From the NCBI RefSeq assembly GCF_003574835.2, contig NZ_CP063196.1, positions 4,402,001-4,466,000 of the forward strand: 64,000 nt of DNA, read 5' to 3'. The DNA is from Thermobifida halotolerans (GTDB taxonomy: Bacteria > Actinomycetota > Actinomycetes > Streptosporangiales > Streptosporangiaceae). The notes under the pieces are model-generated. The model saw only the letters and a program-made list of their open reading frames with translations, did not search any database and was not told the DNA's origin. Of this stretch, positions 1-64,000 are shown one piece after another (position 1 is the first letter of the stretch; every line of letters begins with the position of its first letter). The translations under genes and the position numbers were made by a program.

Positions 1-82
1 ACGTTCCGTGCACAGCGCCTCCATCGTCGCACCGGTTCCGGGCGGGGGTCGCCGGGGGTGGGAAAACGCGTTGGCGGAACCG

Positions 83-98
83 ATACGGGTGGGGGTAT
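83..98. promoter_or_regulatory. CstR/CsoR-type operator box 1
   Basis: The sequence ATACGGGTGGGGGTAT lies about 27 bases before the repressor start. It is nearly the reverse complement of the box at 849-864 (shared pattern ATACCCCCRCCCGTAY). Known CsoR/CstR operators are G/C tracts flanked by TA steps. I infer autoregulation from the position and from the recurrence of the motif before the neighbouring sulfur genes. Confidence 0.6.
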
Positions 99-121
99 TG
101 TTGCGAGCGAAGAGGTGATGA

Positions 122-394
<273 letters not shown>

Positions 395-468
395 GCGCGT
401 CAGGCGTGCGCCCCGAGACCGGGGATCACGCCGCACCGTCCACGCCGAGGCACACCTGCCTCTGCCAT

Positions 469-484
469 ATACCCCAGGGGGTGT
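469..484. promoter_or_regulatory. CstR-type operator box 2
   Basis: ATACCCCAGGGGGTGT sits directly before the GTG of the first rhodanese. Its GGGGG may also serve as the ribosome site, so repressor binding would cover the promoter or translation start region. Dyad TACCCC/GGGGTG is visible by eye. Confidence 0.6.
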
Positions 485-487
485 GTA

Positions 488-811
488 GTGCTTCGATGGG
501 GAGCCGCAGGAGCTCCGGAGGTCACGGTGGACCGACTCGACGCCGCCCGCGCTGAGGTCGCCCTGGTGCTCGACGTGCGCGAGCCCGGAGAGTTCGCCTC
601 CGGGCACGTGCCCGGAGCCGCGAACCTGCCACTGGAGCGGGTGGCCGCCGAGGCCCACCGGTTCGCCGGGCGCCCGGTCTGCGTGATCTGCCGGTCGGGG
701 CAGCGCAGTCTGCACTCCGCCCCGCTGAACCGGGCCGGAGCGCAGGCGGTCTCGGTGGCCGGAGGAACCCGGGACCGGCTCGCCTCGGGGCGGGCCGTGA
801 CCACCGGCTGA
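488..811 (+). CDS. Single-domain rhodanese (sulfurtransferase)
   Basis: A 107-residue rhodanese-homology protein starting at GTG. It has the LDVREPGEF beginning typical of the fold and the six-residue active loop CRSGQR with catalytic Cys68; Cys65 lies just before it. Such small rhodaneses carry sulfane sulfur as a Cys-persulfide between low-molecular thiols and sulfite or proteins. The C-terminal end is short compared with longer homologues (it lacks the usual aromatic 'GGxxAW' segment). It sits between two operator-like boxes in the persulfide cluster, so a role in persulfide relay is likely. Cytoplasmic; no signal peptide seen. Confidence 0.85.
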   Translation: MLRWGAAGAPEVTVDRLDAARAEVALVLDVREPGEFASGHVPGAANLPLERVAAEAHRFAGRPVCVICRSGQRSLHSAPLNRAGAQAVSVAGGTRDRLASGRAVTTG

Positions 812-848
812 TCCCGCCGCGGCCACCCCGCCCACCCACCTCTTCCAC

Positions 849-864
849 ATACCCCCGCCCGTAC
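849..864. promoter_or_regulatory. CstR-type operator box 3
   Basis: ATACCCCCGCCCGTAC, 22 bases before the GTG of the rhodanese-DUF2892 gene. It matches the complement of box 1 at 14 of 16 positions. Confidence 0.55.
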
Positions 865-885
865 CAGACAACAGAGAGGACTCCC

Positions 886-1482
886 GTGAACGGTTCCCAT
901 CCCGCGACCCTCGCCCCCGAGCAGGTCCGCGAACTCCAGGAACGCAATCCCCGCGTGCGGCTGATCGACGTGCGCACCCCCGGCGAGTTCGCCGGGGCGC
1001 ACATCCCCGGCTCCTACAACGTGCCGCTCGACCTGTTGCGGGAGCACCGGCGCGAACTGAGTGCCGAACACGACGACCCCGTCGTGCTGGTGTGCCGTTC
1101 GGGAATGCGCGCCGACCAGGCGCGCGCACTCGTCGCGGGCAGCGGACTGGAGCGGATCAGCGTGCTGCGGGGCGGCATCAACGAGTGGGAGCGCGTGGGC
1201 GCTCCCCTGAACCGGGGCACCGGCGGGCGTTGGGCGATGGAACGTCAGGTGCGCCTGGTCGCCGGATCGGTCGTGCTCACCTCGGTCGCGGCCAGCGCCG
1301 TCTTCGGACCGCTCAAGTGGGTGGCCGCCGGCATCGGCGCGGGGCTGGCCCTCGCGGCCGTCACCGACACCTGCATGATGGCGCGCCTGCTGGCTCGGCT
1401 GCCCTACAACCGCGCCGACTCCTGTGACGCTCCGGCGATGCTGACCGCGCTCACCGACGCCGCACCGGCGGCACGCCACTGA
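886..1482 (+). CDS. Rhodanese fused to a DUF2892 membrane domain (YgaP-like)
   Basis: A 198-residue protein with an AGAGAGGA ribosome site and GTG start. Residues about 10-105 form a rhodanese domain with active loop CRSGMR at Cys70. Residues about 118-198 are hydrophobic, with two predicted membrane helices of the DUF2892 type, the architecture of E. coli YgaP, a membrane-anchored sulfurtransferase. The active site would face the cytoplasm. It is followed after one base by the sulfite-exporter-like gene, so the two are translationally linked. A plausible role is handing rhodanese-derived sulfur species to the membrane for export. Confidence 0.87.
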   Translation: MNGSHPATLAPEQVRELQERNPRVRLIDVRTPGEFAGAHIPGSYNVPLDLLREHRRELSAEHDDPVVLVCRSGMRADQARALVAGSGLERISVLRGGINEWERVGAPLNRGTGGRWAMERQVRLVAGSVVLTSVAASAVFGPLKWVAAGIGAGLALAAVTDTCMMARLLARLPYNRADSCDAPAMLTALTDAAPAARH

Positions 1483-1483
1483 C

Positions 1484-2269
1484 ATGGCACTCACGGCGGC
1501 GCTCTTCGGTGTGGTGATCGGACTGCTGCTCGGCCTGCTCGGCGGCGGTGGTTCGATCCTGGCGGTGCCCGCACTGGTCTACGGGGTGGGCCTGCCGCTG
1601 GCCGCGGCCGTTCCGGCCTCCCTGGTCGTGGTGGGCGCGTCGTCGGCGACCGGCCTGCTGACCAGGGCCCGCACCGGTCTGGTCCGCTGGCGGGTGGCGC
1701 TGGTCTTCGGACTGGCCGGGCTGCCCTCCGCGTTCGGCGGCAGCGCGGTGGGACGTCTACTCCCCGACCGTTGGCTGATGCTCGGCTTCGCGGCGCTCAT
1801 GGTCGTGGTGGCCGTACGCATGCTGCGGCCGGGGCCCGCTTCGGACGGGGTCTGCCGCGGCGGGACCGGCGAGGTGAACTGGCGCGCGTGCCTGCCCCGG
1901 TCCGTGCTGGCGGGCGCCCTGGTGGGGTTCCTGACCGGGCTGTTCGGGGTCGGCGGCGGGTTTGTCATCGTTCCGGCGCTGAGCATGGGACTGGGGCTGA
2001 CCGCTGCCGAGGCGGTGGCCACCTCGTTGGCGATCATCGTCCTCAACTCCGCCTCCGGGCTCGCCGCACACACCCAGGCCCTGGCCGAACTCGACTTCCT
2101 GACCGTGGGAGTCTTCGCGATGAGCGCGATGGCCGCGGCACTGGCCGCCGGAGGTCTGGCCGCGCGTCTGCCCGCCGCACTGCTGAGACGCGGTTTCGCC
2201 GTCCTCGTCCTCGCCGTCGCGGCGGGAGCGGCGGCGGGCGCCCTGGCAGCGCCCGAACTGCTCCTGTAA
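1484..2269 (+). CDS. TauE/SafE-family sulfite/anion exporter
   Basis: A 261-residue polytopic membrane protein. It has the two internally repeated glycine-rich motifs of the family, GLLGGGGSIL near the N-terminus and GLFGVGGGFVIVPAL at mid-length, each opening a four-helix half. The family exports sulfite, sulfoacetate and related anions. The gene starts one base after the previous stop, so it is certainly in the same transcript. In this context it would remove sulfite or thiosulfate formed by the persulfide dioxygenase encoded next. Confidence 0.88.
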   Translation: MALTAALFGVVIGLLLGLLGGGGSILAVPALVYGVGLPLAAAVPASLVVVGASSATGLLTRARTGLVRWRVALVFGLAGLPSAFGGSAVGRLLPDRWLMLGFAALMVVVAVRMLRPGPASDGVCRGGTGEVNWRACLPRSVLAGALVGFLTGLFGVGGGFVIVPALSMGLGLTAAEAVATSLAIIVLNSASGLAAHTQALAELDFLTVGVFAMSAMAAALAAGGLAARLPAALLRRGFAVLVLAVAAGAAAGALAAPELLL

Positions 2270-2327
2270 CCGCTACCGGACAACCGGACCCCACCGGTCC
2301 ACGACACAGCACAACCATCGAACCGAT

Positions 2328-2343
2328 ATACCCCCCGGGGCAC
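2328..2343. promoter_or_regulatory. CstR-type operator box 4
   Basis: ATACCCCCCGGGGCAC in the gap between the exporter and the persulfide dioxygenase gene, about 38 bases before the ATG. It shares the TACCCC..GGGG dyad with box 2, so the dioxygenase gene probably has its own regulated promoter. Confidence 0.6.
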
Positions 2344-2380
2344 GAAGAGCCATCCCGGAGAATACGGAGAGGAAACCACG

Positions 2381-3760
2381 ATGCTGTTCACGCAGTACTA
2401 CCTCGACTGCCTGTCCCACGCGTCCTACCTGATCGCCGACGAGGGCACCGGCCGGGCCGTCGTGGTCGACCCCAAACGCGACATCACCGACTACCTCGCG
2501 GACGCCGAGGAGAAGGGGTTGACCATCGAGGCGGTCATCAACACCCACTTCCACGCCGACTTCGTCGCCGGGCACCTGGAGCTGGCCGAGCGCACCGGCG
2601 CGTGGATCGGCTACGGAAGCCGTGCCGAGACCGAGTACCCCAGTCGGAAGCTGGCCGACGGCGAGCGGATCGCGCTGGGTGACGTCGTCCTGGAGATCAT
2701 GGAGACGCCCGGGCACACCCCCGAGTCGATCAGCATCGTGGTCCACGAGCACGTCGACGACACCGTCCCCTACGGCGTCCTCACCGGCGACGCGCTGTTC
2801 ATCGGTGACGTGGGCCGTCCCGACCTGCTGGCCTCCCTCGGCTCCACCGCCGACGAACTCGGTCGGATGCTCTACGACTCGGTGCAGCACAAGCTCATGG
2901 GACTCCACGACGACGTGCGGGTCTTCCCCGCACACGGCGCTGGCTCGGCGTGCGGCAAGAACCTGTCCACCGAGCGCTGGTCCACCATCGGCGAGCAGCG
3001 GCGCACCAACTACGCCTGCCGTCCGATGGACGAGTCGACCTTCCTCGCGCTGGTCACCGCCGGGCAGCCGGCCGCTCCCTCCTACTTCGCCTACGACGCG
3101 GTGCTCAACCGCAAGCAGCGCGGGGTCCTGGACACCGAGAAGATCGTGGTCGCCCTGTCGGCCGAGGACTTCCTGGCCCGACGGGCCTCCGGCGCGGTGG
3201 TCGTGGACTCCCGGGACCCGCAGGAGTACGCGGCGGGCCACCTGCGCGGCTCGATCAACGTGCCGGTGGACGGCCGGTTCGCCGAGACCGCGGGAAGCGT
3301 GCTGAAGCCGGGGACGCCGCTGCTCGTCGTCGCCCCCGAAGGGCAGGAGGCACAGACCCTCGTCCGGTTGGCCCGGGTGGGCTTCGACACCGCCGAGGGC
3401 TACCTGCCGGAACCGGAGAGCGTCTTCGTCACCGTTCCCGAGGAGATGGAGAACGCCTCCCGGAGGACCGCTGCCGCGCTGTCCGAGGACCTGCGCGGCG
3501 ACGAACCACCGGTCGTGCTGGACGTGCGCAACCAGGGGGAGCGCGACCAGGGCGCCGTTCCCGGGTCGCTGCACATCCCGCTCGCGGAACTGCCCGCCCG
3601 ACTGGGTGAGGTGCCCATCGGCCGTCCGATCGTGGTGCACTGCGCGGGCGGCTACCGCTCCAGCGTCGCGGCCAGTCTGCTGCGCGCCGAGGGCGTGCCG
3701 AACGTCTCCGACCTGCTCGGCGGCTACGCGGCCTTCGAGGCCCTGCACCAGACGGTCTGA
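2381..3760 (+). CDS. Persulfide dioxygenase-rhodanese fusion (CstB/BLH type)
   Basis: 459 residues. Residues 1-240 are a metallo-beta-lactamase-fold dioxygenase with iron/metal motif HFHADFVAGH (His56, His58, Asp60, His65), GDALFIGD and FPAHGAGSACG. Residues about 260-345 form a rhodanese fold without an active Cys. Residues about 365-459 form an active rhodanese with loop CAGGYRS (Cys421). This MBL-pseudorhodanese-rhodanese order is that of staphylococcal CstB, which converts persulfides to thiosulfate through sulfite. Phe replaces the histidine after HxHxD, as in the CstB/BLH branch. RBS is GGAGAGGAAA-like. Last gene of the cluster, followed by a hairpin. Confidence 0.92.
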   Translation: MLFTQYYLDCLSHASYLIADEGTGRAVVVDPKRDITDYLADAEEKGLTIEAVINTHFHADFVAGHLELAERTGAWIGYGSRAETEYPSRKLADGERIALGDVVLEIMETPGHTPESISIVVHEHVDDTVPYGVLTGDALFIGDVGRPDLLASLGSTADELGRMLYDSVQHKLMGLHDDVRVFPAHGAGSACGKNLSTERWSTIGEQRRTNYACRPMDESTFLALVTAGQPAAPSYFAYDAVLNRKQRGVLDTEKIVVALSAEDFLARRASGAVVVDSRDPQEYAAGHLRGSINVPVDGRFAETAGSVLKPGTPLLVVAPEGQEAQTLVRLARVGFDTAEGYLPEPESVFVTVPEEMENASRRTAAALSEDLRGDEPPVVLDVRNQGERDQGAVPGSLHIPLAELPARLGEVPIGRPIVVHCAGGYRSSVAASLLRAEGVPNVSDLLGGYAAFEALHQTV

Positions 3761-3772
3761 TCCGTTCCGGGT

Positions 3773-3807
3773 GGCGACGGGACCGCGTCCAGCACGGTCC
3801 CGTCGCC
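3773..3807 (+). terminator. Hairpin terminator of the sulfur cluster
   Basis: A perfect 13-base-pair stem (3773-3785 with 3795-3807) and nine-base loop, starting 12 bases after the dioxygenase stop. There is no T-tract, which is common for high-GC actinobacterial terminators. Confidence 0.6.
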
Positions 3808-3815
3808 GCCCGAAG

Positions 3816-3837
3816 GTCGACAAAGCGATTTGTCGAC
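3816..3837. promoter_or_regulatory. Perfect inverted repeat, probable operator
   Basis: GTCGACAAA, four-base spacer GCGA, TTTGTCGAC: a perfect 9-base inverted repeat about 100 bases before the GlxA-type regulator gene. The half site GTCGACAAAG is also repeated directly on the same strand (3816 and 3832). It is probably bound by that AraC-type regulator or by another dimeric regulator. Confidence 0.5.
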
Positions 3838-3937
3838 AAAGTCGGCGGGGGTGTCGCCCCGGGACCCCGGTCGGCATGGCAGAAAAGGTGGGAAACTCGT
3901 CATTGCCGCCATGGCCCGGCGGTCGAATACTGGGGCC

Positions 3938-4975
3938 ATGCCGAACCGCCGCGTACTCATCGTCCTCTTCGAGGGCGTGCAGAGTCTGGACGTCACCGGA
4001 CCACTGGAGGTCTTCACCGGCGCCGACCGCTACGTGGCGGCGAACCGGAGCGGTGTCCGGGGCTACGAGGTGGTGACCGCCTCGCTCGGCGGCACCCCTG
4101 TTCGCACCTCCAGCGGGCTGCGGGTCGCTCCCGACGCCGACCTCGCCCACGTTCCCGTCCCGCACACACTCGTCGTTCCGGGAGGGGACGGCACCCGTGT
4201 GCCCCACTCCGCCCTCGTGGCGTGGCTCCGCGTGCACGCCCACCGGGCCGAGCGCCTGGTCTCGGTGTGCACCGGCGCGTTCCTGCTGGCGGAGGCGGGC
4301 CTGCTGGACGGCCGACGCGCCACCACCCACTGGAACCACTGCGCGAGCCTGGCCGCACGCTTCCCCCGGATCCGGGTGGATCCCGACCCGATCTTCGTGC
4401 GGGACGGCCGTGTGACCACCTCCGCGGGGGTGACCGCCGGCATCGACCTGTCGCTGGCGCTGGTGGAGGAGGATCTGGGCCGGGAGGCGGCCCTCACCGT
4501 CGCCCGCCACCTGGTGGTGTTCCTGCGCAGACCCGGCGGACAGGCCCAGTTCAGCAGCCAACTCCAGGCCCAGACCGCGCGGCGCGAACCGCTGCGCGAA
4601 CTCCAGGGGTGGATCAACGACCACCCCGGCGCGGACCTGTCGGTGGAGGCGCTGGCCGAACGCGCCGGGCTGTCCCCGCGCCAGTTCGCCCGGGTGTTCA
4701 CCGCCGAGACCGGGGTCACCCCCGGGCGGTACGTGGACCGGATCCGACTGGAGGCGGCCCGCCGTCTGCTGGAGGACAGCACCGACGGGATCGCGCGGAT
4801 CGCGCGCCGCTGCGGCTACGGCACGCCGGAGGCGATGCGCCGCGCCTTCCTGCGCGCGCTCGACGTCTCACCCGCCGAGTACCGGCGACGGTTCCACCCG
4901 TCGACAACAGAAACAACGGAAAGGAGCGATCGTGCAGATCGCCGTCCTGCTCTTCGACCGGCTCACCGCGCTTGA
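3938..4975 (+). CDS. GlxA-family regulator: DJ-1/PfpI domain plus AraC HTH
   Basis: 345 residues from the ATG at 3938 (an in-frame ATG at 3911 would add nine residues; neither has a strong ribosome site). Residues about 1-175 form a DJ-1/PfpI domain with the nucleophile-elbow motif SVCTGAFLLAEAGLL, as in GATase1-like AraC regulators. Residues about 225-330 form an AraC DNA-binding domain with two helix-turn-helix motifs, ending SPAEYRRRF. Such proteins sense small metabolites or redox stress; the ligand here is unknown. The 3' end overlaps the next gene by 44 bases, so the two are coupled. Confidence 0.88.
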   Translation: MPNRRVLIVLFEGVQSLDVTGPLEVFTGADRYVAANRSGVRGYEVVTASLGGTPVRTSSGLRVAPDADLAHVPVPHTLVVPGGDGTRVPHSALVAWLRVHAHRAERLVSVCTGAFLLAEAGLLDGRRATTHWNHCASLAARFPRIRVDPDPIFVRDGRVTTSAGVTAGIDLSLALVEEDLGREAALTVARHLVVFLRRPGGQAQFSSQLQAQTARREPLRELQGWINDHPGADLSVEALAERAGLSPRQFARVFTAETGVTPGRYVDRIRLEAARRLLEDSTDGIARIARRCGYGTPEAMRRAFLRALDVSPAEYRRRFHPSTTETTERSDRADRRPALRPAHRA

Positions 4976-5573
4976 CGCCGTGGGGCCCTACAGTGTCCTC
5001 TCCTGGCTCCCCGGAGCGGAGATCGTCTTCGTCGGCGAACGCACCGGCGAGGTACGGAGCGACACCGGACGGCTCGGCCTGCACGTGGACGCGGTGCTCG
5101 ACGAGGTCACCGCTCCCGACATCGTGATAGTGCCGGGCGGCCACGGCCAGGCCGCGCTCATGGACGACGGTCCGGTGCACGAGTGGCTGCGTGCTGTCGA
5201 CCGCACCAGCACCTGGACCGCGTCGGTGTGCACCGGATCGCTGCTCCTGGCCGCCGCCGGACTGCTCACCGGGCGGCGCGCCACCTCGCACTGGCTGGCG
5301 CTGGACCAGCTTCCCGCGTTCGGTGTGACGCCGACGCTCGAACGCGTGGTCACCGACGGCAAATACGTGACCTCGGCGGGAGTCTCCTCCGGCATCGACA
5401 TGGCGCTCACGCTGGCCGCCCGGGTCGCCGACGAGACCACCGCGCAGATGATCCAACTCGGCATCGAGTACGATCCGCGTCCTCCGTACACAGCGGGTTC
5501 GCCGGAGACCGCTCCGCCCGCCGTCGTCGAGACCCTCCGCGGCCACCGCTCCCTCGTCCTGCGGGGGGAGTGA
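4932..5573 (+). CDS. DJ-1/PfpI-family protein (isonitrile hydratase/glyoxalase-like)
   Basis: 213 residues from GTG, with an AAAGGAG ribosome site lying inside the end of the upstream regulator gene. A single DJ-1/PfpI domain with conserved DIVIVPGG and the nucleophile elbow SVCTGSLLLAAAGLL, followed by ATSHW. It resembles the sensor half of its neighbour, which suggests the two arose from one domain or share a substrate. Family members include isonitrile hydratases, glyoxalase III/deglycase-like enzymes and proteases. The exact reaction cannot be assigned. It is likely the target gene of the overlapping AraC regulator. Confidence 0.82.
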   Translation: MQIAVLLFDRLTALDAVGPYSVLSWLPGAEIVFVGERTGEVRSDTGRLGLHVDAVLDEVTAPDIVIVPGGHGQAALMDDGPVHEWLRAVDRTSTWTASVCTGSLLLAAAGLLTGRRATSHWLALDQLPAFGVTPTLERVVTDGKYVTSAGVSSGIDMALTLAARVADETTAQMIQLGIEYDPRPPYTAGSPETAPPAVVETLRGHRSLVLRGE

Positions 5574-5683
5574 CCGCGCCGCCCCGGAGACAGGGGACCT
5601 CGTCCGTTCCCCTCAGCGTTTGCCGGGTTTTTAGCGGCACCGGCCCTTGGACCGCGCGGACGCGGGAAGCAGCGGAAGTTGTC

Positions 5684-6289
5684 ATGGAGCGCACCACTTT
5701 CGCCGCTGCCGTTGTCGGGGGGACCGCTCTTGCCGTCGGTTCCCTCCTCTCCGCCGGACTCCACTCCCTTCCGGGACAGGACGTGACCGCGGTCCGGTCG
5801 ACGTCCGCCATCACTCGGAGCCCGTCGACCACGCCCGACTCCGCCGCCCCGCGCTTCGAGGAGATGCCCGAACCCGCCGACTTCGAGGGGGTGACGGCCA
5901 GTACCGGGGACTGGCGACTGCGGATCACCGAGGTCCGCGTCGACAGCGACGGTGTCGTCACCGGCGACACGGGCAGCGGCGTCCACGCGCCCGAGGGAAC
6001 GGCGTACCACGTCTTCACCCTTCAGGTCACCAACAACGGCCCCGAACCGCGCGCCTTCGCCCCCGCCGGTTCCACCGCCGCCAGCGTCGACGGTCGCACC
6101 TTCCCCCACGACCCCGAGGCCGAGCGAGCCGCGGCCGACGGCGGCGACCCGACTCCGGCCCACCTCGCTCCGGGCGCGTCCACCGAGGTCGACGTGGTCT
6201 TCCCGGTTCCCTCCGGCGCCCACCTGTACGAGATCGCGGTCACCGTGGAGTACGGGGCGGTGTTCGCCAATCTGGAGGCCCGAGACTGA
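5684..6289 (+). CDS. Secreted or membrane-anchored DUF4352-like protein
   Basis: 201 residues. An N-terminal hydrophobic stretch (about residues 5-25, FAAAVVGGTALAVGSLLSAG) looks like a signal peptide or anchor. A low-complexity Ser/Thr/Pro linker follows. The C-terminal half (about 70-201) is a beta-rich domain with the pattern 'GTAYHVFTLQVTNNGPEPRAF ... LAPGAS.EVDVVFPVP', as in DUF4352/telomeric-repeat-like immunoprotective families. I do not recognise a specific function. No obvious operon partner. A 30-base palindrome ends the unit. Confidence 0.65.
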   Translation: MERTTFAAAVVGGTALAVGSLLSAGLHSLPGQDVTAVRSTSAITRSPSTTPDSAAPRFEEMPEPADFEGVTASTGDWRLRITEVRVDSDGVVTGDTGSGVHAPEGTAYHVFTLQVTNNGPEPRAFAPAGSTAASVDGRTFPHDPEAERAAADGGDPTPAHLAPGASTEVDVVFPVPSGAHLYEIAVTVEYGAVFANLEARD

Positions 6290-6354
6290 CCCGACCGGTG
6301 ACGGCGCTGCTCCGGTACGCCGCCTCCCTCCCGGTCGGGGTCCGGACAACGGCA

Positions 6355-6384
6355 GTCGGCCGGTGCCCGCGGGCACCGGCCGAC
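6355..6384. terminator. 30-base perfect palindrome, bidirectional terminator
   Basis: Two 15-base arms with no spacer (6355-6369, 6370-6384). It lies between the DUF4352-like gene on the plus strand and the small minus-strand reading frame, where it could end both transcripts. Confidence 0.55.
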
Positions 6385-6405
6385 CGTGTCTCGCACCGAG
6401 TGGTC

Positions 6406-6624
6406 CTACAGCGTCCGTGGAGGGCGGAGCCACTCCGGGCCTCCGTCATCCTCCTCGTCATCGTCGTCCGGATTGGTCGTGACGGCGCCGACGTACGGCG
6501 CCCGAGTGGCCTGCACGATCCGGGGGAACGCCGGTTCGGCCGTCGCGTACGGCCACGCCCCGTACACGGCCCCGGCAGTGCTGGGGATCGCATCCACCTT
6601 CAGAGGCAGGATCATCACCACCAT
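6406..6624 (-). CDS. Small hypothetical protein with acidic stretch
   Basis: A possible 72-residue protein beginning MVVMILPLKVDAIP. It has a DDDDEEDD acidic run near residue 52-59 and ends GPEWLRPPRTL. The third-codon bases are strongly G/C, the frame ends just before the palindrome at 6355-6384, and AGGGTGAC precedes the ATG. These points favour a real gene. I recognise no family. A plus-strand frame overlaps the same bases but reads as low-complexity serine. The intergenic stretch outside this frame (6290-6405 and 6625-6701) shows only the palindrome. Confidence 0.4.
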   Translation of the reverse strand: MVVMILPLKVDAIPSTAGAVYGAWPYATAEPAFPRIVQATRAPYVGAVTTNPDDDDEEDDGGPEWLRPPRTL

Positions 6625-6701
6625 GTAGTCACCCTAGTACCGAACAGTCGGTTTTCGGTGGCCGGTATGAGCCAGCCGGGTTCTGCCCGTATCGGGAGCA
6701 A

Positions 6702-8438
6702 CTATCCCTCTGCGGCGAGAAAGGCCCGCCAACCTCCGAAGGAAGTGATGTCGCGGGCGCCCGCGACCGCCGCCGGCTCGCACAGGAAACCCACGTGTTC
6801 GGCGCCGCCCTCCAGTACCACCCGCCCCAGGGCCATCGGCGCGGGCAACTCCGCGAGCAGCGCCCCCAGTCCCGCCCGGGGCAGCGCCCACAGTTCGGCC
6901 CCGATCCGCGCGCCGCCTTCGGTCACCCGCACCAGTCCCGGTTTGGGCGGCTCGGTGTCCAACGCGAACAACCGGTACGTGGCGGCTGTGCGCACCGGAG
7001 CCAGCAGGCGCGCTCCCAGCGCGGTCAACTGTCCGTTCAACGGTTGCCCCGACAGGTGCGCGCCGACCACCACGAGCGGCACCACCGACGGGGGCAACGC
7101 GACCGCGCCGGGCGCTCCGGGGAGAAACCGCTCCGCGATGTCGGCGATGACGTGGTCGGAGAACGCCGGGGCCGCCAGTGTCACCCCGAACTTCGCGCCG
7201 TCGGCCGTCTCACCCGCCGGGACCGCGATCGCCGCCATGTCGAACAGGTTGCAGAAGTTGGTGTAGGTGCCCAGCCGGGTGTTCACCCCGATCGGGTCTC
7301 TCTCGACCTCGGTGATCGTCGGGTGCTCGCCCACCGTCGGCAGCAGGACAGCGTCCAGTCCCGTCATCTCCTCACGGGCTTCGGCACGCAGCCGATCCAG
7401 TCGTTCGGTGTCCGACGCCAGTTGGTGTGCCGGCAGCCCCCTGGCGTTGCCGATGATCGCCGCCACCGACGGGTCAAGGTCTTCGGCCGCCTCCGGGCTG
7501 GTGACGAACGCACCCACCGCCGCGTACCGCTCGGCCACGAACGCACCCTCGTACAGCAACCGCCCCGCTTCGAGAAAGGGTTTCACGTGAAACGGCACTG
7601 TCTCGACCCCGGTGTCGGCCAACCGCTTGACCGCCGCCTCGAACGCCGTCACCCAGCCCGGAGCCATCCCGACCAACTCGGCCGGGTCCGGCACCCCCAC
7701 CCGGGGTCTCGGCGGCGCGCCCAGCGGCGCCTGCACCGGCCAGGGACGTGAGCGGAGGTCACTGTCGTCGACCCCCGACATCAACCCCGCCACCAGCCGC
7801 GCCAGGCCCAGTTCGGCGGCGAACACCGTCACACAGTCCAGCGTCCGGCAGGCGGGGACCACTCCGGTGGTGGGCACCAGGCCGACCGTGGGCTTGATCC
7901 CCACGATCCCACCGAACGCCGCGGGCACCCGGCCGGACCCGGCCGTGTCCGTGCCGAGCGCGAAGTCCACGACTCCCAGCGCCACGGCCACACCCGACCC
8001 GGCGCTGGAGCCGCCCGACACCCGGTCGGGCCGGTGGGCGTCGCGGACCTTGCCGTAGGGGCTGCGGGTGCCCACCAGACCGGTCGCGAACTGGTCCAGG
8101 TTGGTCTTGCCCAGGACCACCGCGCCCGCGTCCAGCAGTCGCGCCACCGCGGGGGCGCTCTCCTTCGGGCCGTAGGCGTATCCCGGATGTCCGGCCGTCG
8201 TCGTGAACCCCGCGACGTCGATGTTGTCCTTGACCGCGAAGACGGTGCCCGCCAGTGGAAGGTCCGCCCCGGAGGCCGTCCGCTCGTCGACCCGTCGGGC
8301 CGCGGCCAGCGCCTCCTCCTCGTCGAGCAGGCTGATCCACACCTCGGGGCGGTCGACCTCTCCGATGCGCGCGTACGCGGCCCGTACCCGGTCCTCCGCC
8401 GACTCCGCGGCGCCGGTCGTCGCTGTGGTCACGTTCAT
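6702..8438 (-). CDS. atzF: Allophanate hydrolase (amidase domain plus AtzF C-terminal domain)
   Basis: 578 residues. Residues about 20-450 carry the amidase signature: general-base Lys70 in AVKDN, the SGGSSAGSG loop (about 141-149) and the DTAGS nucleophile region (about 164-168). The last about 120 residues match the AtzF C-terminal domain, which removes the carboxylate so that allophanate is fully released as ammonia and CO2. AGGAGG ribosome site. The ATG overlaps the urea carboxylase stop (ATGA), so the pair is translationally coupled and forms the two-step urea amidolyase pathway. A perfect parS core (7580-7593) lies in the coding sequence around residues 282-286 (FHVKP). Confidence 0.93.
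   Translation of the reverse strand: MNVTTATTGAAESAEDRVRAAYARIGEVDRPEVWISLLDEEEALAAARRVDERTASGADLPLAGTVFAVKDNIDVAGFTTTAGHPGYAYGPKESAPAVARLLDAGAVVLGKTNLDQFATGLVGTRSPYGKVRDAHRPDRVSGGSSAGSGVAVALGVVDFALGTDTAGSGRVPAAFGGIVGIKPTVGLVPTTGVVPACRTLDCVTVFAAELGLARLVAGLMSGVDDSDLRSRPWPVQAPLGAPPRPRVGVPDPAELVGMAPGWVTAFEAAVKRLADTGVETVPFHVKPFLEAGRLLYEGAFVAERYAAVGAFVTSPEAAEDLDPSVAAIIGNARGLPAHQLASDTERLDRLRAEAREEMTGLDAVLLPTVGEHPTITEVERDPIGVNTRLGTYTNFCNLFDMAAIAVPAGETADGAKFGVTLAAPAFSDHVIADIAERFLPGAPGAVALPPSVVPLVVVGAHLSGQPLNGQLTALGARLLAPVRTAATYRLFALDTEPPKPGLVRVTEGGARIGAELWALPRAGLGALLAELPAPMALGRVVLEGGAEHVGFLCEPAAVAGARDITSFGGWRAFLAAEG
7580..7593. other. parS site inside the allophanate hydrolase gene
   Basis: GTTTCACGTGAAAC, the perfect 14-base core of the chromosomal parS bound by ParB, about 43 kb from parB. 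In Streptomyces, parS sites are spread over hundreds of kilobases around oriC, some within genes. Confidence 0.8.
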
Positions 8439-11400
8439 GCGGCCTCCTGTCCGGCGAGAACAACCAGTGCCGTTCCCGCGTTCACCTGCTGTCCCGGGGT
8501 GACCAGGATCTCGGCGACCTCCCCGTCGGCGGGCGCGCTCACCACGGTCTCCAACTTCATCGCCTCGAGGGAGAGCAGGGTGTCTCCCGCGCTGACCCGC
8601 TGACCGGGGCGTACGTCCACCCGCCACACTCCGGCCGCGAGCGGCGCCTCCACGACGGCGCCCCCCGGAGGCGCGGCCACCTCCTTCGGCAGGACCGGTT
8701 CCGGTTCGGGTCTGTCGTCGAACTCGCCCGCCGCCGCCCAGGCGTCGCGTTCGGCCGCGAACGCGGCGGCCTGGCGCTCCCGGAACGCGGCGATCGACTC
8801 GGCGTTGTCGGCCAGGAAGCGCTCGTGTTCGGCCAGGGCGAACTTGCCCGGTCGGATGTCCAGTTCGGTGCGGCCCGCGGCGAAGTCCGCACGCACGTCC
8901 AGCAGCTCCTCGGCCGAGACCGGATGCCAGATGATGCGGTCGAAGAACCGCAGCAGCCACGGTGCGCCGGATTCGAACGACCCGCGCTGACGCAGTCCGC
9001 TCCAGATCGGGACGGTCCGTCCGACCAACTGGTAGCCGCCGGGACTGTCCATGCCGTAGACGCACAGGTAGGAGCCGCCGATACCGACCGTTCCCTCGGC
9101 CGTCCAGGTGCGCGCCGGGTTGTACTTGGTGGTCACCAACCGGTGCCGGGGGTCCAGCGGTGCGGCGGCGGGCGCCCCCAGGTAGACGTCGCCCAGGCCC
9201 ATCACCAGGTACTCGGCGGCGAACACCGTGTCGCGCACCTCCTCGACGCTGGACAGTCCGTTGATGCGGCGCATGAACTCGATGTTGCTGGGGTTCCACG
9301 GCGCGTCGTCGCGCACCCCGGCGGTGTAGCGGGCGATCGCCTCGGCGACCACGGGGTCGTCCCACGACAGCGGCAGGTGCACCTCTCGGCTGGACACCAC
9401 CAGTTCCGAGGTGGGCGGCAGCGACTCCTCGGCCTCGCGCAGCGCCGCCAGCAGCGTGCGCACCGGCAGCACGTCGGGGTCGGTGTGCAGGTGCAGCGAC
9501 CGGATTCCCGGCGTGGTGTCCACGAGTCCGCGCACCCCCTGCTCGGCGAGGCGCCGCATCAGGGCGTGCACCCGCATGCGCAGTCCCAGGTCCAGGGTCA
9601 TCGGCCCGTACTCGACGAGGATGTTGTCGTCCCCACCGCGCCGGTAGGTCACCGACGGCGCGGTGTCGGTGGCCTCGACGCGCGCGAGCACTCCGTCGTC
9701 GCCGTCGGTCCCGGAGACGAAACCGCCCGCCACCGGCCTCCGGCCCGCACGCAGTCCGTCCGAGGTCGCCTCGGTCACCGGGACGAACCGGACGGAGTCT
9801 CCGGGACGCAGTTGGCCGATCTTCCACCGTTCGGTGCTGAGCACCGTCACCGGGCACACGAACCCGCCGAGGCTGGGACCGTCCGGGCCGAGCAGGATCG
9901 GCGTGTCCCCGGTGAAGTTGACCGCCCCCACCGAGTACGGGTTGTCGTGCAGGTTCGACGGGTGCAGTCCGGCCTCGCCGCCGTCGGCGCGCGCCCACTG
10001 CGGTTTCGGGCCGCTCAGCCGGACGCCGGTGCGCGCGGCATGGTGCTGCACCTTCCACGTGGTGGCGTAGAACCGCTCCATCGACTCGCGGGTCAGGAAG
10101 TCCGGCGCGGGCTGCGGCCCCTCGGCGACCGCGACCTGCCACACCTCGCTCATCACCGGCCGGGACTCCAGCGGCACCGGTTCGGGCCGCGGCGCCTCGG
10201 GCGCTGCCCCGGCCACGCGGAGCACGTCGCCCACCGCGAGCGCCCGGCCGCCGTGTCCCCCGAAGCGGCCCTGTGTGAACGTGGCGGCACTGCCCAGGTA
10301 GCGGGGGACGTCCAGGCCGCCGCGGACAAGCACGTAGGTGCGCACCCCCGGACCCTCGGCCGGGCCCACGTCCAGCACCGATCCGGCGGGCACCTCGACC
10401 GGCTCCCACCGGGGGACCGGTTCCCCGTCCAGGGTCACCGGGGCCGGGGCACCCGTGACGCACACCGTCGCCGCCACACCGAACCGCAGGGCGGGGCCGT
10501 TGAGCGTGCACTCCAGGCCGGGTGCTCCCTCGGGGTTGCCGAGCGCGGTGTTTCCCGCCCGGAACGAGGCGTCGTCCATCGGGCCGCTCGGCGGAATGCC
10601 GACCTCCCAGTAGCCGACCCGGCCGGGCCAGTCCTGCACCGTGGTCAACGTGCCCGGCCGCAGCACGTCGATGCGCGGTTCGACCACGCTGACGTCCGCG
10701 AGGGAGGAGGTGGTGTGCTCGGCCGCCAGGACCGTGTCGTCACCGCAGACCGTGCGGAGCAGGTCCAGGTTGGTGGCGACACCGTCCACCTTCGTCGACT
10801 CCAGTGCGCGTTCCAGGGCGGCCAGCGCCTCGGCGCGGCTCTCGCCGGTGGCGACGACCTTGGCGAGCAGGGGGTCGTAGGCGGTGGACACCTCGTCGCC
10901 CGCCTCCACCCACGTGTCCACACGGACGTCGTCGGGAAACTCCACCCGGGTCAGCAGGCCGGGGCTGGGCCGGTAGTCGCGGGCCGGATCCTCGGCGTAG
11001 AGCCGCGCCTCGACCGCGTGGCCGCGCGCCGCCGGTCCGCTGTCGGCCACGTCGCTGAGCACGTTCTCGCCGCGTGCCAGCCGCAGCATCCACTCCACCA
11101 GGTCCACCCCGGTCACCGCCTCGGTCACCGGGTGCTCCACCTGGAGTCGGGTGTTCACCTCCAGGAACGACGCCTGACCGCGTTCGGCGTCGTAGACGAA
11201 CTCGACGGTCCCCGCCGAGCGGTAGTCCACCGCGGCGCACAGTTCGCGCGCGCCGCTGTGCAGGCGTTCCCGCAGTTCTTCGGGGAGGTTGGGGGCGGGC
11301 GCCTCCTCGACGACCTTCTGGTGGCGGCGCTGGAGCGTGCAGTCCCGGTCGCCCAGGCTCACCACCCGTCCCCTTCCGTCGCCGAAGACCTGCACCTCCA

Positions 11401-12022
11401 CGTGTCGCGCGCGGCGGACGAAGCGCTCCAGGAACACCCCGCCGACACCGAAGTTGGCCTCGGCGGTGCGGACCACGCCGGGCAGGACCGCGCGCAGTTC
11501 GTCGGCGTCGGCGCACACCCGCATACCGATTCCGCCGCCACCGCCGGTGGCCTTGACCATCACCGGGTAACCGATCTCCTCGGCCGCGGACACCGCCGCG
11601 TCCACGTCGGTCAGCAGGCCACTGCCCGGGACCAGCGGCACGCCCGCGTCGCGCGCGGCCGTGCGCGCGGTGTGCTTGTCGCCGAACACGGTGATCTGTT
11701 CGGGGGTGGGTCCGACGAACACCATTCCCGCGTCCTGGACCGCCCGGGCGAAGGCGGCGTTCTCCGACAGGAATCCGTATCCGGGGTGGATGGCGCCCGC
11801 ACCGGTCTCGGCGGCGGCTTCCAGGATGCGGTCGACGCGTAGGTAACTCTCCGCTGCCGGTGCGGGGCCCAGCCGTATCGCCTTGTCGGCCATCCGGACG
11901 TGGGCTGCGGCGCGGTCCGCGTCGGAGAAGACCGCCACCGTACGCAGTCCCAGTCGGTGGGCGCTGCGAATGATTCGGCAGGCGATCTCGCCCCGGTTGG
12001 CGACCAGAAGGGTGTCGAACAT
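8435..12022 (-). CDS. uca: Urea carboxylase (biotin-dependent)
   Basis: 1195 residues, the usual length. Order of domains: biotin carboxylase with ATP-grasp (about 1-450; starts MFDTLLVANRGEIACRII, Gly-rich GGGGIGM loop), carboxyltransferase halves related to KipA (about 480-790) and KipI (about 800-1010), and a C-terminal biotinyl domain with EAMKLET, biotin on Lys1156. It carboxylates urea with ATP and bicarbonate to allophanate, the substrate of the next gene. Longer upstream in-frame extension exists but the ATG at 12022 gives the canonical N-terminus. The pathway replaces or supplements urease; no urease genes are in this window. Confidence 0.94.
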   Translation of the reverse strand: MFDTLLVANRGEIACRIIRSAHRLGLRTVAVFSDADRAAAHVRMADKAIRLGPAPAAESYLRVDRILEAAAETGAGAIHPGYGFLSENAAFARAVQDAGMVFVGPTPEQITVFGDKHTARTAARDAGVPLVPGSGLLTDVDAAVSAAEEIGYPVMVKATGGGGGIGMRVCADADELRAVLPGVVRTAEANFGVGGVFLERFVRRARHVEVQVFGDGRGRVVSLGDRDCTLQRRHQKVVEEAPAPNLPEELRERLHSGARELCAAVDYRSAGTVEFVYDAERGQASFLEVNTRLQVEHPVTEAVTGVDLVEWMLRLARGENVLSDVADSGPAARGHAVEARLYAEDPARDYRPSPGLLTRVEFPDDVRVDTWVEAGDEVSTAYDPLLAKVVATGESRAEALAALERALESTKVDGVATNLDLLRTVCGDDTVLAAEHTTSSLADVSVVEPRIDVLRPGTLTTVQDWPGRVGYWEVGIPPSGPMDDASFRAGNTALGNPEGAPGLECTLNGPALRFGVAATVCVTGAPAPVTLDGEPVPRWEPVEVPAGSVLDVGPAEGPGVRTYVLVRGGLDVPRYLGSAATFTQGRFGGHGGRALAVGDVLRVAGAAPEAPRPEPVPLESRPVMSEVWQVAVAEGPQPAPDFLTRESMERFYATTWKVQHHAARTGVRLSGPKPQWARADGGEAGLHPSNLHDNPYSVGAVNFTGDTPILLGPDGPSLGGFVCPVTVLSTERWKIGQLRPGDSVRFVPVTEATSDGLRAGRRPVAGGFVSGTDGDDGVLARVEATDTAPSVTYRRGGDDNILVEYGPMTLDLGLRMRVHALMRRLAEQGVRGLVDTTPGIRSLHLHTDPDVLPVRTLLAALREAEESLPPTSELVVSSREVHLPLSWDDPVVAEAIARYTAGVRDDAPWNPSNIEFMRRINGLSSVEEVRDTVFAAEYLVMGLGDVYLGAPAAAPLDPRHRLVTTKYNPARTWTAEGTVGIGGSYLCVYGMDSPGGYQLVGRTVPIWSGLRQRGSFESGAPWLLRFFDRIIWHPVSAEELLDVRADFAAGRTELDIRPGKFALAEHERFLADNAESIAAFRERQAAAFAAERDAWAAAGEFDDRPEPEPVLPKEVAAPPGGAVVEAPLAAGVWRVDVRPGQRVSAGDTLLSLEAMKLETVVSAPADGEVAEILVTPGQQVNAGTALVVLAGQEAA

Positions 12023-12063
12023 GAGGATTCCTCGATCGTGTCCGTGCTGGGGGTGGCGTGGTC

Positions 12064-12097
12064 GGCCCGGTGCCGGGGGAGAGGCCGGCACCGGGCC
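12064..12097 (-). terminator. Long hairpin between the GntR gene and urea carboxylase
   Basis: A perfect 13-base-pair stem (12064-12076 with 12085-12097) and eight-base loop in the 176-base gap. It may end the GntR transcript or attenuate read-through into the urea operon; there is no T-tract. Confidence 0.5.
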
Positions 12098-12198
12098 CTG
12101 GGGGAGGAGAGAGGTCTGGGACACGGCGGCCGGGCGCCGGGGCACGGGCGGGTGCGGTCCTGCGCGCTCCGGGTGTCCCCGCCGCCGTGGAACCGGGG

Positions 12199-12948
12199 CT
12201 ACTGGCCGGTGTGCAGGGTCATCTGGGTGAGGGCCTCCTGCGCCCGCCGCACGACGACCTCCAGCGACTCGCCGACGTGCGCGTGCAGGGCGCGGTAGCC
12301 CTGTTCGAGTTCTCCGGCGAGGACGAACTCCACGATTTCGATGTGTTCGTCGATGGTGCTCTGGATGCGGTCCGCGGTGAGGAAGTCGTACATCCGGACC
12401 CGCCGGATCTTCTGGTTGACGCTCACCAGGGCGTCGGTGAGGGCCGGGTTGCCCGACGCGGCGGACAGCGCGGCGTGGAACTTCTCGTCCTCCACCACGA
12501 AGTGCGGGTCGGGGGCGGGCGGGTTCTTCCGGAAGTCGTGCCAGCGGCACAGTTCGGCTTCCAGGACCGCCCTGTCGTGCCTGATGGACGGATCCTCGAT
12601 CGCACGGGCGACACCGCGCAGTTCCAGCACCACCCGCAGTTCGTAGAGGTCGCGCAGCTCGGTGAGGTTCGGCACGGTCACCATGAAGCTGCCGTCGCGC
12701 CGCTCGACCAGCCCCTCGACCTCCAGCCTGGCCAGCGCCTCGCGCACGGGGGTGCGCGACACTCCGAGTCGACGCGCCATCCGCTCCTCGGCCAGCCGGG
12801 TCCACGGGGCGAAGTGGCCGCTCATCACCTCGTGGCGGAGCCGCTCGTACACCTCCTCCCGGCGGGAGCGGGTACGGCCGCCGGGCGAGGCCGCTGTGTT
12901 CTCTGTTCCACCGTTGGACTCTTCAGCGGTATACAGCGCGGTATGCAT
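12199..12948 (-). CDS. GntR/FadR-family transcriptional regulator
   Basis: 249 residues. About residues 25-95 form a winged helix-turn-helix (MARRLGVSRTPVREALARLEVEGLVER, the GntR hallmark). The C-terminal about 130 residues are an all-helical FCD ligand-binding domain with the metal-type Asp/His pattern (LRVVLELRGVARA ... EDEKFHAAL ... DEHIEIVEFVLAG). It sits directly upstream of the urea carboxylase operon in the same direction, separated by a long hairpin, and is its likely regulator. The ligand is unknown: urea, allophanate or another carboxylate. GGTATAC/GTATGC repeats around the start codon could be its own operator. Confidence 0.85.
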   Translation of the reverse strand: MHTALYTAEESNGGTENTAASPGGRTRSRREEVYERLRHEVMSGHFAPWTRLAEERMARRLGVSRTPVREALARLEVEGLVERRDGSFMVTVPNLTELRDLYELRVVLELRGVARAIEDPSIRHDRAVLEAELCRWHDFRKNPPAPDPHFVVEDEKFHAALSAASGNPALTDALVSVNQKIRRVRMYDFLTADRIQSTIDEHIEIVEFVLAGELEQGYRALHAHVGESLEVVVRRAQEALTQMTLHTGQ

Positions 12949-12993
12949 GTTGCGACGGTAGGAAGGGCGTATTTCACCGCCTTTGTGGAGCCG

Positions 12994-14178
12994 TTAACTC
13001 TGTGTATCGCCGCTCCTTCCATGCTGACCAGGGCGGATCTGTGCCCACAGGGCGGTCAGCATCGTCGGTACCGGTGTGTGTGCGCCGATCGCCAACTCCT
13101 CCAGCGGGCCGGTCGTCCCGTCGAGGAAACGCAGCAGCCGAGGCAGCGGGTTGTCGCGGAACAGCGTGGCGAAGAACTCCGCGCCGTCGATCACGCCGTC
13201 GTCCAGGCCGCGCAGCAGCACCGTGTCCATGAGCAGGTGGCGTCTCCGGTGCGCCGGACAGCGGCCCGGTGTCCGGCCCTCCGCCAGCGCCGCCGCGATC
13301 TGTCGGGTCTGGCGTTGCGCCCCGGCGAACGTGTACCCCGTGGCGGGGCGGGTGGCGCCCCCGGCCGTGCCGATCCGGTACACACGGCGCCCCGCCCGTG
13401 TGGGAAGTCGGGCGCTGGTCATCGGGATCACGCCCTGTTCCACCCCGATGATCGTGAAGACGCCCAACTCCAGCAGGCGCCCGGTGTAGTCGCGTAGCGC
13501 CTCCTCGTATCCGGCGTCGTCGAGGACGTCCCGCGTGAACTCGGTGTACTCCACCAGCGCGGTGCGGGAGTCGAAGGGGAGCACGTAGCCGAACGCCACC
13601 CCACGGTCCGGTTGCGGCACGCGCAGATCCATCAGCACCGCCGCCGAGAGGTCGAAACGCGGCCGGTCGGTCCGGACGAACCAGCCCCGGAAGTGCTGGC
13701 GCAGTGTGACCGCGCCCGCCGGGAACCCGCGGGGCGGACGCGAGTCGAACACCAGGCCCGCGGCCAGTTCCGTGTCCGCGCCGTCGGATCCGCGCAACCG
13801 CAGCACCGCCTCCTCGGGTCCGTCGGCGATGCCGGTGACCGTGCCGCAGAGCGTACGCACCCTCCTCAGTCCGTCCCGGACCAGCGCCTCGAAGTCCCTG
13901 GAACGCACCATCTTGTACACCAGCGGGTCGGTGGGCGACCGCCACGTCGTCCCGTCCGGTCCCACCACCGACAGGGCGTGCCAGCGGTGGCTCACCACCG
14001 CGTCCCACTCCCCCTCCGGGGCCTCCCAGAAGCACCAGGTGCGCTCGGGCGGGCGCAGTCCGGCGTCGGGCGTCTCCACCACGACCACCGACCGTCCCGA
14101 CAGGACCCGCTCCAGGCGGTGGGCCAGCGACAGCCCTGCCGCGCCCGCGCCCACGATCGCCACGTCCACCCGCTCCAC
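12994..14178 (-). CDS. crtY: Lycopene beta-cyclase CrtY
   Basis: 394 residues from a GTG preceded by AAGGGG. The N-terminus is a dinucleotide-binding fold, VDVAIVGAGAAGLSLA, followed by the family motif ERTWCFWE (about residues 45-52). The FGYVLPFDSRTALVEYTEF segment is also typical of CrtY-type cyclases. The enzyme closes both ends of lycopene to beta-carotene in the membrane. It diverges from crtT-crtU across 51 bases, so the promoters are likely shared. The gene trio matches the crtY-crtT-crtU block of Streptomyces; crtE, crtI and crtB are not in the window. Confidence 0.9.
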   Translation of the reverse strand: MERVDVAIVGAGAAGLSLAHRLERVLSGRSVVVVETPDAGLRPPERTWCFWEAPEGEWDAVVSHRWHALSVVGPDGTTWRSPTDPLVYKMVRSRDFEALVRDGLRRVRTLCGTVTGIADGPEEAVLRLRGSDGADTELAAGLVFDSRPPRGFPAGAVTLRQHFRGWFVRTDRPRFDLSAAVLMDLRVPQPDRGVAFGYVLPFDSRTALVEYTEFTRDVLDDAGYEEALRDYTGRLLELGVFTIIGVEQGVIPMTSARLPTRAGRRVYRIGTAGGATRPATGYTFAGAQRQTRQIAAALAEGRTPGRCPAHRRRHLLMDTVLLRGLDDGVIDGAEFFATLFRDNPLPRLLRFLDGTTGPLEELAIGAHTPVPTMLTALWAQIRPGQHGRSGDTQS

Positions 14179-14229
14179 GACACCCCTTCCCTCGGCGACA
14201 CGCCAACCATTCCCACGGGTAGCGTTTCC

Positions 14230-15003
14230 ATGACACTGCGCGACTTCTGGGGGGAACGCATGCCGCTGACAGCGGAGGCCATGAAACGCCACCGGATCAC
14301 CGCCGAGTTCGACCACTCGGCGGCCGTCTACGACCGACTCGTCGCCGTCAACCCCGGCTACCACGCGCAGTTGCGCCGCTCCGCGGCCCGCCTGCGACTG
14401 CCCGGCGGCGGTGCGGGGCTGCGTCTGCTGGACCTGGGCTGCGGAACCGGAGCGTCCACCGCCGCACTGCTGCGTGCGGCCCCGCGCGCCGAGATCGTCG
14501 CGGTCGACGCCTCGGCCGGGATGCTCGCCGCCGCCCGCGCCAAGCCCTGGCCGGACAACGTGCGGTTCGTACACGCCCGCGCCGAGACGCTCGCCGACAC
14601 GGACGACACCGGTTCCTTCGACGCGATCCTCGCCGCCTACCTGCTGCGCAACTGCCCCGACCGCGACGGTGTCCTCTCCGTCATGCGCGACCTGCTGCGT
14701 CCCGGCGGTCGGTTGGCCCTCCACGAGTACTCCGTCGCCGACTCCCCCGCCGCGGCGGCCGTGTGGACCGCGGTCTGCTGGTCGGTGGTCATCCCGCTGG
14801 GCCGGGCGCTCTCGGGCCGTGCGGACCTGTACCGCTACCTGTGGCGCGGGGTCCTGGAGTTCGACGGGGTGCAACGCCTCACCGGGCGTATGCGCGCCGT
14901 CGGACTGCGGGAGGTCCGGGTGCTGCCCATGACCGGCTGGCAGACCGGGATCACACACACCTTCCTCGGCCGCCGCGCCCACGCGGGGGAGGACGTCTCA
15001 TGA
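14230..15003 (+). CDS. crtT: SAM-dependent methyltransferase CrtT
   Basis: 257 residues. A class I methyltransferase fold with the SAM motif LDLGCGTGASTAALL (about residues 65-79), then IVAVDASAGML and the UbiE-like late motif. Position between crtY and crtU identifies it as the CrtT of actinobacterial isorenieratene clusters; its precise methylation target is not settled in the literature I know. The stop overlaps the next start (ATGA). Start at ATG 14230 chosen for the short divergent promoter gap; ATG 14260 is possible. Confidence 0.82.
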   Translation: MTLRDFWGERMPLTAEAMKRHRITAEFDHSAAVYDRLVAVNPGYHAQLRRSAARLRLPGGGAGLRLLDLGCGTGASTAALLRAAPRAEIVAVDASAGMLAAARAKPWPDNVRFVHARAETLADTDDTGSFDAILAAYLLRNCPDRDGVLSVMRDLLRPGGRLALHEYSVADSPAAAAVWTAVCWSVVIPLGRALSGRADLYRYLWRGVLEFDGVQRLTGRMRAVGLREVRVLPMTGWQTGITHTFLGRRAHAGEDVS

Positions 15004-16544
15004 GGCCGCGCCCGCCCGGCCGCGATCCACGTGCCCGGTTTCTCGCCCCGCCACCGCCCACCGGGACGCCCCCGGACAGACGTCCCCACGTCGCCGTCGT
15101 CGGCGGTGGCATCGCGGGCCTGTCGGCTGCCACGGCACTGGCCGAACGCGGGACTGCCGTCACCGTCTTCGAACGCGACACCACCCTCGGCGGGCGGCTC
15201 TCCGGATGGGACACCGTCCTCGCCGACGGCTCCACCGTCACCATGAGCCGCGGCTTCCACGCCTTCTTCCGCCAGTACTACAACCTGCGTGCTCTCCTGC
15301 GCCGCGCCGATCCCGGACTGGACACGCTCGTCCCCCTGACGGACTATCCGCTCACGCACGCGGGCGGCGCCGTCGACGGATTCGCCGGGCTTCCCGCCGC
15401 CCCGCCGTGGAACGCGTTCGCCTTCGTCGCGCGCAGTCCCAGCTTCCGCTGGCGCGACCTCGCCGACGTCAACCTCGTCGCGGCCCTGGCCCTGCTGGAC
15501 GTGCGCGTCCCCGACGTCTACCGGCGGTTCGACCACGTCGACGCGCTCGACTTCCTGGACCGACTGCGCTTTCCCGAATCGGCGCGGCACCTGGCACTGG
15601 AGGTGTTCTCCCGGAGTTTCTTCGCCGACCCGCGCGCGCTGTCGGCCGCCGAACTGCTGACCATGTTCCACATCTACTTCCTCGGCTCCTCCGAGGGACT
15701 GCTGTTCGACGTGCCGAACGCGCCGTTTCCCCGGGCGCTGTGGCAGCCGCTCGCCGCCCACCTGCGCTCCCTCGGCGTCCGCGTGCGTGTCGGAACACCG
15801 GTCGACCGGGTCGACGTGGGACACGGACGTCGCCACCGCGTCCACACGCCTGACGGAGCGTCCGAGCACGACGCGGTTGTCCTGGCCACCGACCTGCCCG
15901 GACTGCGCGCACTGGTCGCCGCCTCACCCGCGCTCGGCGGTCCCGCCTGGCGTCAGCGGGTGGCACAGCGCCCCAGCGCACCGCCCTTCCTGGTCTGCCG
16001 ACTGTGGCTGGACCGTCCGGTGCGCGCCGACCGCCCCGCTTTCCTCGGCACCAGCGGGTACCCCACCCTCGACAACATCAGCGTCCTGGAGCGCTACGAG
16101 GACACATCGGCGGCCTGGGCGGCGCGCACCGGCGGCTCCGTCGTCGAACTGCACGCCTACGCGTTGCCGTGGAACGCCGAGGAGTCCGTGGAACGGGACC
16201 GACTCGTCGCGCAACTGCGGCGGGTCTACCCGGAGACGGCGGCGGCGCGTGTGGTCGACGAACGCCGCGAACTGCGTGCCGACTGCCCGCTGTTTCCGCC
16301 GGGCGACTTCACCGGGCGGCTCACGATCGCCACCCCCGACCCGTTCCTGGTGGTCGCGGGGGATCATGTCCGCGTCGACCTGCCCGTGGCGCTCATGGAG
16401 CGCGCCGCGACCAGTGGCCTGCTCTCCGCCAACACCCTGCTCGGCAGGTGGGGGATGCCGGGGCATGCGGTGTGGAGCGTGCCCGCCCGTGGACGGCTTC
16501 CCCTGGCCCGCCGCCTGCTGCCCGCACCGCGCCGGACGGCGTGA
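15000..16544 (+). CDS. crtU: Carotenoid desaturase/methyltransferase CrtU (isorenieratene synthase)
   Basis: 514 residues, starting in the ATGA overlap with crtT. After a Pro/Arg-rich leader of about 30 residues comes the FAD-binding VAVVGGGIAGLSAATALAERG, then the second signature LGGRLSGW and the family stretch MSRGFHAFFRQYYNL. Length and motifs fit CrtU, the phytoene-desaturase-related enzyme that desaturates and shifts methyl groups to turn beta-rings into aromatic phi-rings. With crtY it would make isorenieratene. The C-terminus ends in a conserved amine-oxidase-like segment (GDHVRVDLPVALMERAATSG). Confidence 0.87.
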   Translation: MRPRPPGRDPRARFLAPPPPTGTPPDRRPHVAVVGGGIAGLSAATALAERGTAVTVFERDTTLGGRLSGWDTVLADGSTVTMSRGFHAFFRQYYNLRALLRRADPGLDTLVPLTDYPLTHAGGAVDGFAGLPAAPPWNAFAFVARSPSFRWRDLADVNLVAALALLDVRVPDVYRRFDHVDALDFLDRLRFPESARHLALEVFSRSFFADPRALSAAELLTMFHIYFLGSSEGLLFDVPNAPFPRALWQPLAAHLRSLGVRVRVGTPVDRVDVGHGRRHRVHTPDGASEHDAVVLATDLPGLRALVAASPALGGPAWRQRVAQRPSAPPFLVCRLWLDRPVRADRPAFLGTSGYPTLDNISVLERYEDTSAAWAARTGGSVVELHAYALPWNAEESVERDRLVAQLRRVYPETAAARVVDERRELRADCPLFPPGDFTGRLTIATPDPFLVVAGDHVRVDLPVALMERAATSGLLSANTLLGRWGMPGHAVWSVPARGRLPLARRLLPAPRRTA

Positions 16545-16597
16545 CACCCCGCCCCGCCGGTCCACCGGTGCGCCGCAGGAGGTAGCGTGACCGGGTC

Positions 16598-17953
16598 ATG
16601 GCACGTCCGATCAGCGCCGCACCGTTTCGGCACCCCCGGGACCGGGAGATCTTCCGGCTCGCTGTCCCCACCTTCTTCGCCCTGGTGTCGGAACCGCTGC
16701 TCCTGCTCACCGACTCGGCGGTGGTGGGGCGGCTCGGGACCGAGGCCCTCGGCGGGCTGGGGGTGGCCGGGCAGGTCCTGCTGACCTTCGCGAACCTGTG
16801 CATCTTTCTTGCCTACGGCACCACCGCCGCCGTCTCGCGCCGGTTCGGTGCGGGACAGCTCGCCCTGGGCGTCAGGCACGGTGTCGACGGACTGTGGCTG
16901 GCGCTCCTCATCGCCGCGGTCGGCATCGTCGTGGGCTGGCCGCTGGCTCCCGCGCTGGTCGACTTGTTGGGGGCCTCCGCGGCGGTCTCCCCGTACGCGC
17001 TCACCTACCTGCGGATCAGCCTGCTCAGCCTCCCCGGTCTGCTGGTCGTCATGGCGGGCACCGGTGTGCTGCGCGGCCTGCAGAACGCCCGTGTCCCGCT
17101 GCTGGTGGCGGTCGGCGCGAACCTCGGCAACATCGTGCTGTGCGTGCTGTTCGTGTGGGTCCTGGGCTGGGGTGTCGCCGGTTCGGCGTGGGCCACGGTG
17201 ATCGCGCAGAGCGGAGGCGCGGCCGTGTACCTGGCGGTGGTGGGCCGGGCGGCACGGCGGCACGGCGTCTCGCTCGCCCCCACCCTCTCCGGTGTACGTG
17301 ACGCCGCCGCCTCGGGCTTCGCGCTGTTCGTGCGGACGGTGTCGCTCCGGGTCGTGCTGGTGGTCATGACCGCGGTCGCGGCCCGGCTCGGCGACGCCGA
17401 GATCGCCGCGCACCAGGTGGTGTCCCAACTGTGGTCACTGCTGGTCTTCGCGATGGACGCCATCGCGATCGCGGGGCAGTCGATCATCGGACGCTACCTG
17501 GGCGCATCCGATGTTCCCGGCGCCCGTGAGACCACGCGCCGGATGGTGGAGTGGGGCGTGATGCTGGGCGCGGTGTTCACCGTGCTCGTCCTGGCGGTAC
17601 GCCCCTGGGCGTGGATTCCGTTCACCGAGGCGCCGCAGGTGCGCGACCTGATCGTGGCCGCCCTGCTCGTCGTGGCGCTGCTCCAGCCGGTGAGCGGAGT
17701 CGTGATGGTTCTCGACGGCATCCTGATGGGCGCCGGTGACCAGCGGTACCTGGCCTGGGCGAGCCTGTGGACGATGCTGGTCTTCCTGCCGTTCGCGGCT
17801 CTGGTTCCGATGGCGGCGTCCCCGGGGTCCCCGAGCGGTCTGGTGCTGCTGTGGTCGGCTTTCGCCGTGTGGATGCTGGCCCGCGGAGTTTCACTGGGCG
17901 TGCGTGCCGCCGGAACCGCGTGGTTGGTGACCGGGGCCGGCGCGCCACGCTGA
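16598..17953 (+). CDS. MATE-family efflux transporter (DinF-like)
   Basis: 451 residues with about 12 hydrophobic helices. The N-terminus REIFRLAVPTFFALVSEPLLLLTDSAVVGRLG and the mid-protein repeat AHQVVSQLWSLLVFAMDAIAIAGQSIIGRYLG are typical of the DinF branch of Na+/H+-coupled multidrug exporters. It follows crtU by 53 bases in the same direction and may share its transcript, but no link with carotenoids is known. Substrate cannot be predicted. Confidence 0.88.
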   Translation: MARPISAAPFRHPRDREIFRLAVPTFFALVSEPLLLLTDSAVVGRLGTEALGGLGVAGQVLLTFANLCIFLAYGTTAAVSRRFGAGQLALGVRHGVDGLWLALLIAAVGIVVGWPLAPALVDLLGASAAVSPYALTYLRISLLSLPGLLVVMAGTGVLRGLQNARVPLLVAVGANLGNIVLCVLFVWVLGWGVAGSAWATVIAQSGGAAVYLAVVGRAARRHGVSLAPTLSGVRDAAASGFALFVRTVSLRVVLVVMTAVAARLGDAEIAAHQVVSQLWSLLVFAMDAIAIAGQSIIGRYLGASDVPGARETTRRMVEWGVMLGAVFTVLVLAVRPWAWIPFTEAPQVRDLIVAALLVVALLQPVSGVVMVLDGILMGAGDQRYLAWASLWTMLVFLPFAALVPMAASPGSPSGLVLLWSAFAVWMLARGVSLGVRAAGTAWLVTGAGAPR

Positions 17954-17974
17954 CCCTGGTGTGCCGGGACCCGG

Positions 17975-18835
17975 TCAGTCCCTGAGGCGGGCCGACGCCA
18001 TCAGGTCCGTTCCGTCCTGGACGGGTCCGTGGTAGTGCCTCATCGCCACCTCCCCCGTGGGAACGTCCGGAAACGACGGGATGTTCTCCTCCGGAATGTC
18101 GGGGACGCGGGGTGCGTGACGGCTGATCCTGGCCAGCCGCCGTCTCAGGACGGCCAGCAGGGCTGTCGTGTCCTCCCGCAGCCGGGGCAGGGCCTCGTAC
18201 AGTCTGTCGCCGGGGCAGTTGGTGGCGTTGAAGTCGCGGTGGCCCACGATCGCCCTCCGCGGATCCAGGTCGTAGCACAGGCACAGCCAGGCGCACACGC
18301 TGACCAGAGCCTCCAGTAACGTGTCGGGAGGCGTGGCCGTCATGTAGTCGCCCTCGTTCTCGATGCCGACGGTGTGCGAGTTGTGGTTGGCCACGTGCGC
18401 CCCCAGCAGGTGCCTGCCGTCGAGGATGGCGGGCAGTGTGTTGTCCCGGCCCTCCATGACAACCCCGCCGCGGCTGATGGTGAACTGCTGACCGGCGTCG
18501 TTCCAGCCGTTGTGGTGCATGTGGTAGCGCTGGATCGACCGTGACAGCGCGAACGCCCGTTCCGTGGAGTAGTCGGTGACGTTGGGGGTGGCCGTGTGGT
18601 GCACCACGATGTGGTCCGGTCTGCGGTCCAGTATCCGACCGGTTCTCCAGGGTTTTCGGGCGCCCCAGTCCGCACGGGTGTACACGGGGGGCTGGCTCTC
18701 CGCCAGAGCGTCACGCGCTGTCGCCAGACCGAACACCCCTCCCAGAAGCATCCCTCCTGCGGCGAACGCGGCCCCACGGACCACGCTCCGCCTGTCCAGT
18801 CCCGTCCGTCCGGCGCACCGCTCGTGAGTCGACAC
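17975..18835 (-). CDS. Tat-exported N-acetylmuramoyl-L-alanine amidase (PGRP domain)
   Basis: 286 residues from GTG. The N-terminus has a twin-arginine motif (LDRRSVVRG), a hydrophobic core (AAFAAGGMLLGGVFGLA) and an ADALAES-like cleavage site. Residues about 50-220 form an amidase_2/PGRP domain: RADWGARKPW, IVVHHTATPN (zinc His), SHTVGIENEGDY, GHRDFNATNCPGD (zinc Cys). It would cut the stem peptide from muramic acid in the cell wall. The tail (about 225-286) is basic then Pro-rich. It converges with the MATE gene. Confidence 0.9.
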   Translation of the reverse strand: MSTHERCAGRTGLDRRSVVRGAAFAAGGMLLGGVFGLATARDALAESQPPVYTRADWGARKPWRTGRILDRRPDHIVVHHTATPNVTDYSTERAFALSRSIQRYHMHHNGWNDAGQQFTISRGGVVMEGRDNTLPAILDGRHLLGAHVANHNSHTVGIENEGDYMTATPPDTLLEALVSVCAWLCLCYDLDPRRAIVGHRDFNATNCPGDRLYEALPRLREDTTALLAVLRRRLARISRHAPRVPDIPEENIPSFPDVPTGEVAMRHYHGPVQDGTDLMASARLRD

Positions 18836-18988
18836 CGAGAATCTGACCTTTCGCCTGGGCTGTTCCGTCCAGGAGTCAAGATAAGTGACTCACTGTAGTC
18901 AAATTCACACTTTAAGTAGTGATGGCGTGTCGTCAAGGAACGGTCAAACATCCGGATCCGCGCCCGGAAACCACGGGTCGCACACGGC

Positions 18989-19024
18989 GGAGGCCCCGAC
19001 CCGCCGAAGCGGGTCGGGGCCTCC
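18989..19024 (-). terminator. Terminator of the ribosomal-protein operon
   Basis: A perfect 15-base-pair stem (18989-19003 with 19010-19024) and six-base loop, starting 17 bases after the rplI stop. No T-tract. The remainder of 18836-18988 is AT-richer (around 18875-18925) and probably holds the amidase promoter. Confidence 0.75.
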
Positions 19025-19040
19025 GGATTCGGATGTCAGC

Positions 19041-19487
19041 TCAGGCGCCGACAATCTCAAGAGAGACGGGGGCGTTGACCTCGGGGTGGAGGCGGACCTC
19101 CACCGTGTGGTCGCCCACCGACTTGATCGGGTTGCGGATCTGGATCCGGCGCTTGTCGACCTGGGGGCCGCCCGCGGCCTTGATGGCGTCGGCCACGTCC
19201 GTGGCGGTCACCGAGCCGAACAGGCGTCCGTTGTCGCCGGAACGCTGCGTCAGCCGCACCTTGAGGGCGCTGAGCTGGCCGGCGATCTGCTTGGCCTCGT
19301 CCAGGTTGCGGATCTCCCGGACGTCGCGGGCACGACGGATCGAGTCGATCTGCTTCTGGCCGCCGCGCGTCCACCTGATGGCGAACCCGCGCGGCAGCAG
19401 GTAGTTGCGGCCGTAGCCGTCCTTCACCTCGACGACGTCACCGGGGGCGCCGAGGCCGTCGACCTCATGGGTCAGAATCAGCTTCAC
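19041..19487 (-). CDS. rplI: 50S ribosomal protein bL9
   Basis: 148 residues, full length. N-terminal domain [34 protein letters not shown] is the bL9 signature. A long central helix and the C-terminal domain follow. It is the last gene of the rpsF-ssb-rpsR-rplI operon, 25 bases after rpsR, with the terminator behind it. Confidence 0.97.
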
Positions 19488-19512
19488 GTCATTACCTCCT
19501 CGTCGGCCCCGG

Positions 19513-19749
19513 TCAGCGAGCGGTGCTGGTGTAGGGCAGCAGCGCCATCTCGCGGGCGTTCTTCACCGCCGTGGCGACGTCACGCTGGTGCTGCGTGCAG
19601 TTGCCGGTGACCCGGCGGGCGCGGATCTTGCCACGGTCGGAGATGAACTTGCGCAGGAGAGTGGTGTCCTTGTAGTCGATGTAGGTCATCTTCTCCTGGC
19701 AGAACACGCAAACCTTCTTCTTGGGTTTGCGGACTGGCGGCTTCGCCAT
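19513..19749 (-). CDS. rpsR: 30S ribosomal protein bS18, zinc-binding form
   Basis: 78 residues. Contains CVFCQ (Cys14, Cys17) and GNCTQH, i.e. a Cys-x2-Cys ... Cys-x2-His zinc ribbon. This is the zinc-containing (C+) version; actinomycetes often carry a zinc-free paralogue under Zur control elsewhere. Conserved core [18 protein letters not shown]. It lies between ssb and rplI, the standard order. Confidence 0.97.
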
Positions 19750-19811
19750 CGTGGTGCTCCTTTGTCAAGAGCCCCGCAGGTCGCGGGGATGGTCGCTGAA
19801 ACGAAAAATAC

Positions 19812-20384
19812 CTAGAACGGCGGTTCGTCGGAGTAGCCTCCGCCGCCACCGAATCCTCCTCCGCCGCCGCCACCGGTGGCCCACGGGTCGTCCGCGGGAG
19901 GGCCGGACCGGGCGCCCTGGTTGCCGCCGTAGCCGCCACCCTGGCCGCCGTAGCCGCCGCCCTGCGGGGCGCCGCCGTAGCCGCCACCGCCGCCGAAACC
20001 GCCGCCCTGACCGCCCTGGCGCTGCGTCTTGGTCACCTTGGCGGTGGCGTTGCGCAGCGCGGGGCCGACCTCTTCGACGTCGACCTCGAAGACGGTGCGC
20101 TTCTCGCCTTCCTTGGTCTCGTACGAGCGCTGCTTGAGTCGCCCCTGCACGATGACGCGCATGCCGCGCTGCAGACTCTCGGCCACGTTCTCCGCGTACT
20201 GACGCCAGACCGAGCAGGTCAGGAACAGCGACTCGCCGTCCCGCCACTCGCCCGACTGACGATCGAAGACACGCGGGGTGGAGGCCACACGGAAGTTCGC
20301 GACCGCGGCCCCGCTCGGGGTGAATCGCAGCTCAGGGTCGTCGACCAGATTGCCGACGAGCGTGATCTGGGTTTCGCCTGCCAT
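19812..20384 (-). CDS. ssb: Single-stranded DNA-binding protein
   Basis: 190 residues. N-terminal OB fold (about 1-110; [31 protein letters not shown]). A Gly-rich linker with GGYGG-type repeats follows (about 120-180). The acidic protein-interaction tip DEPPF is intact. It binds ssDNA at replication and recombination forks and recruits partners by the tip. It sits between rpsF and rpsR, the usual actinobacterial operon. Confidence 0.97.
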
Positions 20385-20445
20385 TGCTTGGCTCCGGATT
20401 CCTAGAAGGCGTGGGCGACGGGTGTGGTGCTGCGGCCGGAGAGGG

Positions 20446-20736
20446 TCAGTGGGCCTCGGGACGCAGAACCTTGGTGCGCAGGATGGCTTCGGTCAGGTTG
20501 AGCTGACGGTCGAGTTCCTTGACCGTGGCGGGCTCGGCGGTGAGGTCGACGACGGCGTAGATGCCCTCGGAGTTCTTGGCGATGTCGTAGGCGAGCCGAC
20601 GCTTGCCCCAGACGTCCACCTTCTCCACGGAGCCGCCCTCGTCGCGGACGACCGACAGGAACTGTTCGAGCGACGGGGAGACCGTGCGCTCGTCAAGGCT
20701 CGGGTCGAGGATGATCATGACTTCGTAACGACGCAT
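20446..20736 (-). CDS. rpsF: 30S ribosomal protein bS6
   Basis: 96 residues from the ATG at 20736 ([19 protein letters not shown]), with GGAGAGG upstream. A longer in-frame extension exists but the canonical bS6 start is this ATG. Conserved [18 protein letters not shown]. First gene of the operon with ssb, rpsR and rplI; expression is often autoregulated in this family by bS6:bS18 binding the leader. Confidence 0.97.
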
Positions 20737-20857
20737 GGGCGTGCGTACCTCTCCTCTGGACTGTCGCGGCCATGGTCTTTCCATGGCAGGAGGGCGAGAG
20801 CCCGCGGCGCGAGCCGTGCTCGCGAGGGCTCCGATAGCCGAACAAAGGTCAAGGTTA

Positions 20858-22228
20858 TCAGTTGTCAAGCTCGGAAACGCCGGTCATCGCGGAATCCACA
20901 GCAACCACGGCGCACACCCCGAGCAGGGAGACCAGCCTCCCGAAGGTGACAACCGCGTAGGCGGTCAGTCCGATTCCGACCCCCGCGTCGGGGTTCTGGT
21001 AGAACCACAGATAGTGCCAGATGCCGACGATGTACCCGATCTCGGCCAACTGCCAGATTCCGACCAGGGCGACCGCCACCGGCTGGAGTGCCCGGCGGCG
21101 CGGCCAGGCCAGCATCGCCAGCGGCAGCAGCCACAGCACGAACTGCGGCGACCACACCTTGTTCGTGACCAGGAAAGCCGCCACGACCAGGAAGAGCAGT
21201 TGCTCCACCGGAGGACGTCCCGGCGCGAACAGGATGAGCAGGGCGATCCCGACACAGGCCAGCAGCAGCGTCCCGGTGCCCACCAGGTTCACCCTGTCCA
21301 GGTCGGCGTAGGGGAACAGGTCGAACGCGCCGAGCACGTAGTAGACCGACCCCCAGTCGGCCCCCCGTTCCCGGCTGAAGGTGAAGAACTCGACCCACCC
21401 CTCCGGGCTGGCCAGATAGACGGGAAGGTTCACCGCCCCCCAGGCCAGCAACGCCCCCGCCAGTGGTGTCGCGAACCGGACGACCGCGTCCCGGCCGGCC
21501 CCGTCACGCACCAGGTCGCGGACCATGAACACGAAGAGCGGACCGAAGAACAGGAAGGGGTAGAACTTGGCGGCCACCGCCAGACCGATCAGCGCGCCCG
21601 CCGCCCACAGCCGGTTCCTGGCGTAGCAGGCGAGTCCGCCGACGGCGAGCGCCACCGCCAACAGATCCCAGTTGATGGCGAAGGTCAACACCGCGGCCGG
21701 TACCAGTGCCACGAAGACCCCGGCGAACAGCGCGGCCCGGAGGTCGAAGGGGCGCCGTGCCGGGACGACGCCGCCGCGGCCCACCAGCCAGCCGGTGCAC
21801 ACGACGGTGACGACCAGGCACACACCCATCACCGCGGCGGTGGCGTCGAAGTAGCCGTAGCCGCGGGCCAGCGGGTCGGGAAGCCACGACACCGCCCGGG
21901 CCAGCAGGTGCATGAGGACACCGGTGAGCACCGGGTACTCGACCGGCTTGTCCACATAGGGGACGGTTCCGGCGTCCAGTTCGTCCCGGTAGTAGAGCGC
22001 GAAGACGTCGCTGTAGCACAGCGCCGGGTACTGGCTGCCGTCCAGCCAGGCCCCACCGAACCGGCACCGGACCTTGCCCAGGTAGCCCAGCACAGCCCCG
22101 GTGAGTCCGATCCCGACGAGCCACGCCCAGACGGCGGGACCGGGAGAGGACACGGCGGGGGCGCCGACGGTCCGACCGTCGGCGCCCCCGGTTCCGGCCG
22201 TGCCGGAGCGCTGCGGGGAGGAGGTCAC
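20858..22228 (-). CDS. GT87-like membrane mannosyl/glycosyltransferase
   Basis: 456 residues with about ten hydrophobic helices. The first extracytoplasmic loop carries the GT-C-type acidic motif region ([23 protein letters not shown]), and [10 protein letters not shown] follows mid-protein, as in DUF2029/GT87 polyprenyl-phosphate-dependent transferases. It begins inside the end of the PBP gene (4-base overlap), so the two are coupled. The pair upstream of rpsF is conserved in actinobacteria. A role in adding mannose or another sugar to a wall or lipid glycan is inferred. Confidence 0.85.
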
Positions 22229-25026
22229 TCCTCGTCCCGGTAGTAGATCTGGTTGTTGCCCCAGCCGTTACCGGTCCTGATGGGCTCCTCCTCGTCGTCG
22301 TCATCGTCGTCGCCCGACGGGTCACCCGGCTCCTGGCCGCCCGGCTCATCCTCGTCCTGACACTCCGGCAGCCACCACTGGACGTCGCAGTCCGGCTCGT
22401 TGCCCTGTCCCGGCGGGGTGAACGACGGCGTGGCGGGCTGGGTCGGCTCCGTACTCGGGGTGGACTCGACCTCCTCCGGTTCCTCCGAGGCCGAGGGCTC
22501 CGGAGACGGGGTCGGCGCGTGGTTGCGCACCTCACCCCCGTAGACCGGCGGGGGGAACTCCTCGGCGGGAACGTCCTCCAGCACCCTGGTCATGTACGCC
22601 TTCCACAGCCGGGAGGGCATCTGACCACCGTAGATACTGGACTCGCCGGGAAGCACCAGCGGTTGGCCGTCGGTGCGGTGCAGGCCGACCGCGGTGGAGT
22701 ACTGCGGCACGAAGCCCACGAACCACGCGGACACGGCGTTGTTGGAGGTACCGGTCTTGCCCGCCATCGGACGGCCGTCGTCCAGTCGGGCGTTGTGGTT
22801 GTCGGTGATCACCTGCTGCATCGCGTAGGTGGCGTCGGCCGCGGTGTCCGCGCCGAACGCCTGCCTTCCTCCGGCCTCCAGGATCTCGGCGTCTTTGGGC
22901 ACCAGTTCCTCGCCGGTCTCGGTGTCCACGATCTTGGTGATCATGTGCTGGGGCATGTGGTACCCGCCGTTGGCGAAGGTCGCGAATCCGCCCGCCTGGT
23001 CGACCGCGGCGACCGACATGGTGCCCAGCGCGATGTTGGGGCCGACTTCGGCGGTCTCGGCCTGCTTCTCCGGGATACCCGCGGCCAGGGCGGTGTCGAT
23101 CACCGCCTGCGGGCCGACCTCGATGGCCAACTGCACGTAACTGGTGTTGATCGAGTCCTTGGTGGACTGGATCAGGTCGACCGGACCGTAGCTGCGGTTG
23201 CTGTCGTTGTTGACCGGCTGGGCCAGACCCGGGAACTCCTTGGGGCTGTCGCCGTCGTAGGTGCTCTTGAGGCTGATCCCCTGCTCCAGAGCCGTGGCCA
23301 GCACGTAGGGCTTGAACGCCGACCCCGCCTGCTGGCGCTGCACCAGCGACTGGTTGGCGTACTGGGTGGGGTCCGGCCCGCCGTAGAACGCCTTGATCTC
23401 ACCGGTGGCGGTGTCGACCGTGGCGATGCCGAACTGGGTCTCCGCGGGGATCTCCTGTCCGCTGCTGTTCAGGGTCTGCGCCTTCTGCTCCTCGACGACC
23501 TCTTCGGCGTACTTCATCCACTGCTCGTTGAGGGAGGTGGTGACCGTGTAGCCGCCCCGCGCGATCTGGTCGGGGGTCAGGCCGTAGCGGGCCTCCATCT
23601 CGCTGCGGACCGCCTCCTGGATGTAACCCCGGTAGCCCGCGTAGTTGTCGTCGTTCTCCATCGGCAGCGGCTCGGGGAACTCCAGCGCGTCGGCCTCCTC
23701 CTGGGTGAGCCCGCGCTCGGGGTCCTCCGCGTTCATCTCGACCAGGCCCTTGACCGTGTACTCCCAGCGCTCCTGGAGGATCTCGTACATCTCCGAACCG
23801 GGAACCGCGGTGCCGAAGTTGCCGGGCTGCTGGATGACCGTGCCGATGAAGGCGCCTTCGGCGGCGTCGAGTTCGCTGACGTCCTTGCCGAAGTACCCCT
23901 GGGCGGCGGCCTGCACCCCGATGCCGCGCCCGAAGTAGATGGTGTTGAGGTACTGCTCGAGGATCTGGTTCTTGCTCAGGTTCTGCTCGACCTTGAACGC
24001 GATCAGGATCTCGTTGAACTTGCGGACGGCCCGGTCGATGGCGGACGTCTCGTTGGTGGTCAGCGAGTCGTAGTAGTTGCGGGCCATCTGCTGGGTGATG
24101 GTCGAGCCGCCGCCCTGGGTGCCGCCGAAGAGGACACCGCGCGCGATGCCGATGGGGTTGATCGCGTTGTCCTCGTAGAAGCTGCGGTGCTCGGCGGCCA
24201 GCACACCGTCGACCACTGTCTGGGGCACCTGGTCGATGGTGACCGGGACGCGGCTGGTCTCGCCGAACTTGGTGGCCTCGGTGGTCCCGTCCTCGAAGTA
24301 GACGACGTTCGCCGCGAGTTCCGCGTCGGCCTTCGCCTCCAGCTCGGCGGGGGAGGGCGCCATCGAGTAGGCGACACCGATTCCGACCGCGCCGAGGATG
24401 AACAGCACGGCCGTGGTGATGAGCGCGGGCTTCCACGTCTTGGCGAAGAAGCGCTTGACGGGTCCCCGCTCGTCGTACTCGTCCTCGTCGTCCCGGGCGC
24501 GGCGGCGGCCGCCGGCGGCTCCGGAGCGGGCGGCGTTCGCACGGCGGCGACCGCTGTAGCCCTCGTCGTCGGCGCGGCGGCGGCGTGCCGGGCGCTCGTC
24601 GTCGGGACGGTCGTCGCCTCGGGCGCGCCGACGGCCCCCGGTTCCTCCGGCGCTCTCCAGCGCGGCCGTCTCCGCGGCGGCACGCCGCCGCGGCCGGTCC
24701 CCGTGGTCGTCGCCCCGGGCGCGACGACGCGGCCGCTCGTCGTGGTCGTCGCCGGCCCTCGACCGACGCGGCCGGTCCTCGTAGTCGTCCCTGGCCCGCG
24801 ACCGACGCGGCCGCTCGTCGAAATCGTCCTGCGGCGCACGGGAGCGGCGTGGGCGCTCGTCAGCCCAGAAACCGTCGTCTTCGCGCGGCCTACGGCGGCT
24901 CGCCGCGGCGCGTTCGTCCGCGGCGTAGCCGTCGCGGCTACGCCTACCGCCGTTGCCGCGCGATCCACCGGCCGAGCCGTCGGCCCGGCGGCGACCGCCA
25001 GCACTCCGTCGTCTTTCGGTACTCAC
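22225..25026 (-). CDS. Class A penicillin-binding protein (bifunctional)
   Basis: 933 residues from GTG. A cytoplasmic Arg/Asp-rich tail of about 195 residues carries several DD..DERPRRSRA-like repeats (about 67-116). One membrane helix follows (about 200-222). Then comes the GT51 transglycosylase (about 245-420; AAEHRSFYEDNAINPIGI, GGSTITQQMARN). The transpeptidase (about 480-800) has SAFK, SIN and KTGTS catalytic motifs. A Pro/Glu-rich extracellular tail ends in an acidic run. It polymerises and cross-links peptidoglycan. The divergent region before it is about 750 bases. Confidence 0.93.
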   Translation of the reverse strand: MSTERRRSAGGRRRADGSAGGSRGNGGRRSRDGYAADERAAASRRRPREDDGFWADERPRRSRAPQDDFDERPRRSRARDDYEDRPRRSRAGDDHDERPRRRARGDDHGDRPRRRAAAETAALESAGGTGGRRRARGDDRPDDERPARRRRADDEGYSGRRRANAARSGAAGGRRRARDDEDEYDERGPVKRFFAKTWKPALITTAVLFILGAVGIGVAYSMAPSPAELEAKADAELAANVVYFEDGTTEATKFGETSRVPVTIDQVPQTVVDGVLAAEHRSFYEDNAINPIGIARGVLFGGTQGGGSTITQQMARNYYDSLTTNETSAIDRAVRKFNEILIAFKVEQNLSKNQILEQYLNTIYFGRGIGVQAAAQGYFGKDVSELDAAEGAFIGTVIQQPGNFGTAVPGSEMYEILQERWEYTVKGLVEMNAEDPERGLTQEEADALEFPEPLPMENDDNYAGYRGYIQEAVRSEMEARYGLTPDQIARGGYTVTTSLNEQWMKYAEEVVEEQKAQTLNSSGQEIPAETQFGIATVDTATGEIKAFYGGPDPTQYANQSLVQRQQAGSAFKPYVLATALEQGISLKSTYDGDSPKEFPGLAQPVNNDSNRSYGPVDLIQSTKDSINTSYVQLAIEVGPQAVIDTALAAGIPEKQAETAEVGPNIALGTMSVAAVDQAGGFATFANGGYHMPQHMITKIVDTETGEELVPKDAEILEAGGRQAFGADTAADATYAMQQVITDNHNARLDDGRPMAGKTGTSNNAVSAWFVGFVPQYSTAVGLHRTDGQPLVLPGESSIYGGQMPSRLWKAYMTRVLEDVPAEEFPPPVYGGEVRNHAPTPSPEPSASEEPEEVESTPSTEPTQPATPSFTPPGQGNEPDCDVQWWLPECQDEDEPGGQEPGDPSGDDDDDDEEEPIRTGNGWGNNQIYYRDEE

Positions 25027-25774
25027 GCGTCCTCGTTCGTCTGTTGAAGGCCGACCGGCCTGGCGACTTCTTGGGGTGGAGGCAGTGGCCGCCCCCGGAC
25101 CGCGGGGACACCGCGCTCCGTTCTCCCGCCTCCAGCCGTCGCCCGTGAACTCGGCCCGTGGCCGAAGGCGTTCGCGGGACGGGATCGAACCGGCTGCTGC
25201 CTGACCTCCTGTCGCTGACTGATCGGGGGGAGACTTCAGGACGACCGCGCTCGTGAACCGCTCGTACCGGCTACGAGCCGGCGGCCGTCACGGGTGGGGG
25301 TCCCGCGACGACCACGTGGTCGTTCCTCGTTTCGGCCGCTCACGTCTGCCGCGTGTGAGCGGTGGACCAGCCGCACCACCGATGTGTGGCTGACACCGGC
25401 ACCGCAGAAAACGGCATGCGGTAGTCCTACTGGGGCGAACGTTACGTTAGGACGGTAACGCCGTATAGCACAACCCACGGGTGAGAGTACCCGGCCACGC
25501 CGAGTGGTGCATCGTTTTCCACAACCAGAGCGTGATCCGGAATGAGCGCCCCCCGTTGTCGGACGCCACGTCAGCCGCGTGGTTCTCGGCCGCCCGTGTC
25601 GGGCGGTTCCGCCTCCGAACAGACCCTCGACCACTGCCTGGGGGCTTGTCCGCCAGCCTGATATATCAACCAGATACACTCATAACTGCCCAAAGCATGT
25701 TGATGCGTGTACCTCTCCCCTTCGGGGTAGAGGATTTCACCATGTCTGACACACAGCCAGGGCGGGGGTGAGGG
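25027..25774. other. Divergent intergenic region, PBP gene to PadR gene
   Basis: 748 bases without a convincing gene. Visible elements are an inverted repeat CGTTAC..GTAACG (25440-25460, nine-base spacer) and a perfect ten-base palindrome TGATATATCA (25659-25668). The region 25655-25745 is AT-rich for this genome and ends in the PadR start. The reading frames here have no family resemblance. Confidence 0.5.
25659..25668. promoter_or_regulatory. AT-rich palindrome, candidate PadR operator
   Basis: TGATATATCA, followed by ATACACTCATAA, about 106 bases before the PadR gene. PadR repressors bind AT-rich dyads and usually regulate themselves. Assignment is inference from position only. Confidence 0.4.
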
Positions 25775-26350
25775 ATGGGCGCGCGCCGGACGAGGGTGCT
25801 GGAACTCGCGGTACTGGGACTGCTGTACGAGACCCCACTGCACGGTTACGAGCTGCGCAAGCGACTCAACTCCGAACTCGGCTTCTTCCGCGCCTTCTCC
25901 TACGGATCGCTGTATCCGTGCCTGAAGGAGATGCTGCGCAGGGGACATATCTCACAGCACCCCGAGGACGCCGAGTACGGCCGACGCTCCCGGATCGTCT
26001 ACCGGCTCACCGACGCCGGACACGAACGCCTGCACGGGATGCTCGCCGACGTCACGCCGGCGACCTGTGACGACGAGTGCTTCGGGGTGTACTTCGCACT
26101 GTTCGGGCACGCCAGATCAGAGCTCCGACTGCGCATTCTGCACGGCCGCCGTGACCGGCTGCGCTCCCGGTTGGAGGACCTGCGCACCCGCCTGGCGCGC
26201 ACTCCCGGAACCGCCGACGACTACATGCGGGAGCTGCACCGCCACGACGCCGAGTCCGTGGAACGGGAGATCCGCTGGCTCGACGATCTCATCGCACGGG
26301 AGCAGCACCGCGCCGTCGTCTCCCCAGCGCAACCGGAACGGTCCGGGTGA
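25775..26350 (+). CDS. PadR-family transcriptional regulator
   Basis: 191 residues. Residues 1-85 form the PadR winged helix (LELAVLGLLYETPLHGYELRKRLN, then SYGSLYPCLKEMLRRGHI). About 90-191 form a helical Vir1-type dimerisation region. It is 93 bases upstream of ino1 in the same direction, an arrangement I believe is conserved in actinomycetes, which makes control of inositol synthesis plausible. The ligand is unknown. Confidence 0.9.
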   Translation: MGARRTRVLELAVLGLLYETPLHGYELRKRLNSELGFFRAFSYGSLYPCLKEMLRRGHISQHPEDAEYGRRSRIVYRLTDAGHERLHGMLADVTPATCDDECFGVYFALFGHARSELRLRILHGRRDRLRSRLEDLRTRLARTPGTADDYMRELHRHDAESVEREIRWLDDLIAREQHRAVVSPAQPERSG

Positions 26351-26443
26351 TCCTCTTCAGCCACCACCGCCGCACGCGGCACCCCGCAACGGGCATGCCC
26401 CGCGCACCAAGAGATTCGGAATCGACAGAAGGAGACCACTGCC

Positions 26444-27523
26444 ATGGGTTCGGTACGCGTAGCCGTCGTGGGCGTGGGCAACTGTGCCGCCTCGCTCGTC
26501 CAGGGCGTCCATTACTACCGGGATGCCGATCCGACGTCCCGCGTGCCAGGCCTCATGCACGTGGAGTTCGGGCCGTACCACATCCGGGACATCGAGTTCG
26601 TCGCGGCGTTCGACGTGGACGCCAAGAAGGTCGGCCAGGACCTGGCGGCGGCGATCACGGCGAGTGAGAACAACACGATCAAGATCTGCGACGTCCCGCC
26701 GACCGGGGTGATGGTGCAGCGCGGTCCCACCTTCGACGGACTGGGCAGGTACTACCGGCAGACCATCGAGGAGTCCACCGAGGACGCCGTCGACGTGGTC
26801 GCGGCGCTCAAGGCCGCCCAGGCCGACGTTCTGGTGTCCTACCTCCCGGTGGGTTCGGAGGAGGCGGACCGCTTCTACGCCCAGTGCGCCATCGACGCGG
26901 GCGTGGCGTTCGTCAACGCCCTCCCTGTGTTCATCGCCTCCGACCCGGTGTGGGCGAAGAAGTTCGCCGACGCGGGCGTTCCCATCGTGGGCGACGACAT
27001 CAAGTCGCAGGTGGGGGCGACCATCACGCACCGGGTGCTGTCGAAGCTGTTCGAGGACCGCGGAGTGATCGTGGACCGCACCTACCAGCTCAACTTCGGC
27101 GGCAACATGGACTTTCTGAACATGCTGGAGCGGGAGCGGCTGGAGTCGAAGAAGATCTCCAAGACCCAGTCGGTCACCTCCCAGATCCCGCGCGAACTCA
27201 ACGCCCGGTCGGTGCACATCGGACCGTCGGACCACGTGCCGTGGCTGGACGACCGCAAGTGGGCGTACGTGCGCCTGGAGGGCCGTGCCTTCGGTGACGT
27301 TCCGCTGAACCTGGAGTACAAGCTGGAGGTGTGGGACTCGCCCAACTCGGCGGGGATCATCATCGACGCCGTGCGCGCCGCCAAGATCGCCAAGGACCGC
27401 GGCATCGGCGGCCCGATCCTGTCCGCGTCCTCCTACTTCATGAAGTCCCCGCCGGTGCAGTACTCCGACTCCGAGGCGCACGCCGCCGTGGAGAAGTTCA
27501 TCACGGGTGAGGTCGAGCGCTGA
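26444..27523 (+). CDS. ino1: Inositol-3-phosphate synthase
   Basis: 359 residues, the actinobacterial length. NAD-binding [18 protein letters not shown] at the N-terminus. Further conserved blocks are [32 protein letters not shown] and [12 protein letters not shown]. It converts glucose-6-phosphate to inositol-3-phosphate, the precursor of mycothiol, phosphatidylinositol and related lipids. AAGGAG ribosome site. A strong terminator follows directly. Confidence 0.96.
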
Positions 27524-27546
27524 GTCGGACACCGTCCGCGACGGCG

Positions 27547-27586
27547 TGACGCCGGGGTGAGTGGTCGCCCCGGCGTCAGTTTTTTT
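27547..27586 (+). terminator. Rho-independent terminator of ino1
   Basis: An 11-base-pair perfect stem (27547-27557 with 27568-27578), ten-base loop and seven T residues at 27580-27586. It is the clearest intrinsic terminator in the window. The rest of the gap to 27822 shows nothing recognisable. Confidence 0.93.
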
Positions 27587-27822
27587 CGCCGGAAAAACCG
27601 AAATCTTCTTCGGAACCAAAATCGGACCCGTGCCATCTCATCAGGCGCAGGAAACCAGGAGACAGCAAGGTGTCAGTACCGTCACACTCCGCCATGTCCT
27701 CGAAATCCGAGGATTAACCGGAGAAACAGCGCAGGGTCTTTTCCTACCCACTGTGACCAGCGCCTTCCTGGTTTCAGGCGCTGCCCACAACGGGGCTTTC
27801 ACTTGGAAGGGACGGCACGTCC

Positions 27823-28533
27823 GTGAACTATTCCCAACAACCTCCCTTTGCGCCGGGCCAGGGACCACAGTGGCAGGACGGCGGTTACCCCCCTCAGTAC
27901 TCTCCCGTTCCTCCTCCGCCACCGCGCCGGAGTTCGGCGGGGATCGTCCTGCTCGCCGTCGGCGGTGTCGTCATCATCGGCCTGATCGTGGCGATCGTCA
28001 TGGTGTTCGCCCTGGGCGGCAACCGCTCGGGCGGCGGCCAGGTGGCCGACTCCCCACGTCCCCAGGAGAGCACCTCCGAGCAGGCCCCGGACGTCCTCCA
28101 GGACGACTCCGAGTGGATTCCCGAGGAGATCCCCGAAGACGTCTCCGAGACCCCGAACGAGGAGCTGACCACCGGTGAGTTCCCCGGGGACATGGACGGC
28201 AGCTGGACGGGAACCATGACGCAGTACGACCCGGACGGCTACGTGGTGTCCACCTGGAACCTGGACGTCCACATGGTCGCCGGGGAGAGCCTCGGCGGAG
28301 CCGACCTGTACATGGACAACGGCATGACGTGCCGGTGGGACATCCTGACCACCTCGAACACCGAGGACACCGCCGACCTGGAGTACTTCACCATGGACGA
28401 CGGCGACGGCACCTGCACCCCGTTCGGCTACCTCCACTTCATCGTGGACGGCGACAACCTGTACGTCGGCGTGGCCACCGAATGGGACAACGGCATGATC
28501 AGCACTGCGGACGGTGTGCTGACCAGGTACTGA
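27823..28533 (+). CDS. Membrane-anchored protein with Pro-rich cytoplasmic tail
   Basis: 236 residues from GTG with GGAAGGG upstream. A Pro/Gln/Tyr-rich N-terminus (about 1-36) is followed by one membrane helix (about 38-62; AGIVLLAVGGVVIIGLIVAIVMVFAL). An acidic linker (about 70-120) leads to a beta-rich extracellular domain (about 120-236; GSWTGTMTQYDPDG .. TCRWDI .. TCTPFGYLHF) with two Cys that could form a disulfide. The architecture is common in actinomycetes; function unknown. Followed closely by the MFS gene. Confidence 0.75.
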   Translation: MNYSQQPPFAPGQGPQWQDGGYPPQYSPVPPPPPRRSSAGIVLLAVGGVVIIGLIVAIVMVFALGGNRSGGGQVADSPRPQESTSEQAPDVLQDDSEWIPEEIPEDVSETPNEELTTGEFPGDMDGSWTGTMTQYDPDGYVVSTWNLDVHMVAGESLGGADLYMDNGMTCRWDILTTSNTEDTADLEYFTMDDGDGTCTPFGYLHFIVDGDNLYVGVATEWDNGMISTADGVLTRY

Positions 28534-28551
28534 CCGGCCTACCCTGTTCGG

Positions 28552-29856
28552 GTGTCCTTCCACGGTGATCTGCGCGAGGTGCTGCGCGGCCCCCGGTTCC
28601 GCAGACTCTTCGGCACCCGGTTGGTCTCGCAGTTCTCCGACGGCGTCTACCAGGCCGGACTGGCCGGGTACGTCTTCTTCAGCCCCGAACAGCACACGAC
28701 GGCAGGAGCGGTGGCGGCGGCCTTCGCCGTTCTGCTCCTGCCGTTCTCCATTGTGGGACCGTTCGCCGGAGTGTTCATCGACCGTTGGGCACGACGCCAG
28801 GTCCTCCTGTTGTCCTCCCTGGTCAAAGCGGGTTTCGCGGCGGCCACGGCCGGACTGGTGGCAGTCGGGTCGGACGGGGCGCCGTTCCTGCTCGCGGCGC
28901 TGCTGCTGCTGAGCGTCAACCGGTTCTTCCTCGCCGCGCTGTCGGCCGCACTGCCGCACGTGGTGTCGCGGGACCGACTGGTCATGGCCAACGCGGTCAC
29001 TCCCACCTGCGGCACGGTGGCCGCGTTCCTCGGTGCGGGTGCGGGCGCGGGACTGCGCCTGGTGGGCGGGGACGGCTCCGGCGGCACCGCGCTGATCCTG
29101 TTCGGTGCGGCTGTCGGCTTCGCCCTGGCCGGACTGGTCGCCACGACGCTCGGCCGCACCGAACTGGGCCCGGACCTGGCCGCCGCACCTCCCCGGGTGC
29201 GGGCGGCGCTGAGCGGCGTCGTGGCAGGTCTGGCCGACGGCGCCCGGCACATCTGGCGGCGCGGTCCCGCCAGGGACGGCCTGGCCACGATCGCCGGGCA
29301 CCGGTTCCTGTTCGGCGTCTCCACGATCATGACGCTGCTGCTGTACAACAACACCTTCACCGAGGGCGGTGTGGCCGGATTCGCCTCGTTCAGCGTGACG
29401 ATGGCGGCCTCCGCCGTGGGTTTCCTGGTCGGCGCGGTCGCCACCCCGTGGGCACGGGAGCGGATGCGCGCACGGACGTGGATCGCCGCGCTGCTGACCG
29501 CCGGAGCGGGGGCGCTGCTGGTGTTCGGGCTTCCCTTCGACGCCACGGTGTTTCCCGTGGCGGGCTTCGCCCTGGGCGTGGTCTCCCAGGGGGTCAAGGT
29601 CACGGTTGACACGCTGGTCCAACGGCACATCGACGACGCCTACCGGGGCCGGGTCTTCTCCGTCTACGACATGCTCTTCAACGCCGCGTTCGTCGCCGCC
29701 GCGGCCGTCGCCGCGCTGACGGTTCCCCCGTCGGGGGTGTCGGTTCCGGTGGTGTTGGCGATGGCCGTCGGATACGGGGGGATGGCTCTGTGCTGGACTG
29801 TCCCGGAACGGAGGGGGACGGCCTCGGAGCAGGAATCCTCGGTTCCCGCCGAATAA
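28552..29856 (+). CDS. MFS transporter
   Basis: 434 residues, about 12 helices. The first loop (FAGVFIDRWARRQVLLLSSLV) matches the MFS motif A in the MFS_3/Bcr-type families. It begins with GTG 18 bases after the previous stop and has no clear ribosome site, so it is either translated from a leaderless or coupled message. Substrate cannot be inferred. Confidence 0.88.
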   Translation: MSFHGDLREVLRGPRFRRLFGTRLVSQFSDGVYQAGLAGYVFFSPEQHTTAGAVAAAFAVLLLPFSIVGPFAGVFIDRWARRQVLLLSSLVKAGFAAATAGLVAVGSDGAPFLLAALLLLSVNRFFLAALSAALPHVVSRDRLVMANAVTPTCGTVAAFLGAGAGAGLRLVGGDGSGGTALILFGAAVGFALAGLVATTLGRTELGPDLAAAPPRVRAALSGVVAGLADGARHIWRRGPARDGLATIAGHRFLFGVSTIMTLLLYNNTFTEGGVAGFASFSVTMAASAVGFLVGAVATPWARERMRARTWIAALLTAGAGALLVFGLPFDATVFPVAGFALGVVSQGVKVTVDTLVQRHIDDAYRGRVFSVYDMLFNAAFVAAAAVAALTVPPSGVSVPVVLAMAVGYGGMALCWTVPERRGTASEQESSVPAE

Positions 29857-29922
29857 CCGCCAAAGGTTGTCAGGTTCGGTGTGGATGATTGCAGGTGTCG
29901 CGAGTCCACAGGAGGAGTTCCC

Positions 29923-30735
29923 ATGTCCGCTCCCGATCGGCCGAACCAGCACACCGGCACGGTTGCCGGTGTTCCCTACGTGGCTCTGCCGCCCGAGGGC
30001 GGCACCGGGGCCGCACCCCTGATCGTCGTCTGGCACATGGTGGACGCGCCGCGTTCGGCCGAGGAGATGGCCGCCACGCTGCCGTTGACGGGGTCGGGCG
30101 CCTGGCGGGTGTTCGTGGACCTGCCACTGCACGGAGCGCGCACCCCCGACGACGTCGAGGCCGTCATGGGGGAGGCGCTCACCGATCCGCTGCTGAATCT
30201 GCACGTGCCGATCGTGCGACAGGCGGTACGGGAGTTTCCCGGGGTGGTGTCGGGGCTGCGCGAGGAACTGGGCGCCACGGGACCGCTCGGGCTGGTCGGC
30301 GGCTCGCTGGGCGGCGCGGTCGCGTTGACCGCGCTGGCCGAGACGGCGGTTCCGGTCACCGCGGTGGCGCTGGTCAATCCGGCGGTCACCGCGCGGAGCC
30401 TGGTCGCCGTCGCGGAACGCGAGTTCGGGATGGGCTATCCCTGGACGTCCGAGGCCGAGGAGGCCGCCGACCGGTGGGATTTCGTGGCCCGGGCCGCCGA
30501 GCTCGCCGACCGCGTCTCTCCTTCGGCGACGCTGCTGGTCAGTGGCGACCGCGACCACACCGAGTTCCGCCGTGACGCCGCCCTGCTGCGCGACGCTCTG
30601 GACGCCGCGTTCGTCACGGTTCCCGACCTGGCACACGCGCTGGTCGAGGAGTCGGACGCCGCCGTGGCCCCGCAGTCGCCGTATGCCAAGGTCGTGGACA
30701 CGGAGTTGGCCGCCTGGTTCGACGCCCGGCTCTGA
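29923..30735 (+). CDS. Alpha/beta hydrolase (esterase-like)
   Basis: 270 residues from ATG with an AGGAGG ribosome site. Alpha/beta-hydrolase core: oxyanion region VVWHMVDAPRS, nucleophile elbow GGSLGG (about Ser125), acid SGDRD, and late His in DLAHALVEE. No signal peptide. Substrate unknown; possibly a dienelactone-hydrolase or carboxylesterase relative. It converges with the flavoprotein cluster across a short gap. Confidence 0.82.
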   Translation: MSAPDRPNQHTGTVAGVPYVALPPEGGTGAAPLIVVWHMVDAPRSAEEMAATLPLTGSGAWRVFVDLPLHGARTPDDVEAVMGEALTDPLLNLHVPIVRQAVREFPGVVSGLREELGATGPLGLVGGSLGGAVALTALAETAVPVTAVALVNPAVTARSLVAVAEREFGMGYPWTSEAEEAADRWDFVARAAELADRVSPSATLLVSGDRDHTEFRRDAALLRDALDAAFVTVPDLAHALVEESDAAVAPQSPYAKVVDTELAAWFDARL

Positions 30736-30740
30736 ATCTC

Positions 30741-30756
30741 CCACGCAACCGCGTGG
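30741..30756. terminator. Short convergent hairpin
   Basis: CCACGC AACC GCGTGG between two converging stops. A 6-base-pair stem with a four-base loop; weak but well placed to serve both transcripts. Confidence 0.4.
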
Positions 30757-30768
30757 CGGGCTCTCCGG

Positions 30769-31995
30769 TCAGTCTCCGGCGGCCTCGGCGAGGAAGGCAC
30801 GGGTGGCCTTCTCGTCACCCAGCCAGCTCATCATGTCGGCGGGATCGTTGAAGCCCTCGATGTACCGGTCGGCCACGGCCTGACAGGTGTTGGCCGCCTC
30901 GTACACCTCGCGGACGTGTGGTTCCCCCATGCTGAGGATCATGATCAGGTCGCTGTAGAAGGGGCGGGCGAACTCCTCGAACCGGGCGAAGGTGGCGCGC
31001 ATGAAGTCCTCGTCGAAGGGACGGTCGCCGTGCTCCAGGATGGCCTTGAGGTAGATGTCGGCGCTGCGGCACTCGTTGTTGGCGTCCTGCCCGAAGCTGG
31101 GGGCGGTGACGATGAGGGTGTCGCCGATGCCCAGCACCCTGCCGCCCGACGGCAGCGTCGCCACCGGGTCCCGCACCAGCGGAACGGCGGGGTCCATGGC
31201 CACCGCCTTGGGATCGACGAGTTCGACGTCCTTGTACACCTCGTACAGGTGCGGCAGTGGCTCCCGCATCGCCTCCAGCATCAGGTCCAACTGCTGCCGG
31301 GGCCGCATCCGTGTCGGCCACGAGGCCATCGCGTCGGTGGTCGATCCGCCGATGCACAGCAGCCGGCAGGGGCCGTTGAGCGAGTAGCTGGGCAGACTGG
31401 TCAACTGGCCGACCCCCGGAATCCACCCACCGGACTGGATGTCGGTGTAGGGGTCGTCCTCGACCGCGGTGACGTAGGCGATCGACGCGAGGAAGCCGCT
31501 CATGCCGTACTGCGCCCACTCGTGGGTGACCGGGAACATCTCGGCCAGGCCGGACTGGCCCGCCGCGATGACGGTCAGGTCGTACATCGACACCAGGTAG
31601 TCCAGGTCGGAGGCGGTGACCGGATGGACGATCACCCGGCCGCCCATCCGCTCGAACAGGTCGAGCCACACCGACATCTTCACCCGCTCGTCCACCGACT
31701 GCGCGGGCCGTCTGAAGTAGCCGGTCCAGTTGTGGGCGGGACACCAGTCGCTCTCCTCGCCGGTGATCTGGCTGCCCCGGATGGAGGGAGCCCTGCCCTC
31801 CCACAGGTCCAGACCGTAGGCGCGCTCCAACTCCAGTTGGTCGCTGGTGAGCATCTGCACCGACACCGCACGACCGGAGGCGACCTCCGCGGCGGTGCGC
31901 GCGGTCATGATCGTGACGTCGTAGTCGTGCTGCAGCAGGCACAATCCGAGCTGCAGCCCCGACTGCCCCGCACCGACGATCAGAATCCTGCGCAT
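30769..31995 (-). CDS. Styrene/indole monooxygenase-like flavoprotein, copy 1
   Basis: 408 residues from the ATG at 31995 (GGAAGGAACAGG upstream). FAD-binding RILIVGAGQSGLQLGLCLL at the N-terminus, a second GQSG motif near residue 145, and the GDTLIVTAPSFGQDANN FAD-ribityl motif. It belongs to the group E monooxygenases (StyA-like) that need a separate flavin reductase (StyB), not found here. It is the last of three related copies transcribed with a conservon. Copy 2 is closely similar, including a 194-base identical block. Substrate unknown. Confidence 0.88.
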   Translation of the reverse strand: MRRILIVGAGQSGLQLGLCLLQHDYDVTIMTARTAAEVASGRAVSVQMLTSDQLELERAYGLDLWEGRAPSIRGSQITGEESDWCPAHNWTGYFRRPAQSVDERVKMSVWLDLFERMGGRVIVHPVTASDLDYLVSMYDLTVIAAGQSGLAEMFPVTHEWAQYGMSGFLASIAYVTAVEDDPYTDIQSGGWIPGVGQLTSLPSYSLNGPCRLLCIGGSTTDAMASWPTRMRPRQQLDLMLEAMREPLPHLYEVYKDVELVDPKAVAMDPAVPLVRDPVATLPSGGRVLGIGDTLIVTAPSFGQDANNECRSADIYLKAILEHGDRPFDEDFMRATFARFEEFARPFYSDLIMILSMGEPHVREVYEAANTCQAVADRYIEGFNDPADMMSWLGDEKATRAFLAEAAGD

Positions 31996-32038
31996 CCTGT
32001 TCCTTCCCGCGTGTCCAACCCAGTGTTTCGCGCTCCGG

Positions 32039-33271
32039 TCAGCCTCCGGCGACCTCGGCGAGGAAGGCACGGGCCGCCTTCTCGTCGCCGAACCAGCTCA
32101 TCATGTCGGCGGGATCGTTGAAGCCCTCGACGAACCGGTCGGCCACGGCCTGACAGGTGTTGGCCGCCTCGTACACCTCGCGAACGTGTGGCGGGATCGT
32201 GGTGATGAGGACGACCAGGTCGCTGTAGAAGGGGCGGGCGAAGGCGTCGAACTCGGCGAAGGTGGCGCGCATGAAGTCCTCGTCGAAGGGGCGGTCGCCG
32301 TGCTCCAGGATGGCCTTGAGGTAGATGTCGGCGCTGCGGCACTCGTTGTTGGCGTCCTGCCCGAAACCGGGGGACGAGACGATGAGGGTGTCGCCGATAC
32401 CCAGCACCCTGCCGCCCGACGGCAGCGTCGCCACCGGGTCCCGCACCAGCGGAACGGCGGGGTCCATGGCCACCGCCTTGGGATCGACGAGTTCGACGTC
32501 CTTGTACACCTCGTACAGGTGCGGCAGTGGCTCCCGCATCGCCTCCAGCATCAGGTCCAACTGCTGCCGGGGCCGCATCCGTGTCGGCCACGACAGCATG
32601 GCCATCCCGTCGACGACCGGGCCGTTGATGCTCAGCAGCCGGCAGGGGCCGTTGAGCGAGTAGCTGGGCGTGCTGAGCAGGTGTCCGACCCCGGGAATCC
32701 ACCCGCCCGTCTGGATGTCGGCGTAGGGGTCGTCCTCGACCGCGGTGACGTAGGCGATCGACGCGAGGAACCCCGGCATGCCCCGGCTGGTCCACTCGTG
32801 GGTGACCGGGAACATCTCGGCCAGGCCGGACTGGCCCGCCGCGATGACGGTCAGGTCGTACATCGACACCAGGTGGTCGAGATCGGAGGTGGTGACCGGA
32901 TGGACGATCACCCGGCCACCCATCCGCTCGAACAGGTCGAGCCACACCGACATCTTCACCCGCTCGTCCACCGACTGCGCGGGCCGCCGGTAGTAGCCCG
33001 TCCACTCGTAGGCCGGCCCGCCGTCGCTTCCGTCACTGCTCAACCGGCTGCCCCGGATGGGGGGCGCCTCGTTCTCCCACAGGTCCAGACCGTAGGCGCG
33101 CTCCAACTCCAGTTGGTCGCTGGTGAGCGTCTGCACCGACACCGCGCGTCCCGACGCGAGTTCGCCCGCGGTGCGCGCGGTCATGATCGTGACGTCGTAG
33201 TCGTGCTGCAGCAGGCACAGGGCGAGTTGCAGCCCCGACTGCCCGGCACCGACAATCAGAATCCTGCGCAT
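32039..33271 (-). CDS. Styrene/indole monooxygenase-like flavoprotein, copy 2
   Basis: 410 residues from the ATG at 33271 (AAGGGGGACAGG upstream; an in-frame GTG 21 bases earlier is possible). It has the same FAD motifs as copy 1 and most of its sequence. Differences cluster in residues about 70-90 and 215-235, which may form the substrate pocket. Tandem duplication followed by divergence at specificity sites is the simplest reading. It lies 43 bases before copy 1, in the same transcript. Confidence 0.88.
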   Translation of the reverse strand: MRRILIVGAGQSGLQLALCLLQHDYDVTIMTARTAGELASGRAVSVQTLTSDQLELERAYGLDLWENEAPPIRGSRLSSDGSDGGPAYEWTGYYRRPAQSVDERVKMSVWLDLFERMGGRVIVHPVTTSDLDHLVSMYDLTVIAAGQSGLAEMFPVTHEWTSRGMPGFLASIAYVTAVEDDPYADIQTGGWIPGVGHLLSTPSYSLNGPCRLLSINGPVVDGMAMLSWPTRMRPRQQLDLMLEAMREPLPHLYEVYKDVELVDPKAVAMDPAVPLVRDPVATLPSGGRVLGIGDTLIVSSPGFGQDANNECRSADIYLKAILEHGDRPFDEDFMRATFAEFDAFARPFYSDLVVLITTIPPHVREVYEAANTCQAVADRFVEGFNDPADMMSWFGDEKAARAFLAEVAGG

Positions 33272-33296
33272 CCTGTCCCCCTTGTTCGTCACCGGT

Positions 33297-33626
33297 TCAG
33301 CTTCCGGCGGCCTCGGCGAGGAAGGCCCCGGTCACCTTCTCGTCGCCGAACCAGCTCATCAGGTCGGCGGGGTCGTCGAAGCCTCGGGGGCCGTCATCAC
33401 GCGGACGGTGCCCCCGGAGCGGGGGCGCCTCGTTCTCCCACGGGTCCTGGCCGTGGGCGCACTCCCACTCCGGTTGGCCTCCCAGGGGGAACCGGACCGG
33501 TGCGGTGTGTCCGGACGCGGCCTCTCCCGTGGTGCGTTCGGTCATGACCGTGGCGTCGTCGTGTCGCGGCAGCTCCAGGGCCGACCGCATCCCCTGCCCG
33601 GCACCGACGATCGGAATCCCGCGCAT
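33297..33626 (-). pseudogene. Internally deleted third flavoprotein copy
   Basis: 109 residues, open from ATG to stop. Residues 1-75 match the N-terminus of copy 2 (IVGAGQ, WENEAPPLRG). The last about 26 residues match its C-terminus (DDPADLMSWFGDEK..AFLAEAAGS). About 300 central residues are missing in frame. The N-terminal half has many substitutions, so it is an old remnant. It cannot bind FAD normally. Either a pseudogene or a reduced protein kept for another role. Confidence 0.75.
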
Positions 33627-33642
33627 CCGTCTCCCGGAGACG

Positions 33643-34239
33643 TCACCGGCTCAGCGCCGGATCGGCGTCGAAGTTCATGGTGTACTCCACCAGTTTCGCC
33701 AGAACTCCCGCCGACTGCCGCCGGTCGCGGGCGTCGAACACGACGATGGGCACGTCGTCGTCGAGGGCGAGGGCGCTGCGGATGTCCTCGACCGGATGCA
33801 GGGGCACGCCCTCGAAGTGGTTGACCGCGATCAGGAACGGCAGATCGGTGTACTTCTCGAAGTAGTCGATGGCCTGGAAGGAGTCCTCCAGACGGCGGGT
33901 GTCGACGATGATGACCGCGCCGATCGCCCCGCGGGTCAGGTCCTCCCACATGAACCAGAACCGGGCCTGTCCCGGGGTGCCGAACAGGTAGAGGATCAGG
34001 TCGCGCGCGATGGTGATGCGACCGAAGTCCATGGCGACGGTGGTTGTCTGCTTGTCGGGGGTCTTGGAGAGATCGTCGTAGGCCACGCTGGCCTGGGTCA
34101 TGATCGCCTCGGTGTTGACCGGGGGGATCTCGGAGACCGAGCCGACCAGTGTCGTCTTGCCGACCCCGAAGCCGCCGGCCACGACGATCTTCGCCGACAC
34201 CTTCTTGGGGGCGCTACCCGGCGATGGCGTGAAGCCCAT
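33643..34239 (-). CDS. cvnD: Conservon small GTPase CvnD
   Basis: 198 residues from ATG 34239, overlapping the upstream gene by 26 bases, with GGAGAGGA upstream. P-loop GGFGVGKTTLVGS at residues about 21-33, DxxG-like LFGTPGQARF, and NHFE in place of NKxD. It is the MglA/Ras-like GTPase of the conservon (CvnD), thought to form a membrane-associated complex with CvnA-C analogous to G-protein receptors. Role is signalling; the output is unknown. Confidence 0.92.
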   Translation of the reverse strand: MGFTPSPGSAPKKVSAKIVVAGGFGVGKTTLVGSVSEIPPVNTEAIMTQASVAYDDLSKTPDKQTTTVAMDFGRITIARDLILYLFGTPGQARFWFMWEDLTRGAIGAVIIVDTRRLEDSFQAIDYFEKYTDLPFLIAVNHFEGVPLHPVEDIRSALALDDDVPIVVFDARDRRQSAGVLAKLVEYTMNFDADPALSR

Positions 34240-34579
34240 GAAGAATCCTCTCCAGGAGTTCGGTGTCCGCCTGCGAACCGCTGCCGACGGTGCGGTGGAT
34301 CTCCACCCTGCCCTGCTGGGCAAGGTCGCTGATGAGCACCCGTACCACACCGATGGGCAACTGGACCGACGTGGCGATCTCGGTGACCGACCGCGACTCG
34401 GTGCAGGCCAGGTAGATGTTCCGCTGCTCCGGCGTCATCCCGGCGAGACCGCCGGGGCCGGGATCCAACGCGGTGACGAGGGTCTCGAGCAGCAGGGGCA
34501 GGGAGGGTCGGGTCCGTCCCAGCGTCAGGGCGTAGGAACGGACCCGCCGACTCGCTCCCGGCGGTGGCGTGGGGATCAT
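34214..34579 (-). CDS. cvnC: Conservon DUF742 protein CvnC
   Basis: 121 residues. DUF742 winged-helix-like protein (RSYALTLGRTRPS .. ESRSVTEIATSVQLPIGVVRVLISDLAQQGRVEIHR). Together with CvnB and CvnD it makes the conserved actinobacterial conservon. It starts 38 bases after cvnB and overlaps cvnD. Confidence 0.92.
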   Translation of the reverse strand: MIPTPPPGASRRVRSYALTLGRTRPSLPLLLETLVTALDPGPGGLAGMTPEQRNIYLACTESRSVTEIATSVQLPIGVVRVLISDLAQQGRVEIHRTVGSGSQADTELLERILHGLHAIAG

Positions 34580-34617
34580 GCTGCGCGCCTTTCCCAGGTG
34601 GTCATCTTCGGCCGCCG

Positions 34618-35040
34618 TCAGTTGAGGATCGCTTCGCGGAGTTCACCGCGCAGTTTGGGGGTGAGCACGTGCCCGGTGTTCTCCACGAGCAGCGCCATCT
34701 GGTAGCCCACGATCTTCATGTCGCAGTCGCTGGCGGCCAGGACGGTCAGGCATGATCCGTCCCCGATGGAGGTCAGGAAGAGGTGGCCGCGTCGCATGCG
34801 GACGATGGTCTGCTCGAACTCACCCTGGTCGAACATGCGTGACGTGCCCTGGGCGAGGCTGAGCATCCCGCTGGCCACAGCGGCCAACTGCTCGGCCTCC
34901 TCGAACGGCAGTTGTTGGGAGCGCGCCAGCAGCAACCCGTCGGCCGAGACCACCGCGGCATGGTTCACGCCGGGAACGTCACGGACGAAGTTGTCGATGA
35001 CCCAGTTGAACTTCTCTACCTCAGAACGGGAATCGGTCAT
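34618..35040 (-). CDS. cvnB: Conservon roadblock/LC7 protein CvnB
   Basis: 140 residues. Roadblock/LC7 domain (NWVIDNFVRDVPGVNHAAVVSADGLLLARS, then SIGDGSCLTVLAASDCDMKIVGYQMALLVE). Roadblock proteins act as GTPase-activating or scaffolding partners of MglA-like GTPases. Its start overlaps the cvnA stop (ATGA), so translation is coupled. Confidence 0.93.
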   Translation of the reverse strand: MTDSRSEVEKFNWVIDNFVRDVPGVNHAAVVSADGLLLARSQQLPFEEAEQLAAVASGMLSLAQGTSRMFDQGEFEQTIVRMRRGHLFLTSIGDGSCLTVLAASDCDMKIVGYQMALLVENTGHVLTPKLRGELREAILN

Positions 35041-36458
35041 TTCTCCATCGCTCTTTCTGCACCTGAGGTGCGGTTCCCCTCACTCCTGGCGGCGATCTCC
35101 TGGGCTGCCTCCGACTGTCCGCTGAGGAGCCCGTCCAGATCGGCGCGAATGCGTTCGGCGAAACCTGGTGGCTGACCCGCGTAGGGTTCGGGGGCGGCTT
35201 TCTGGGGATGCCTGCCGTGCACCGGCACCGTCTCCTCCGCTTCGTCCCCACGGTGGCGCGGGGGGTCCGCGGTGCGACGGCGTTGGGGGAGTTCCCACAG
35301 TTCGCCGCTGTTGGCGGTGGGTGCGGTGGATGGTTCCGGTCTGTCCCTCTGGGGCTTGGGCGGTCTGGTGTCGGCGGCCGCCCTGCGGTTTCGTTTGGAC
35401 TCGCGGCGGGGCAGTCCGTTCGGTCCTTTCTGTGTGGTGGACGGAAGGCTGGGGCGGGGACCACGCTGACCGATGGGTGGGAGGGGCGATACTTCGGCCG
35501 GGGGGCGCACGGGTCGGGGAACGGCCGACGTCGTGGTGACCAGCGTGGCGGGAACGTGGACGTAGGCGGTGGTACCGCTGAAGGGGCGGGTCTGCAGTTG
35601 CACGTTGACGCCCTGGCGGGCGGCGAGTCTGCTGACGACGTAGAGGCCCATGTGCCGGATGACGTCCTCGCTCAGCTGTGGCGGGGTGGCGAGCCACTGG
35701 TTGAGCTGGTCCAGGCGGTCCTGCGGAATGCCGATTCCGTCGTCGATGACCTCGAGCAGGAGTGCTCCGTCCTCACTCATTCGCCCCCGGACGGAAACGG
35801 GAAGGTTGGCGGACGAGTAGGCGGTGGCGTTGTCCAGCAGTTCGGCGACGAGGTGGCTGAGGTCGTCGGCGGCTTCGGGAGAGATCGCCACGTCCTGGGG
35901 CAGTTCCTGGGAGCGGACCCGGGTGTACTCGCTGACCTCGGACATCGCGGCGCGGACGACGTCGAGCAGCATGACCGGTTCGGCGTGCTTGTTCTGTCCT
36001 CCGTGGCCCGCGAGGATCAGCAGGTTCTCACCGTTGCGCCGCATGCGGGTGGCGAGGTGGTCGATCTGGAACAGCACTTCGAGCTGTTCGGGGTCCTCTT
36101 CCTGGCGCTCGAGGCGTTCGACGAAGGCCAGCAGCGAGTCGACGAGCGTGAGATCGCGCATCGCCAGGGACGCCAGCGCGGTGGGCAGCAGGTTCTGGGG
36201 ATCCTCCCCGGACGACTGCTGGGCGGCGGACCCGGGTCCGCTCCGCGGTTCGGCCGGAGCGGGCTCCTGCGTGGCCGAGGGGTCCGGGAAAACCCGTGTG
36301 TCGGGAGTTGCCGGGGGAGCTTCGGGGTGCGGCCGGGCTCCTGTCAGCCTGCGCCACCAGGACCTGAGACGTGCCTGGTTCCGGCTGCCCTCCTCAGCGC
36401 TCCTGGGCGAGGTTCCCGGCGGGTATGCGTCTCCTCCGTCGGAGGGTTGACCTGTCAC
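35037..36458 (-). CDS. cvnA: Conservon sensor kinase-like protein CvnA, cytoplasmic form
   Basis: 473 residues. A histidine-kinase core lies at about 110-310, with DHp segment FQIDHLATRMRRNGENLLIL, N box ELLDNATAYSS, G1 box VIDDGIGIP and G2 GLYVVSRLA. The N-terminus (about 1-85) is Pro/Ser-rich and the C-terminus (310-473) is a long basic, Pro-rich tail. Many CvnA proteins have an N-terminal membrane sensor; none is visible here, so the signal must arrive from a cytoplasmic partner. First gene of the conservon transcript that runs into the flavoproteins. Confidence 0.9.
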   Translation of the reverse strand: MTGQPSDGGDAYPPGTSPRSAEEGSRNQARLRSWWRRLTGARPHPEAPPATPDTRVFPDPSATQEPAPAEPRSGPGSAAQQSSGEDPQNLLPTALASLAMRDLTLVDSLLAFVERLERQEEDPEQLEVLFQIDHLATRMRRNGENLLILAGHGGQNKHAEPVMLLDVVRAAMSEVSEYTRVRSQELPQDVAISPEAADDLSHLVAELLDNATAYSSANLPVSVRGRMSEDGALLLEVIDDGIGIPQDRLDQLNQWLATPPQLSEDVIRHMGLYVVSRLAARQGVNVQLQTRPFSGTTAYVHVPATLVTTTSAVPRPVRPPAEVSPLPPIGQRGPRPSLPSTTQKGPNGLPRRESKRNRRAAADTRPPKPQRDRPEPSTAPTANSGELWELPQRRRTADPPRHRGDEAEETVPVHGRHPQKAAPEPYAGQPPGFAERIRADLDGLLSGQSEAAQEIAARSEGNRTSGAERAMEK

Positions 36459-37157
36459 GCCATCCCCTTACGCTCAGTGACACCACTTAGGTTCATCCAA
36501 CCTTCCGGTCATCCTCTGCTTCTCAATGGAGACCCATTGTGCGGAAACGGGGCTACCGTGGGAAACAGGATGATGGGTGACCCTAGCAGGACTGATGGGA
36601 TTTTTTCGAGAGCTGGTCGGGGAGCTTTCACCACGCGGGCCCTCCGGAGACGCCACCTCAGGAACCGAGATAACCCCAGTTCAGAGAGATGTTTTCAATT
36701 TATTCCGCAGTACGGAAAAGATATTCCATTTCTTGAATAGTCACGCTTCGTAACAAGAATCGCCCCGCCCTCCTGCCGCGCTCCTTCGAGAGCCCCGGAG
36801 GACGACCAGGACAGCGCACTCCCTCGCCTCACGTGATGGAGATCATCCTCAGGAAATGTCTTTCCAGCAAGAGGAGCCGGCACCCCGGTTCTCCCGCTCC
36901 ACAGGTTCACAGCCTCAGCGATACTTCTTACTGGGAAGATCACAGAGCGCAAGGGCACAATAGGGAGAACACTGGTCAGTAACTCGTCTCGGTTCTCCAC
37001 GCCCGCTCATAGGAGCGCTCCCAGAACCGGCTCGCCCCTCCGCGACCACGGGACTCCAACCCCTGTCCCGACATGCCACGGCGCAGGCGCATCCCGGACA
37101 CGCGGCGCGGACCAAGGGGGGCATCCGCGATCCTGACCCCGCGATCCCGCGGGGCCC
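36459..37157. other. Intergenic region between cvnA and cca
   Basis: About 700 bases with lower GC, particularly 36690-36760, which holds TTCCG-CAGTA-CGGAA (36703-36717). It should contain the conservon promoter. A 101-codon minus-strand frame (36695-37000, GTG start, containing TTA) reads as a soluble protein of unknown family with weak support; I do not call it a gene. No tRNA or known riboswitch seen. Confidence 0.45.
37137..37154 (-). terminator. Short hairpin after cca
   Basis: CCCCGCG ATCC CGCGGGG: a 7-base-pair stem beginning four bases beyond the cca stop. No T-tract. Confidence 0.45.
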
Positions 37158-38642
37158 TCACTCCCGCTCGGCCGCCCAGCGGCGCAGCGCCTCGGCCGCG
37201 GCCTCCTTGCCCATGGGACCGTTCTCCAGGCGCAACTCCAGAAGAAACCGCCACGCCTGCCCGACGAGCGGTCCCGGACCGATCTCCAGGACCTCCTGGA
37301 TCTCGTTGCCGTCGAGATCCGGACGGATCCTGGACAGCTCCTCCTCCTGCGCCAGCCGCTCGATACGCCGCTCGATGTCGTCGTAGGCGCGGGCCAACGC
37401 CGCGGCCTTGCGCCGGTTGCGCGTGGTGCAGTCGGCACGGGTCAGGATGTGCAACCGCGACAGCAGCGGACCGGCGTCGCGCGCATAGCGGCGCACCGCG
37501 GAGTCGGTCCACTCGCCCCTGCCATAACCGTGGAACCGGAGGTGCAGGGAGACCAGCTTGCTGACGTCGTTGACGACGTCCTTGGGGAAACGCAACGCGC
37601 TCAACCGGTTCCTGCTCATCGACGCGCCCACCACCTCGTGGTGGTGGAAGGTCACCTTGCCTCCCGGCTCGAAGGAACGGGTCTTGGGCTTGCCGATGTC
37701 GTGCAGCAGCGCGGCCAGCCGCAACACCAGATCGGGTTCCATGCCGCGAGCCCGCTCCAGGTCGACGGCCTGGTCGAGCACGGTCAGGGAATGTTCGTAG
37801 ACATCCTTGTGCCGGTGGTGCTCGTCAACGGTCAGCTTCAGCTTCGGGATCTCGGGGAGCACGTACTCGGCCACCCCCAGGTCCGTCATCAGAGCCACAC
37901 CGACCCGCGGATTCGGACTCAGCATCAACTTGGCGAGTTCGTCGCGGACACGTTCGGCCGAGACGATCCGCAGCCTCTCCGCCATCGCGGCCGCGGCGGC
38001 GCGCACCCCCTCGTCCAGGGTGAATCCCAACTGCGCCGCGAACCGCACCCCGCGCATGATCCGCAGGGGATCGTCGTTGAACGAGTCCTCGGGCCTCCCC
38101 GGCGTGCGCAACCTGCGGTCGGCCAGATCCGCCAGACCTCCGAACGGGTCCACGAACTCGCCGCCGGGCAGCCGCACCGCCATGGCATTGACCGTGAAGT
38201 CGCGACGAACGAGGTCCCCGTACAGCGAGTCGCCGTAGCTGACCTCCGGTTTACGCGACTTGACCTGGTACGACTCGCTCCGGTAGGTGGTGATCTCAAC
38301 CTGCTGCCCGTTCTTGCGCAGCCCCACCGTGCCGAATTCGATCCCGATCGTCCACACCGCGTCGGCCCAGCCGTCGACCAACTCCAGGACGCGCTGCGGA
38401 ACCGCGTCGGTGGTCAGGTCGATGTCGTGCACCGCACGCCCCAGCATCGCGTCACGGACGGGACCGCCGACGATCGCCAGTTCGTGCCCCGCCGCGGCGA
38501 ACCGCTCACCCAGTTCGGCCACGACCGAGCCGACAGAACGCAACAGGGAGGCCACCGCGGACCGCTGCTCGTCCGTCAGCGTGACCTCGGCGGTCTGGGA
38601 CTCAGGGGTTCGATCCGGAAGCGCACTGTTCGACACAGGCAC
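37158..38642 (-). CDS. cca: CCA tRNA nucleotidyltransferase
   Basis: 494 residues from the GTG at 38642, with no ribosome site and a TAGTCT hexamer just upstream, suggesting a leaderless message; a GTG at 38690 is possible. Class II nucleotidyltransferase motif IVGGPVRDAMLGR, catalytic carboxylates DIDLTTDA, RRDFTVNAMA, then an HD domain (LLHDIGKPKTR) as usual in actinobacteria. It adds or repairs the 3' CCA of tRNAs. It diverges from the DUF6049-murJ cluster. Confidence 0.93.
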   Translation of the reverse strand: MPVSNSALPDRTPESQTAEVTLTDEQRSAVASLLRSVGSVVAELGERFAAAGHELAIVGGPVRDAMLGRAVHDIDLTTDAVPQRVLELVDGWADAVWTIGIEFGTVGLRKNGQQVEITTYRSESYQVKSRKPEVSYGDSLYGDLVRRDFTVNAMAVRLPGGEFVDPFGGLADLADRRLRTPGRPEDSFNDDPLRIMRGVRFAAQLGFTLDEGVRAAAAAMAERLRIVSAERVRDELAKLMLSPNPRVGVALMTDLGVAEYVLPEIPKLKLTVDEHHRHKDVYEHSLTVLDQAVDLERARGMEPDLVLRLAALLHDIGKPKTRSFEPGGKVTFHHHEVVGASMSRNRLSALRFPKDVVNDVSKLVSLHLRFHGYGRGEWTDSAVRRYARDAGPLLSRLHILTRADCTTRNRRKAAALARAYDDIERRIERLAQEEELSRIRPDLDGNEIQEVLEIGPGPLVGQAWRFLLELRLENGPMGKEAAAEALRRWAAERE

Positions 38643-39022
38643 AGAGACTAGGTGGCACACTCCACCATGGCGAATCGACCGCGCTTCCACTGCGGGGACG
38701 GCGGCACGGCATCCCCGTCACCTTCGGCGCCCGCGAAGTGGACCGGCCCGCCCAGCAACGCGGCCGCCCCCCTTCCGGTCCTGTCCGTCTTCTCTCATCC
38801 GCCGTCCCGGAAAAGTTCAACGGGTATCGTCGTTTCGGACGGGACGCGTTCTCCGACCGCGCCTGTTCTTCCTCCACGGCCGTCCGTGACGGTCGACGGA
38901 GAACGTCCCCATCGGGCTCTGTCCCGTGGTTTATCGCGACCGTTCGGGGACTCTTCTATTCTGTGGAGCCACCCGTGCGGCGACTCCAGCCGACCGTCCA
39001 ACGATTCGGAAGAACCAGAGGC

Positions 39023-41455
39023 GTGCGTCGAATTGCTCACCTGGGCGCGGTCGTTGCCACCGCCCTGGCGGTGCTTCCGGCACTGACCCCGCTCCAGCCC
39101 ACCCCCTCGGCCGAGGCCGCGACCGTGCCCGGAACCGCGACGGTCCTGCCGACCGAAGACGCTGAGCCCCCGGCCCTGGCCATATCCGAGATCGCCCCCA
39201 GGGCGGTCAGGGAGAAGGACACCGTCACGGTCAGAGGACTGGTCACCAACACCACCGACGCCCCCCTCAGCGACATCACGGTACGGATGCGCTACAACTC
39301 CTACCCGCTGACCGACCGGGACGCGCTGGAACGGCACGCCGACGGCTCCGCCACCGAGCCCTACCAGTCAGGCCCCTCGGCCACCATCGACACGGACCTG
39401 CCCCCCGGCTCCGCGATCTCCTTCGAGCTCGAAGCCGACGCCGAGGACCTCAACCTGCAGGGTGGATTCGGGGTCTACCCGCTGACCATCGACGCGACCA
39501 GCGGTCAGGAGGGGGAGCTCGGGAAGGTGCACACCTTCCTGCCCTACACCGGCACCGAGAAGACCGAGAAGCTCCGGGTCTCCTGGGTGTGGCCGCTCAT
39601 GGACAGTCCCCAGCGCGCCGACGACGACACCTATCTCGATGCCGGCCTCGCCACGGAACTGACCGAGGACGGGCGCCTGGGCCGCCTGCTCACCACCGGC
39701 GCCCAGGACGGCGAGATCGACTCGACCTACACCGGCCCCACCTCCGTTCCCGACGACGAGGAAGCCACGGAGAGTCCGAACCCCGCCGCCTCCCCCTCGG
39801 CCAGTCCGTCCGCCTCCCCCACCGAGGCCCCCGACGCCGAGGCGCAGCCCGGTCCCACCCCGGAGGAGACCCCCAGCCCCGCCGACCCGGTGCCCATCAC
39901 CTGGGCGGTCGACCCCGCGCTCCTCCACGACATCCAGCGCCTCGGCGAGAGCAGCTACTGGTCCCTGTCGAACGCCACCGAATCCGGTCCCGCCCTGGAG
40001 GAACACGAGGCCAGCATCGACGCGCAGGTGTGGCTGGCCCACGCGCGGCTGTGGCTGGCCGAGGACCCCCTGCTGGCCGTCCCGTACGCCAACCCGGACC
40101 TTCCCGCCCTGCTGGGCGCCGATCTCACCCGCGACGCCGAGACGTCGGTCGGACTGGGCAGGTCCACCGTGGCCGATCTCCTGGGCCGCGAGGCCGACAC
40201 CGAACTCGCCTGGCCCGCCGACGGCGTCATGGACGAGGCCACCCGTGACTTCCTGTACGACAACGGCGCCACCACCTTCCTCCTCGACGAGTCGGCGATG
40301 CCCGCGCAGAACTGGCTCGGTCGCACCCCCACCGGCGCGGCCCCCCTGGAACTCCCCGGCGGCGAGGAGGGAACCGCCCTCGTCGTCGACAGCGACCTCA
40401 CCCGGGTCCTGGGCGCCGACACCCACACCCCCGGTTCCTCCGTTCTCGCCGAACAGCGGTTCGCCGCGGAGACCGCGATGATCGCCGCCGAGGCCCCCGG
40501 CACCGACCGCACCGTCATCCTGGCGCCACCGCAGGACTGGAACCCCAGCGCCGACTACGCCACCGGACTGCTCGACGCCACCGAGAACCTGCCGTGGCTG
40601 TCCGCGGTCTCCCTCACCGACGTGCGGACCGACGCCGACACGGCCGAGGACCGGCAGGGTCTCACCTACCCCCGGAAGGCCGCCGACTCCGAACTCGACA
40701 CCGACCACCTGGAGCGGGTGCGGAGCATCCGCCGCCAGGTACGGCTGTTCAACAGCGTTCTGACCGAGGACGAGGACCCGTTCCGCCCCGCGGTGCTGCG
40801 CCTGGAGTCGGCCTGGTGGCGCGGCGACGACGAGAACGCCGGGACCGTGCTGGACCGGGTGGACCGGGCCGTGCAGGAGAGCAAGGCCAAGATCCACGTC
40901 ATCCCCGGTGACCCCATCACCCTGGCCAGCAAGAACGGCACCCTCGGCGTACTGGTCGCCAACGACCTCAGCGACCATTCGGTGACCGTCCACCTGTCGA
41001 TCTTCTCGGAGAACTCCGAACGCCTGTCGATCGGCGACTACACCAAGTCCATGGAGATCGGTCCCGGCGGCAAGACCACCGTCTACGTACCGCTCTCGGC
41101 CACCGTCAACGGCCGCACCGTGCTGCACCTGAACCTGCACAACGCCGACGGTGAACCGATCACCGACGAGCAGACAACGATCCCGGTCAACGCCACCGGA
41201 CTGGGCAGCGGGGCACTGGTCATCAGCGGTGTCGCCGCGCTGGTCCTGGTCACCGCCCTGACCCCGCGCGCCGTACGCAAGTGGCGGCGCGACCGCGCAC
41301 GGAGCGCCGCGGTCGCCGGGGCGGGTCCGCTTCCCGACGAGGACGGACCGACCGCGGTCAGCGTTGACGGCGACGAAGACACGATGCACCACAATGGCAG
41401 GGATCAGACCAGTACCGGACGGGACGGGGAAGACGCCGAGGACGCCCGTTCCTGA
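39023..41455 (+). CDS. DUF6049-family secreted membrane protein
   Basis: 810 residues from GTG 39023, which gives a clean signal peptide (MRRIAHLGAVVATALAVLPALTPL). GTGs at 38975 and 38963 would add 16-20 residues. A TATTCT -10-like hexamer is at 38957-38962. Residues about 45-150 are a beta-sandwich-like domain with repeated Pro/Thr segments; 240-285 is a low-complexity Ser/Pro/Glu linker. One C-terminal helix (about 725-750) is followed by a basic tail. Family function is unknown, but it regularly precedes murJ in actinobacteria and probably acts in cell-wall assembly. Confidence 0.8.
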   Translation: MRRIAHLGAVVATALAVLPALTPLQPTPSAEAATVPGTATVLPTEDAEPPALAISEIAPRAVREKDTVTVRGLVTNTTDAPLSDITVRMRYNSYPLTDRDALERHADGSATEPYQSGPSATIDTDLPPGSAISFELEADAEDLNLQGGFGVYPLTIDATSGQEGELGKVHTFLPYTGTEKTEKLRVSWVWPLMDSPQRADDDTYLDAGLATELTEDGRLGRLLTTGAQDGEIDSTYTGPTSVPDDEEATESPNPAASPSASPSASPTEAPDAEAQPGPTPEETPSPADPVPITWAVDPALLHDIQRLGESSYWSLSNATESGPALEEHEASIDAQVWLAHARLWLAEDPLLAVPYANPDLPALLGADLTRDAETSVGLGRSTVADLLGREADTELAWPADGVMDEATRDFLYDNGATTFLLDESAMPAQNWLGRTPTGAAPLELPGGEEGTALVVDSDLTRVLGADTHTPGSSVLAEQRFAAETAMIAAEAPGTDRTVILAPPQDWNPSADYATGLLDATENLPWLSAVSLTDVRTDADTAEDRQGLTYPRKAADSELDTDHLERVRSIRRQVRLFNSVLTEDEDPFRPAVLRLESAWWRGDDENAGTVLDRVDRAVQESKAKIHVIPGDPITLASKNGTLGVLVANDLSDHSVTVHLSIFSENSERLSIGDYTKSMEIGPGGKTTVYVPLSATVNGRTVLHLNLHNADGEPITDEQTTIPVNATGLGSGALVISGVAALVLVTALTPRAVRKWRRDRARSAAVAGAGPLPDEDGPTAVSVDGDEDTMHHNGRDQTSTGRDGEDAEDARS

Positions 41456-41566
41456 GCCACGCGGCCTCAGAGACCGGCGCTGACATCCGCCACGACGAGA
41501 CCTTCCCGCAACGACGCCGCGGCGTCGGCGGTTCGCCCGTCGACACCATCGAAAGGAGCCACGCCG

Positions 41567-43294
41567 GTGGCGACCGACATCACCAACGACAGCGACGACC
41601 ACACCGACGACCCAGGGCGGCCCCCAACAGCCGACTCCGCCACCTCGGCGCCGTCGGACCAGGAGTCCTCGGCGCGGGGCGGCATGATGCGCTCCAGCAT
41701 GGTCATGGCGGTCGGAACGATGGTGTCGCGGGTGACGGGGTTCTTCCGCACCGTCGTACTCGCCGCAGCCCTGGGCACCCAACTGCTCGGCGACGCCTAC
41801 AACGTCGCCAACACCATTCCGTTCATCATCAACGACCTGCTCATCGGCGGTCTGATGGCGAGCGTGATCGTGCCGTTCCTGGTACGGCGGCGCAAGCTGG
41901 ACACCGACGGCGGCAAGGCCACCGAGGACCGGCTGTTCACCGGCGCCGCGGTGCTGCTGCTCGTGGTGACCGCGGCCGCGATCCTCCTCGCCAGGCCCCT
42001 GATCCAGCTGTACGCGAGCGACTTCCTGCCCGCCCAGGCCGAGGTGTCGGTGTACCTGGCGCGGTTCCTGCTGGCGCAGGTCTTCTTCGTCGGGATGAGC
42101 GGCCTGATCAGCGCGATGCTGAACACCCGCAACAAGTTCGGCGCGCCGGTCTGGGCCCCCGTGCTCAACAACCTCGTGATCATCGCCGTCGGCGTGCTGT
42201 TCCTGCTCGTGGGAACCGGCGACTCGGTGGAGACCGTGACCACCGCCGACAAGATCCTCCTGGGAGCGGGCACCAGCTGCGGCATGCTCCTGCAGACGGT
42301 TGTCCTGCTGGGGTCGCTGTGGCGGTCGGGCTACCGGTGGCGTCCGCGGCTGGACCTGCGCGGCTCGGGGCTGGGCGAGGCGCTGCGCACGGCCGGTTGG
42401 ATGTTCCTGTACACCCTCACCACCCAGTTGGGCTTCGTGATCACCTCCCAGATCGCCACCGGAGCGAACGTGGCGAGCGTGGAGAGCGGAGCGGACGCGG
42501 GCGCCGGGCTCACCGCCTACAGCTACGCCTACCAGCTCTTCCAACTGCCCTACGCGATCATCGCGGTCTCCCTGATCACGGTGCTGCTGCCGCAGATGAG
42601 CGCGTTCGCCGTCGACGAGCGGTGGGACGAGGTGCGCGCCGGGTTCTCCCGCACCCTCCGCGTCTCCGCGCTGGTCCTGGTTCCGCTGTCACTGGCGGTC
42701 TCGCTGTACTCCACCGAGGTCGCGGTACTGCTGTTCGCCCACGGCAACACCGGTGACAGCGACGCCGCGAACATCGGCAACGTCCTGATGGTCATGTCCC
42801 TGGGGCTGCTGCCCTTCACCGTCTTCCAGTTGATGCTCCGGGTGTTCTACGCGCTGGGCGACACCCGTACCCCCGCGTTCCTCGGTGTCGGCAACATCGC
42901 GGTGCACGGCGCGCTGGCGCTGGCCGCGTCCTGGCTGCTGCCGTCCCAACTGGTGGTTGTCGGTGTGGCCGGTGGATTCATGTGCTCCTTCCTCGTCGGC
43001 CTGCTCATCGGAGGTTCTGTCCTCAGCCGTCGGCTGGGCGGTCTGGACGGACGCCGCATCGTGGGCACGCTGGTGCGGCTGTACCTGGCGACCGTGCCCA
43101 GCGTCCTGGTCGGCTGGGGCGTCCTGGAACTGTTCCGGGGGTGGTTCGGACCGGGCCCGGCTGTCAACATCGGCGCTCCGGTGGTGGGCTGCCTCCTGGC
43201 GCTGCCGGTCTTCCTGCTCTTCGCCAGACTGCTGCGCGTGGAGGAACTGCGGTCGGCGACGGATCTGGTCAGGTCCCGCCTGCGCCGCGGCTGA
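41567..43294 (+). CDS. murJ: MurJ lipid II flippase, first copy
   Basis: 575 residues, about 14 helices, GTG start with AAAGGAG. The MurJ/MviN signature MAVGTMVSRVTGFFRTVVLAAALG, VANTIPFIINDLLIGGLMASVIVPFLVRR and LNTRNKFGAPVWAPVLNNLVII are present. It flips lipid II across the membrane for peptidoglycan synthesis. Unlike mycobacterial MviN it ends after the transport domain; a second MurJ and a separate pseudokinase gene follow. Confidence 0.93.
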   Translation: MATDITNDSDDHTDDPGRPPTADSATSAPSDQESSARGGMMRSSMVMAVGTMVSRVTGFFRTVVLAAALGTQLLGDAYNVANTIPFIINDLLIGGLMASVIVPFLVRRRKLDTDGGKATEDRLFTGAAVLLLVVTAAAILLARPLIQLYASDFLPAQAEVSVYLARFLLAQVFFVGMSGLISAMLNTRNKFGAPVWAPVLNNLVIIAVGVLFLLVGTGDSVETVTTADKILLGAGTSCGMLLQTVVLLGSLWRSGYRWRPRLDLRGSGLGEALRTAGWMFLYTLTTQLGFVITSQIATGANVASVESGADAGAGLTAYSYAYQLFQLPYAIIAVSLITVLLPQMSAFAVDERWDEVRAGFSRTLRVSALVLVPLSLAVSLYSTEVAVLLFAHGNTGDSDAANIGNVLMVMSLGLLPFTVFQLMLRVFYALGDTRTPAFLGVGNIAVHGALALAASWLLPSQLVVVGVAGGFMCSFLVGLLIGGSVLSRRLGGLDGRRIVGTLVRLYLATVPSVLVGWGVLELFRGWFGPGPAVNIGAPVVGCLLALPVFLLFARLLRVEELRSATDLVRSRLRRG

Positions 43295-43502
43295 CCCCCG
43301 GGGAGGGTTTCCCACGCTCCGCGGAGACCGGGAACCCCTCCCCCCGGTGCTCCTACGTCCGTCTCCCGGACCCGGGTGACCCGCGTCTCCTGGTTACGGC
43401 GGGGCCCGCTGGCTACGATCGACTCTCCGAGCAGTCCTCTTCGCACCAGCTCCGCCCCCCAGCGGCAGGCCGGGTGGCCCCCCGAACAGGAAGCCCTCCA
43501 CG

Positions 43503-45338
43503 TTGGTCAGTGAGAACACCGAACACTCACAGCGCGCCACCCGGCTGCTGCTGCCCGACGAGGTACTCGACGCCATCGAGCGCGCCGAACCGGAGAGCAG
43601 CCCCGAGTCCGGGCTGACCCCGCTGCGCGATCCCAGCGACATCGGCGACCTCGGCACCGCGGACCGCCCCGGTGAGGAGGGCGACGAGATCGGGGGCGCC
43701 GCCCACTCCGCGCCTCCGAACCTGATGCGTTCCAGCGCGATCATGGCCGTGGGCACCGTGTGCTCTCGGATCACCGGCTTCGTGCGGACCATCGTGCTCG
43801 CCGCCGCCATCGGCACCCAACTGCTCGGCGACGCCTACCAGACCGCCAACATGGTGCCGTACGCCGTCTACGACCTGCTCATCGGCGGTCTGCTGGCCAG
43901 CGTCTTCGTGCCGTTCCTGGTCAAACGCAAACAGCGGGACCCCGACGGCGGGGTGGCCACCGAGCAGCGGTTGTTCACCGCGATGCTGCTCGGACTGCTT
44001 CTCGTCACCGTCGTGGCCTGCCTGTGCGCACAGTGGTTGATCGCCCTGTACGCAAGCGAGTTCGAGGACCGCCAGTACGAGGTCGCGGTGGCCCTGGCGC
44101 GCTTCCTGCTGACCCAGATCTTCTTCGTCGGCGCGAGCGGGATCGCCAGCGCGATGCTGAACACCCGCGACAGGTTCGGCGCGCCGATGTGGGCGCCGGT
44201 GCTCAACAACCTCGTCATCATCACCGTCGGCCTGATGTTCCTCTTCCTGGCGGGTCCGAACCGCACCCCCGGGACCATCGCCCCGGGGGAGGTGACGCTG
44301 CTGGGCCTGGGCACCGCGCTGGGTCAGGTCCTCCAGTGCGTGGTGCTGCTGTGGGCGCTGTGGGCGGCCGGGTTCCGGTGGCGTCCACGTCTGGACCTGC
44401 GCGGCTCGGGACTGGGCGAGGCGCTGCGCACCGCCTCGTGGATGATGGTCTACATCGGCATCGCCCAGGCCGGCCTGCTGGTGACCACCAACGTGGCCAC
44501 GCGGGCGGGCGCCAGGGCGGCGGCCGAGGCCGGCGGGGACGCGGCGGGTGCGGGGATCGCCGCCTACCAGTACGCGTCGATGCTGTTCCAACTGCCCTAC
44601 GCGATCATCGCGGTGTCGGTGATCACCGCGCTGCTGCCCCGCATGAGCAGGCACGTCGCCGAGGGACGCAGGGACCTGGTGCGTTCGGACTTCTCCCGCG
44701 GCTTCCGGTTGGCCTCGGTGCTTCTGGTCCCGCTCTCCCTGGCCATGGTGGTCTTCGCGGTTCCCTTCTGCGTACTGGTCTACGCACACGGCAGCACCCA
44801 GCGGGAGGACGCCGTACTCATCGGGGTGATCCTGATGATCTTCGCGGTGATGATCATCCCGTTCACCCTGTTCCAGATGCAGATGCGGGTCTTCTTCGCG
44901 TTGGGTGACACCCGTGCGCCCGCGCTGCTGGCGCTCCCCGCCGAACTCGCGCACGCCGTGACCGCGGTCGCCCTGCTGTTCCTGCTGCCCGCCGACCGGA
45001 TCGTGGTGGGGTTGCCGGTCGCCTACGGGCTCTACTACATCGTCGGAGCGGTCCTGGCGTGGCTGCTGCTGCGCCGCCGCCTCAACGGGCTGGAGGGGCG
45101 CACCACGCTGCGGACTTTGGCGATGCTGCACGTGGCGTCGCTGCCCAGCGTAGTGTTCGGTGTGCTGATGAACGTGGTCTTCGGGTCGGCTGAGCACGTC
45201 CTGGTGGCGAGTCTGCTGCCCATCCTGCTCGGTGGCCTGGTCGGCGCGGTCCTGTTCGTCTTCACCGCCAGAATCTTCAGAGTGACGGAAGTCACAATAC
45301 TTTTGGAGATGGTACGTACCCGCCTGCTTGGCCGCTGA
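43503..45338 (+). CDS. murJ2: MurJ lipid II flippase, second copy
   Basis: 611 residues from a TTG start (AGGAAG upstream). N-terminal about 75 residues are a charged cytoplasmic extension (ATRLLLPDEVLDAIERAEPESSP). The core repeats the MurJ signatures (MAVGTVCSRITGFVRTIVLAAAIG, YDLLIGGLLASVFVPFLVKRKQRD). It is closely related to the first copy, so this is a tandem duplication. It precedes the pseudokinase gene, as the MurJ part precedes the kinase-like part in mycobacterial MviN, so it may be the one paired with that regulator. Confidence 0.92.
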   Translation: MVSENTEHSQRATRLLLPDEVLDAIERAEPESSPESGLTPLRDPSDIGDLGTADRPGEEGDEIGGAAHSAPPNLMRSSAIMAVGTVCSRITGFVRTIVLAAAIGTQLLGDAYQTANMVPYAVYDLLIGGLLASVFVPFLVKRKQRDPDGGVATEQRLFTAMLLGLLLVTVVACLCAQWLIALYASEFEDRQYEVAVALARFLLTQIFFVGASGIASAMLNTRDRFGAPMWAPVLNNLVIITVGLMFLFLAGPNRTPGTIAPGEVTLLGLGTALGQVLQCVVLLWALWAAGFRWRPRLDLRGSGLGEALRTASWMMVYIGIAQAGLLVTTNVATRAGARAAAEAGGDAAGAGIAAYQYASMLFQLPYAIIAVSVITALLPRMSRHVAEGRRDLVRSDFSRGFRLASVLLVPLSLAMVVFAVPFCVLVYAHGSTQREDAVLIGVILMIFAVMIIPFTLFQMQMRVFFALGDTRAPALLALPAELAHAVTAVALLFLLPADRIVVGLPVAYGLYYIVGAVLAWLLLRRRLNGLEGRTTLRTLAMLHVASLPSVVFGVLMNVVFGSAEHVLVASLLPILLGGLVGAVLFVFTARIFRVTEVTILLEMVRTRLLGR

Positions 45339-45579
45339 TCACCGGGAACCCGGAAGACTGTGCGGACACTGGAAGGTCCAGCTTGTACAAGATGTTTCCG
45401 AATGTTCCCAACTCATGTCCTCCGGAAGGCGCGGTCAAGCGTCCTAGCATGGAACGGCGTGACTCTGCCCCAAAGTTCGGTTTCTTCTCAGCTGCCCGAA
45501 GGGAGGTCGGGGACAGGCGCTATGGCCCGGCAGCAGGGAGGACAGCCTCACGTCGGCCCTCCCGTCCGTCACTCCCGGT
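45339..45579. other. Intergenic region between murJ2 and the pseudokinase gene
   Basis: 240 bases with no gene. GTACAAGATG-TTTCCGAATGTTCCC and GTCAAGCGTCCTAGC stand out as AT-richer patches. The pseudokinase gene may have its own promoter here, but I cannot define hexamers with confidence. Confidence 0.35.
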
Positions 45580-47103
45580 ATGAGCACCTTCATGATTGAG
45601 CCCGGTGCGAGGCTCGCCAATCGCTATCGACTCGAAGAATTGGTGAGCGAGACCAGCGGAGCCTCACTGTGGAAGGCGACCGACGAGACTCTCGCGCGCC
45701 CTGTCGGAGTCTGGACGTTCGCCGACGGTTTCGGCCGTACCAGCGAGGCGGTTCGTGCTGCCCGCGCGGCCAGCCGTGTCTCCGACGCCCGTGTCACCCA
45801 GGTGTTCGACGCCGACGACTCCGGTGCCACACCGTACGTGGTCCAGGAGTGGATCTCCGGCACGACACTGTCGGACCTGCTGCGTGACGGTCCGTTGGAA
45901 CCCGAGCGTGCGGCGGGTCTGGTGGCCGAGGCCGCGGAGGCGCTCACCACAGCGGCGCTCGCGGGAATCCACCACCTGTGTCTGACCCCGGACAAACTGG
46001 TCTGGAGCGTCGGCGGCGCGGTCAAGGTGATCGGTCTCGGTCTCGACGCCGCACTGCACGACGTCACCGTCCACGACCCCCAGGTTGTGGACGCCCAGGG
46101 TCTGGGTCGGCTGCTGTACGCCGCGCTCACCGCGTACTGGCCGGGGCCGGAGCAGACCGGTCTGCGGCCCGCTCCGGTCGTCTCGGGCCGCCCCTGCGAA
46201 CCGAGCCAGATCACCGCGGGCATCCCCGAACGGCTCAACGAGATCGTCTGCCGTGCGGCCTTCCAGGCGAGCGGACGCGAGGGTCCCCTGCGCACCCCGC
46301 AGGAGTTCGCCGACGCTCTCGCCGACGTGCCGCGGGTGGTTCCGATCCCGATGGCCGAGACCGCTCCTCCTCCGCCGCCGCCACCGGCGGGCACCTCCCG
46401 CATCTCGGGACAGCTCGACGTGGGCGCGGCCGCACCGCCCCCTCCCCGGGCCCCCCGTCCGTCCCGCCGCCGTACCCCGCCGCCTTCCGGGGGCTCCCTG
46501 ACGAACAGGATCCTGGTCGGAGCCGTGGCGCTGCTCGTCTTCGTCGCCGTGGTGATGGGCGCGTGGATGCTCGGCACGACCGTGGGCGGCAACGGCTCTG
46601 GAACGCAGAGCGCCGAGGTGCCCGACGGCAACGACGATGTCGAGCTGGTACCGCTCACCCCGGAAGAAGCGACCGGTTTCGATCCCGCTCCCGACGGCGA
46701 CAACGACGAGCACAACGACAAGGCCCACCTCGCCATCGACGGCGACCCCTCGTCCCAGTGGAACACCGAGGGCTACAACAACGCCGAGTTCGGCAACTAC
46801 AAGCAGGGGGTCGGCCTGCTCCTCGACATGGGCGCCGAGGTGGAGCTCCACGAACTGGACATCACCTTCGGCGGTGGCACCTACAGCGTGGAACTGTACG
46901 TGCGCGACGAGCCCGGCAGCGCTCCGGGCGAGGGTGACGATCCTGTCTGGGAAGGCTCTGGAGTAACCGGGGAGGTCCCCATTAAGCTGGACGAACCCGC
47001 TACCGGGCGGTACGTGGTGGTCTGGTTCGTCTCCCCCCTTTCCGAGGACGGCGGCAAATACCGGGGCACTGTCAACGAGGTCGAACTACGCGGAATTCAG
47101 TGA
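45580..47103 (+). CDS. Pseudokinase with membrane helix and extracellular beta-domain (MviN-type)
   Basis: 507 residues. Residues 1-250 have a Ser/Thr-kinase fold (YRLEELV..SGASLWKATDE) but lack the ATP Lys (VGVWTF), the HRD Asp (HHLCLTPDKL) and DFG (IGLGLD), so it cannot phosphorylate. Residues about 260-300 are Pro-rich, and one helix follows at about 306-328. The extracellular part (about 350-507) resembles a galactose/discoidin-like fold (AIDGDPSSQWNTEGYN). In mycobacteria these parts are fused to MurJ in MviN, whose pseudokinase binds FhaA. Here it is a separate gene. Confidence 0.87.
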   Translation: MSTFMIEPGARLANRYRLEELVSETSGASLWKATDETLARPVGVWTFADGFGRTSEAVRAARAASRVSDARVTQVFDADDSGATPYVVQEWISGTTLSDLLRDGPLEPERAAGLVAEAAEALTTAALAGIHHLCLTPDKLVWSVGGAVKVIGLGLDAALHDVTVHDPQVVDAQGLGRLLYAALTAYWPGPEQTGLRPAPVVSGRPCEPSQITAGIPERLNEIVCRAAFQASGREGPLRTPQEFADALADVPRVVPIPMAETAPPPPPPPAGTSRISGQLDVGAAAPPPPRAPRPSRRRTPPPSGGSLTNRILVGAVALLVFVAVVMGAWMLGTTVGGNGSGTQSAEVPDGNDDVELVPLTPEEATGFDPAPDGDNDEHNDKAHLAIDGDPSSQWNTEGYNNAEFGNYKQGVGLLLDMGAEVELHELDITFGGGTYSVELYVRDEPGSAPGEGDDPVWEGSGVTGEVPIKLDEPATGRYVVVWFVSPLSEDGGKYRGTVNEVELRGIQ

Positions 47104-47729
47104 ACACGGTGACCGACGCGGTTCAGGAGCTCCCCGACAAAGAACTGCTGTTCAGACACAACCAGGGTGACGAACACGCATTCAACGAACTGGTGAAACG
47201 GCATCGCGCGCGGCTGTGGGCGGTGGCGATCCGCGTACTGGGCGACCAGGAGGAGGCGTCCGACGCGCTCCAGGACGCTTTCCTGTCCGCTTTCCGCGGC
47301 GCCCACCGGTTCCGCGGCGAGGCGATGGTCAGCACATGGCTGCACCGGATCGTCGTCAACGCCTGCCACGACCGCCTACGACGCAGGATGGTCCGTCCCG
47401 CGGTCCCCACCGATGACACCGCTCTCGACGTCCTCTCCAACGAGCGTTCCGGGCCGACACCCGACCCCACCGGCCGAAGCGACACCACTCTCGACGTCCA
47501 CGCCGCGCTGGAATACCTCCCCACCGAGCAGCGACTCGCCCTCGTCCTCGTGGACATGCTCGGCTACCGGGTGGACGAGGCCGCCAAGATCCTGGACGTC
47601 GCACCGGGCACCGTGAAGAGCAGGTGTGCCCGGGGTCGCGCGCGACTTCTCCCCTATCTTTCTCATCTCAGGAACCCTGGAGGCTCCCCAGACGTCCCAT
47701 CTCCGAAAGGAGGTGGCAGGAGATCGTGA
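47100..47729 (+). CDS. sigM: ECF-type RNA polymerase sigma factor
   Basis: 209 residues from GTG, overlapping the upstream stop (GTGA). Sigma region 2 (ELLFRHNQGDEHAFNELVKRHRARLWAVAIRVLG, DALQDAFLSAFRG) and region 4 (LVLVDMLGYRVDEAAKILDVAPGTVKSRCARGRARLLPYL). Position before anti-sigma, trxB and trxA matches actinobacterial SigM; that name is by synteny. A likely envelope or oxidative stress regulator. Confidence 0.9.
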   Translation: MNTVTDAVQELPDKELLFRHNQGDEHAFNELVKRHRARLWAVAIRVLGDQEEASDALQDAFLSAFRGAHRFRGEAMVSTWLHRIVVNACHDRLRRRMVRPAVPTDDTALDVLSNERSGPTPDPTGRSDTTLDVHAALEYLPTEQRLALVLVDMLGYRVDEAAKILDVAPGTVKSRCARGRARLLPYLSHLRNPGGSPDVPSPKGGGRRS

Positions 47730-48592
47730 CGTCTCATGTGGACCCCGAGACACTCGCGTTATTCGCCGAAGGACTGCTGGCTGAGGACGAGGAGCAGGAG
47801 GTGCGCGCCCGTCTCGCCGAGTCCGAGGAGGCCCGGTCGCAGCTGGCGGCACTGCGCGAAGTGCCGCAGATCCTGGCCTCCGCTCCGGTGCCGCCGATGC
47901 CTGACGGACTCATCCTCCGCATCGACGAAGCATTGCGGGACGAGGCGAAGAAGCATCCCGCCTCCTCCGGACCCGTGGCCACTCCGCCGGCTCCACCCGA
48001 CGACAGCACGAAGGTGCGGCCGTTGCGCCGCTCCGGCGGCCCCGCCCGTTGGATGCCGTTCCTGGCCGCTGCGGCAGCGGCGGTGTTCGTGCTGGGGGCC
48101 GGTGCCGCTGTGGTCAACGGGCTTTCCTCCCCCGGCTCCGGCTCCCCCGGCTCCGAAACGATGCTCGTACCACCGGCGACGCTGCCTCCCGAGGCGGCTC
48201 TTCCGTACCGGCTCGCCGTGGTGTCCAGCGGCACCGACTACACCTCTGACGGCCTCGCCGAGCAGGGGGGCTCGGTGCTCGACCGTTCCGCCCTGGCCGA
48301 CCTCGACGACGAACCCTCGGAGGACGAGCCTCTCGTTCCCAGCGACGACGAAGCCATCCCCGCAGAGGTTACCTCGTGCGCCGAAGCACTCGAAGGCGCC
48401 TACGGCACCGGCCCCACCCTGGTCGACATCGCCTCCTACGAGGGCGAACCGGCGTGGATCATGTTCTTCCCCGTGGCGACCGGCGACGCCCCGGACAGCT
48501 ACGAACTCCGGGTGGCCGAACCGAACTGCGCCGACGTGGCGGATCCCACCTCCACGATCATCGACACGGCTGTCATTTCGACTGGTCAATAA
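47726..48592 (+). CDS. Membrane anti-sigma factor of SigM
   Basis: 288 residues from GTG inside the sigma stop (GTGA overlap) with GGCAGGAG upstream. Residues 1-75 are a small helical sigma-binding domain without a zinc motif. A linker follows, then one membrane helix (about 109-131) and an extracytoplasmic domain of about 150 residues with Pro and acidic runs and two Cys. Topology and coupling identify it as the cognate anti-sigma factor. The extracellular part would sense the signal or be cut. Confidence 0.87.
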   Translation: MTSHVDPETLALFAEGLLAEDEEQEVRARLAESEEARSQLAALREVPQILASAPVPPMPDGLILRIDEALRDEAKKHPASSGPVATPPAPPDDSTKVRPLRRSGGPARWMPFLAAAAAAVFVLGAGAAVVNGLSSPGSGSPGSETMLVPPATLPPEAALPYRLAVVSSGTDYTSDGLAEQGGSVLDRSALADLDDEPSEDEPLVPSDDEAIPAEVTSCAEALEGAYGTGPTLVDIASYEGEPAWIMFFPVATGDAPDSYELRVAEPNCADVADPTSTIIDTAVISTGQ

Positions 48593-48686
48593 CATATGGA
48601 CGACCTGGGTCGTTCCGGGCCGTTTCTCCGCGCGGAAACGGTCCGGTCGAGCGACACCGCGACTTCTCGCTCCACCGTGCTCCACG

Positions 48687-48714
48687 GGGAATCACGGACG
48701 CCTACCATCGGTTG
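48687..48714 (+). promoter_or_regulatory. SigR-type promoter of trxBA
   Basis: GGGAAT (48687-48692), exactly 18 bases, GTTG (48711-48714). This is the SigR/SigH consensus for disulfide stress promoters in actinomycetes, and trxBA is a classic target. It lies 57 bases before the trxB start. Confidence 0.8.
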
Positions 48715-48771
48715 AAGTGAACGTCTTTCCTGTCTCGACAACAGCACGAGTGCGCAAGGGGTCTGACCGCT

Positions 48772-49704
48772 GTGAGTGACGTCCGTAACGTGATCATTAT
48801 TGGCTCGGGGCCTGCGGGTTATACCGCCGCTGTGTACGCGGCCCGCGCCGAACTGAGGCCTCTCGTCTTCGAAGGCTCCATCACAGCGGGTGGCGCGCTG
48901 ATGAACACCACCGAGGTGGAGAACTTTCCCGGCTTCCCCGACGGGATCATGGGGCCGGAACTGATGGACAACATGCGCAAGCAGGCCGAGCGGTTCGGTG
49001 CCGAACTCGTCCCCGAGGACGTCACCGAGGTCGACCTCACCGTCACCCCGAAGGTGGTCAAGGTCGGCGACCAAACCTTCTACGCGCACACGGTGATCGT
49101 CGCCACCGGTTCCGGATACCGCAAGCTCGGCGTGCCCGGTGAGGACGAGTTCTCCGGTCGTGGCACCTCCTGGTGCGCCACCTGCGACGGCTTCTTCTTC
49201 CGCGATCAGGACATCGCTGTTGTCGGTGGCGGCGACACCGCCATGGAGGAGGCGACCTTCCTGACCCGGTTCGCCCGTTCCGTGACGATCATCCACCGCC
49301 GCGACGAACTGCGCGCCAGCAAGATCATGCAGGACCGCGCGTTCGCCAACGAGAGGATCTCGTTTGTCTGGAACAGCGAGGTGACCGAGGTTCTCGGTGA
49401 CACCAAGGTCAACGCGGTCCGCCTGCGCAACCGGGTGACCGGTGAGGAGAGCACCCTCAACGTCAGTGGGCTGTTCATCGCGATCGGCCACGATCCCCGG
49501 GTGGAACTCTTCAAGGGCCAACTCGGCCTCGATGAGGAGGGCTACCTCAAGGTTGAGTCGCCCAGCACCAGGACCAACATCCCCGGCGTGTTCGCCTGCG
49601 GTGACGTGGTCGACCACAACTACCGTCAGGCCATCACCGCTGCGGGAACCGGATGCGCCGCGGCTCTGGACGCCGAACGCTATCTCACCGAACTGGCCGA
49701 CTGA
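48772..49704 (+). CDS. trxB: Thioredoxin-disulfide reductase
   Basis: 310 residues from GTG. N-terminal FAD motif [21 protein letters not shown]; redox centre CATC (Cys135, Cys138); NADPH motif [16 protein letters not shown]-terminal FAD motif [10 protein letters not shown]. It passes electrons from NADPH to thioredoxin encoded 65 bases downstream. A SigR-type promoter precedes it. Confidence 0.96.
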
Positions 49705-49769
49705 GCGCGGCTCTCGTCCGTCCCGTCGAACCGCTGTCCTGTCCCACCCCGAAGATGAGGAGCAGCCGA

Positions 49770-50093
49770 ATGGCCAACATCCAGAACGTCACCGACGACA
49801 CTTTCGAAGAGGTCGTGCTCAAGAGCGACCTGCCGGTACTGGTCGACTTCTGGGCCGACTGGTGCGGCCCCTGCAAGATGGTCGCTCCGGTCCTGGAGCA
49901 GATCGCCGCGGAGCAGGAGGGCAGGCTGACCATCGTCAAGCTGAACGCCGACCAGAACCCGGACACGGTGCGCCAGTACGGGGTGATGGGGCTGCCCACC
50001 CTCAACCTCTACAAGAACGGCGAGGTCGTGAAGCAGCTCGTCGGCGCCAAGCCCAAGCGCGTCATCGAGAAGGAACTCGAGGAGTACCTGTAG
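49770..50093 (+). CDS. trxA: Thioredoxin
   Basis: 107 residues from ATG with GAGGAG upstream. Active site WCGPC (Cys32, Cys35) and cis-Pro in GLPTL. It reduces protein disulfides, with trxB as reductase in the same operon. Followed immediately by a parS site and two long palindromes. Confidence 0.97.
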
Positions 50094-50109
50094 CACTCGG
50101 CCGGTCGGC

Positions 50110-50133
50110 GTGGTGTTTCACGTGAAACACCAC
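50110..50133. other. parS site in a 24-base perfect palindrome
   Basis: The 16-base parS TGTTTCACGTGAAACA (50114-50129) with four extra complementary bases on each side. It starts 16 bases after the trxA stop, in the trxA-parB convergent gap, and should nucleate ParB. Confidence 0.9.
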
Positions 50134-50143
50134 TGTGCTTCTG

Positions 50144-50203
50144 GGCCGCGAGGTGCGTTCGTCCACGGTTGCCGGCAACCGTGGACGAACGCACCTCGCG
50201 GCC
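50144..50203. terminator. 60-base perfect palindrome after trxA
   Basis: Two 30-base arms with no spacer (50144-50173, 50174-50203). In RNA it forms an exceptionally stable hairpin and probably ends trxBA transcription. No T-tract. Confidence 0.7.
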
Positions 50204-50262
50204 CTCTTGTACTTCTGCGGGAGGCCGGGTCGCCGACCTTCAGGAGTGCTCCCGAGACAGAA

Positions 50263-50311
50263 CTCCCCCGGTGGTGGCAGCCGCACGGTGCGGCTGCCAC
50301 CACCGGGGGAG
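50263..50311 (-). terminator. Hairpin terminator of parAB
   Basis: 23-base arms (50263-50285 with 50289-50311) with a three-base centre, beginning four bases past the parB stop. Confidence 0.75.
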
Positions 50312-50314
50312 CGA

Positions 50315-51274
50315 TCAGTTGTCCGTTGCCACTCCGGGAGCCATCGTCGCGAGAATGCGTTCCAGGTCCTCCTTGGTCGCGAACTCCACGACGATCTTCC
50401 CCTTGCTTCGGCCCATGTTGACCTTCACCCGGGTGTCGAGGACGTCGGAGAGCCGGTTCGCCACCTCTTCGAGTTCCGGGGCGGTCTCCTTACGCGTCGG
50501 CTTACGACGCTTGGCGGGGGTCTCGACATCGCCGAGTGCGATGAGCTCCTCCAGCGCGCGCACGGAGAGTCCCTCCGCGACAATGCGGTGCGCGAGGTGA
50601 TCCTGGAGTTCGGAGTCCTCGACAGCGAGCAGCGCCCTCGCATGGCCCGCGGTGATAACACCCGCCGCAACCCTGCGCTGTACGGCCGGGGAGAGGTTGA
50701 GCAACCGGAGCGTGTTGCTGATGTGCGGCCGGGAACGCCCGATCCGCTTGGCCAGCTCCTCGTGGGTTACACCGAAGTCGTCCAGGAGCTGCTGGTAGGC
50801 AGCGGCCTCCTCCAACGGGTTGAGCTGCTGCCGGTGCAGGTTCTCCAGCAGGGCGTCCCGCAGCATCTCGTCGTCGGAGGTCTCCCGGACGATCGCCGGA
50901 ATCCGCTCCAGACCGGCCCGTTGGCTCGCTCGCCACCGCCGCTCACCCATGATCAGTTCGTACTTGACCGCGCCGCTCACGCTGCGGTTCACCCTACGGA
51001 CGACAACGGGCTGCAGCAGTCCGACTTCGGCGATCGACGCCGTCAGTTCGGCGAGAGCCTCCTCGTCGAAGTGCTGCCGTGGCTGTCGGGGGTTGGGGAA
51101 CACCGCGTCGAGCGGAATCTCCTCCAGATACGCCCCGTCGATGCTCCGGGGGTCGGAGGGCCGCTGCGCTTCCGGGGCTCCGTTTCTGCTGTTGCCCGCG
51201 GGGACCGCTGCCGGCGGTCCCTGCGGGATGAGCGCGCCCAGTCCTTTGCCAAGACCGCGCCGCTGTTGGCTCAA
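50315..51274 (-). CDS. parB: Chromosome partitioning protein ParB
   Basis: 319 residues from a TTG start with GAAGGGAG upstream. N-terminal basic peptide ([13 protein letters not shown], the ParA-stimulating region), ParB nuclease/CTPase domain ([25 protein letters not shown]), helix-turn-helix recognition of parS ([15 protein letters not shown]), and a C-terminal dimer domain. It spreads from parS sites to form the segregation complex near the origin. Confidence 0.96.
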
Positions 51275-51308
51275 CGCCGTCTCCCTTCAGCTCCCATAAC
51301 GGATTCGC

Positions 51309-52358
51309 TCAACGGTTCTCCACGAGGCTCTGTGCCCGGAAGGCCAGTTCGCGAGCGGCATCCATGTAGGCCATGGCGCCGGTCGACGCCGGATCGTACG
51401 TCATCACCGACTGGCCGTAGCTGGGCGCCTCGGAGACACGGACGCTTCGCGGAATCATCGTCTTCAGGACCAGGTCGCCGAAGTGGCCCCGCACCTCCTC
51501 GGCGACCTGCGACGCCAGTCGGGTCCGACCGTCGTACATGGTGAGCAGGACCGTGGAGATGACGAGTTCCGGGTTGAGGTGTGACTTCACCAGTTCGATG
51601 TTACGCAGCAACTGCCCCACACCCTCGAGCGCGTAGTACTCGCACTGGATGGGAATCAGCACCTCCTCACAGGCGACCATGGCGTTGACCGTCAGCAGTC
51701 CCAGTGAGGGCGGGCAGTCGATCAGGATGTAGTCGAGATCCCTGGAGTCGTAGGCGCTGAAGGCCCGCTTCAGACGGGATTCCCTGGCGACCAGGGAGAC
51801 CAGTTCGATCTCCGCGCCAGCCAGGTCGATCGTGGCGGGCACACACCACAGGTTGGGCACTTCCGGCACCGGCTGTGCCAACTCCCGAAGTTCCTCGTCC
51901 TCCACCAGGCAATGGTAGATCGAGCGGGCGTCCTGCATCCGCTCCATCCCCAGGGCTGTGGATGCGTTCCCCTGAGGATCGAGGTCGACGACAAGAACCC
52001 GGTTGCCGTGCATGGCGAGCGCCACCGCGAGGTTGACGGTGGTGGTCGTCTTGCCGACGCCACCCTTCTGGTTGGCCACGCTCATGACGCGGCACCGCTC
52101 AGGACGCGGCCACGTCTCACCCGCCCGCCCCCGCGCACTCATCGCGGCACGGGCGGCACGGGCTATCGGTGTGTCGAAGTCGGACCCAAAGCCTTCGCCG
52201 GTTCCCTCCGAGGGAGTGTTGGCGAGCGCGGTTTCACGTGGAACATGCGCACCGGACATGTCGACCTCGGCCGAGATGGCGCCGCTTCTCTCGTGGTAGA
52301 AGGTTTCACGTGAAACGTGGGTGCCATCGGAGTGGTTGTGGGGCACGAATGAGTTCAC
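51309..52358 (-). CDS. parA: Chromosome partitioning ATPase ParA
   Basis: 349 residues from GTG 52358, whose GTGA overlaps the rsmG stop. Deviant Walker A NQKGGVGKTTTTVNLA (about residues 93-108), VLVVDLDPQGNAST, and IDCPPSLGLLT. The first about 90 residues are an extension; it includes HVSRET and HVPRET, which are encoded by two parS sequences (52303-52316 and 52231-52244). The ATG at about 52260 could be an alternative start, leaving at least one parS outside. It drives ParB-parS movement. Confidence 0.94.
   Translation of the reverse strand: MNSFVPHNHSDGTHVSRETFYHERSGAISAEVDMSGAHVPRETALANTPSEGTGEGFGSDFDTPIARAARAAMSARGRAGETWPRPERCRVMSVANQKGGVGKTTTTVNLAVALAMHGNRVLVVDLDPQGNASTALGMERMQDARSIYHCLVEDEELRELAQPVPEVPNLWCVPATIDLAGAEIELVSLVARESRLKRAFSAYDSRDLDYILIDCPPSLGLLTVNAMVACEEVLIPIQCEYYALEGVGQLLRNIELVKSHLNPELVISTVLLTMYDGRTRLASQVAEEVRGHFGDLVLKTMIPRSVRVSEAPSYGQSVMTYDPASTGAMAYMDAARELAFRAQSLVENR
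52231..52244. other. Degenerate parS in the parA 5' coding region
   Basis: GTTTCACGTGGAAC, one mismatch to the parS core, encoding the HVPRET part of the ParA N-terminal extension. Confidence 0.7.
52303..52316. other. parS site in the parA 5' coding region
   Basis: GTTTCACGTGAAAC, perfect core, 59 bases upstream of the degenerate copy, encoding HVSRET of ParA. Confidence 0.88.
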
Positions 52359-53068
52359 CTCTTCCGTCCGCGCTTCTTCCTACCGCCCGGCGTGCGTTGG
52401 GACTTGGACGGGGCCGCCTTGGTTCCGGCCTCAAGATCAGTCGTGACCGTGACGCGAACGACCGTGGTAGCTGGATCGACTTTACCGCCACCAACTCGAA
52501 TAACGTCTGCGACGTTAGGACGCTGTTTGGACAAATCTTGGCGCGCGGCCGCCAACTCGTCCTCTGCCCGCTCCCCTTTCAGGGCGAGCAAACTCCCACC
52601 GTTACGCAGGAGAGGCAGTGCCCAGCCGATGAGCTTCGGCAGCGGAGCCACTGCCCGTGCTGTGACAAAATCCGCTTTCAGTTTCTTCCGGACCTCTTCA
52701 GCGCGCCCCCTGTGGACCGTGACATTGTCCAATCCGAGCAGGTCCACACACTCCTGGAGGAACACCGTTCTGCGGAGCAGCGGCTCCAGTAGCGTCACCG
52801 ACAGGTCGGGGCGCAGTATCCCCAGCACCACGCCGGGAAGCCCTGCGCCGGAACCGATGTCGATGATCTCGGCACCCCGGGGAATCAACTCCTCGACCAC
52901 GGCACAGTTCATCAGATGGCGCTCCCACAGCCGGGGAACCTCCCGTGGGCCGATCAGTCCGCGAGTCACGCCTACGTCCGCGAGCAGCTCGGCGTACCGC
53001 TGTGCCACCGGCAATGTCTCACCGAACAACTCCCGAGCCGCATCGGACAGGACGACATGCCCGGTCAT
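52355..53068 (-). CDS. rsmG: 16S rRNA (guanine-N7) methyltransferase RsmG
   Basis: 237 residues. SAM fold with IIDIGSGAGLPGVVLGILRPDL, preceded by the RsmG motif LWERHLMNC. It has a basic C-terminal tail (GRKKRGRKR) that would bind rRNA. It methylates G527 in the 530 loop. Its stop overlaps the parA start, so they are co-translated; a terminator-parS hairpin separates it from jag. Confidence 0.95.
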   Translation of the reverse strand: MTGHVVLSDAARELFGETLPVAQRYAELLADVGVTRGLIGPREVPRLWERHLMNCAVVEELIPRGAEIIDIGSGAGLPGVVLGILRPDLSVTLLEPLLRRTVFLQECVDLLGLDNVTVHRGRAEEVRKKLKADFVTARAVAPLPKLIGWALPLLRNGGSLLALKGERAEDELAAARQDLSKQRPNVADVIRVGGGKVDPATTVVRVTVTTDLEAGTKAAPSKSQRTPGGRKKRGRKR

Positions 53069-53256
53069 CAGTCACCACCTTGGCCTCTACAGCGGAGCTA
53101 TGAAGCGGAGCGAGCAACAAAAGGTCCACGAATCGACAGACCGGCAGCAGCACACCCCCCACGATCTTATGTGTGCCGCACTCCTCTTCTGGGTCGCAGC
53201 CCACAGCTTGGGACGCGGAAGGCTCCCCGGGGTAAGACCGGCGGGCGGAGAACCAC

Positions 53257-53303
53257 AAAAAACCGGGTGCCGCATGTTTCACGTGAAACATGCGGCACCC
53301 GGT
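53257..53303 (-). terminator. 42-base palindromic terminator containing parS
   Basis: A perfect palindrome (53262-53282 with 53283-53303) preceded on the plus strand by six A (53257-53262), i.e. a T-run after the stem in the leftward transcript from jag. The 16-base parS TGTTTCACGTGAAACA (53275-53290) forms the apex. Confidence 0.88.
53275..53290. other. parS site at the hairpin apex
   Basis: Perfect TGTTTCACGTGAAACA between jag and rsmG, inside the terminator palindrome. Confidence 0.9.
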
Positions 53304-53319
53304 CTGGATGTGCGGTGGT

Positions 53320-53865
53320 TCAGTCCACCGGATAGACCACCACGTAACGGTTGGGTTCTTCGCCCTCGGACTCGCTGTGCAGTCCTGCCGCCGCGACGGC
53401 GTCGTGCACAACCTTGCGCTCGAACGGGGTCATCGGGCTGAGGGCCTTGGCCTTGCCTGCCTGCTTGACCTCGTTGGCGACCTCGGCTCCCAGCTTCCGC
53501 AGTGCTCTACGCCGGGATTCGCGGTAACCACCGATGTCCAGCATGAGCCGGCTGCGGGTGCCGGTGGTGCGATGGACTGCGAGACGGGTCAGTTCCTGGA
53601 GAGCCTCCAGAACCTCTCCCCGTTCCCCGATCAGTTCTTTGAGTGTCGCCCCCACGACGGAGACCAGGGCACGGTCGCCTTCGACGTCCATGTCGATGTC
53701 GCCGTCGAAGTCAGCGATGTCAAGAAGACCCTCGATGTAGTCGGCTGCGATGTCGCCTTCTCGCTCGAGTGCCTCAATGTCGATGGTGGCGGTCTCTTCC
53801 GGCTCCTCGGCCACCGCCACGGCGGCGCCGGAGTTCGCCCCGCCTCCGGTGTTGCTGTCGCTCAC
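53320..53865 (-). CDS. jag: Jag/KhpB-type KH-R3H RNA-binding protein
   Basis: 181 residues from GTG. An acidic N-terminus (about 1-50) is followed by a KH-like domain (about 60-115, with GATLKELIGERGEVLEALQ) and an R3H domain (about 115-175; YRESRRRALRKLGAEVANEVKQ). It binds RNA and acts with KhpA in cell-wall elongation in other bacteria. It follows yidC, as in most bacteria. Its promoterless position makes it part of the rpmH-rnpA-yidD-yidC transcript, ended by the parS hairpin. Confidence 0.93.
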   Translation of the reverse strand: MSDSNTGGGANSGAAVAVAEEPEETATIDIEALEREGDIAADYIEGLLDIADFDGDIDMDVEGDRALVSVVGATLKELIGERGEVLEALQELTRLAVHRTTGTRSRLMLDIGGYRESRRRALRKLGAEVANEVKQAGKAKALSPMTPFERKVVHDAVAAAGLHSESEGEEPNRYVVVYPVD

Positions 53866-53989
53866 GACAAGCTTCTCCTTATGTCGCGGCCCTGTGCGTG
53901 GTCCGCTGCGGGATGCGTGTCAAGGGCTTTCGCCTACGCCTCCACACAGCGGACGGTTCACACAAGGATCTTCCAGGGACCCGCCGGAC

Positions 53990-54916
53990 CTACTTACCGC
54001 CGGTCCTCTTGGACCTTGACTGCCTCTTCGGCTGCTTACGTTCGATCTTAGGCTGTTCCGGCTTCGCCGACGGCTGTTGCTGTCCGCGCTTCGCGAAGAG
54101 GCCCTTGCCCGTCACGGAGGGTTCGGCCCTGTCGCCTTCCTGGCTTCCGGGGGCCGGGAACCTGCGGTAGAGGAAGTGCTGCTGTCCCATGGTCCAGACG
54201 TTGGAGGTGACCCAGTAGATCAGGACACCGACCGGCATCGCCAGACCGAACAGACCGAACGCAGGCGCGAGATACATCATGATCTTCTGCGACTGCATCA
54301 TGGGGTTGTCTTCCATGCCCGGCTGCTTGAGCGTGCGGTTCATGCTCTGGCGCATGGTCAGGAAGGTCGTGGTGCCCATGATCACACAGGCGAGGGCGAT
54401 GATCACCTTGGCCATGATCGGATCGGCGCCGAACGCGGCCAGTTCGTCGGCCGAGGAGGTGAAGTGGGCGGCGATCGGCGCGCCGAAGATCAGGGCGCTC
54501 TGGGCGCTGTCGGCCAACTCCTGCGTGAAGCCGTACTTCGCCTGGCCCTCGGCCACCGTGCGGAGCACGTTGAAGAGCGCGAAGAAGACCGGCATCTGCA
54601 GCAGCAGCGGCAGGCAGCCCATGAGCGGGTTGGTCCCGCTCTCCTGGTAGATCTTCATCTGCTCCTGCTGCAGGCGCTGCTTGTCGTTCTTGTAGCGCTC
54701 ACGCAGTTTCAGGAGTTGGGGCTGTAGGTCCTGCATCTTCCGCTGCGTGTGCATCTGCTTCACGAACAGCGGGATCATCAGGACACGCACGAGGACGGTC
54801 AGGGTGACGATGGACAGTCCCCACGCCCATCCGCTGTCTGGGTCGAGGAAGGTGCTGAGACCGGAATGGATCCAGACCAGCACCTGGCCGACGATGTTGT
54901 AGAGCCAGTCCAGCAC
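53990..54916 (-). CDS. yidC: YidC/Oxa1 membrane protein insertase
   Basis: 308 residues from GTG. Core helices with the YidC motif (LSIVTLTVLVRVLMIPLFVKQMHTQRKMQDLQP, hydrophilic groove Arg) and the coiled-coil cytoplasmic loop. No Gram-negative periplasmic domain. Basic C-terminal tail (KRQSRSKRTGGK) for ribosome contact. It inserts membrane proteins with or without SecYEG. Confidence 0.95.
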   Translation of the reverse strand: MLDWLYNIVGQVLVWIHSGLSTFLDPDSGWAWGLSIVTLTVLVRVLMIPLFVKQMHTQRKMQDLQPQLLKLRERYKNDKQRLQQEQMKIYQESGTNPLMGCLPLLLQMPVFFALFNVLRTVAEGQAKYGFTQELADSAQSALIFGAPIAAHFTSSADELAAFGADPIMAKVIIALACVIMGTTTFLTMRQSMNRTLKQPGMEDNPMMQSQKIMMYLAPAFGLFGLAMPVGVLIYWVTSNVWTMGQQHFLYRRFPAPGSQEGDRAEPSVTGKGLFAKRGQQQPSAKPEQPKIERKQPKRQSRSKRTGGK

Positions 54917-54942
54917 CGGCTATCTCCCTTGGTTCTCTGACT

Positions 54943-55260
54943 TCACAGACCCGATGCTCCGGGCGAGGGCTCCCCGTCATCCCCGGGCTTCGTGTCACTG
55001 ATCTCTGTACCGGTCCCGCCCCTGCGCGGCGGGACCGGATCGAGCCCGCCGGGGTGGAACGGATGGCATCTGCCGAGTCTGCGGATGGTCAGCCACAGCC
55101 CGCGCCAGGCCCCGTGAACCCGCAGCGCCTCGACGGCGTAGTTGCTGCACGAAGGATAGAAACGACAGACGGGCGGGAGGAGAGGGCTGATGAACCGCTG
55201 GTAGCCCCGGATCGGCAGGATCAGCGCCCTGGCCAGGTGGGTGGGTCTGTCGTGTGTCAT
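54943..55260 (-). CDS. yidD: YidD membrane protein insertion efficiency factor
   Basis: 105 residues from ATG. The family core with an amphipathic start and [15 protein letters not shown]; a Gly/Pro tail of about 35 residues beyond the usual end. The start overlaps the rnpA stop by 4 bases. It aids YidC-dependent insertion. Confidence 0.93.
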
Positions 55261-55700
55261 TGGCTCGGCCGTTCTCCAGCTGCCGGAACGTTCGCGGTCG
55301 CGGCTCCGCGCGGTGTGCGGCTACGGCCCGCCGACCGTCCGCGAGGACGTGCCACCGCGCTCAGCGCACTGTCCAGCTGGGTTGCCAGCGCGTCGTATCC
55401 GAGAAGCGCGGATGCGGGTTTGGCCCGTACCACTAGCAGGCTACCCGCGCTCAGAGAGGCGATCCGATCGCGCATCAGATGGCGGAGTCGGCGCTGGACG
55501 CGCTTGCGGACCACCGCTCCTCCGACGGCCTTGCTGACGATGAACCCGACCCGGGGCGGTTGGGCCTCGTCCCGCTCGTCGCGGTGCTGCCGGGGAACGA
55601 ACAGGACGACGGTGAGAGCGTCTCGACCGGCTCGGCGCCCCTTGCGCATGGTGAGGTCGAAGTCGGCACTGCGCCGCATTCGGTTGCGCGGGGACAGCAT
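55257..55700 (-). CDS. rnpA: Ribonuclease P protein component
   Basis: 147 residues. Starts [25 protein letters not shown]; the RNR-type motif [26 protein letters not shown] binds RNase P RNA. A Ser/Arg/Pro tail of about 30 residues lies beyond the core. It precedes yidD with a 4-base overlap and follows rpmH. Confidence 0.95.
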
Positions 55701-55784
55701 CGGATCGGAACACCCCCGGACACAGCAAGCGGACCGGCTGCCGAAGCGGGCAGACCGGTCCGTTGAACGTTTGACTGCTGACGC

Positions 55785-55928
55785 CTAGTGGCTGACGGTC
55801 AGCGCTTCGCGCCCCTTGCGCCGACGCGCGGCGATGATCGCGCGACCGGCACGGGTACGCATGCGCAGCCGGAAACCGTGGGTCTTGGCGCGACGCCGAT
55901 TGTTCGGCTGGTACGTACGCTTGCTCAC
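55785..55928 (-). CDS. rpmH: 50S ribosomal protein bL34
   Basis: A 47-codon gene from GTG (GGAG upstream) reading [19 protein letters not shown], then [20 protein letters not shown], and ending REALTVSH. This is the complete bL34 signature. Head of the rpmH-rnpA-yidD-yidC-jag transcript; the promoter lies in the oriC-proximal gap. Confidence 0.97.
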
Positions 55929-56726
55929 TGCTTAACTCCAGGGGCGTTCCGGAAGTACATACAACGGCGGACCGACTCGACGGTGTCGGTGGTCCATGTG
56001 TTCCTGCTGTTGCCGCGGGGACGCTCAGCTGGAACATCGCCCGCCCAGGTCGTCCCGCCATGAGCCTGTGGCGCGAGTCACGGGATGGCTCCCGGATCAC
56101 GTGGCACGAACGCACAGACGGACGCCGACGTAAGCACAAAGAAGATACGGGCTGAACTTGCGCTGGTCAAATCGGCCGCGCTCACCCGAACCGGTCGGGC
56201 CGGAGTTATCCACGAACCGAGCGGTCTGTGGAAAACCTCTGTCCACAGGCTGCGAGTTACGCACAACGGGACCTAAGCTGTGGATAACCTCGACCACACG
56301 CGACGGCCGTCCCGTCCCTCCCTACCCCCCGGGAACGCCGTGATCATCGAGGTTGCCCACAGGGTTTCAACTGGGAAATGTGGACAACCACAGGCTGTGG
56401 ACAACTCCACGGCAGGCTGTGGATAACGCAGTGGATAACTTGTGGACAGCAGGCAGAAGCTGTGGACTGCCGAGTCTCGGCACGGTCCGCACCGAGGAGG
56501 GAGACAGGAGCTCCATACACAGCAGGCTCCACAGAAATTGCCGAGTTACCCACAGAACACCGTTCGTAGTCACGTTTTGATCACTACGCTTCCCGAAGCT
56601 GTGGACAGACGGGAGGCGCCGTGTTTACCGGGACAATGGGTCGTCGTGTGACCCGTGCGATCCTCCCTGGAACGGGGACTCGGCCGGTAGGACACCGTTG
56701 GAAGGGGCGAAGCATGGAAGGCCGCC
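55929..56726. other. Origin-proximal region, rpmH to dnaA, with DnaA boxes
   Basis: About 800 bases without genes. At least 12 sites within one or two mismatches of TTGTCCACA/TTATCCACA: e.g. 56206, 56239, 56279, 56353, 56379, 56396, 56418, 56430, 56441, 56461, 56546, 56600 (start bases; several on the reverse strand). Densest at 56379-56469. It holds the divergent rpmH and dnaA promoters, so the boxes may regulate dnaA as well as form part of the origin. Confidence 0.8.
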
Positions 56727-58550
56727 ATGTCTGAGGGACAGATCAACCTCGCGATGGTGTGGTCGAGCGTGTTGGAGAACCTCGACAACAACAGCCTTCC
56801 TCCCCAGCAGCGGGCCTGGCTGCCACAGACCAGGCCCCTGGGGCTCATCGAGGACACCGCGCTGCTCGCCGCTCCCAACGAGTTCGCCAAGGAGATCCTG
56901 GAGACCCGACTGCGGCCGGCCATCAGCCAGGCGCTCTCCGCCGAGCTGGGCCGCGAGATCAGGGTCGCCGTCACCGTGGACCCGACCGCGGTCCCCCCGC
57001 CGGCGCCCACCGGCCCGGGTTTCGGAACACCGGAGAGCCGACGGCCCGGCTCCGAACAGGCCCCACCGCCCGGCTGGGACGGTCCCCCCCGCAACGACGC
57101 CGTCCGCCAATCCGCCTGGTCGCAGCAGCCGGCGCTGCTGCCCGACCCCTCGGACTCCTCCCGCTTCGACGAGTCCGGTCGAGAAGAGCCCGCTCCAGGA
57201 CGGCAGTCCACCCCTTCCCACGGCCAGGACCTGCTCGCCGCGGGATGGGACGGCGCCCCGGGCGGCCGCGGCCTTCCCGACGCGGAGGCCGACCCCCGCT
57301 ACCGAAGCTGGGACAGTGCTGCCCACTGGGATCCGCCCAACCGCTGGGAGACCCCGCGCTCCTGGGAGAACGCCCACCGCTCCGATCCCGGAAACCCCCC
57401 GCAGGACGCGGCGGGGGAACACGGTGCGCCCGCCGCGGACCAGCCCTCCGTGGCGCCTCCGCCCGGCGCGCCCGAGCCGGGGGACGCCTCCGCCGCGAAC
57501 AAACCCGTCGGTCCCGGACGGCTGAACCCCAAATACACCTTCGACACCTTCGTCATCGGTTCCAGCAACCGTTTCGCGCACGCCGCGGCGGTGGCCGTCG
57601 CAGAGGCTCCGGCCAAGGCGTACAACCCGCTGTTCGTCTACGGCGGTTCCGGCCTGGGCAAGACCCACCTGCTGCACGCGATCGGCCACTACACCCAGCG
57701 TCTCTACGACGGCGCGCGCGTGCGCTACGTCAGTTCCGAGGAGTTCACCAACGAGTTCATCAACTCCATCCGGGACGGCAAGGCCGACGGTTTCCGTCGC
57801 CGCTACCGGGACATCGACGTGCTGCTGGTCGACGACATCCAGTTCCTGGAGAACAAGGAGCAGACGCAGGAGGAGTTCTTCCACACCTTCAACACCCTGC
57901 ACAACTCCAACAAGCAGATCGTCATCTCCTCGGACCGGCCGCCGAAGCAGCTCGTCACCCTCGAGGACCGGCTGCGCAACCGGTTCGAGTGGGGACTGAT
58001 CACCGACGTCCAGCCGCCCGAGCTGGAGACGCGGATCGCGATCCTGCGCAAGAAGGCCGCGCAGGAGGGGCTTGCCGCTCCCCCGGAAGTGCTGGAGTTC
58101 ATCGCCAGCAAGATCTCCACCAACATCCGGGAGCTGGAGGGGGCGCTGATCAGGGTCACCGCGTTCGCCAGCCTGAACCGGCAGTCGGTCGACCTGCACC
58201 TGACCGGCATCGTGCTGCGGGACCTGATCCCCAGCGACGAGGTCCCCGAGATCACGGCGACGGAGATCATGGCGCAGACCGCCTCGTACTTCGGTCTGAC
58301 CCCCGAGGACCTGTGCGGGACCTCTCGTTCCCGGGTCCTGGTCACCGCACGCCAGATCGCGATGTACCTGTGCCGGGAGCTCACCGACCTGTCACTGCCC
58401 AAGATCGGCCAGCAGTTCGGGGGGCGGGACCACACCACGGTCATGCACGCCGACCGTAAGATCCGCTCTCTCATGGCGGAGCGCCGTTCCATCTACAACC
58501 AGGTCACCGAACTCACCAACCGGATCAAGCAGCAGTCCCACAACATCTGA
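56727..58550 (+). CDS. dnaA: Chromosomal replication initiator DnaA
   Basis: 607 residues from ATG, GGAAGG upstream. Domain I about 1-85. A very long Pro/Gly-rich domain II linker (about 86-265) is typical of high-GC actinobacteria. The domain III AAA+ has Walker [16 protein letters not shown] and Walker [11 protein letters not shown]. Domain IV has the DNA-recognition motif [15 protein letters not shown]. It binds DnaA boxes on both sides of the gene and melts the origin. Confidence 0.97.
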
Positions 58551-59321
58551 GCACTCCGCGGCCCGTGCTCCGAGCCGTCCCGCGGGTTTCTCCGGGAAGG
58601 GCAAAGGGAGAACAAAGACCGCGAGCCACCGCTGTGAGGCCGGTCACTTCATGGCGGCTCGTGGTCCGCGCCCACCTGTCCGCCTCCTGGTTCCGGATGT
58701 CCTCTAGCACATCCCAAGCTGTGGATAAGCCGTGGATAACCCTGGGGATAAACCACGATTTCCTGTGGACGCCCTGTGGACACGCTGTGTATAACCAGCC
58801 ACGACATCCGGTCACCCGATGACAGGATCTGTGGGTAAAGTCGTGGATAACCTGTGGACGATCTGTGGATGACCTGGGGACAACCACCCTCCGTCCACAG
58901 CCGGACGACTTTTCCACAGCCGACATCCACAGGTTCTGTGGACAGAAATCTCTGTGGTGAGCTGCAGAAACAAGGGTTGTCCACAGTATCCACAGGCCCT
59001 ATTACTACTGCGCCACATAAAGAGATCTCGTGGCTTCGTAAACAGGCTCGGCCCGTTTCTGTGGACAACGCCTCCCGGACCGTCGCTCCGACACGGCCGC
59101 CCTCCCCACCCCGCCAGACGAGAGCAGCAACCTCTGACAGGCCCCTCGACACGCGCACGTTCGGGTCCGAATCGGGGTACCGTTGTGAACTCACCCCCCT
59201 TAGCGCCCTGACCGACATCCCGACGCGGGTGGTCCCGTCCGTCGGCCTCAGGAACGCCGACACGTGCGACCCAGGGCGTCGGTCGGCGGTTTCGTGGTAG
59301 TCGAGGAAAGAGAGACCGATC
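58551..59321. other. oriC: Replication origin oriC, dnaA to dnaN
   Basis: A gene-free 771-base region holding at least 17 DnaA-box-like nonamers, e.g. at 58720, 58731, 58764, 58775, 58830, 58842, 58853, 58864, 58891, 58910, 58923, 58937, 58977 (perfect TTGTCCACA), 58986 and 59060. In Streptomyces oriC lies here. An AT-richer stretch at 58995-59045 could be the unwinding element. Confidence 0.85.
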
Positions 59322-60464
59322 GTGAAGTTCCGGGTCGAACGCGACGTGCTCGCGGACGCCGTCGCCTGGACCGCTCGCACCCTGCCGGTCCGGCCGTCGG
59401 TGCCCGTCCTCGCCGGAATGCTGCTGGACGCCGAGGACGACGGCGGACAGCAGCGGCTCAGGCTGTCCAGCTTCGACTACGAGGTCTCCGCCCAGGTGTC
59501 GGTCGACGTCGACATCGACGAGCCGGGCAGGACTCTCGTGTCGGGCAAGCTCCTCGCCGAGATCGTGCGCAACCTTCCTCCACAGACTGTGGAGGTCGGC
59601 ACCGACGGAGCCAAGGTCGTCGTCTCCTGCGGCAGCGCGAGGTTCACGATCCTCACCCTCCCCGTGGAGGACTACCCGACCCTTCCCGCCATGCCATCGT
59701 TGACCGGATCGGTGCTCAGCGACGCCTTCGCCGCCGCCGTCAGCCAGGTCGCGGTCGCCGCCGGACGCGACGACACGCTGCCGATGCTCACCGGCGTCCG
59801 GGTGGAGATCGAGGGCTCCACCGTGACCCTGGCCTCCACCGACCGCTACCGGCTGGCCGTGCGTGAACTCACCTGGACTCCCGAGAACCCCGACGTGTCC
59901 GCGGTCGCGCTGGTGCCGGCCAAGACCCTCGCCGACACCGCCAAGTCCCTGACCGGCGGCGCCCAGGTGTCCATCGCCCTGTCCAGCGCCGACAACGGCG
60001 GAGAGGGCATGATCGGCTTCGAGGGCGGCGGTCGACGCACCACCACCCGACTGCTCGACGGAGAGTTCCCCAAGTACCGCAAGCTGCTGCCGGAGTCGTT
60101 CAACTCGGTCGCCGAGGTGCAGAAGGCGGAGTTCATCGAGGCGGTCAAGCGCGTCTCACTGGTCGCCGAACGCAACACGCCGCTGCGGCTGGCCTTCAGC
60201 GGCGGTCAACTGGTACTCGAAGCCGGCACCGGTGAGGAGGCCCAGGCGGTCGAGACGCTGGAGGCGTCTCTCGAAGGCGACGACATCCAGATCGCCTTCA
60301 ACTCCACCTTCCTCCTCGACGGTCTGAACGCCATCGAGTCCGACGTGGCTCACCTGCAGTTCACCACCTCCACCAAACCGGCCATCATCACCGGCAAGCC
60401 CGCCGACGACGCGACCGCGTCGGACTACCGGTACCTGATCATGCCCGTGCGGCTGTCCGGCTGA
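59322..60464 (+). CDS. dnaN: DNA polymerase III beta subunit (sliding clamp)
   Basis: 380 residues from GTG with GAGGAAAG upstream. Three clamp domains, starting MKFRVERDVLADAVAWTARTLP; the C-terminal LIMPVRL motif is conserved. It tethers the replicative polymerase to DNA. Classical position after oriC. Confidence 0.97.
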   Translation: MKFRVERDVLADAVAWTARTLPVRPSVPVLAGMLLDAEDDGGQQRLRLSSFDYEVSAQVSVDVDIDEPGRTLVSGKLLAEIVRNLPPQTVEVGTDGAKVVVSCGSARFTILTLPVEDYPTLPAMPSLTGSVLSDAFAAAVSQVAVAAGRDDTLPMLTGVRVEIEGSTVTLASTDRYRLAVRELTWTPENPDVSAVALVPAKTLADTAKSLTGGAQVSIALSSADNGGEGMIGFEGGGRRTTTRLLDGEFPKYRKLLPESFNSVAEVQKAEFIEAVKRVSLVAERNTPLRLAFSGGQLVLEAGTGEEAQAVETLEASLEGDDIQIAFNSTFLLDGLNAIESDVAHLQFTTSTKPAIITGKPADDATASDYRYLIMPVRLSG

Positions 60465-60527
60465 CCGAAGCCGCGAGCCGGTTCCTCCACCTATCCACAG
60501 ACTGGGCACGAGTAAGGAAACACGAGC

Positions 60528-61409
60528 ATGCAACTCGGCATGATCGGCCTCGGCAAGATGGGCGGCAACATGGCCGCGCGGCTCCGTGACAAGGGCCACG
60601 ACGTCATCGGTTTCGACTTCGATCCCCAGGTGCGCGACGTCGGGTCGGTCACCGAACTCGTCGAGCGGCTGGCCGCGCCGCGAATCGTGTGGCTGATGGT
60701 TCCGGCCGGCGAGCCCACCCGGAGCAGCATCCGCGAACTCGGCGAACTGCTGGCGCCCGGCGACCTCGTCATCGAGGGCGGCAACTCCCACTACCGGGAC
60801 GACCGCGAGCATGCCGCGGAACTCGCGCGGCGCGGTGTCGAGTACCTCGACGCCGGTGTCAGCGGCGGTGTCTGGGGACGGGAGAACGGCTACGGCATCA
60901 TGGTCGGCGGCTCCCCCGAGAGCGTGGAGCGGGCCAGACCGGTCTTCGACGCGCTCACCCCCGACAATGGCGGAGGGTTCGTGCACGCCGGATCGGTCGG
61001 CGCCGGGCACTTCGTCAAGATGGTCCACAACGGCATCGAGTACGGCATGATGCAGGCCTTCGCCGAGGGCTACGAACTCATGGCCGCCTCCGGGATCGTC
61101 GACGACGTCCCCGGAACCCTCGCCAGTTGGCGCGAGGGCACGGTGGTGCGCTCCTGGCTGCTGGACCTTCTGGTCCGCGCCCTCGACGAGGATCCCGGGC
61201 TGGAGCGGCTGCGCGGGTACGCCGAGGACTCCGGCGAGGGACGCTGGACCGTCCAGGCCGCCGTGGACCACGCGGTTCCCGCCCCGGTCATCACCGCGGC
61301 CCTGTACGCCCGGTTCGCCTCACGGCAGGAGGACAGTCCGGCGATGAAGGTCATCGCGGCGCTGCGCAACCAGTTCGGTGGACACGCGGTGACCAAGGCC
61401 GAGGAATAG
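60528..61409 (+). CDS. gnd: 6-phosphogluconate dehydrogenase (short form)
   Basis: 293 residues. Rossmann motif [19 protein letters not shown], substrate motifs [11 protein letters not shown] and [27 protein letters not shown]. The short form lacks the second C-terminal helix bundle of the 470-residue enzyme and is usually NAD-dependent. It decarboxylates 6-phosphogluconate to ribulose-5-phosphate. Its place between dnaN and recF is standard in Streptomyces-like chromosomes. Confidence 0.94.
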
Positions 61410-61419
61410 CCCCGCGGCG

Positions 61420-61436
61420 GTCCACAGTCTGTGGAC
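61420..61436. other. Inverted DnaA-box-like pair upstream of recF
   Basis: GTCCACAGTCTGTGGAC, a perfect 17-base palindrome made of two DnaA-like half boxes, 77 bases before recF. A second such pair, GTCCACAGCTTGTGGAC (62249-62265), lies in the recF gene. Confidence 0.5.
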
Positions 61437-61512
61437 GACACGGTCGCCCCACGCCTCCCGGGTCCGCGCACACGGCCGCGCGGACCCGGTCCGCTTCTGT
61501 AGGAGCAGCCAG

Positions 61513-62649
61513 ATGTACGTCTCCCATCTGCAGTTGGCCGACTACCGGTCCTACGAGACCGCGTACCTGGAGTTGGAGCCGGGGATCAGCACCTTCGTCG
61601 GTCCCAACGGACACGGCAAGACCAACCTGTTCGAGGCGATCGGCTATGTCGCCACGCACGGCAGCCACCGTGTGGCCAACGACGCTCCTCTCGTCCGCAG
61701 GGGAGCACAACGGGCGGTCATCCGGGCGGCCGTGGTCCGGCACGACCAGCGCACCCTCATCGAACTGGAGATCAACCCGGGGCGGGCCAACCGCGCCCGG
61801 TTGAACCGCTCTGCGGGCACCCGCCCGAGGGACGTGCTGGGCATTCTGCGGACCGTGCTGTTCGCACCCGAGGACCTGGCCCTCGTCAAGGGAGACCCGG
61901 GGGAGCGTCGCCGATTCCTGGACGACCTGCTGGTCGCCCGGGCGCCCCGGTACGCGGGGGTCCGCTCCGACTACGAACGGGTGCTCAAGCAGCGCAACGC
62001 CCTGCTCAAATCGGCCTCGGCCCGGTACCTCAACCAGCGGAGCGAACCGGACCTGTCGACCCTGGACGTGTGGGACGAGCACCTGGCCGACACCGGCGCC
62101 GAACTGCTGGCGGCGCGCCTGACACTGGTGGCCGAAATGCAGCCGCTGGTCGCCAAGGCCTACGGTGAGCTCACCTCGTCCGGAGGACCGCCCACCCTGC
62201 ACTACCGCTGCTCCGCGGTGCCCGAGGGGGGCACTGTGACCGCGGACCGTCCACAGCTTGTGGACGCCCTGCGCGGCGCACTGACCGAGGCGCGCCCCCA
62301 GGAGTTGCGGCGCGGGGTCAGTCTCGTGGGGCCGCACCGCGACGACCTGCAGTTGCGCCTGAACGACCTGCCCGCCAGGGGCTACGCCAGCCAGGGCGAG
62401 TCGTGGTCCTACGCGCTGGCGCTGCGGCTCGCCGGGTTCGAACTGCTGCGAGCCGACGGCGACGATCCGGTGCTCGTCCTCGACGACGTCTTCGCCGAAC
62501 TCGACGCCGAGCGCCGACGGCGGCTGGCCGAGCACGTCCGCACCGCCGAGCAGGTCCTGGTGAGCGCGGCGGTGCCCGGCGACGTTCCCGAGGAGTTGTC
62601 GGGCGCGCGGTTCAGAGTCCGGGATGGAGTGGTGGAACGTGAACAGTGA
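61513..62649 (+). CDS. recF: DNA replication/repair protein RecF
   Basis: 378 residues from ATG, GGAG upstream. Walker [16 protein letters not shown] (about residues 33-47), SMC-like signature [14 protein letters not shown] and Walker [13 protein letters not shown]. It loads RecA at gaps with RecO and RecR. Its stop overlaps the next gene by 11 bases. Confidence 0.95.
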
Positions 62650-63160
62650 GCACCGGCCGCGGCGGCCCGACTCCCCACAGCCTGTGGACGGAGATCCGTC
62701 CCCCAGCGGTCCCAGCGGTATCGAGCGGGCCCGTCAGGCCCTGGCCAAGGCCCGCGCCGAGGCCAGGGCCCGCGGCGCCGCCGCACCGCAGACACACTCC
62801 CGCAGACCCCGGCGCGGTTCCACGAGACGGCGCGGCGAACCGCAGTTGTTCGGCGACGCCGTGCGCTCCTGGCTGATCGAGCACGGCTGGCAGGAGCAGG
62901 TGGCCGTCGGCGGTGTCTTCGGACGCTGGTCCCAGATCGTCGGTGAGAGCCTGGCCGAACACGTGCGGCCCCAGACCTACGCCGACGGTGAACTGGTGGT
63001 GGCGGTCGACTCCGCGGCCTGGGCGACCCAGGTGCGCGCCATGTCCCCCCAGTTGGTGCGGCGACTCAACGAGGAACTCGGGCACGGAACCGTACGCGTC
63101 ATCAGGGTCGCCACCCCGGGAAGCCGACGCGGAAACCGAGGTCAGTGGCGGGTGCGCTGA
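62639..63160 (+). CDS. DciA-like DUF721 protein
   Basis: 173 residues from GTG 62639, chosen for GGAG upstream (an ATG at 62624 is possible). N-terminal about 70 residues are Pro/Arg-rich. The DUF721 domain (about 75-165; [34 protein letters not shown]) resembles DciA, the ancestral replicative helicase loader. Position between recF and gyrB is conserved in actinobacteria and fits a replication role. Confidence 0.87.
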
Positions 63161-63527
63161 GGGCGGCCGGCCACCGCGGAACCGTTCCGCGACGATCGGA
63201 CGGCGTTGTCCCGGGCGGACAGCACTGATTTGGTCGCGGAGTTCCCGCCAGGGCGGGGCGCGTGTGGGGACTCGGCTCCCGCTCCGTTCGTTCGTTGAAG
63301 GCCGTCACAGGGCCGCAGATGCGACTTTCAGGCCGTGCGCACGGTATCATGGAGGCAGTTCTATGGACGCCTCCACCGACAGGGACCGCACCAAGAGCGG
63401 GGTACCGGGAATCGGGGTCGCAGCAGCGTCTTGGCGGGGGCGTGGCAGCGCGTTTCGCCTGGGTCGCCGTGTGTCCGCCGATTGTCATGCGGCTGGTCGG
63501 CGTCCCCGGCAGGAGGGTGTTTCCAAC
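63161..63527. other. Leader region upstream of gyrB
   Basis: 367 bases without a supported gene. It must hold the gyrB promoter, possibly with a supercoiling-sensitive element; I see no clear hexamers. GTG at 63471 is in frame with gyrB and could extend it by 19 residues. Confidence 0.4.
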
Positions 63528-64000
63528 TTGGCCTACGACGCGCGATCAATCACGGTTTTGGAAGGCCTCGAAGCGGTACGCAAACGCCCCGGCATGTACA
63601 TCGGCTCCACGGGGGAGCGCGGGCTGCACCATCTCGTCTACGAGGTTGTGGACAACTCCGTGGACGAGGCGCTCGCCGGGTACGCGACCGCCATCGAGGT
63701 CACACTGCTGGCCGACGGCGGGGTACGGGTGGCCGACAACGGGCGCGGTATCCCGGTCGACCCGCATCCGGTGGAGAAGCGGCCCGCGGTGGAACTCGTT
63801 CTGACCACCCTGCACGCGGGCGGCAAGTTCGACAGCAAGTCCTATGCGGTCTCCGGAGGGCTGCACGGAGTCGGCGTCTCCGTGGTCAACGCCCTGTCCA
63901 CCCGGCTCGAGGTGGAGGTCCGCAGGGACGGGTACGTGTGGACGCAGTGCTACGAGATGACCCAGCCGGTGACCGATCTCACCAGGGGCGAGTCCACCGA
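63528..64000 (+). CDS. gyrB: DNA gyrase subunit B (cut by window end)
   Basis: At least 157 residues visible; the gene continues beyond the window. The TTG start has AGGAGG at 63511-63516. GHKL ATPase motifs: [37 protein letters not shown] (Mg/ATP Asn), [12 protein letters not shown], and [15 protein letters not shown]. It is the ATPase subunit that introduces negative supercoils with GyrA. Confidence 0.95.

Follow-up and report, generated by a model that had tools for sequence, protein, structure and literature searches.

The closest described systems are the actinobacterial G protein systems (AGPS), or conservons, in which four adjacent genes of one direction, cvnA-B-C-D, form a unit. The assignment of CvnB, CvnC and CvnD as GAP, GEF and GTPase goes back to activities of mycobacterial homologues cited in PMC13343842, the most recent AGPS account found, which describes signal reception by conservon kinases as largely unexplored and names a P450 or GAF gene as the typical fifth AGPS gene. 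In that account, CvnE (a cytochrome P450) and CvnF (a GAF protein) accompany CvnA proteins that lack a sensor, and CvnF8 binds and stimulates CvnA8, while CvnA7-13 of S. coelicolor are reported to retain two close transmembrane helices (PMC8510531). In mycobacteria, the mfp conservon encodes MfpA as its fifth product; this pentapeptide protein (PMC9769811) and the GTPase together act on DNA gyrase (PMC4316618). P450 and GAF are the accessory classes published in the literature searched, in which no flavoprotein class was found; the original prediction for the present locus was apt in its comparison with P450 genes, and its view of an incompletely described system holds against the typical fifth genes that PMC13343842 names.

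The flavoprotein operon of Thermobifida halotolerans

The window analysed here is a stretch of 64,000 nucleotides (NZ_CP063196.1, positions 4,402,001 to 4,466,000). It contains an operon spanning 36458-30769 on the minus strand (Table 1), in which cvnA-B-C-D stand in order according to Pfam and ORF calls and encode the four core domains HATPase_c (CvnA), Robl_LC7 (CvnB), DUF742 (CvnC) and ATP_bind_1 (CvnD); behind them come the remnant of one group E flavoprotein gene and two such genes at full length. Pfam domains and coordinates agree in this with the predicted series of conservon and flavoprotein genes in one direction with small gaps. The gene order, the core domains and the C-terminal LPxR motif of CvnA are shared with cvn1-13 of S. 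coelicolor; in the translated window CvnA the motif reads LPRR, and GLPRR also occurs in the A2 consensus. The window differs from cvn1-13 in its fifth gene, a flavoprotein gene, and in its CvnA, which has no transmembrane segment by hydropathy. A search of this CvnA for NIT and HAMP gave no match.

Table 1. Features of the operon and its flanks (positions in the window)
Feature	Position	Strand	Evidence or remark
CCA-adding-type tRNA nucleotidyltransferase gene	37158-38690	minus	Pfam PolyA_pol/HD
Leader, tRNA nucleotidyltransferase gene to cvnA	36459-37157	minus	main stretch with promoter room
cvnA, histidine-kinase-like, 473 aa	35037-36458	minus	HATPase_c 52 bits
cvnB, Roadblock/LC7 protein, 140 aa	34618-35040	minus	Robl_LC7 92.1 bits
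cvnC, DUF742 protein, 121 aa	34214-34579	minus	DUF742 107.8 bits
cvnD, small GTPase, 198 aa	33643-34239	minus	ATP_bind_1 107.8 bits
Flavoprotein gene remnant, group E, 109 aa	33297-33626	minus	alignment blocks; no Pfam match
smo1, indole-monooxygenase-like flavoprotein, about 410 aa	32039-33271	minus	Smoa_sbd 40.9 bits
smo2, second full-length copy in tandem, about 408 aa	30769-31995	minus	Smoa_sbd 44.0 bits
Next gene beyond smo2, convergent	29881-30735	plus	smo2 is the last operon gene

At the junctions, cvnA and cvnB overlap by 4 bp, cvnB and cvnC are 38 bp apart, cvnC and cvnD overlap by 26 bp, provided that the ATG at 34239 is the start of cvnD, and the ORF behind cvnD follows after 16 bp. 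That start is likely from the sequence and from the 597-nt orthologue in locus L043; the longest ORF begins at 34350. ORF calling relied on length and codon-position GC, and for this reason CvnA N-termini are often too long. A scan of 30300-37400, limited to the sigma-70 consensus, found no site in the leader or the operon interior, and a 101-aa ORF in the leader (36695-37000) gave no match in a Pfam search. Four terminator-like sites were found within the operon scan against 2.1 expected, one of them a weak 5-bp stem inside cvnD on the coding strand.

Three related monooxygenase copies had been predicted, of which only two are intact. The third is an in-frame remnant that keeps its end pieces and has lost roughly 900 nt of the middle, its alignment blocks lying within columns 3-245 and 1142-1231 of 1257. 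The lengths of smo1 and smo2 are counted from the ATGs at 33271 and 31995, the longest ORFs beginning at a GTG at 33292 and at 32070, respectively; the two proteins are 87% identical and the genes share 90.4% nucleotide identity. Copy number varies within the genus, one genome having three full-length copies behind cvnD (G001) and another a single one (G002), and tandem copies are present in several genera. As predicted, there is no flavin reductase gene near the operon: none of the six PF01613 matches in the genome falls within the window, and about 0.96 Mb separates the operon from the nearest.

Both full-length proteins match Smoa_sbd (PF17885), with a weak DAO match under its cut-off, and the NCBIfam StyA model spans their full length at 134.5 and 134.8 bits, far below its equivalog cut-off of 550. 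The AlphaFold model of smo1 (pLDDT 94.7; modelled with one codon before the ATG) aligns over its full length with the indole monooxygenases of Acinetobacter (9lrq) and Variovorax (VpIndA1; 7z94, 7z4x) at TM-scores of 0.91-0.93, with 31-35% identity in the structural alignments, and with the styrene monooxygenase StyA (3ihm) at 0.87. On this predicted fold the window enzymes resemble indole monooxygenases more closely than styrene monooxygenases. The styrene monooxygenase fingerprint N46-V48-H50-Y73-H76-S96 (PMC13101512) is absent, the window clade reading mostly S-Q-L-I-S over the positions compared (46-76), and over the same positions it also departs from the indole monooxygenase fingerprint S46-Q48-M50-V/I73-I76-A96: among its six genes S46 occurs in six, Q48 in five, L or I at position 50, I or V at 73, and S76 in six. 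A styrene monooxygenase proper was rejected on the StyA cut-off, the fingerprint and the fold ranking; of the predicted label "styrene-monooxygenase-like" there remain the Smoa_sbd domain, common to StyA, and the StyA model match.

The fingerprint positions vary from branch to branch. Free-standing genes of the L007 type nearly all match the indole monooxygenase fingerprint, and most conservon flavoproteins retain enzyme-like motifs, with residues S46-Q48-M50 that come near to this fingerprint. The FAD motifs GxGxxG and GxxD, shared with the indole monooxygenases, are almost invariant across members. The flavin-side loop signature DPxxGQGxN, which nearly all other conservon members keep, is replaced in the window's branch, where it is lost in 23 of 23 genes. 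With this loss and no reductase nearby, the coupled oxidative reaction of the original prediction is left unsupported.

A flavoprotein gene regularly in fifth place in one conservon lineage

As in the window, a flavoprotein relative lies on the same strand directly 3' of cvnD, the position of CvnE and CvnF, in 69 of 79 named loci, a query enriched for this type. Among unselected family genes the arrangement was found in 52 of 145, a count that excludes genes under 250 bits and one of three L041 copies dropped by an overlap filter; six further family genes follow a conservon-linked copy in tandem (seven tandem genes in all, that of L047 standing behind a copy without conservon). In the best 30 loci of a class-wide sample it was seen in 30. 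We estimate that a random gene would fall directly behind a cvnD about once in 600 cases by chance; the genome has eight strong DUF742 matches, 12 in all. By gene neighbourhood, one conservon lineage, found in many actinobacterial genera, regularly carries the flavoprotein as its fifth gene. Over the 69 named loci the gap to cvnD is 24 bp at the median, with quartiles at -8 and 51 bp and a maximum of 326 bp, which leaves little room for the separate promoters that, by the original prediction, would speak against a joint transcript. No other neighbour family recurs widely in these 69 loci, the best reaching 11, on mixed sides.

Recognisable core genes cvnA, cvnB and cvnC all precede cvnD in 42 of 51 family loci and in 60 of the 69 named ones. 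A cvnD-flavoprotein pair without recognisable cvnA, cvnB or cvnC occurs in seven of the 51 and one of the 69; one of the seven, L065, has a weak DUF742-like gene, and three follow genes of CO-dehydrogenase type and CoxG. These pairs reject the notion that the flavoprotein always accompanies all four core genes, and they speak for the GTPase, not the kinase, as its partner. In L069, L139 and L140, cvnC and the flavoprotein occur without cvnD, two of these loci also having cvnB. No conservon gene adjoins 72 of the 145 family genes, 21 of which were viewed with 1.5-kb flanks only (in two of them no such gene appeared at 14 kb either); the 1.5-kb flanks apply to survey loci L007-L036, where eight conservon-type and two free-standing loci were refetched larger.

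Flavoprotein lineages pair with CvnD lineages when sequences are compared within genomes: the correlation is 0.789, against 0.330 (sd 0.099) after swapping, and no value in 2000 swaps reached it; the comparison covers 51 operons, and swapping was possible for 20 of them, from nine genomes. Together with the recurrence behind cvnD, this bears out the co-occurrence for which the original prediction proposed a neighbourhood survey. The corresponding value for CvnA, 0.847, equals the highest shuffle value and is tied by 26 of 2000, because only 13 units in six genomes could be swapped. Covariation in 110 operons distributes the top 200 pairs as 96/43/42/19 over CvnA/B/C/D, where 77/38/32/53 are expected. 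The couplings thus favour CvnA and CvnB over CvnD, at an effective sequence number of 20.4, and given that number covariation is no main argument. In the gene tree (190 of 247 genes, a simpler model, several long-branch warnings) the conservon-linked flavoproteins form one clade with an SH-aLRT of 89, below the 95 star; 46 of 75 free-standing genes are nested in it and 29 lie outside. On the tree, the nested genes read as escapes from the operon.

The partner kinase

CvnA lacks an N-terminal transmembrane segment by hydropathy in 37 of 37 family loci, L130 with its broken frame being left out, and in 60 of 62 named loci, three of which repeat genomes of the family set; hydropathy matches of L104, L105, L111 and L112 lie within the matched kinase region and do not figure among the N-terminal segments. 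In conservons without a flavoprotein, by comparison, CvnA has a transmembrane segment in 34 of 41 (40 from seven family genomes, out of 12 listed, and L066). HATPase_c is present in all 50 flavoprotein-linked CvnA scanned (the 37 family loci and 13 of the 62 named), NIT in 1 and HAMP in 0, as against 25 and 14 of the 41 without flavoprotein. The Streptomycetaceae differ. There, the CvnA in view has an N-terminal transmembrane segment in 12 of 12 cases (two segments in 11, one in L283), and NIT was found in eight of nine scanned, the flavoprotein still being present. The proposition that the flavoprotein occurs only with sensor-less CvnA is rejected by this family. Outside it, the sequences in view show a partner CvnA without membrane part or sensor domain, as in the window and the 37 family loci. 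The absence of NIT from the partner CvnA of the window, and of every other operon scanned outside the Streptomycetaceae that lacks it, recalls CvnE and CvnF, from which the window protein differs in being neither P450 nor GAF, in its sometimes tandem copies and in standing also beside NIT-bearing CvnA in Streptomycetaceae, unlike the published CvnE/CvnF pattern.

A soluble CvnA does not always have an accessory gene, since seven were found with no such flavoprotein next to cvnD. Their downstream ORFs match thioesterase, lactonase and ABC transporter families in Pfam and not P450 (L066 being outside the scan), and those of L167 and L193 gave no match in the Pfam scan. All seven lie on the flavoprotein side of the conservon tree, which was built after random removal of 26 of the 151 conservons to save computing time, and this placement reads as later loss of the flavoprotein. 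The label "sol" of four rows in this tree (L284, L287, L289, L196) is a trimming artefact, a transmembrane segment being seen in them.

Input or output of the conservon

In most operons examined the kinase has no membrane sensor, and this makes the flavoprotein a strong candidate either for a sensor in the cytosol or for an output controlled by the GTPase. We tentatively propose, at somewhat less than even confidence, that the locus is a conservon with a third accessory class, a group E indole-monooxygenase-like flavoprotein that acts on the input of CvnA. A place at the input of CvnA appears more likely than one at the output of CvnD, and we infer the following mechanism. The flavoprotein would bind FAD, and perhaps a small aromatic ligand too, in the cytosol; it would dock on CvnA and set its autophosphorylation, as CvnF8 for CvnA8, and CvnB and CvnC would relay the signal to CvnD and its GTP state. 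Because the flavin-side loop is altered in the Thermobifida branch, the protein there would more probably be a redox or ligand sensor than a turning-over monooxygenase. We count against the input reading the membrane CvnA of Streptomycetaceae, the seven of 51 cvnD-flavoprotein loci, the MfpA precedent, the enzyme-like motifs and the 72 of 145 free-standing genes.

Several of these points would suit an output role, possible though doubtful, in which CvnD, or CvnB, CvnC and CvnD as a complex, would regulate the flavoprotein in its activity or location, and the flavoprotein would oxidise or bind some compound. The gene order, with the flavoprotein behind cvnD, the loci in which these two stand without recognised cvnA, cvnB and cvnC, and the near-indole-monooxygenase residues of most members are consistent with it, as are the Streptomycetaceae, which combine the flavoprotein with a membrane sensor, and the mfp conservon, where a fifth, non-core gene likewise stands behind the GTPase gene and its product, a pentapeptide protein and not a flavoprotein, has the GTPase as partner (PMC4316618). 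However, an output role gives no obvious reason for the link to sensor-less CvnA outside Streptomycetaceae, and it sits poorly with the three loci that have cvnC and the flavoprotein without cvnD, with the want of a recurrent pathway partner or nearby reductase, and with the loop signature gone from every window-branch gene. The loop and the reductase weigh also against an enzyme that makes or destroys the small-molecule signal of the pathway, as the original prediction suggested, and the fingerprint positions, differing by branch, imply no single signal. We consider such an enzyme unlikely, even if the predicted indole-monooxygenase fold is compatible with it, the tandem copies of several genera would suit different substrates and the distant reductases (six PF01613 matches) could supply FADH2 in trans. 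It is more improbable still that a metabolic flavoprotein gene is merely co-transcribed with the conservon and functionally unlinked to it: half or so of the family (72 of 145) has no conservon gene, but the recurrence over genera, the lineage pairing, the lack of another widely shared neighbour and the single conservon-linked clade, with its nested escapes, argue otherwise.

It can be hypothesised, with considerable reserve, that a G-protein-like signalling operon captured a monooxygenase and made it its sensor in the cytosol. A membrane-type ancestor, still found in Streptomycetaceae, would have gained the partner and then lost the membrane sensor, giving a cytosolic kinase-flavoprotein-GTPase pathway, and the Nocardiopsis/Thermobifida branch would then have lost the flavin-oxygenation loop, giving a flavin-based redox or indole sensor. 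A third, common accessory class, mostly tied to a kinase without membrane part, offers a handle on the conservon input step, while the Streptomycetaceae provide an accessory gene beside a sensor-bearing CvnA and a minimal cvnD-flavoprotein pair also exists. Many actinobacterial genes annotated as styrene or indole monooxygenase may be signalling parts; some of the free-standing family genes adjoin polyketide genes.

Anatomy of the operon and its flavoproteins

The original prediction placed three monooxygenase copies behind cvnA-B-C-D; gene order and direction are as it described, and the third copy proved to be a 109-aa remnant, whose alignment retains only both ends of the other copies, with ~900 nt of the middle missing. 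Operon junctions in the window sequence are tight or overlapping, the downstream neighbour is convergent, and the first clear gene upstream, of the CCA-adding nucleotidyltransferase type, lies about 700 bp away.

Features of the conservon-flavoprotein operon, with Pfam families
Feature	Position	Strand	Pfam family
cvnA-B-C-D, 109-aa ORF and two Smoa_sbd genes	36458-30769	minus	
cvnA	within 36458-30769	minus	HATPase_c
cvnB	within 36458-30769	minus	Robl_LC7
cvnC	within 36458-30769	minus	DUF742
cvnD	within 36458-30769	minus	ATP_bind_1
two full-length flavoprotein genes	after the 109-aa ORF	minus	Smoa_sbd

The tandem full-length copies 1 and 2 (30769-33292) share 90.4% DNA identity overall, distributed so patchily (73% to 100% per 100 columns, with one block identical and another 73% identical) that gene conversion between them is suggested. 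Behind cvnD, the same-genus genomes G001 and G002 carry three and one full-length copies, respectively.

The AlphaFold model of copy 1, built with 62 sequences, has a mean pLDDT of 94.7 and a pTM of 0.93. Its best solved matches are the indole monooxygenases 9lrq, 7z94 and 7z4x (TM 0.91-0.93), in agreement with the sequence search, whereas the styrene monooxygenase 3ihm scores lower (TM 0.87). The GxGxxG and GxxD motifs are nearly invariant across all flavoprotein groups. The loop behind GxxD, which we presume, from p-hydroxybenzoate-hydroxylase-like enzymes, to touch the flavin ring, is altered in 23/23 genes comprising the window clade (6), a sister conservon clade (6) and 11 sister genes not adjoining cvnD: none of them keeps the Asp, and D, N or E stands in place of the second Gly. 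The loop reads DPxxGQGxN in 24 free-standing indole-monooxygenase-type genes and in the other conservon members (n=130: P and Q in all 130, D in 129, the second G in 127 and the first in 120). Polyketide-linked genes are mixed, the second G being kept in 17/21. Sister genes with the altered loop that do not adjoin cvnD lie at L044-L048, L051, L052, L057, L058 and L066; at L066 a flavoprotein-less conservon is found about 3 kb off on the other strand. At five positions of the published indole monooxygenase fingerprint (PMC13101512), nearly all of the free-standing group fit and most conservon members nearly fit, position 76 differing, but the window flavoproteins fit only partially. A gene tree of 190/247 genes (quick method) places the conservon members in a single clade (SH-aLRT 89), with 46/75 free-standing genes nested inside it and the remaining 29, among which are genes of the indole-monooxygenase type, outside.

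Recurrence and coherence of the cvnD-flavoprotein unit

The association of conservons with SMO-like genes in other genomes, on which the original prediction depended, was confirmed. In an unselected survey (PF17885 search of 120 family genomes, 61 positive, flanks then examined), 52/145 flavoprotein genes lie directly behind a strong cvnD and seven follow such a gene in tandem, six of them in conservons. For a further seven the CvnD-like protein is weak or fused, three have cvnC and no cvnD, three a roadblock gene alone and one a conservon nearby, and 72 have no conservon gene beside them. The named-genome set was found with an alignment of conservon flavoproteins and is therefore enriched for that type; here cvnD is directly upstream at 69/79 loci, including Pseudonocardiaceae, Actinopolyspora, Frankiaceae, Micromonospora, Nocardiopsidaceae, Kitasatospora and Streptantibioticus. 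In the class sample, 79/345 genomes and 24/126 genera match the query alignment A4 at E 1e-60 or better, free-standing relatives included, and cvnD is directly upstream in 30/30 of the best-scoring loci fetched. In the phylum sample, PF17885 occurs in 18/296 genomes; cvnD is upstream at 10/22 loci, with none within 1.5 kb at the other 12. These ten are all in genomes coded f3/g70, at 10/11 of their sites; we call the f3 genomes Streptomycetaceae because the CvnB-C-D tree places them with Kitasatospora and Streptantibioticus.

Across the 69 named loci, the gap between cvnD and the flavoprotein gene has a median of 24 bp. CvnA, B and C are all recognised upstream at 42/51 family, 60/69 named and 10/10 f3 loci, several of the incomplete loci being contig ends. 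Seven family loci and one named locus, with at least 4.7 kb upstream in view, show no recognisable gene of the unit besides cvnD and the flavoprotein; such pairs include L110, L120, L298, L108, L294, L297 and L065, the last with a weak DUF742-like gene upstream. Genes of the CO-dehydrogenase large-subunit type and for CoxG immediately precede the pairs at L110, L120 and L298, and NB-ARC/TPR protein genes are near those at L108 and L294. No other neighbour family recurs widely in the 69 named loci, the widest (11 loci, 6 genera) having no fixed side or orientation. In genomes with two or three such operons, flavoprotein lineage tracks CvnD lineage (r 0.789); within-genome partner swaps gave r 0.330 (sd 0.099), and 0/2000 reached the observed value.

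CvnA architecture and the proposed role of the flavoprotein

By hydropathy, a TM segment N-terminal of the kinase core is absent from 37/37 flavoprotein-linked CvnA of the family survey and from 60/62 of the named set, three of which repeat family-set genomes; in family conservons without a flavoprotein, 34/41 CvnA have one or more. In Pfam scans of 50 linked CvnA (37 from the family survey and 13 from the named 62), NIT was found in 1/50, against 25/41 in conservons without a flavoprotein, and HAMP in 0/50 against 14/41. Streptomycetaceae are the exception: CvnA has TM segments about 300-330 aa apart in 10/10 f3 operons, two segments in Streptantibioticus and one in Kitasatospora, and NIT in 8/9 scanned. 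A midpoint-rooted CvnB+C+D tree (125 of 151 conservons, quick method) contains one branch (SH-aLRT 90) parting 84 flavoprotein operons and 7 soluble conservons without the flavoprotein from 34 others, with Streptomycetaceae as the first branch on the flavoprotein side. The simplest history is that a membrane-type conservon gained the flavoprotein once and then lost its membrane sensor, with several flavoprotein losses, the direction being our own reading of the midpoint-rooted tree.

Anatomy, recurrence, lineage pairing, the kinase without a membrane part and the predicted fold are established from sequence; the role is proposed by analogy. We tentatively favour the hypothesis that the flavoprotein would act on CvnA as its input or modulator, because CvnF8 offers a model and accessory proteins are paired with sensor-less CvnA: in PMC13343842, CvnF8 co-purifies with CvnA8, whose ATPase and autophosphorylation are raised, and accessory proteins accompanying sensor-less CvnA are a published pattern. 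Against this stand the Streptomycetaceae, where the flavoprotein lies beside a membrane/NIT CvnA, the pairs of cvnD and flavoprotein in which no cvnA is recognised, and the precedent of MfpA, a fifth-gene product that works on the side of the GTPase (PMC4316618); a flavoprotein controlled by CvnD is possible, if doubtful. It seems improbable that the flavoprotein is instead a signal-making enzyme, and very improbable that it has no link with the conservon beside it.

Other fifth genes and biosynthetic neighbourhoods

No report of a flavoprotein class of conservon accessory was found in the open-licence literature searched, and work may exist elsewhere; the main text of PMC13343842 has no words beginning monooxygenase, flavin or oxidoreductase. 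PMC3617294 describes conservons upstream of prenyl-indole clusters, where the flavoenzyme is different (FMO-type). Directly behind cvnD at L169, L171, L173 and L177 lies a gene for an MpaB/Lcp-type oxygenase, a methyltransferase or a CbiX-like protein, and the fifth-gene repertoire may therefore be wider than published. Of the soluble-CvnA conservons without a flavoprotein, L172 and L194 are followed by thioesterase genes, and these two and L181 by genes for seven-bladed lactonases.

Flavoprotein relatives at L037 and L039 (own genome, C1 ~2.21 Mb and ~1.70 Mb), L068 and L092 adjoin polyketide synthase modules and/or methyltransferase genes. At some of these loci conservon parts are left over, for instance a roadblock gene or a DUF742/P-loop fusion protein, and the loci resemble fragments of conservons put to new use in biosynthetic gene clusters. 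Near the polyketide-linked flavoprotein of L039, a 225-aa protein (L039:3421-4098) has a weak ATLF metallopeptidase-type match (25.0 bits, below the Pfam cut-off of 27.4).
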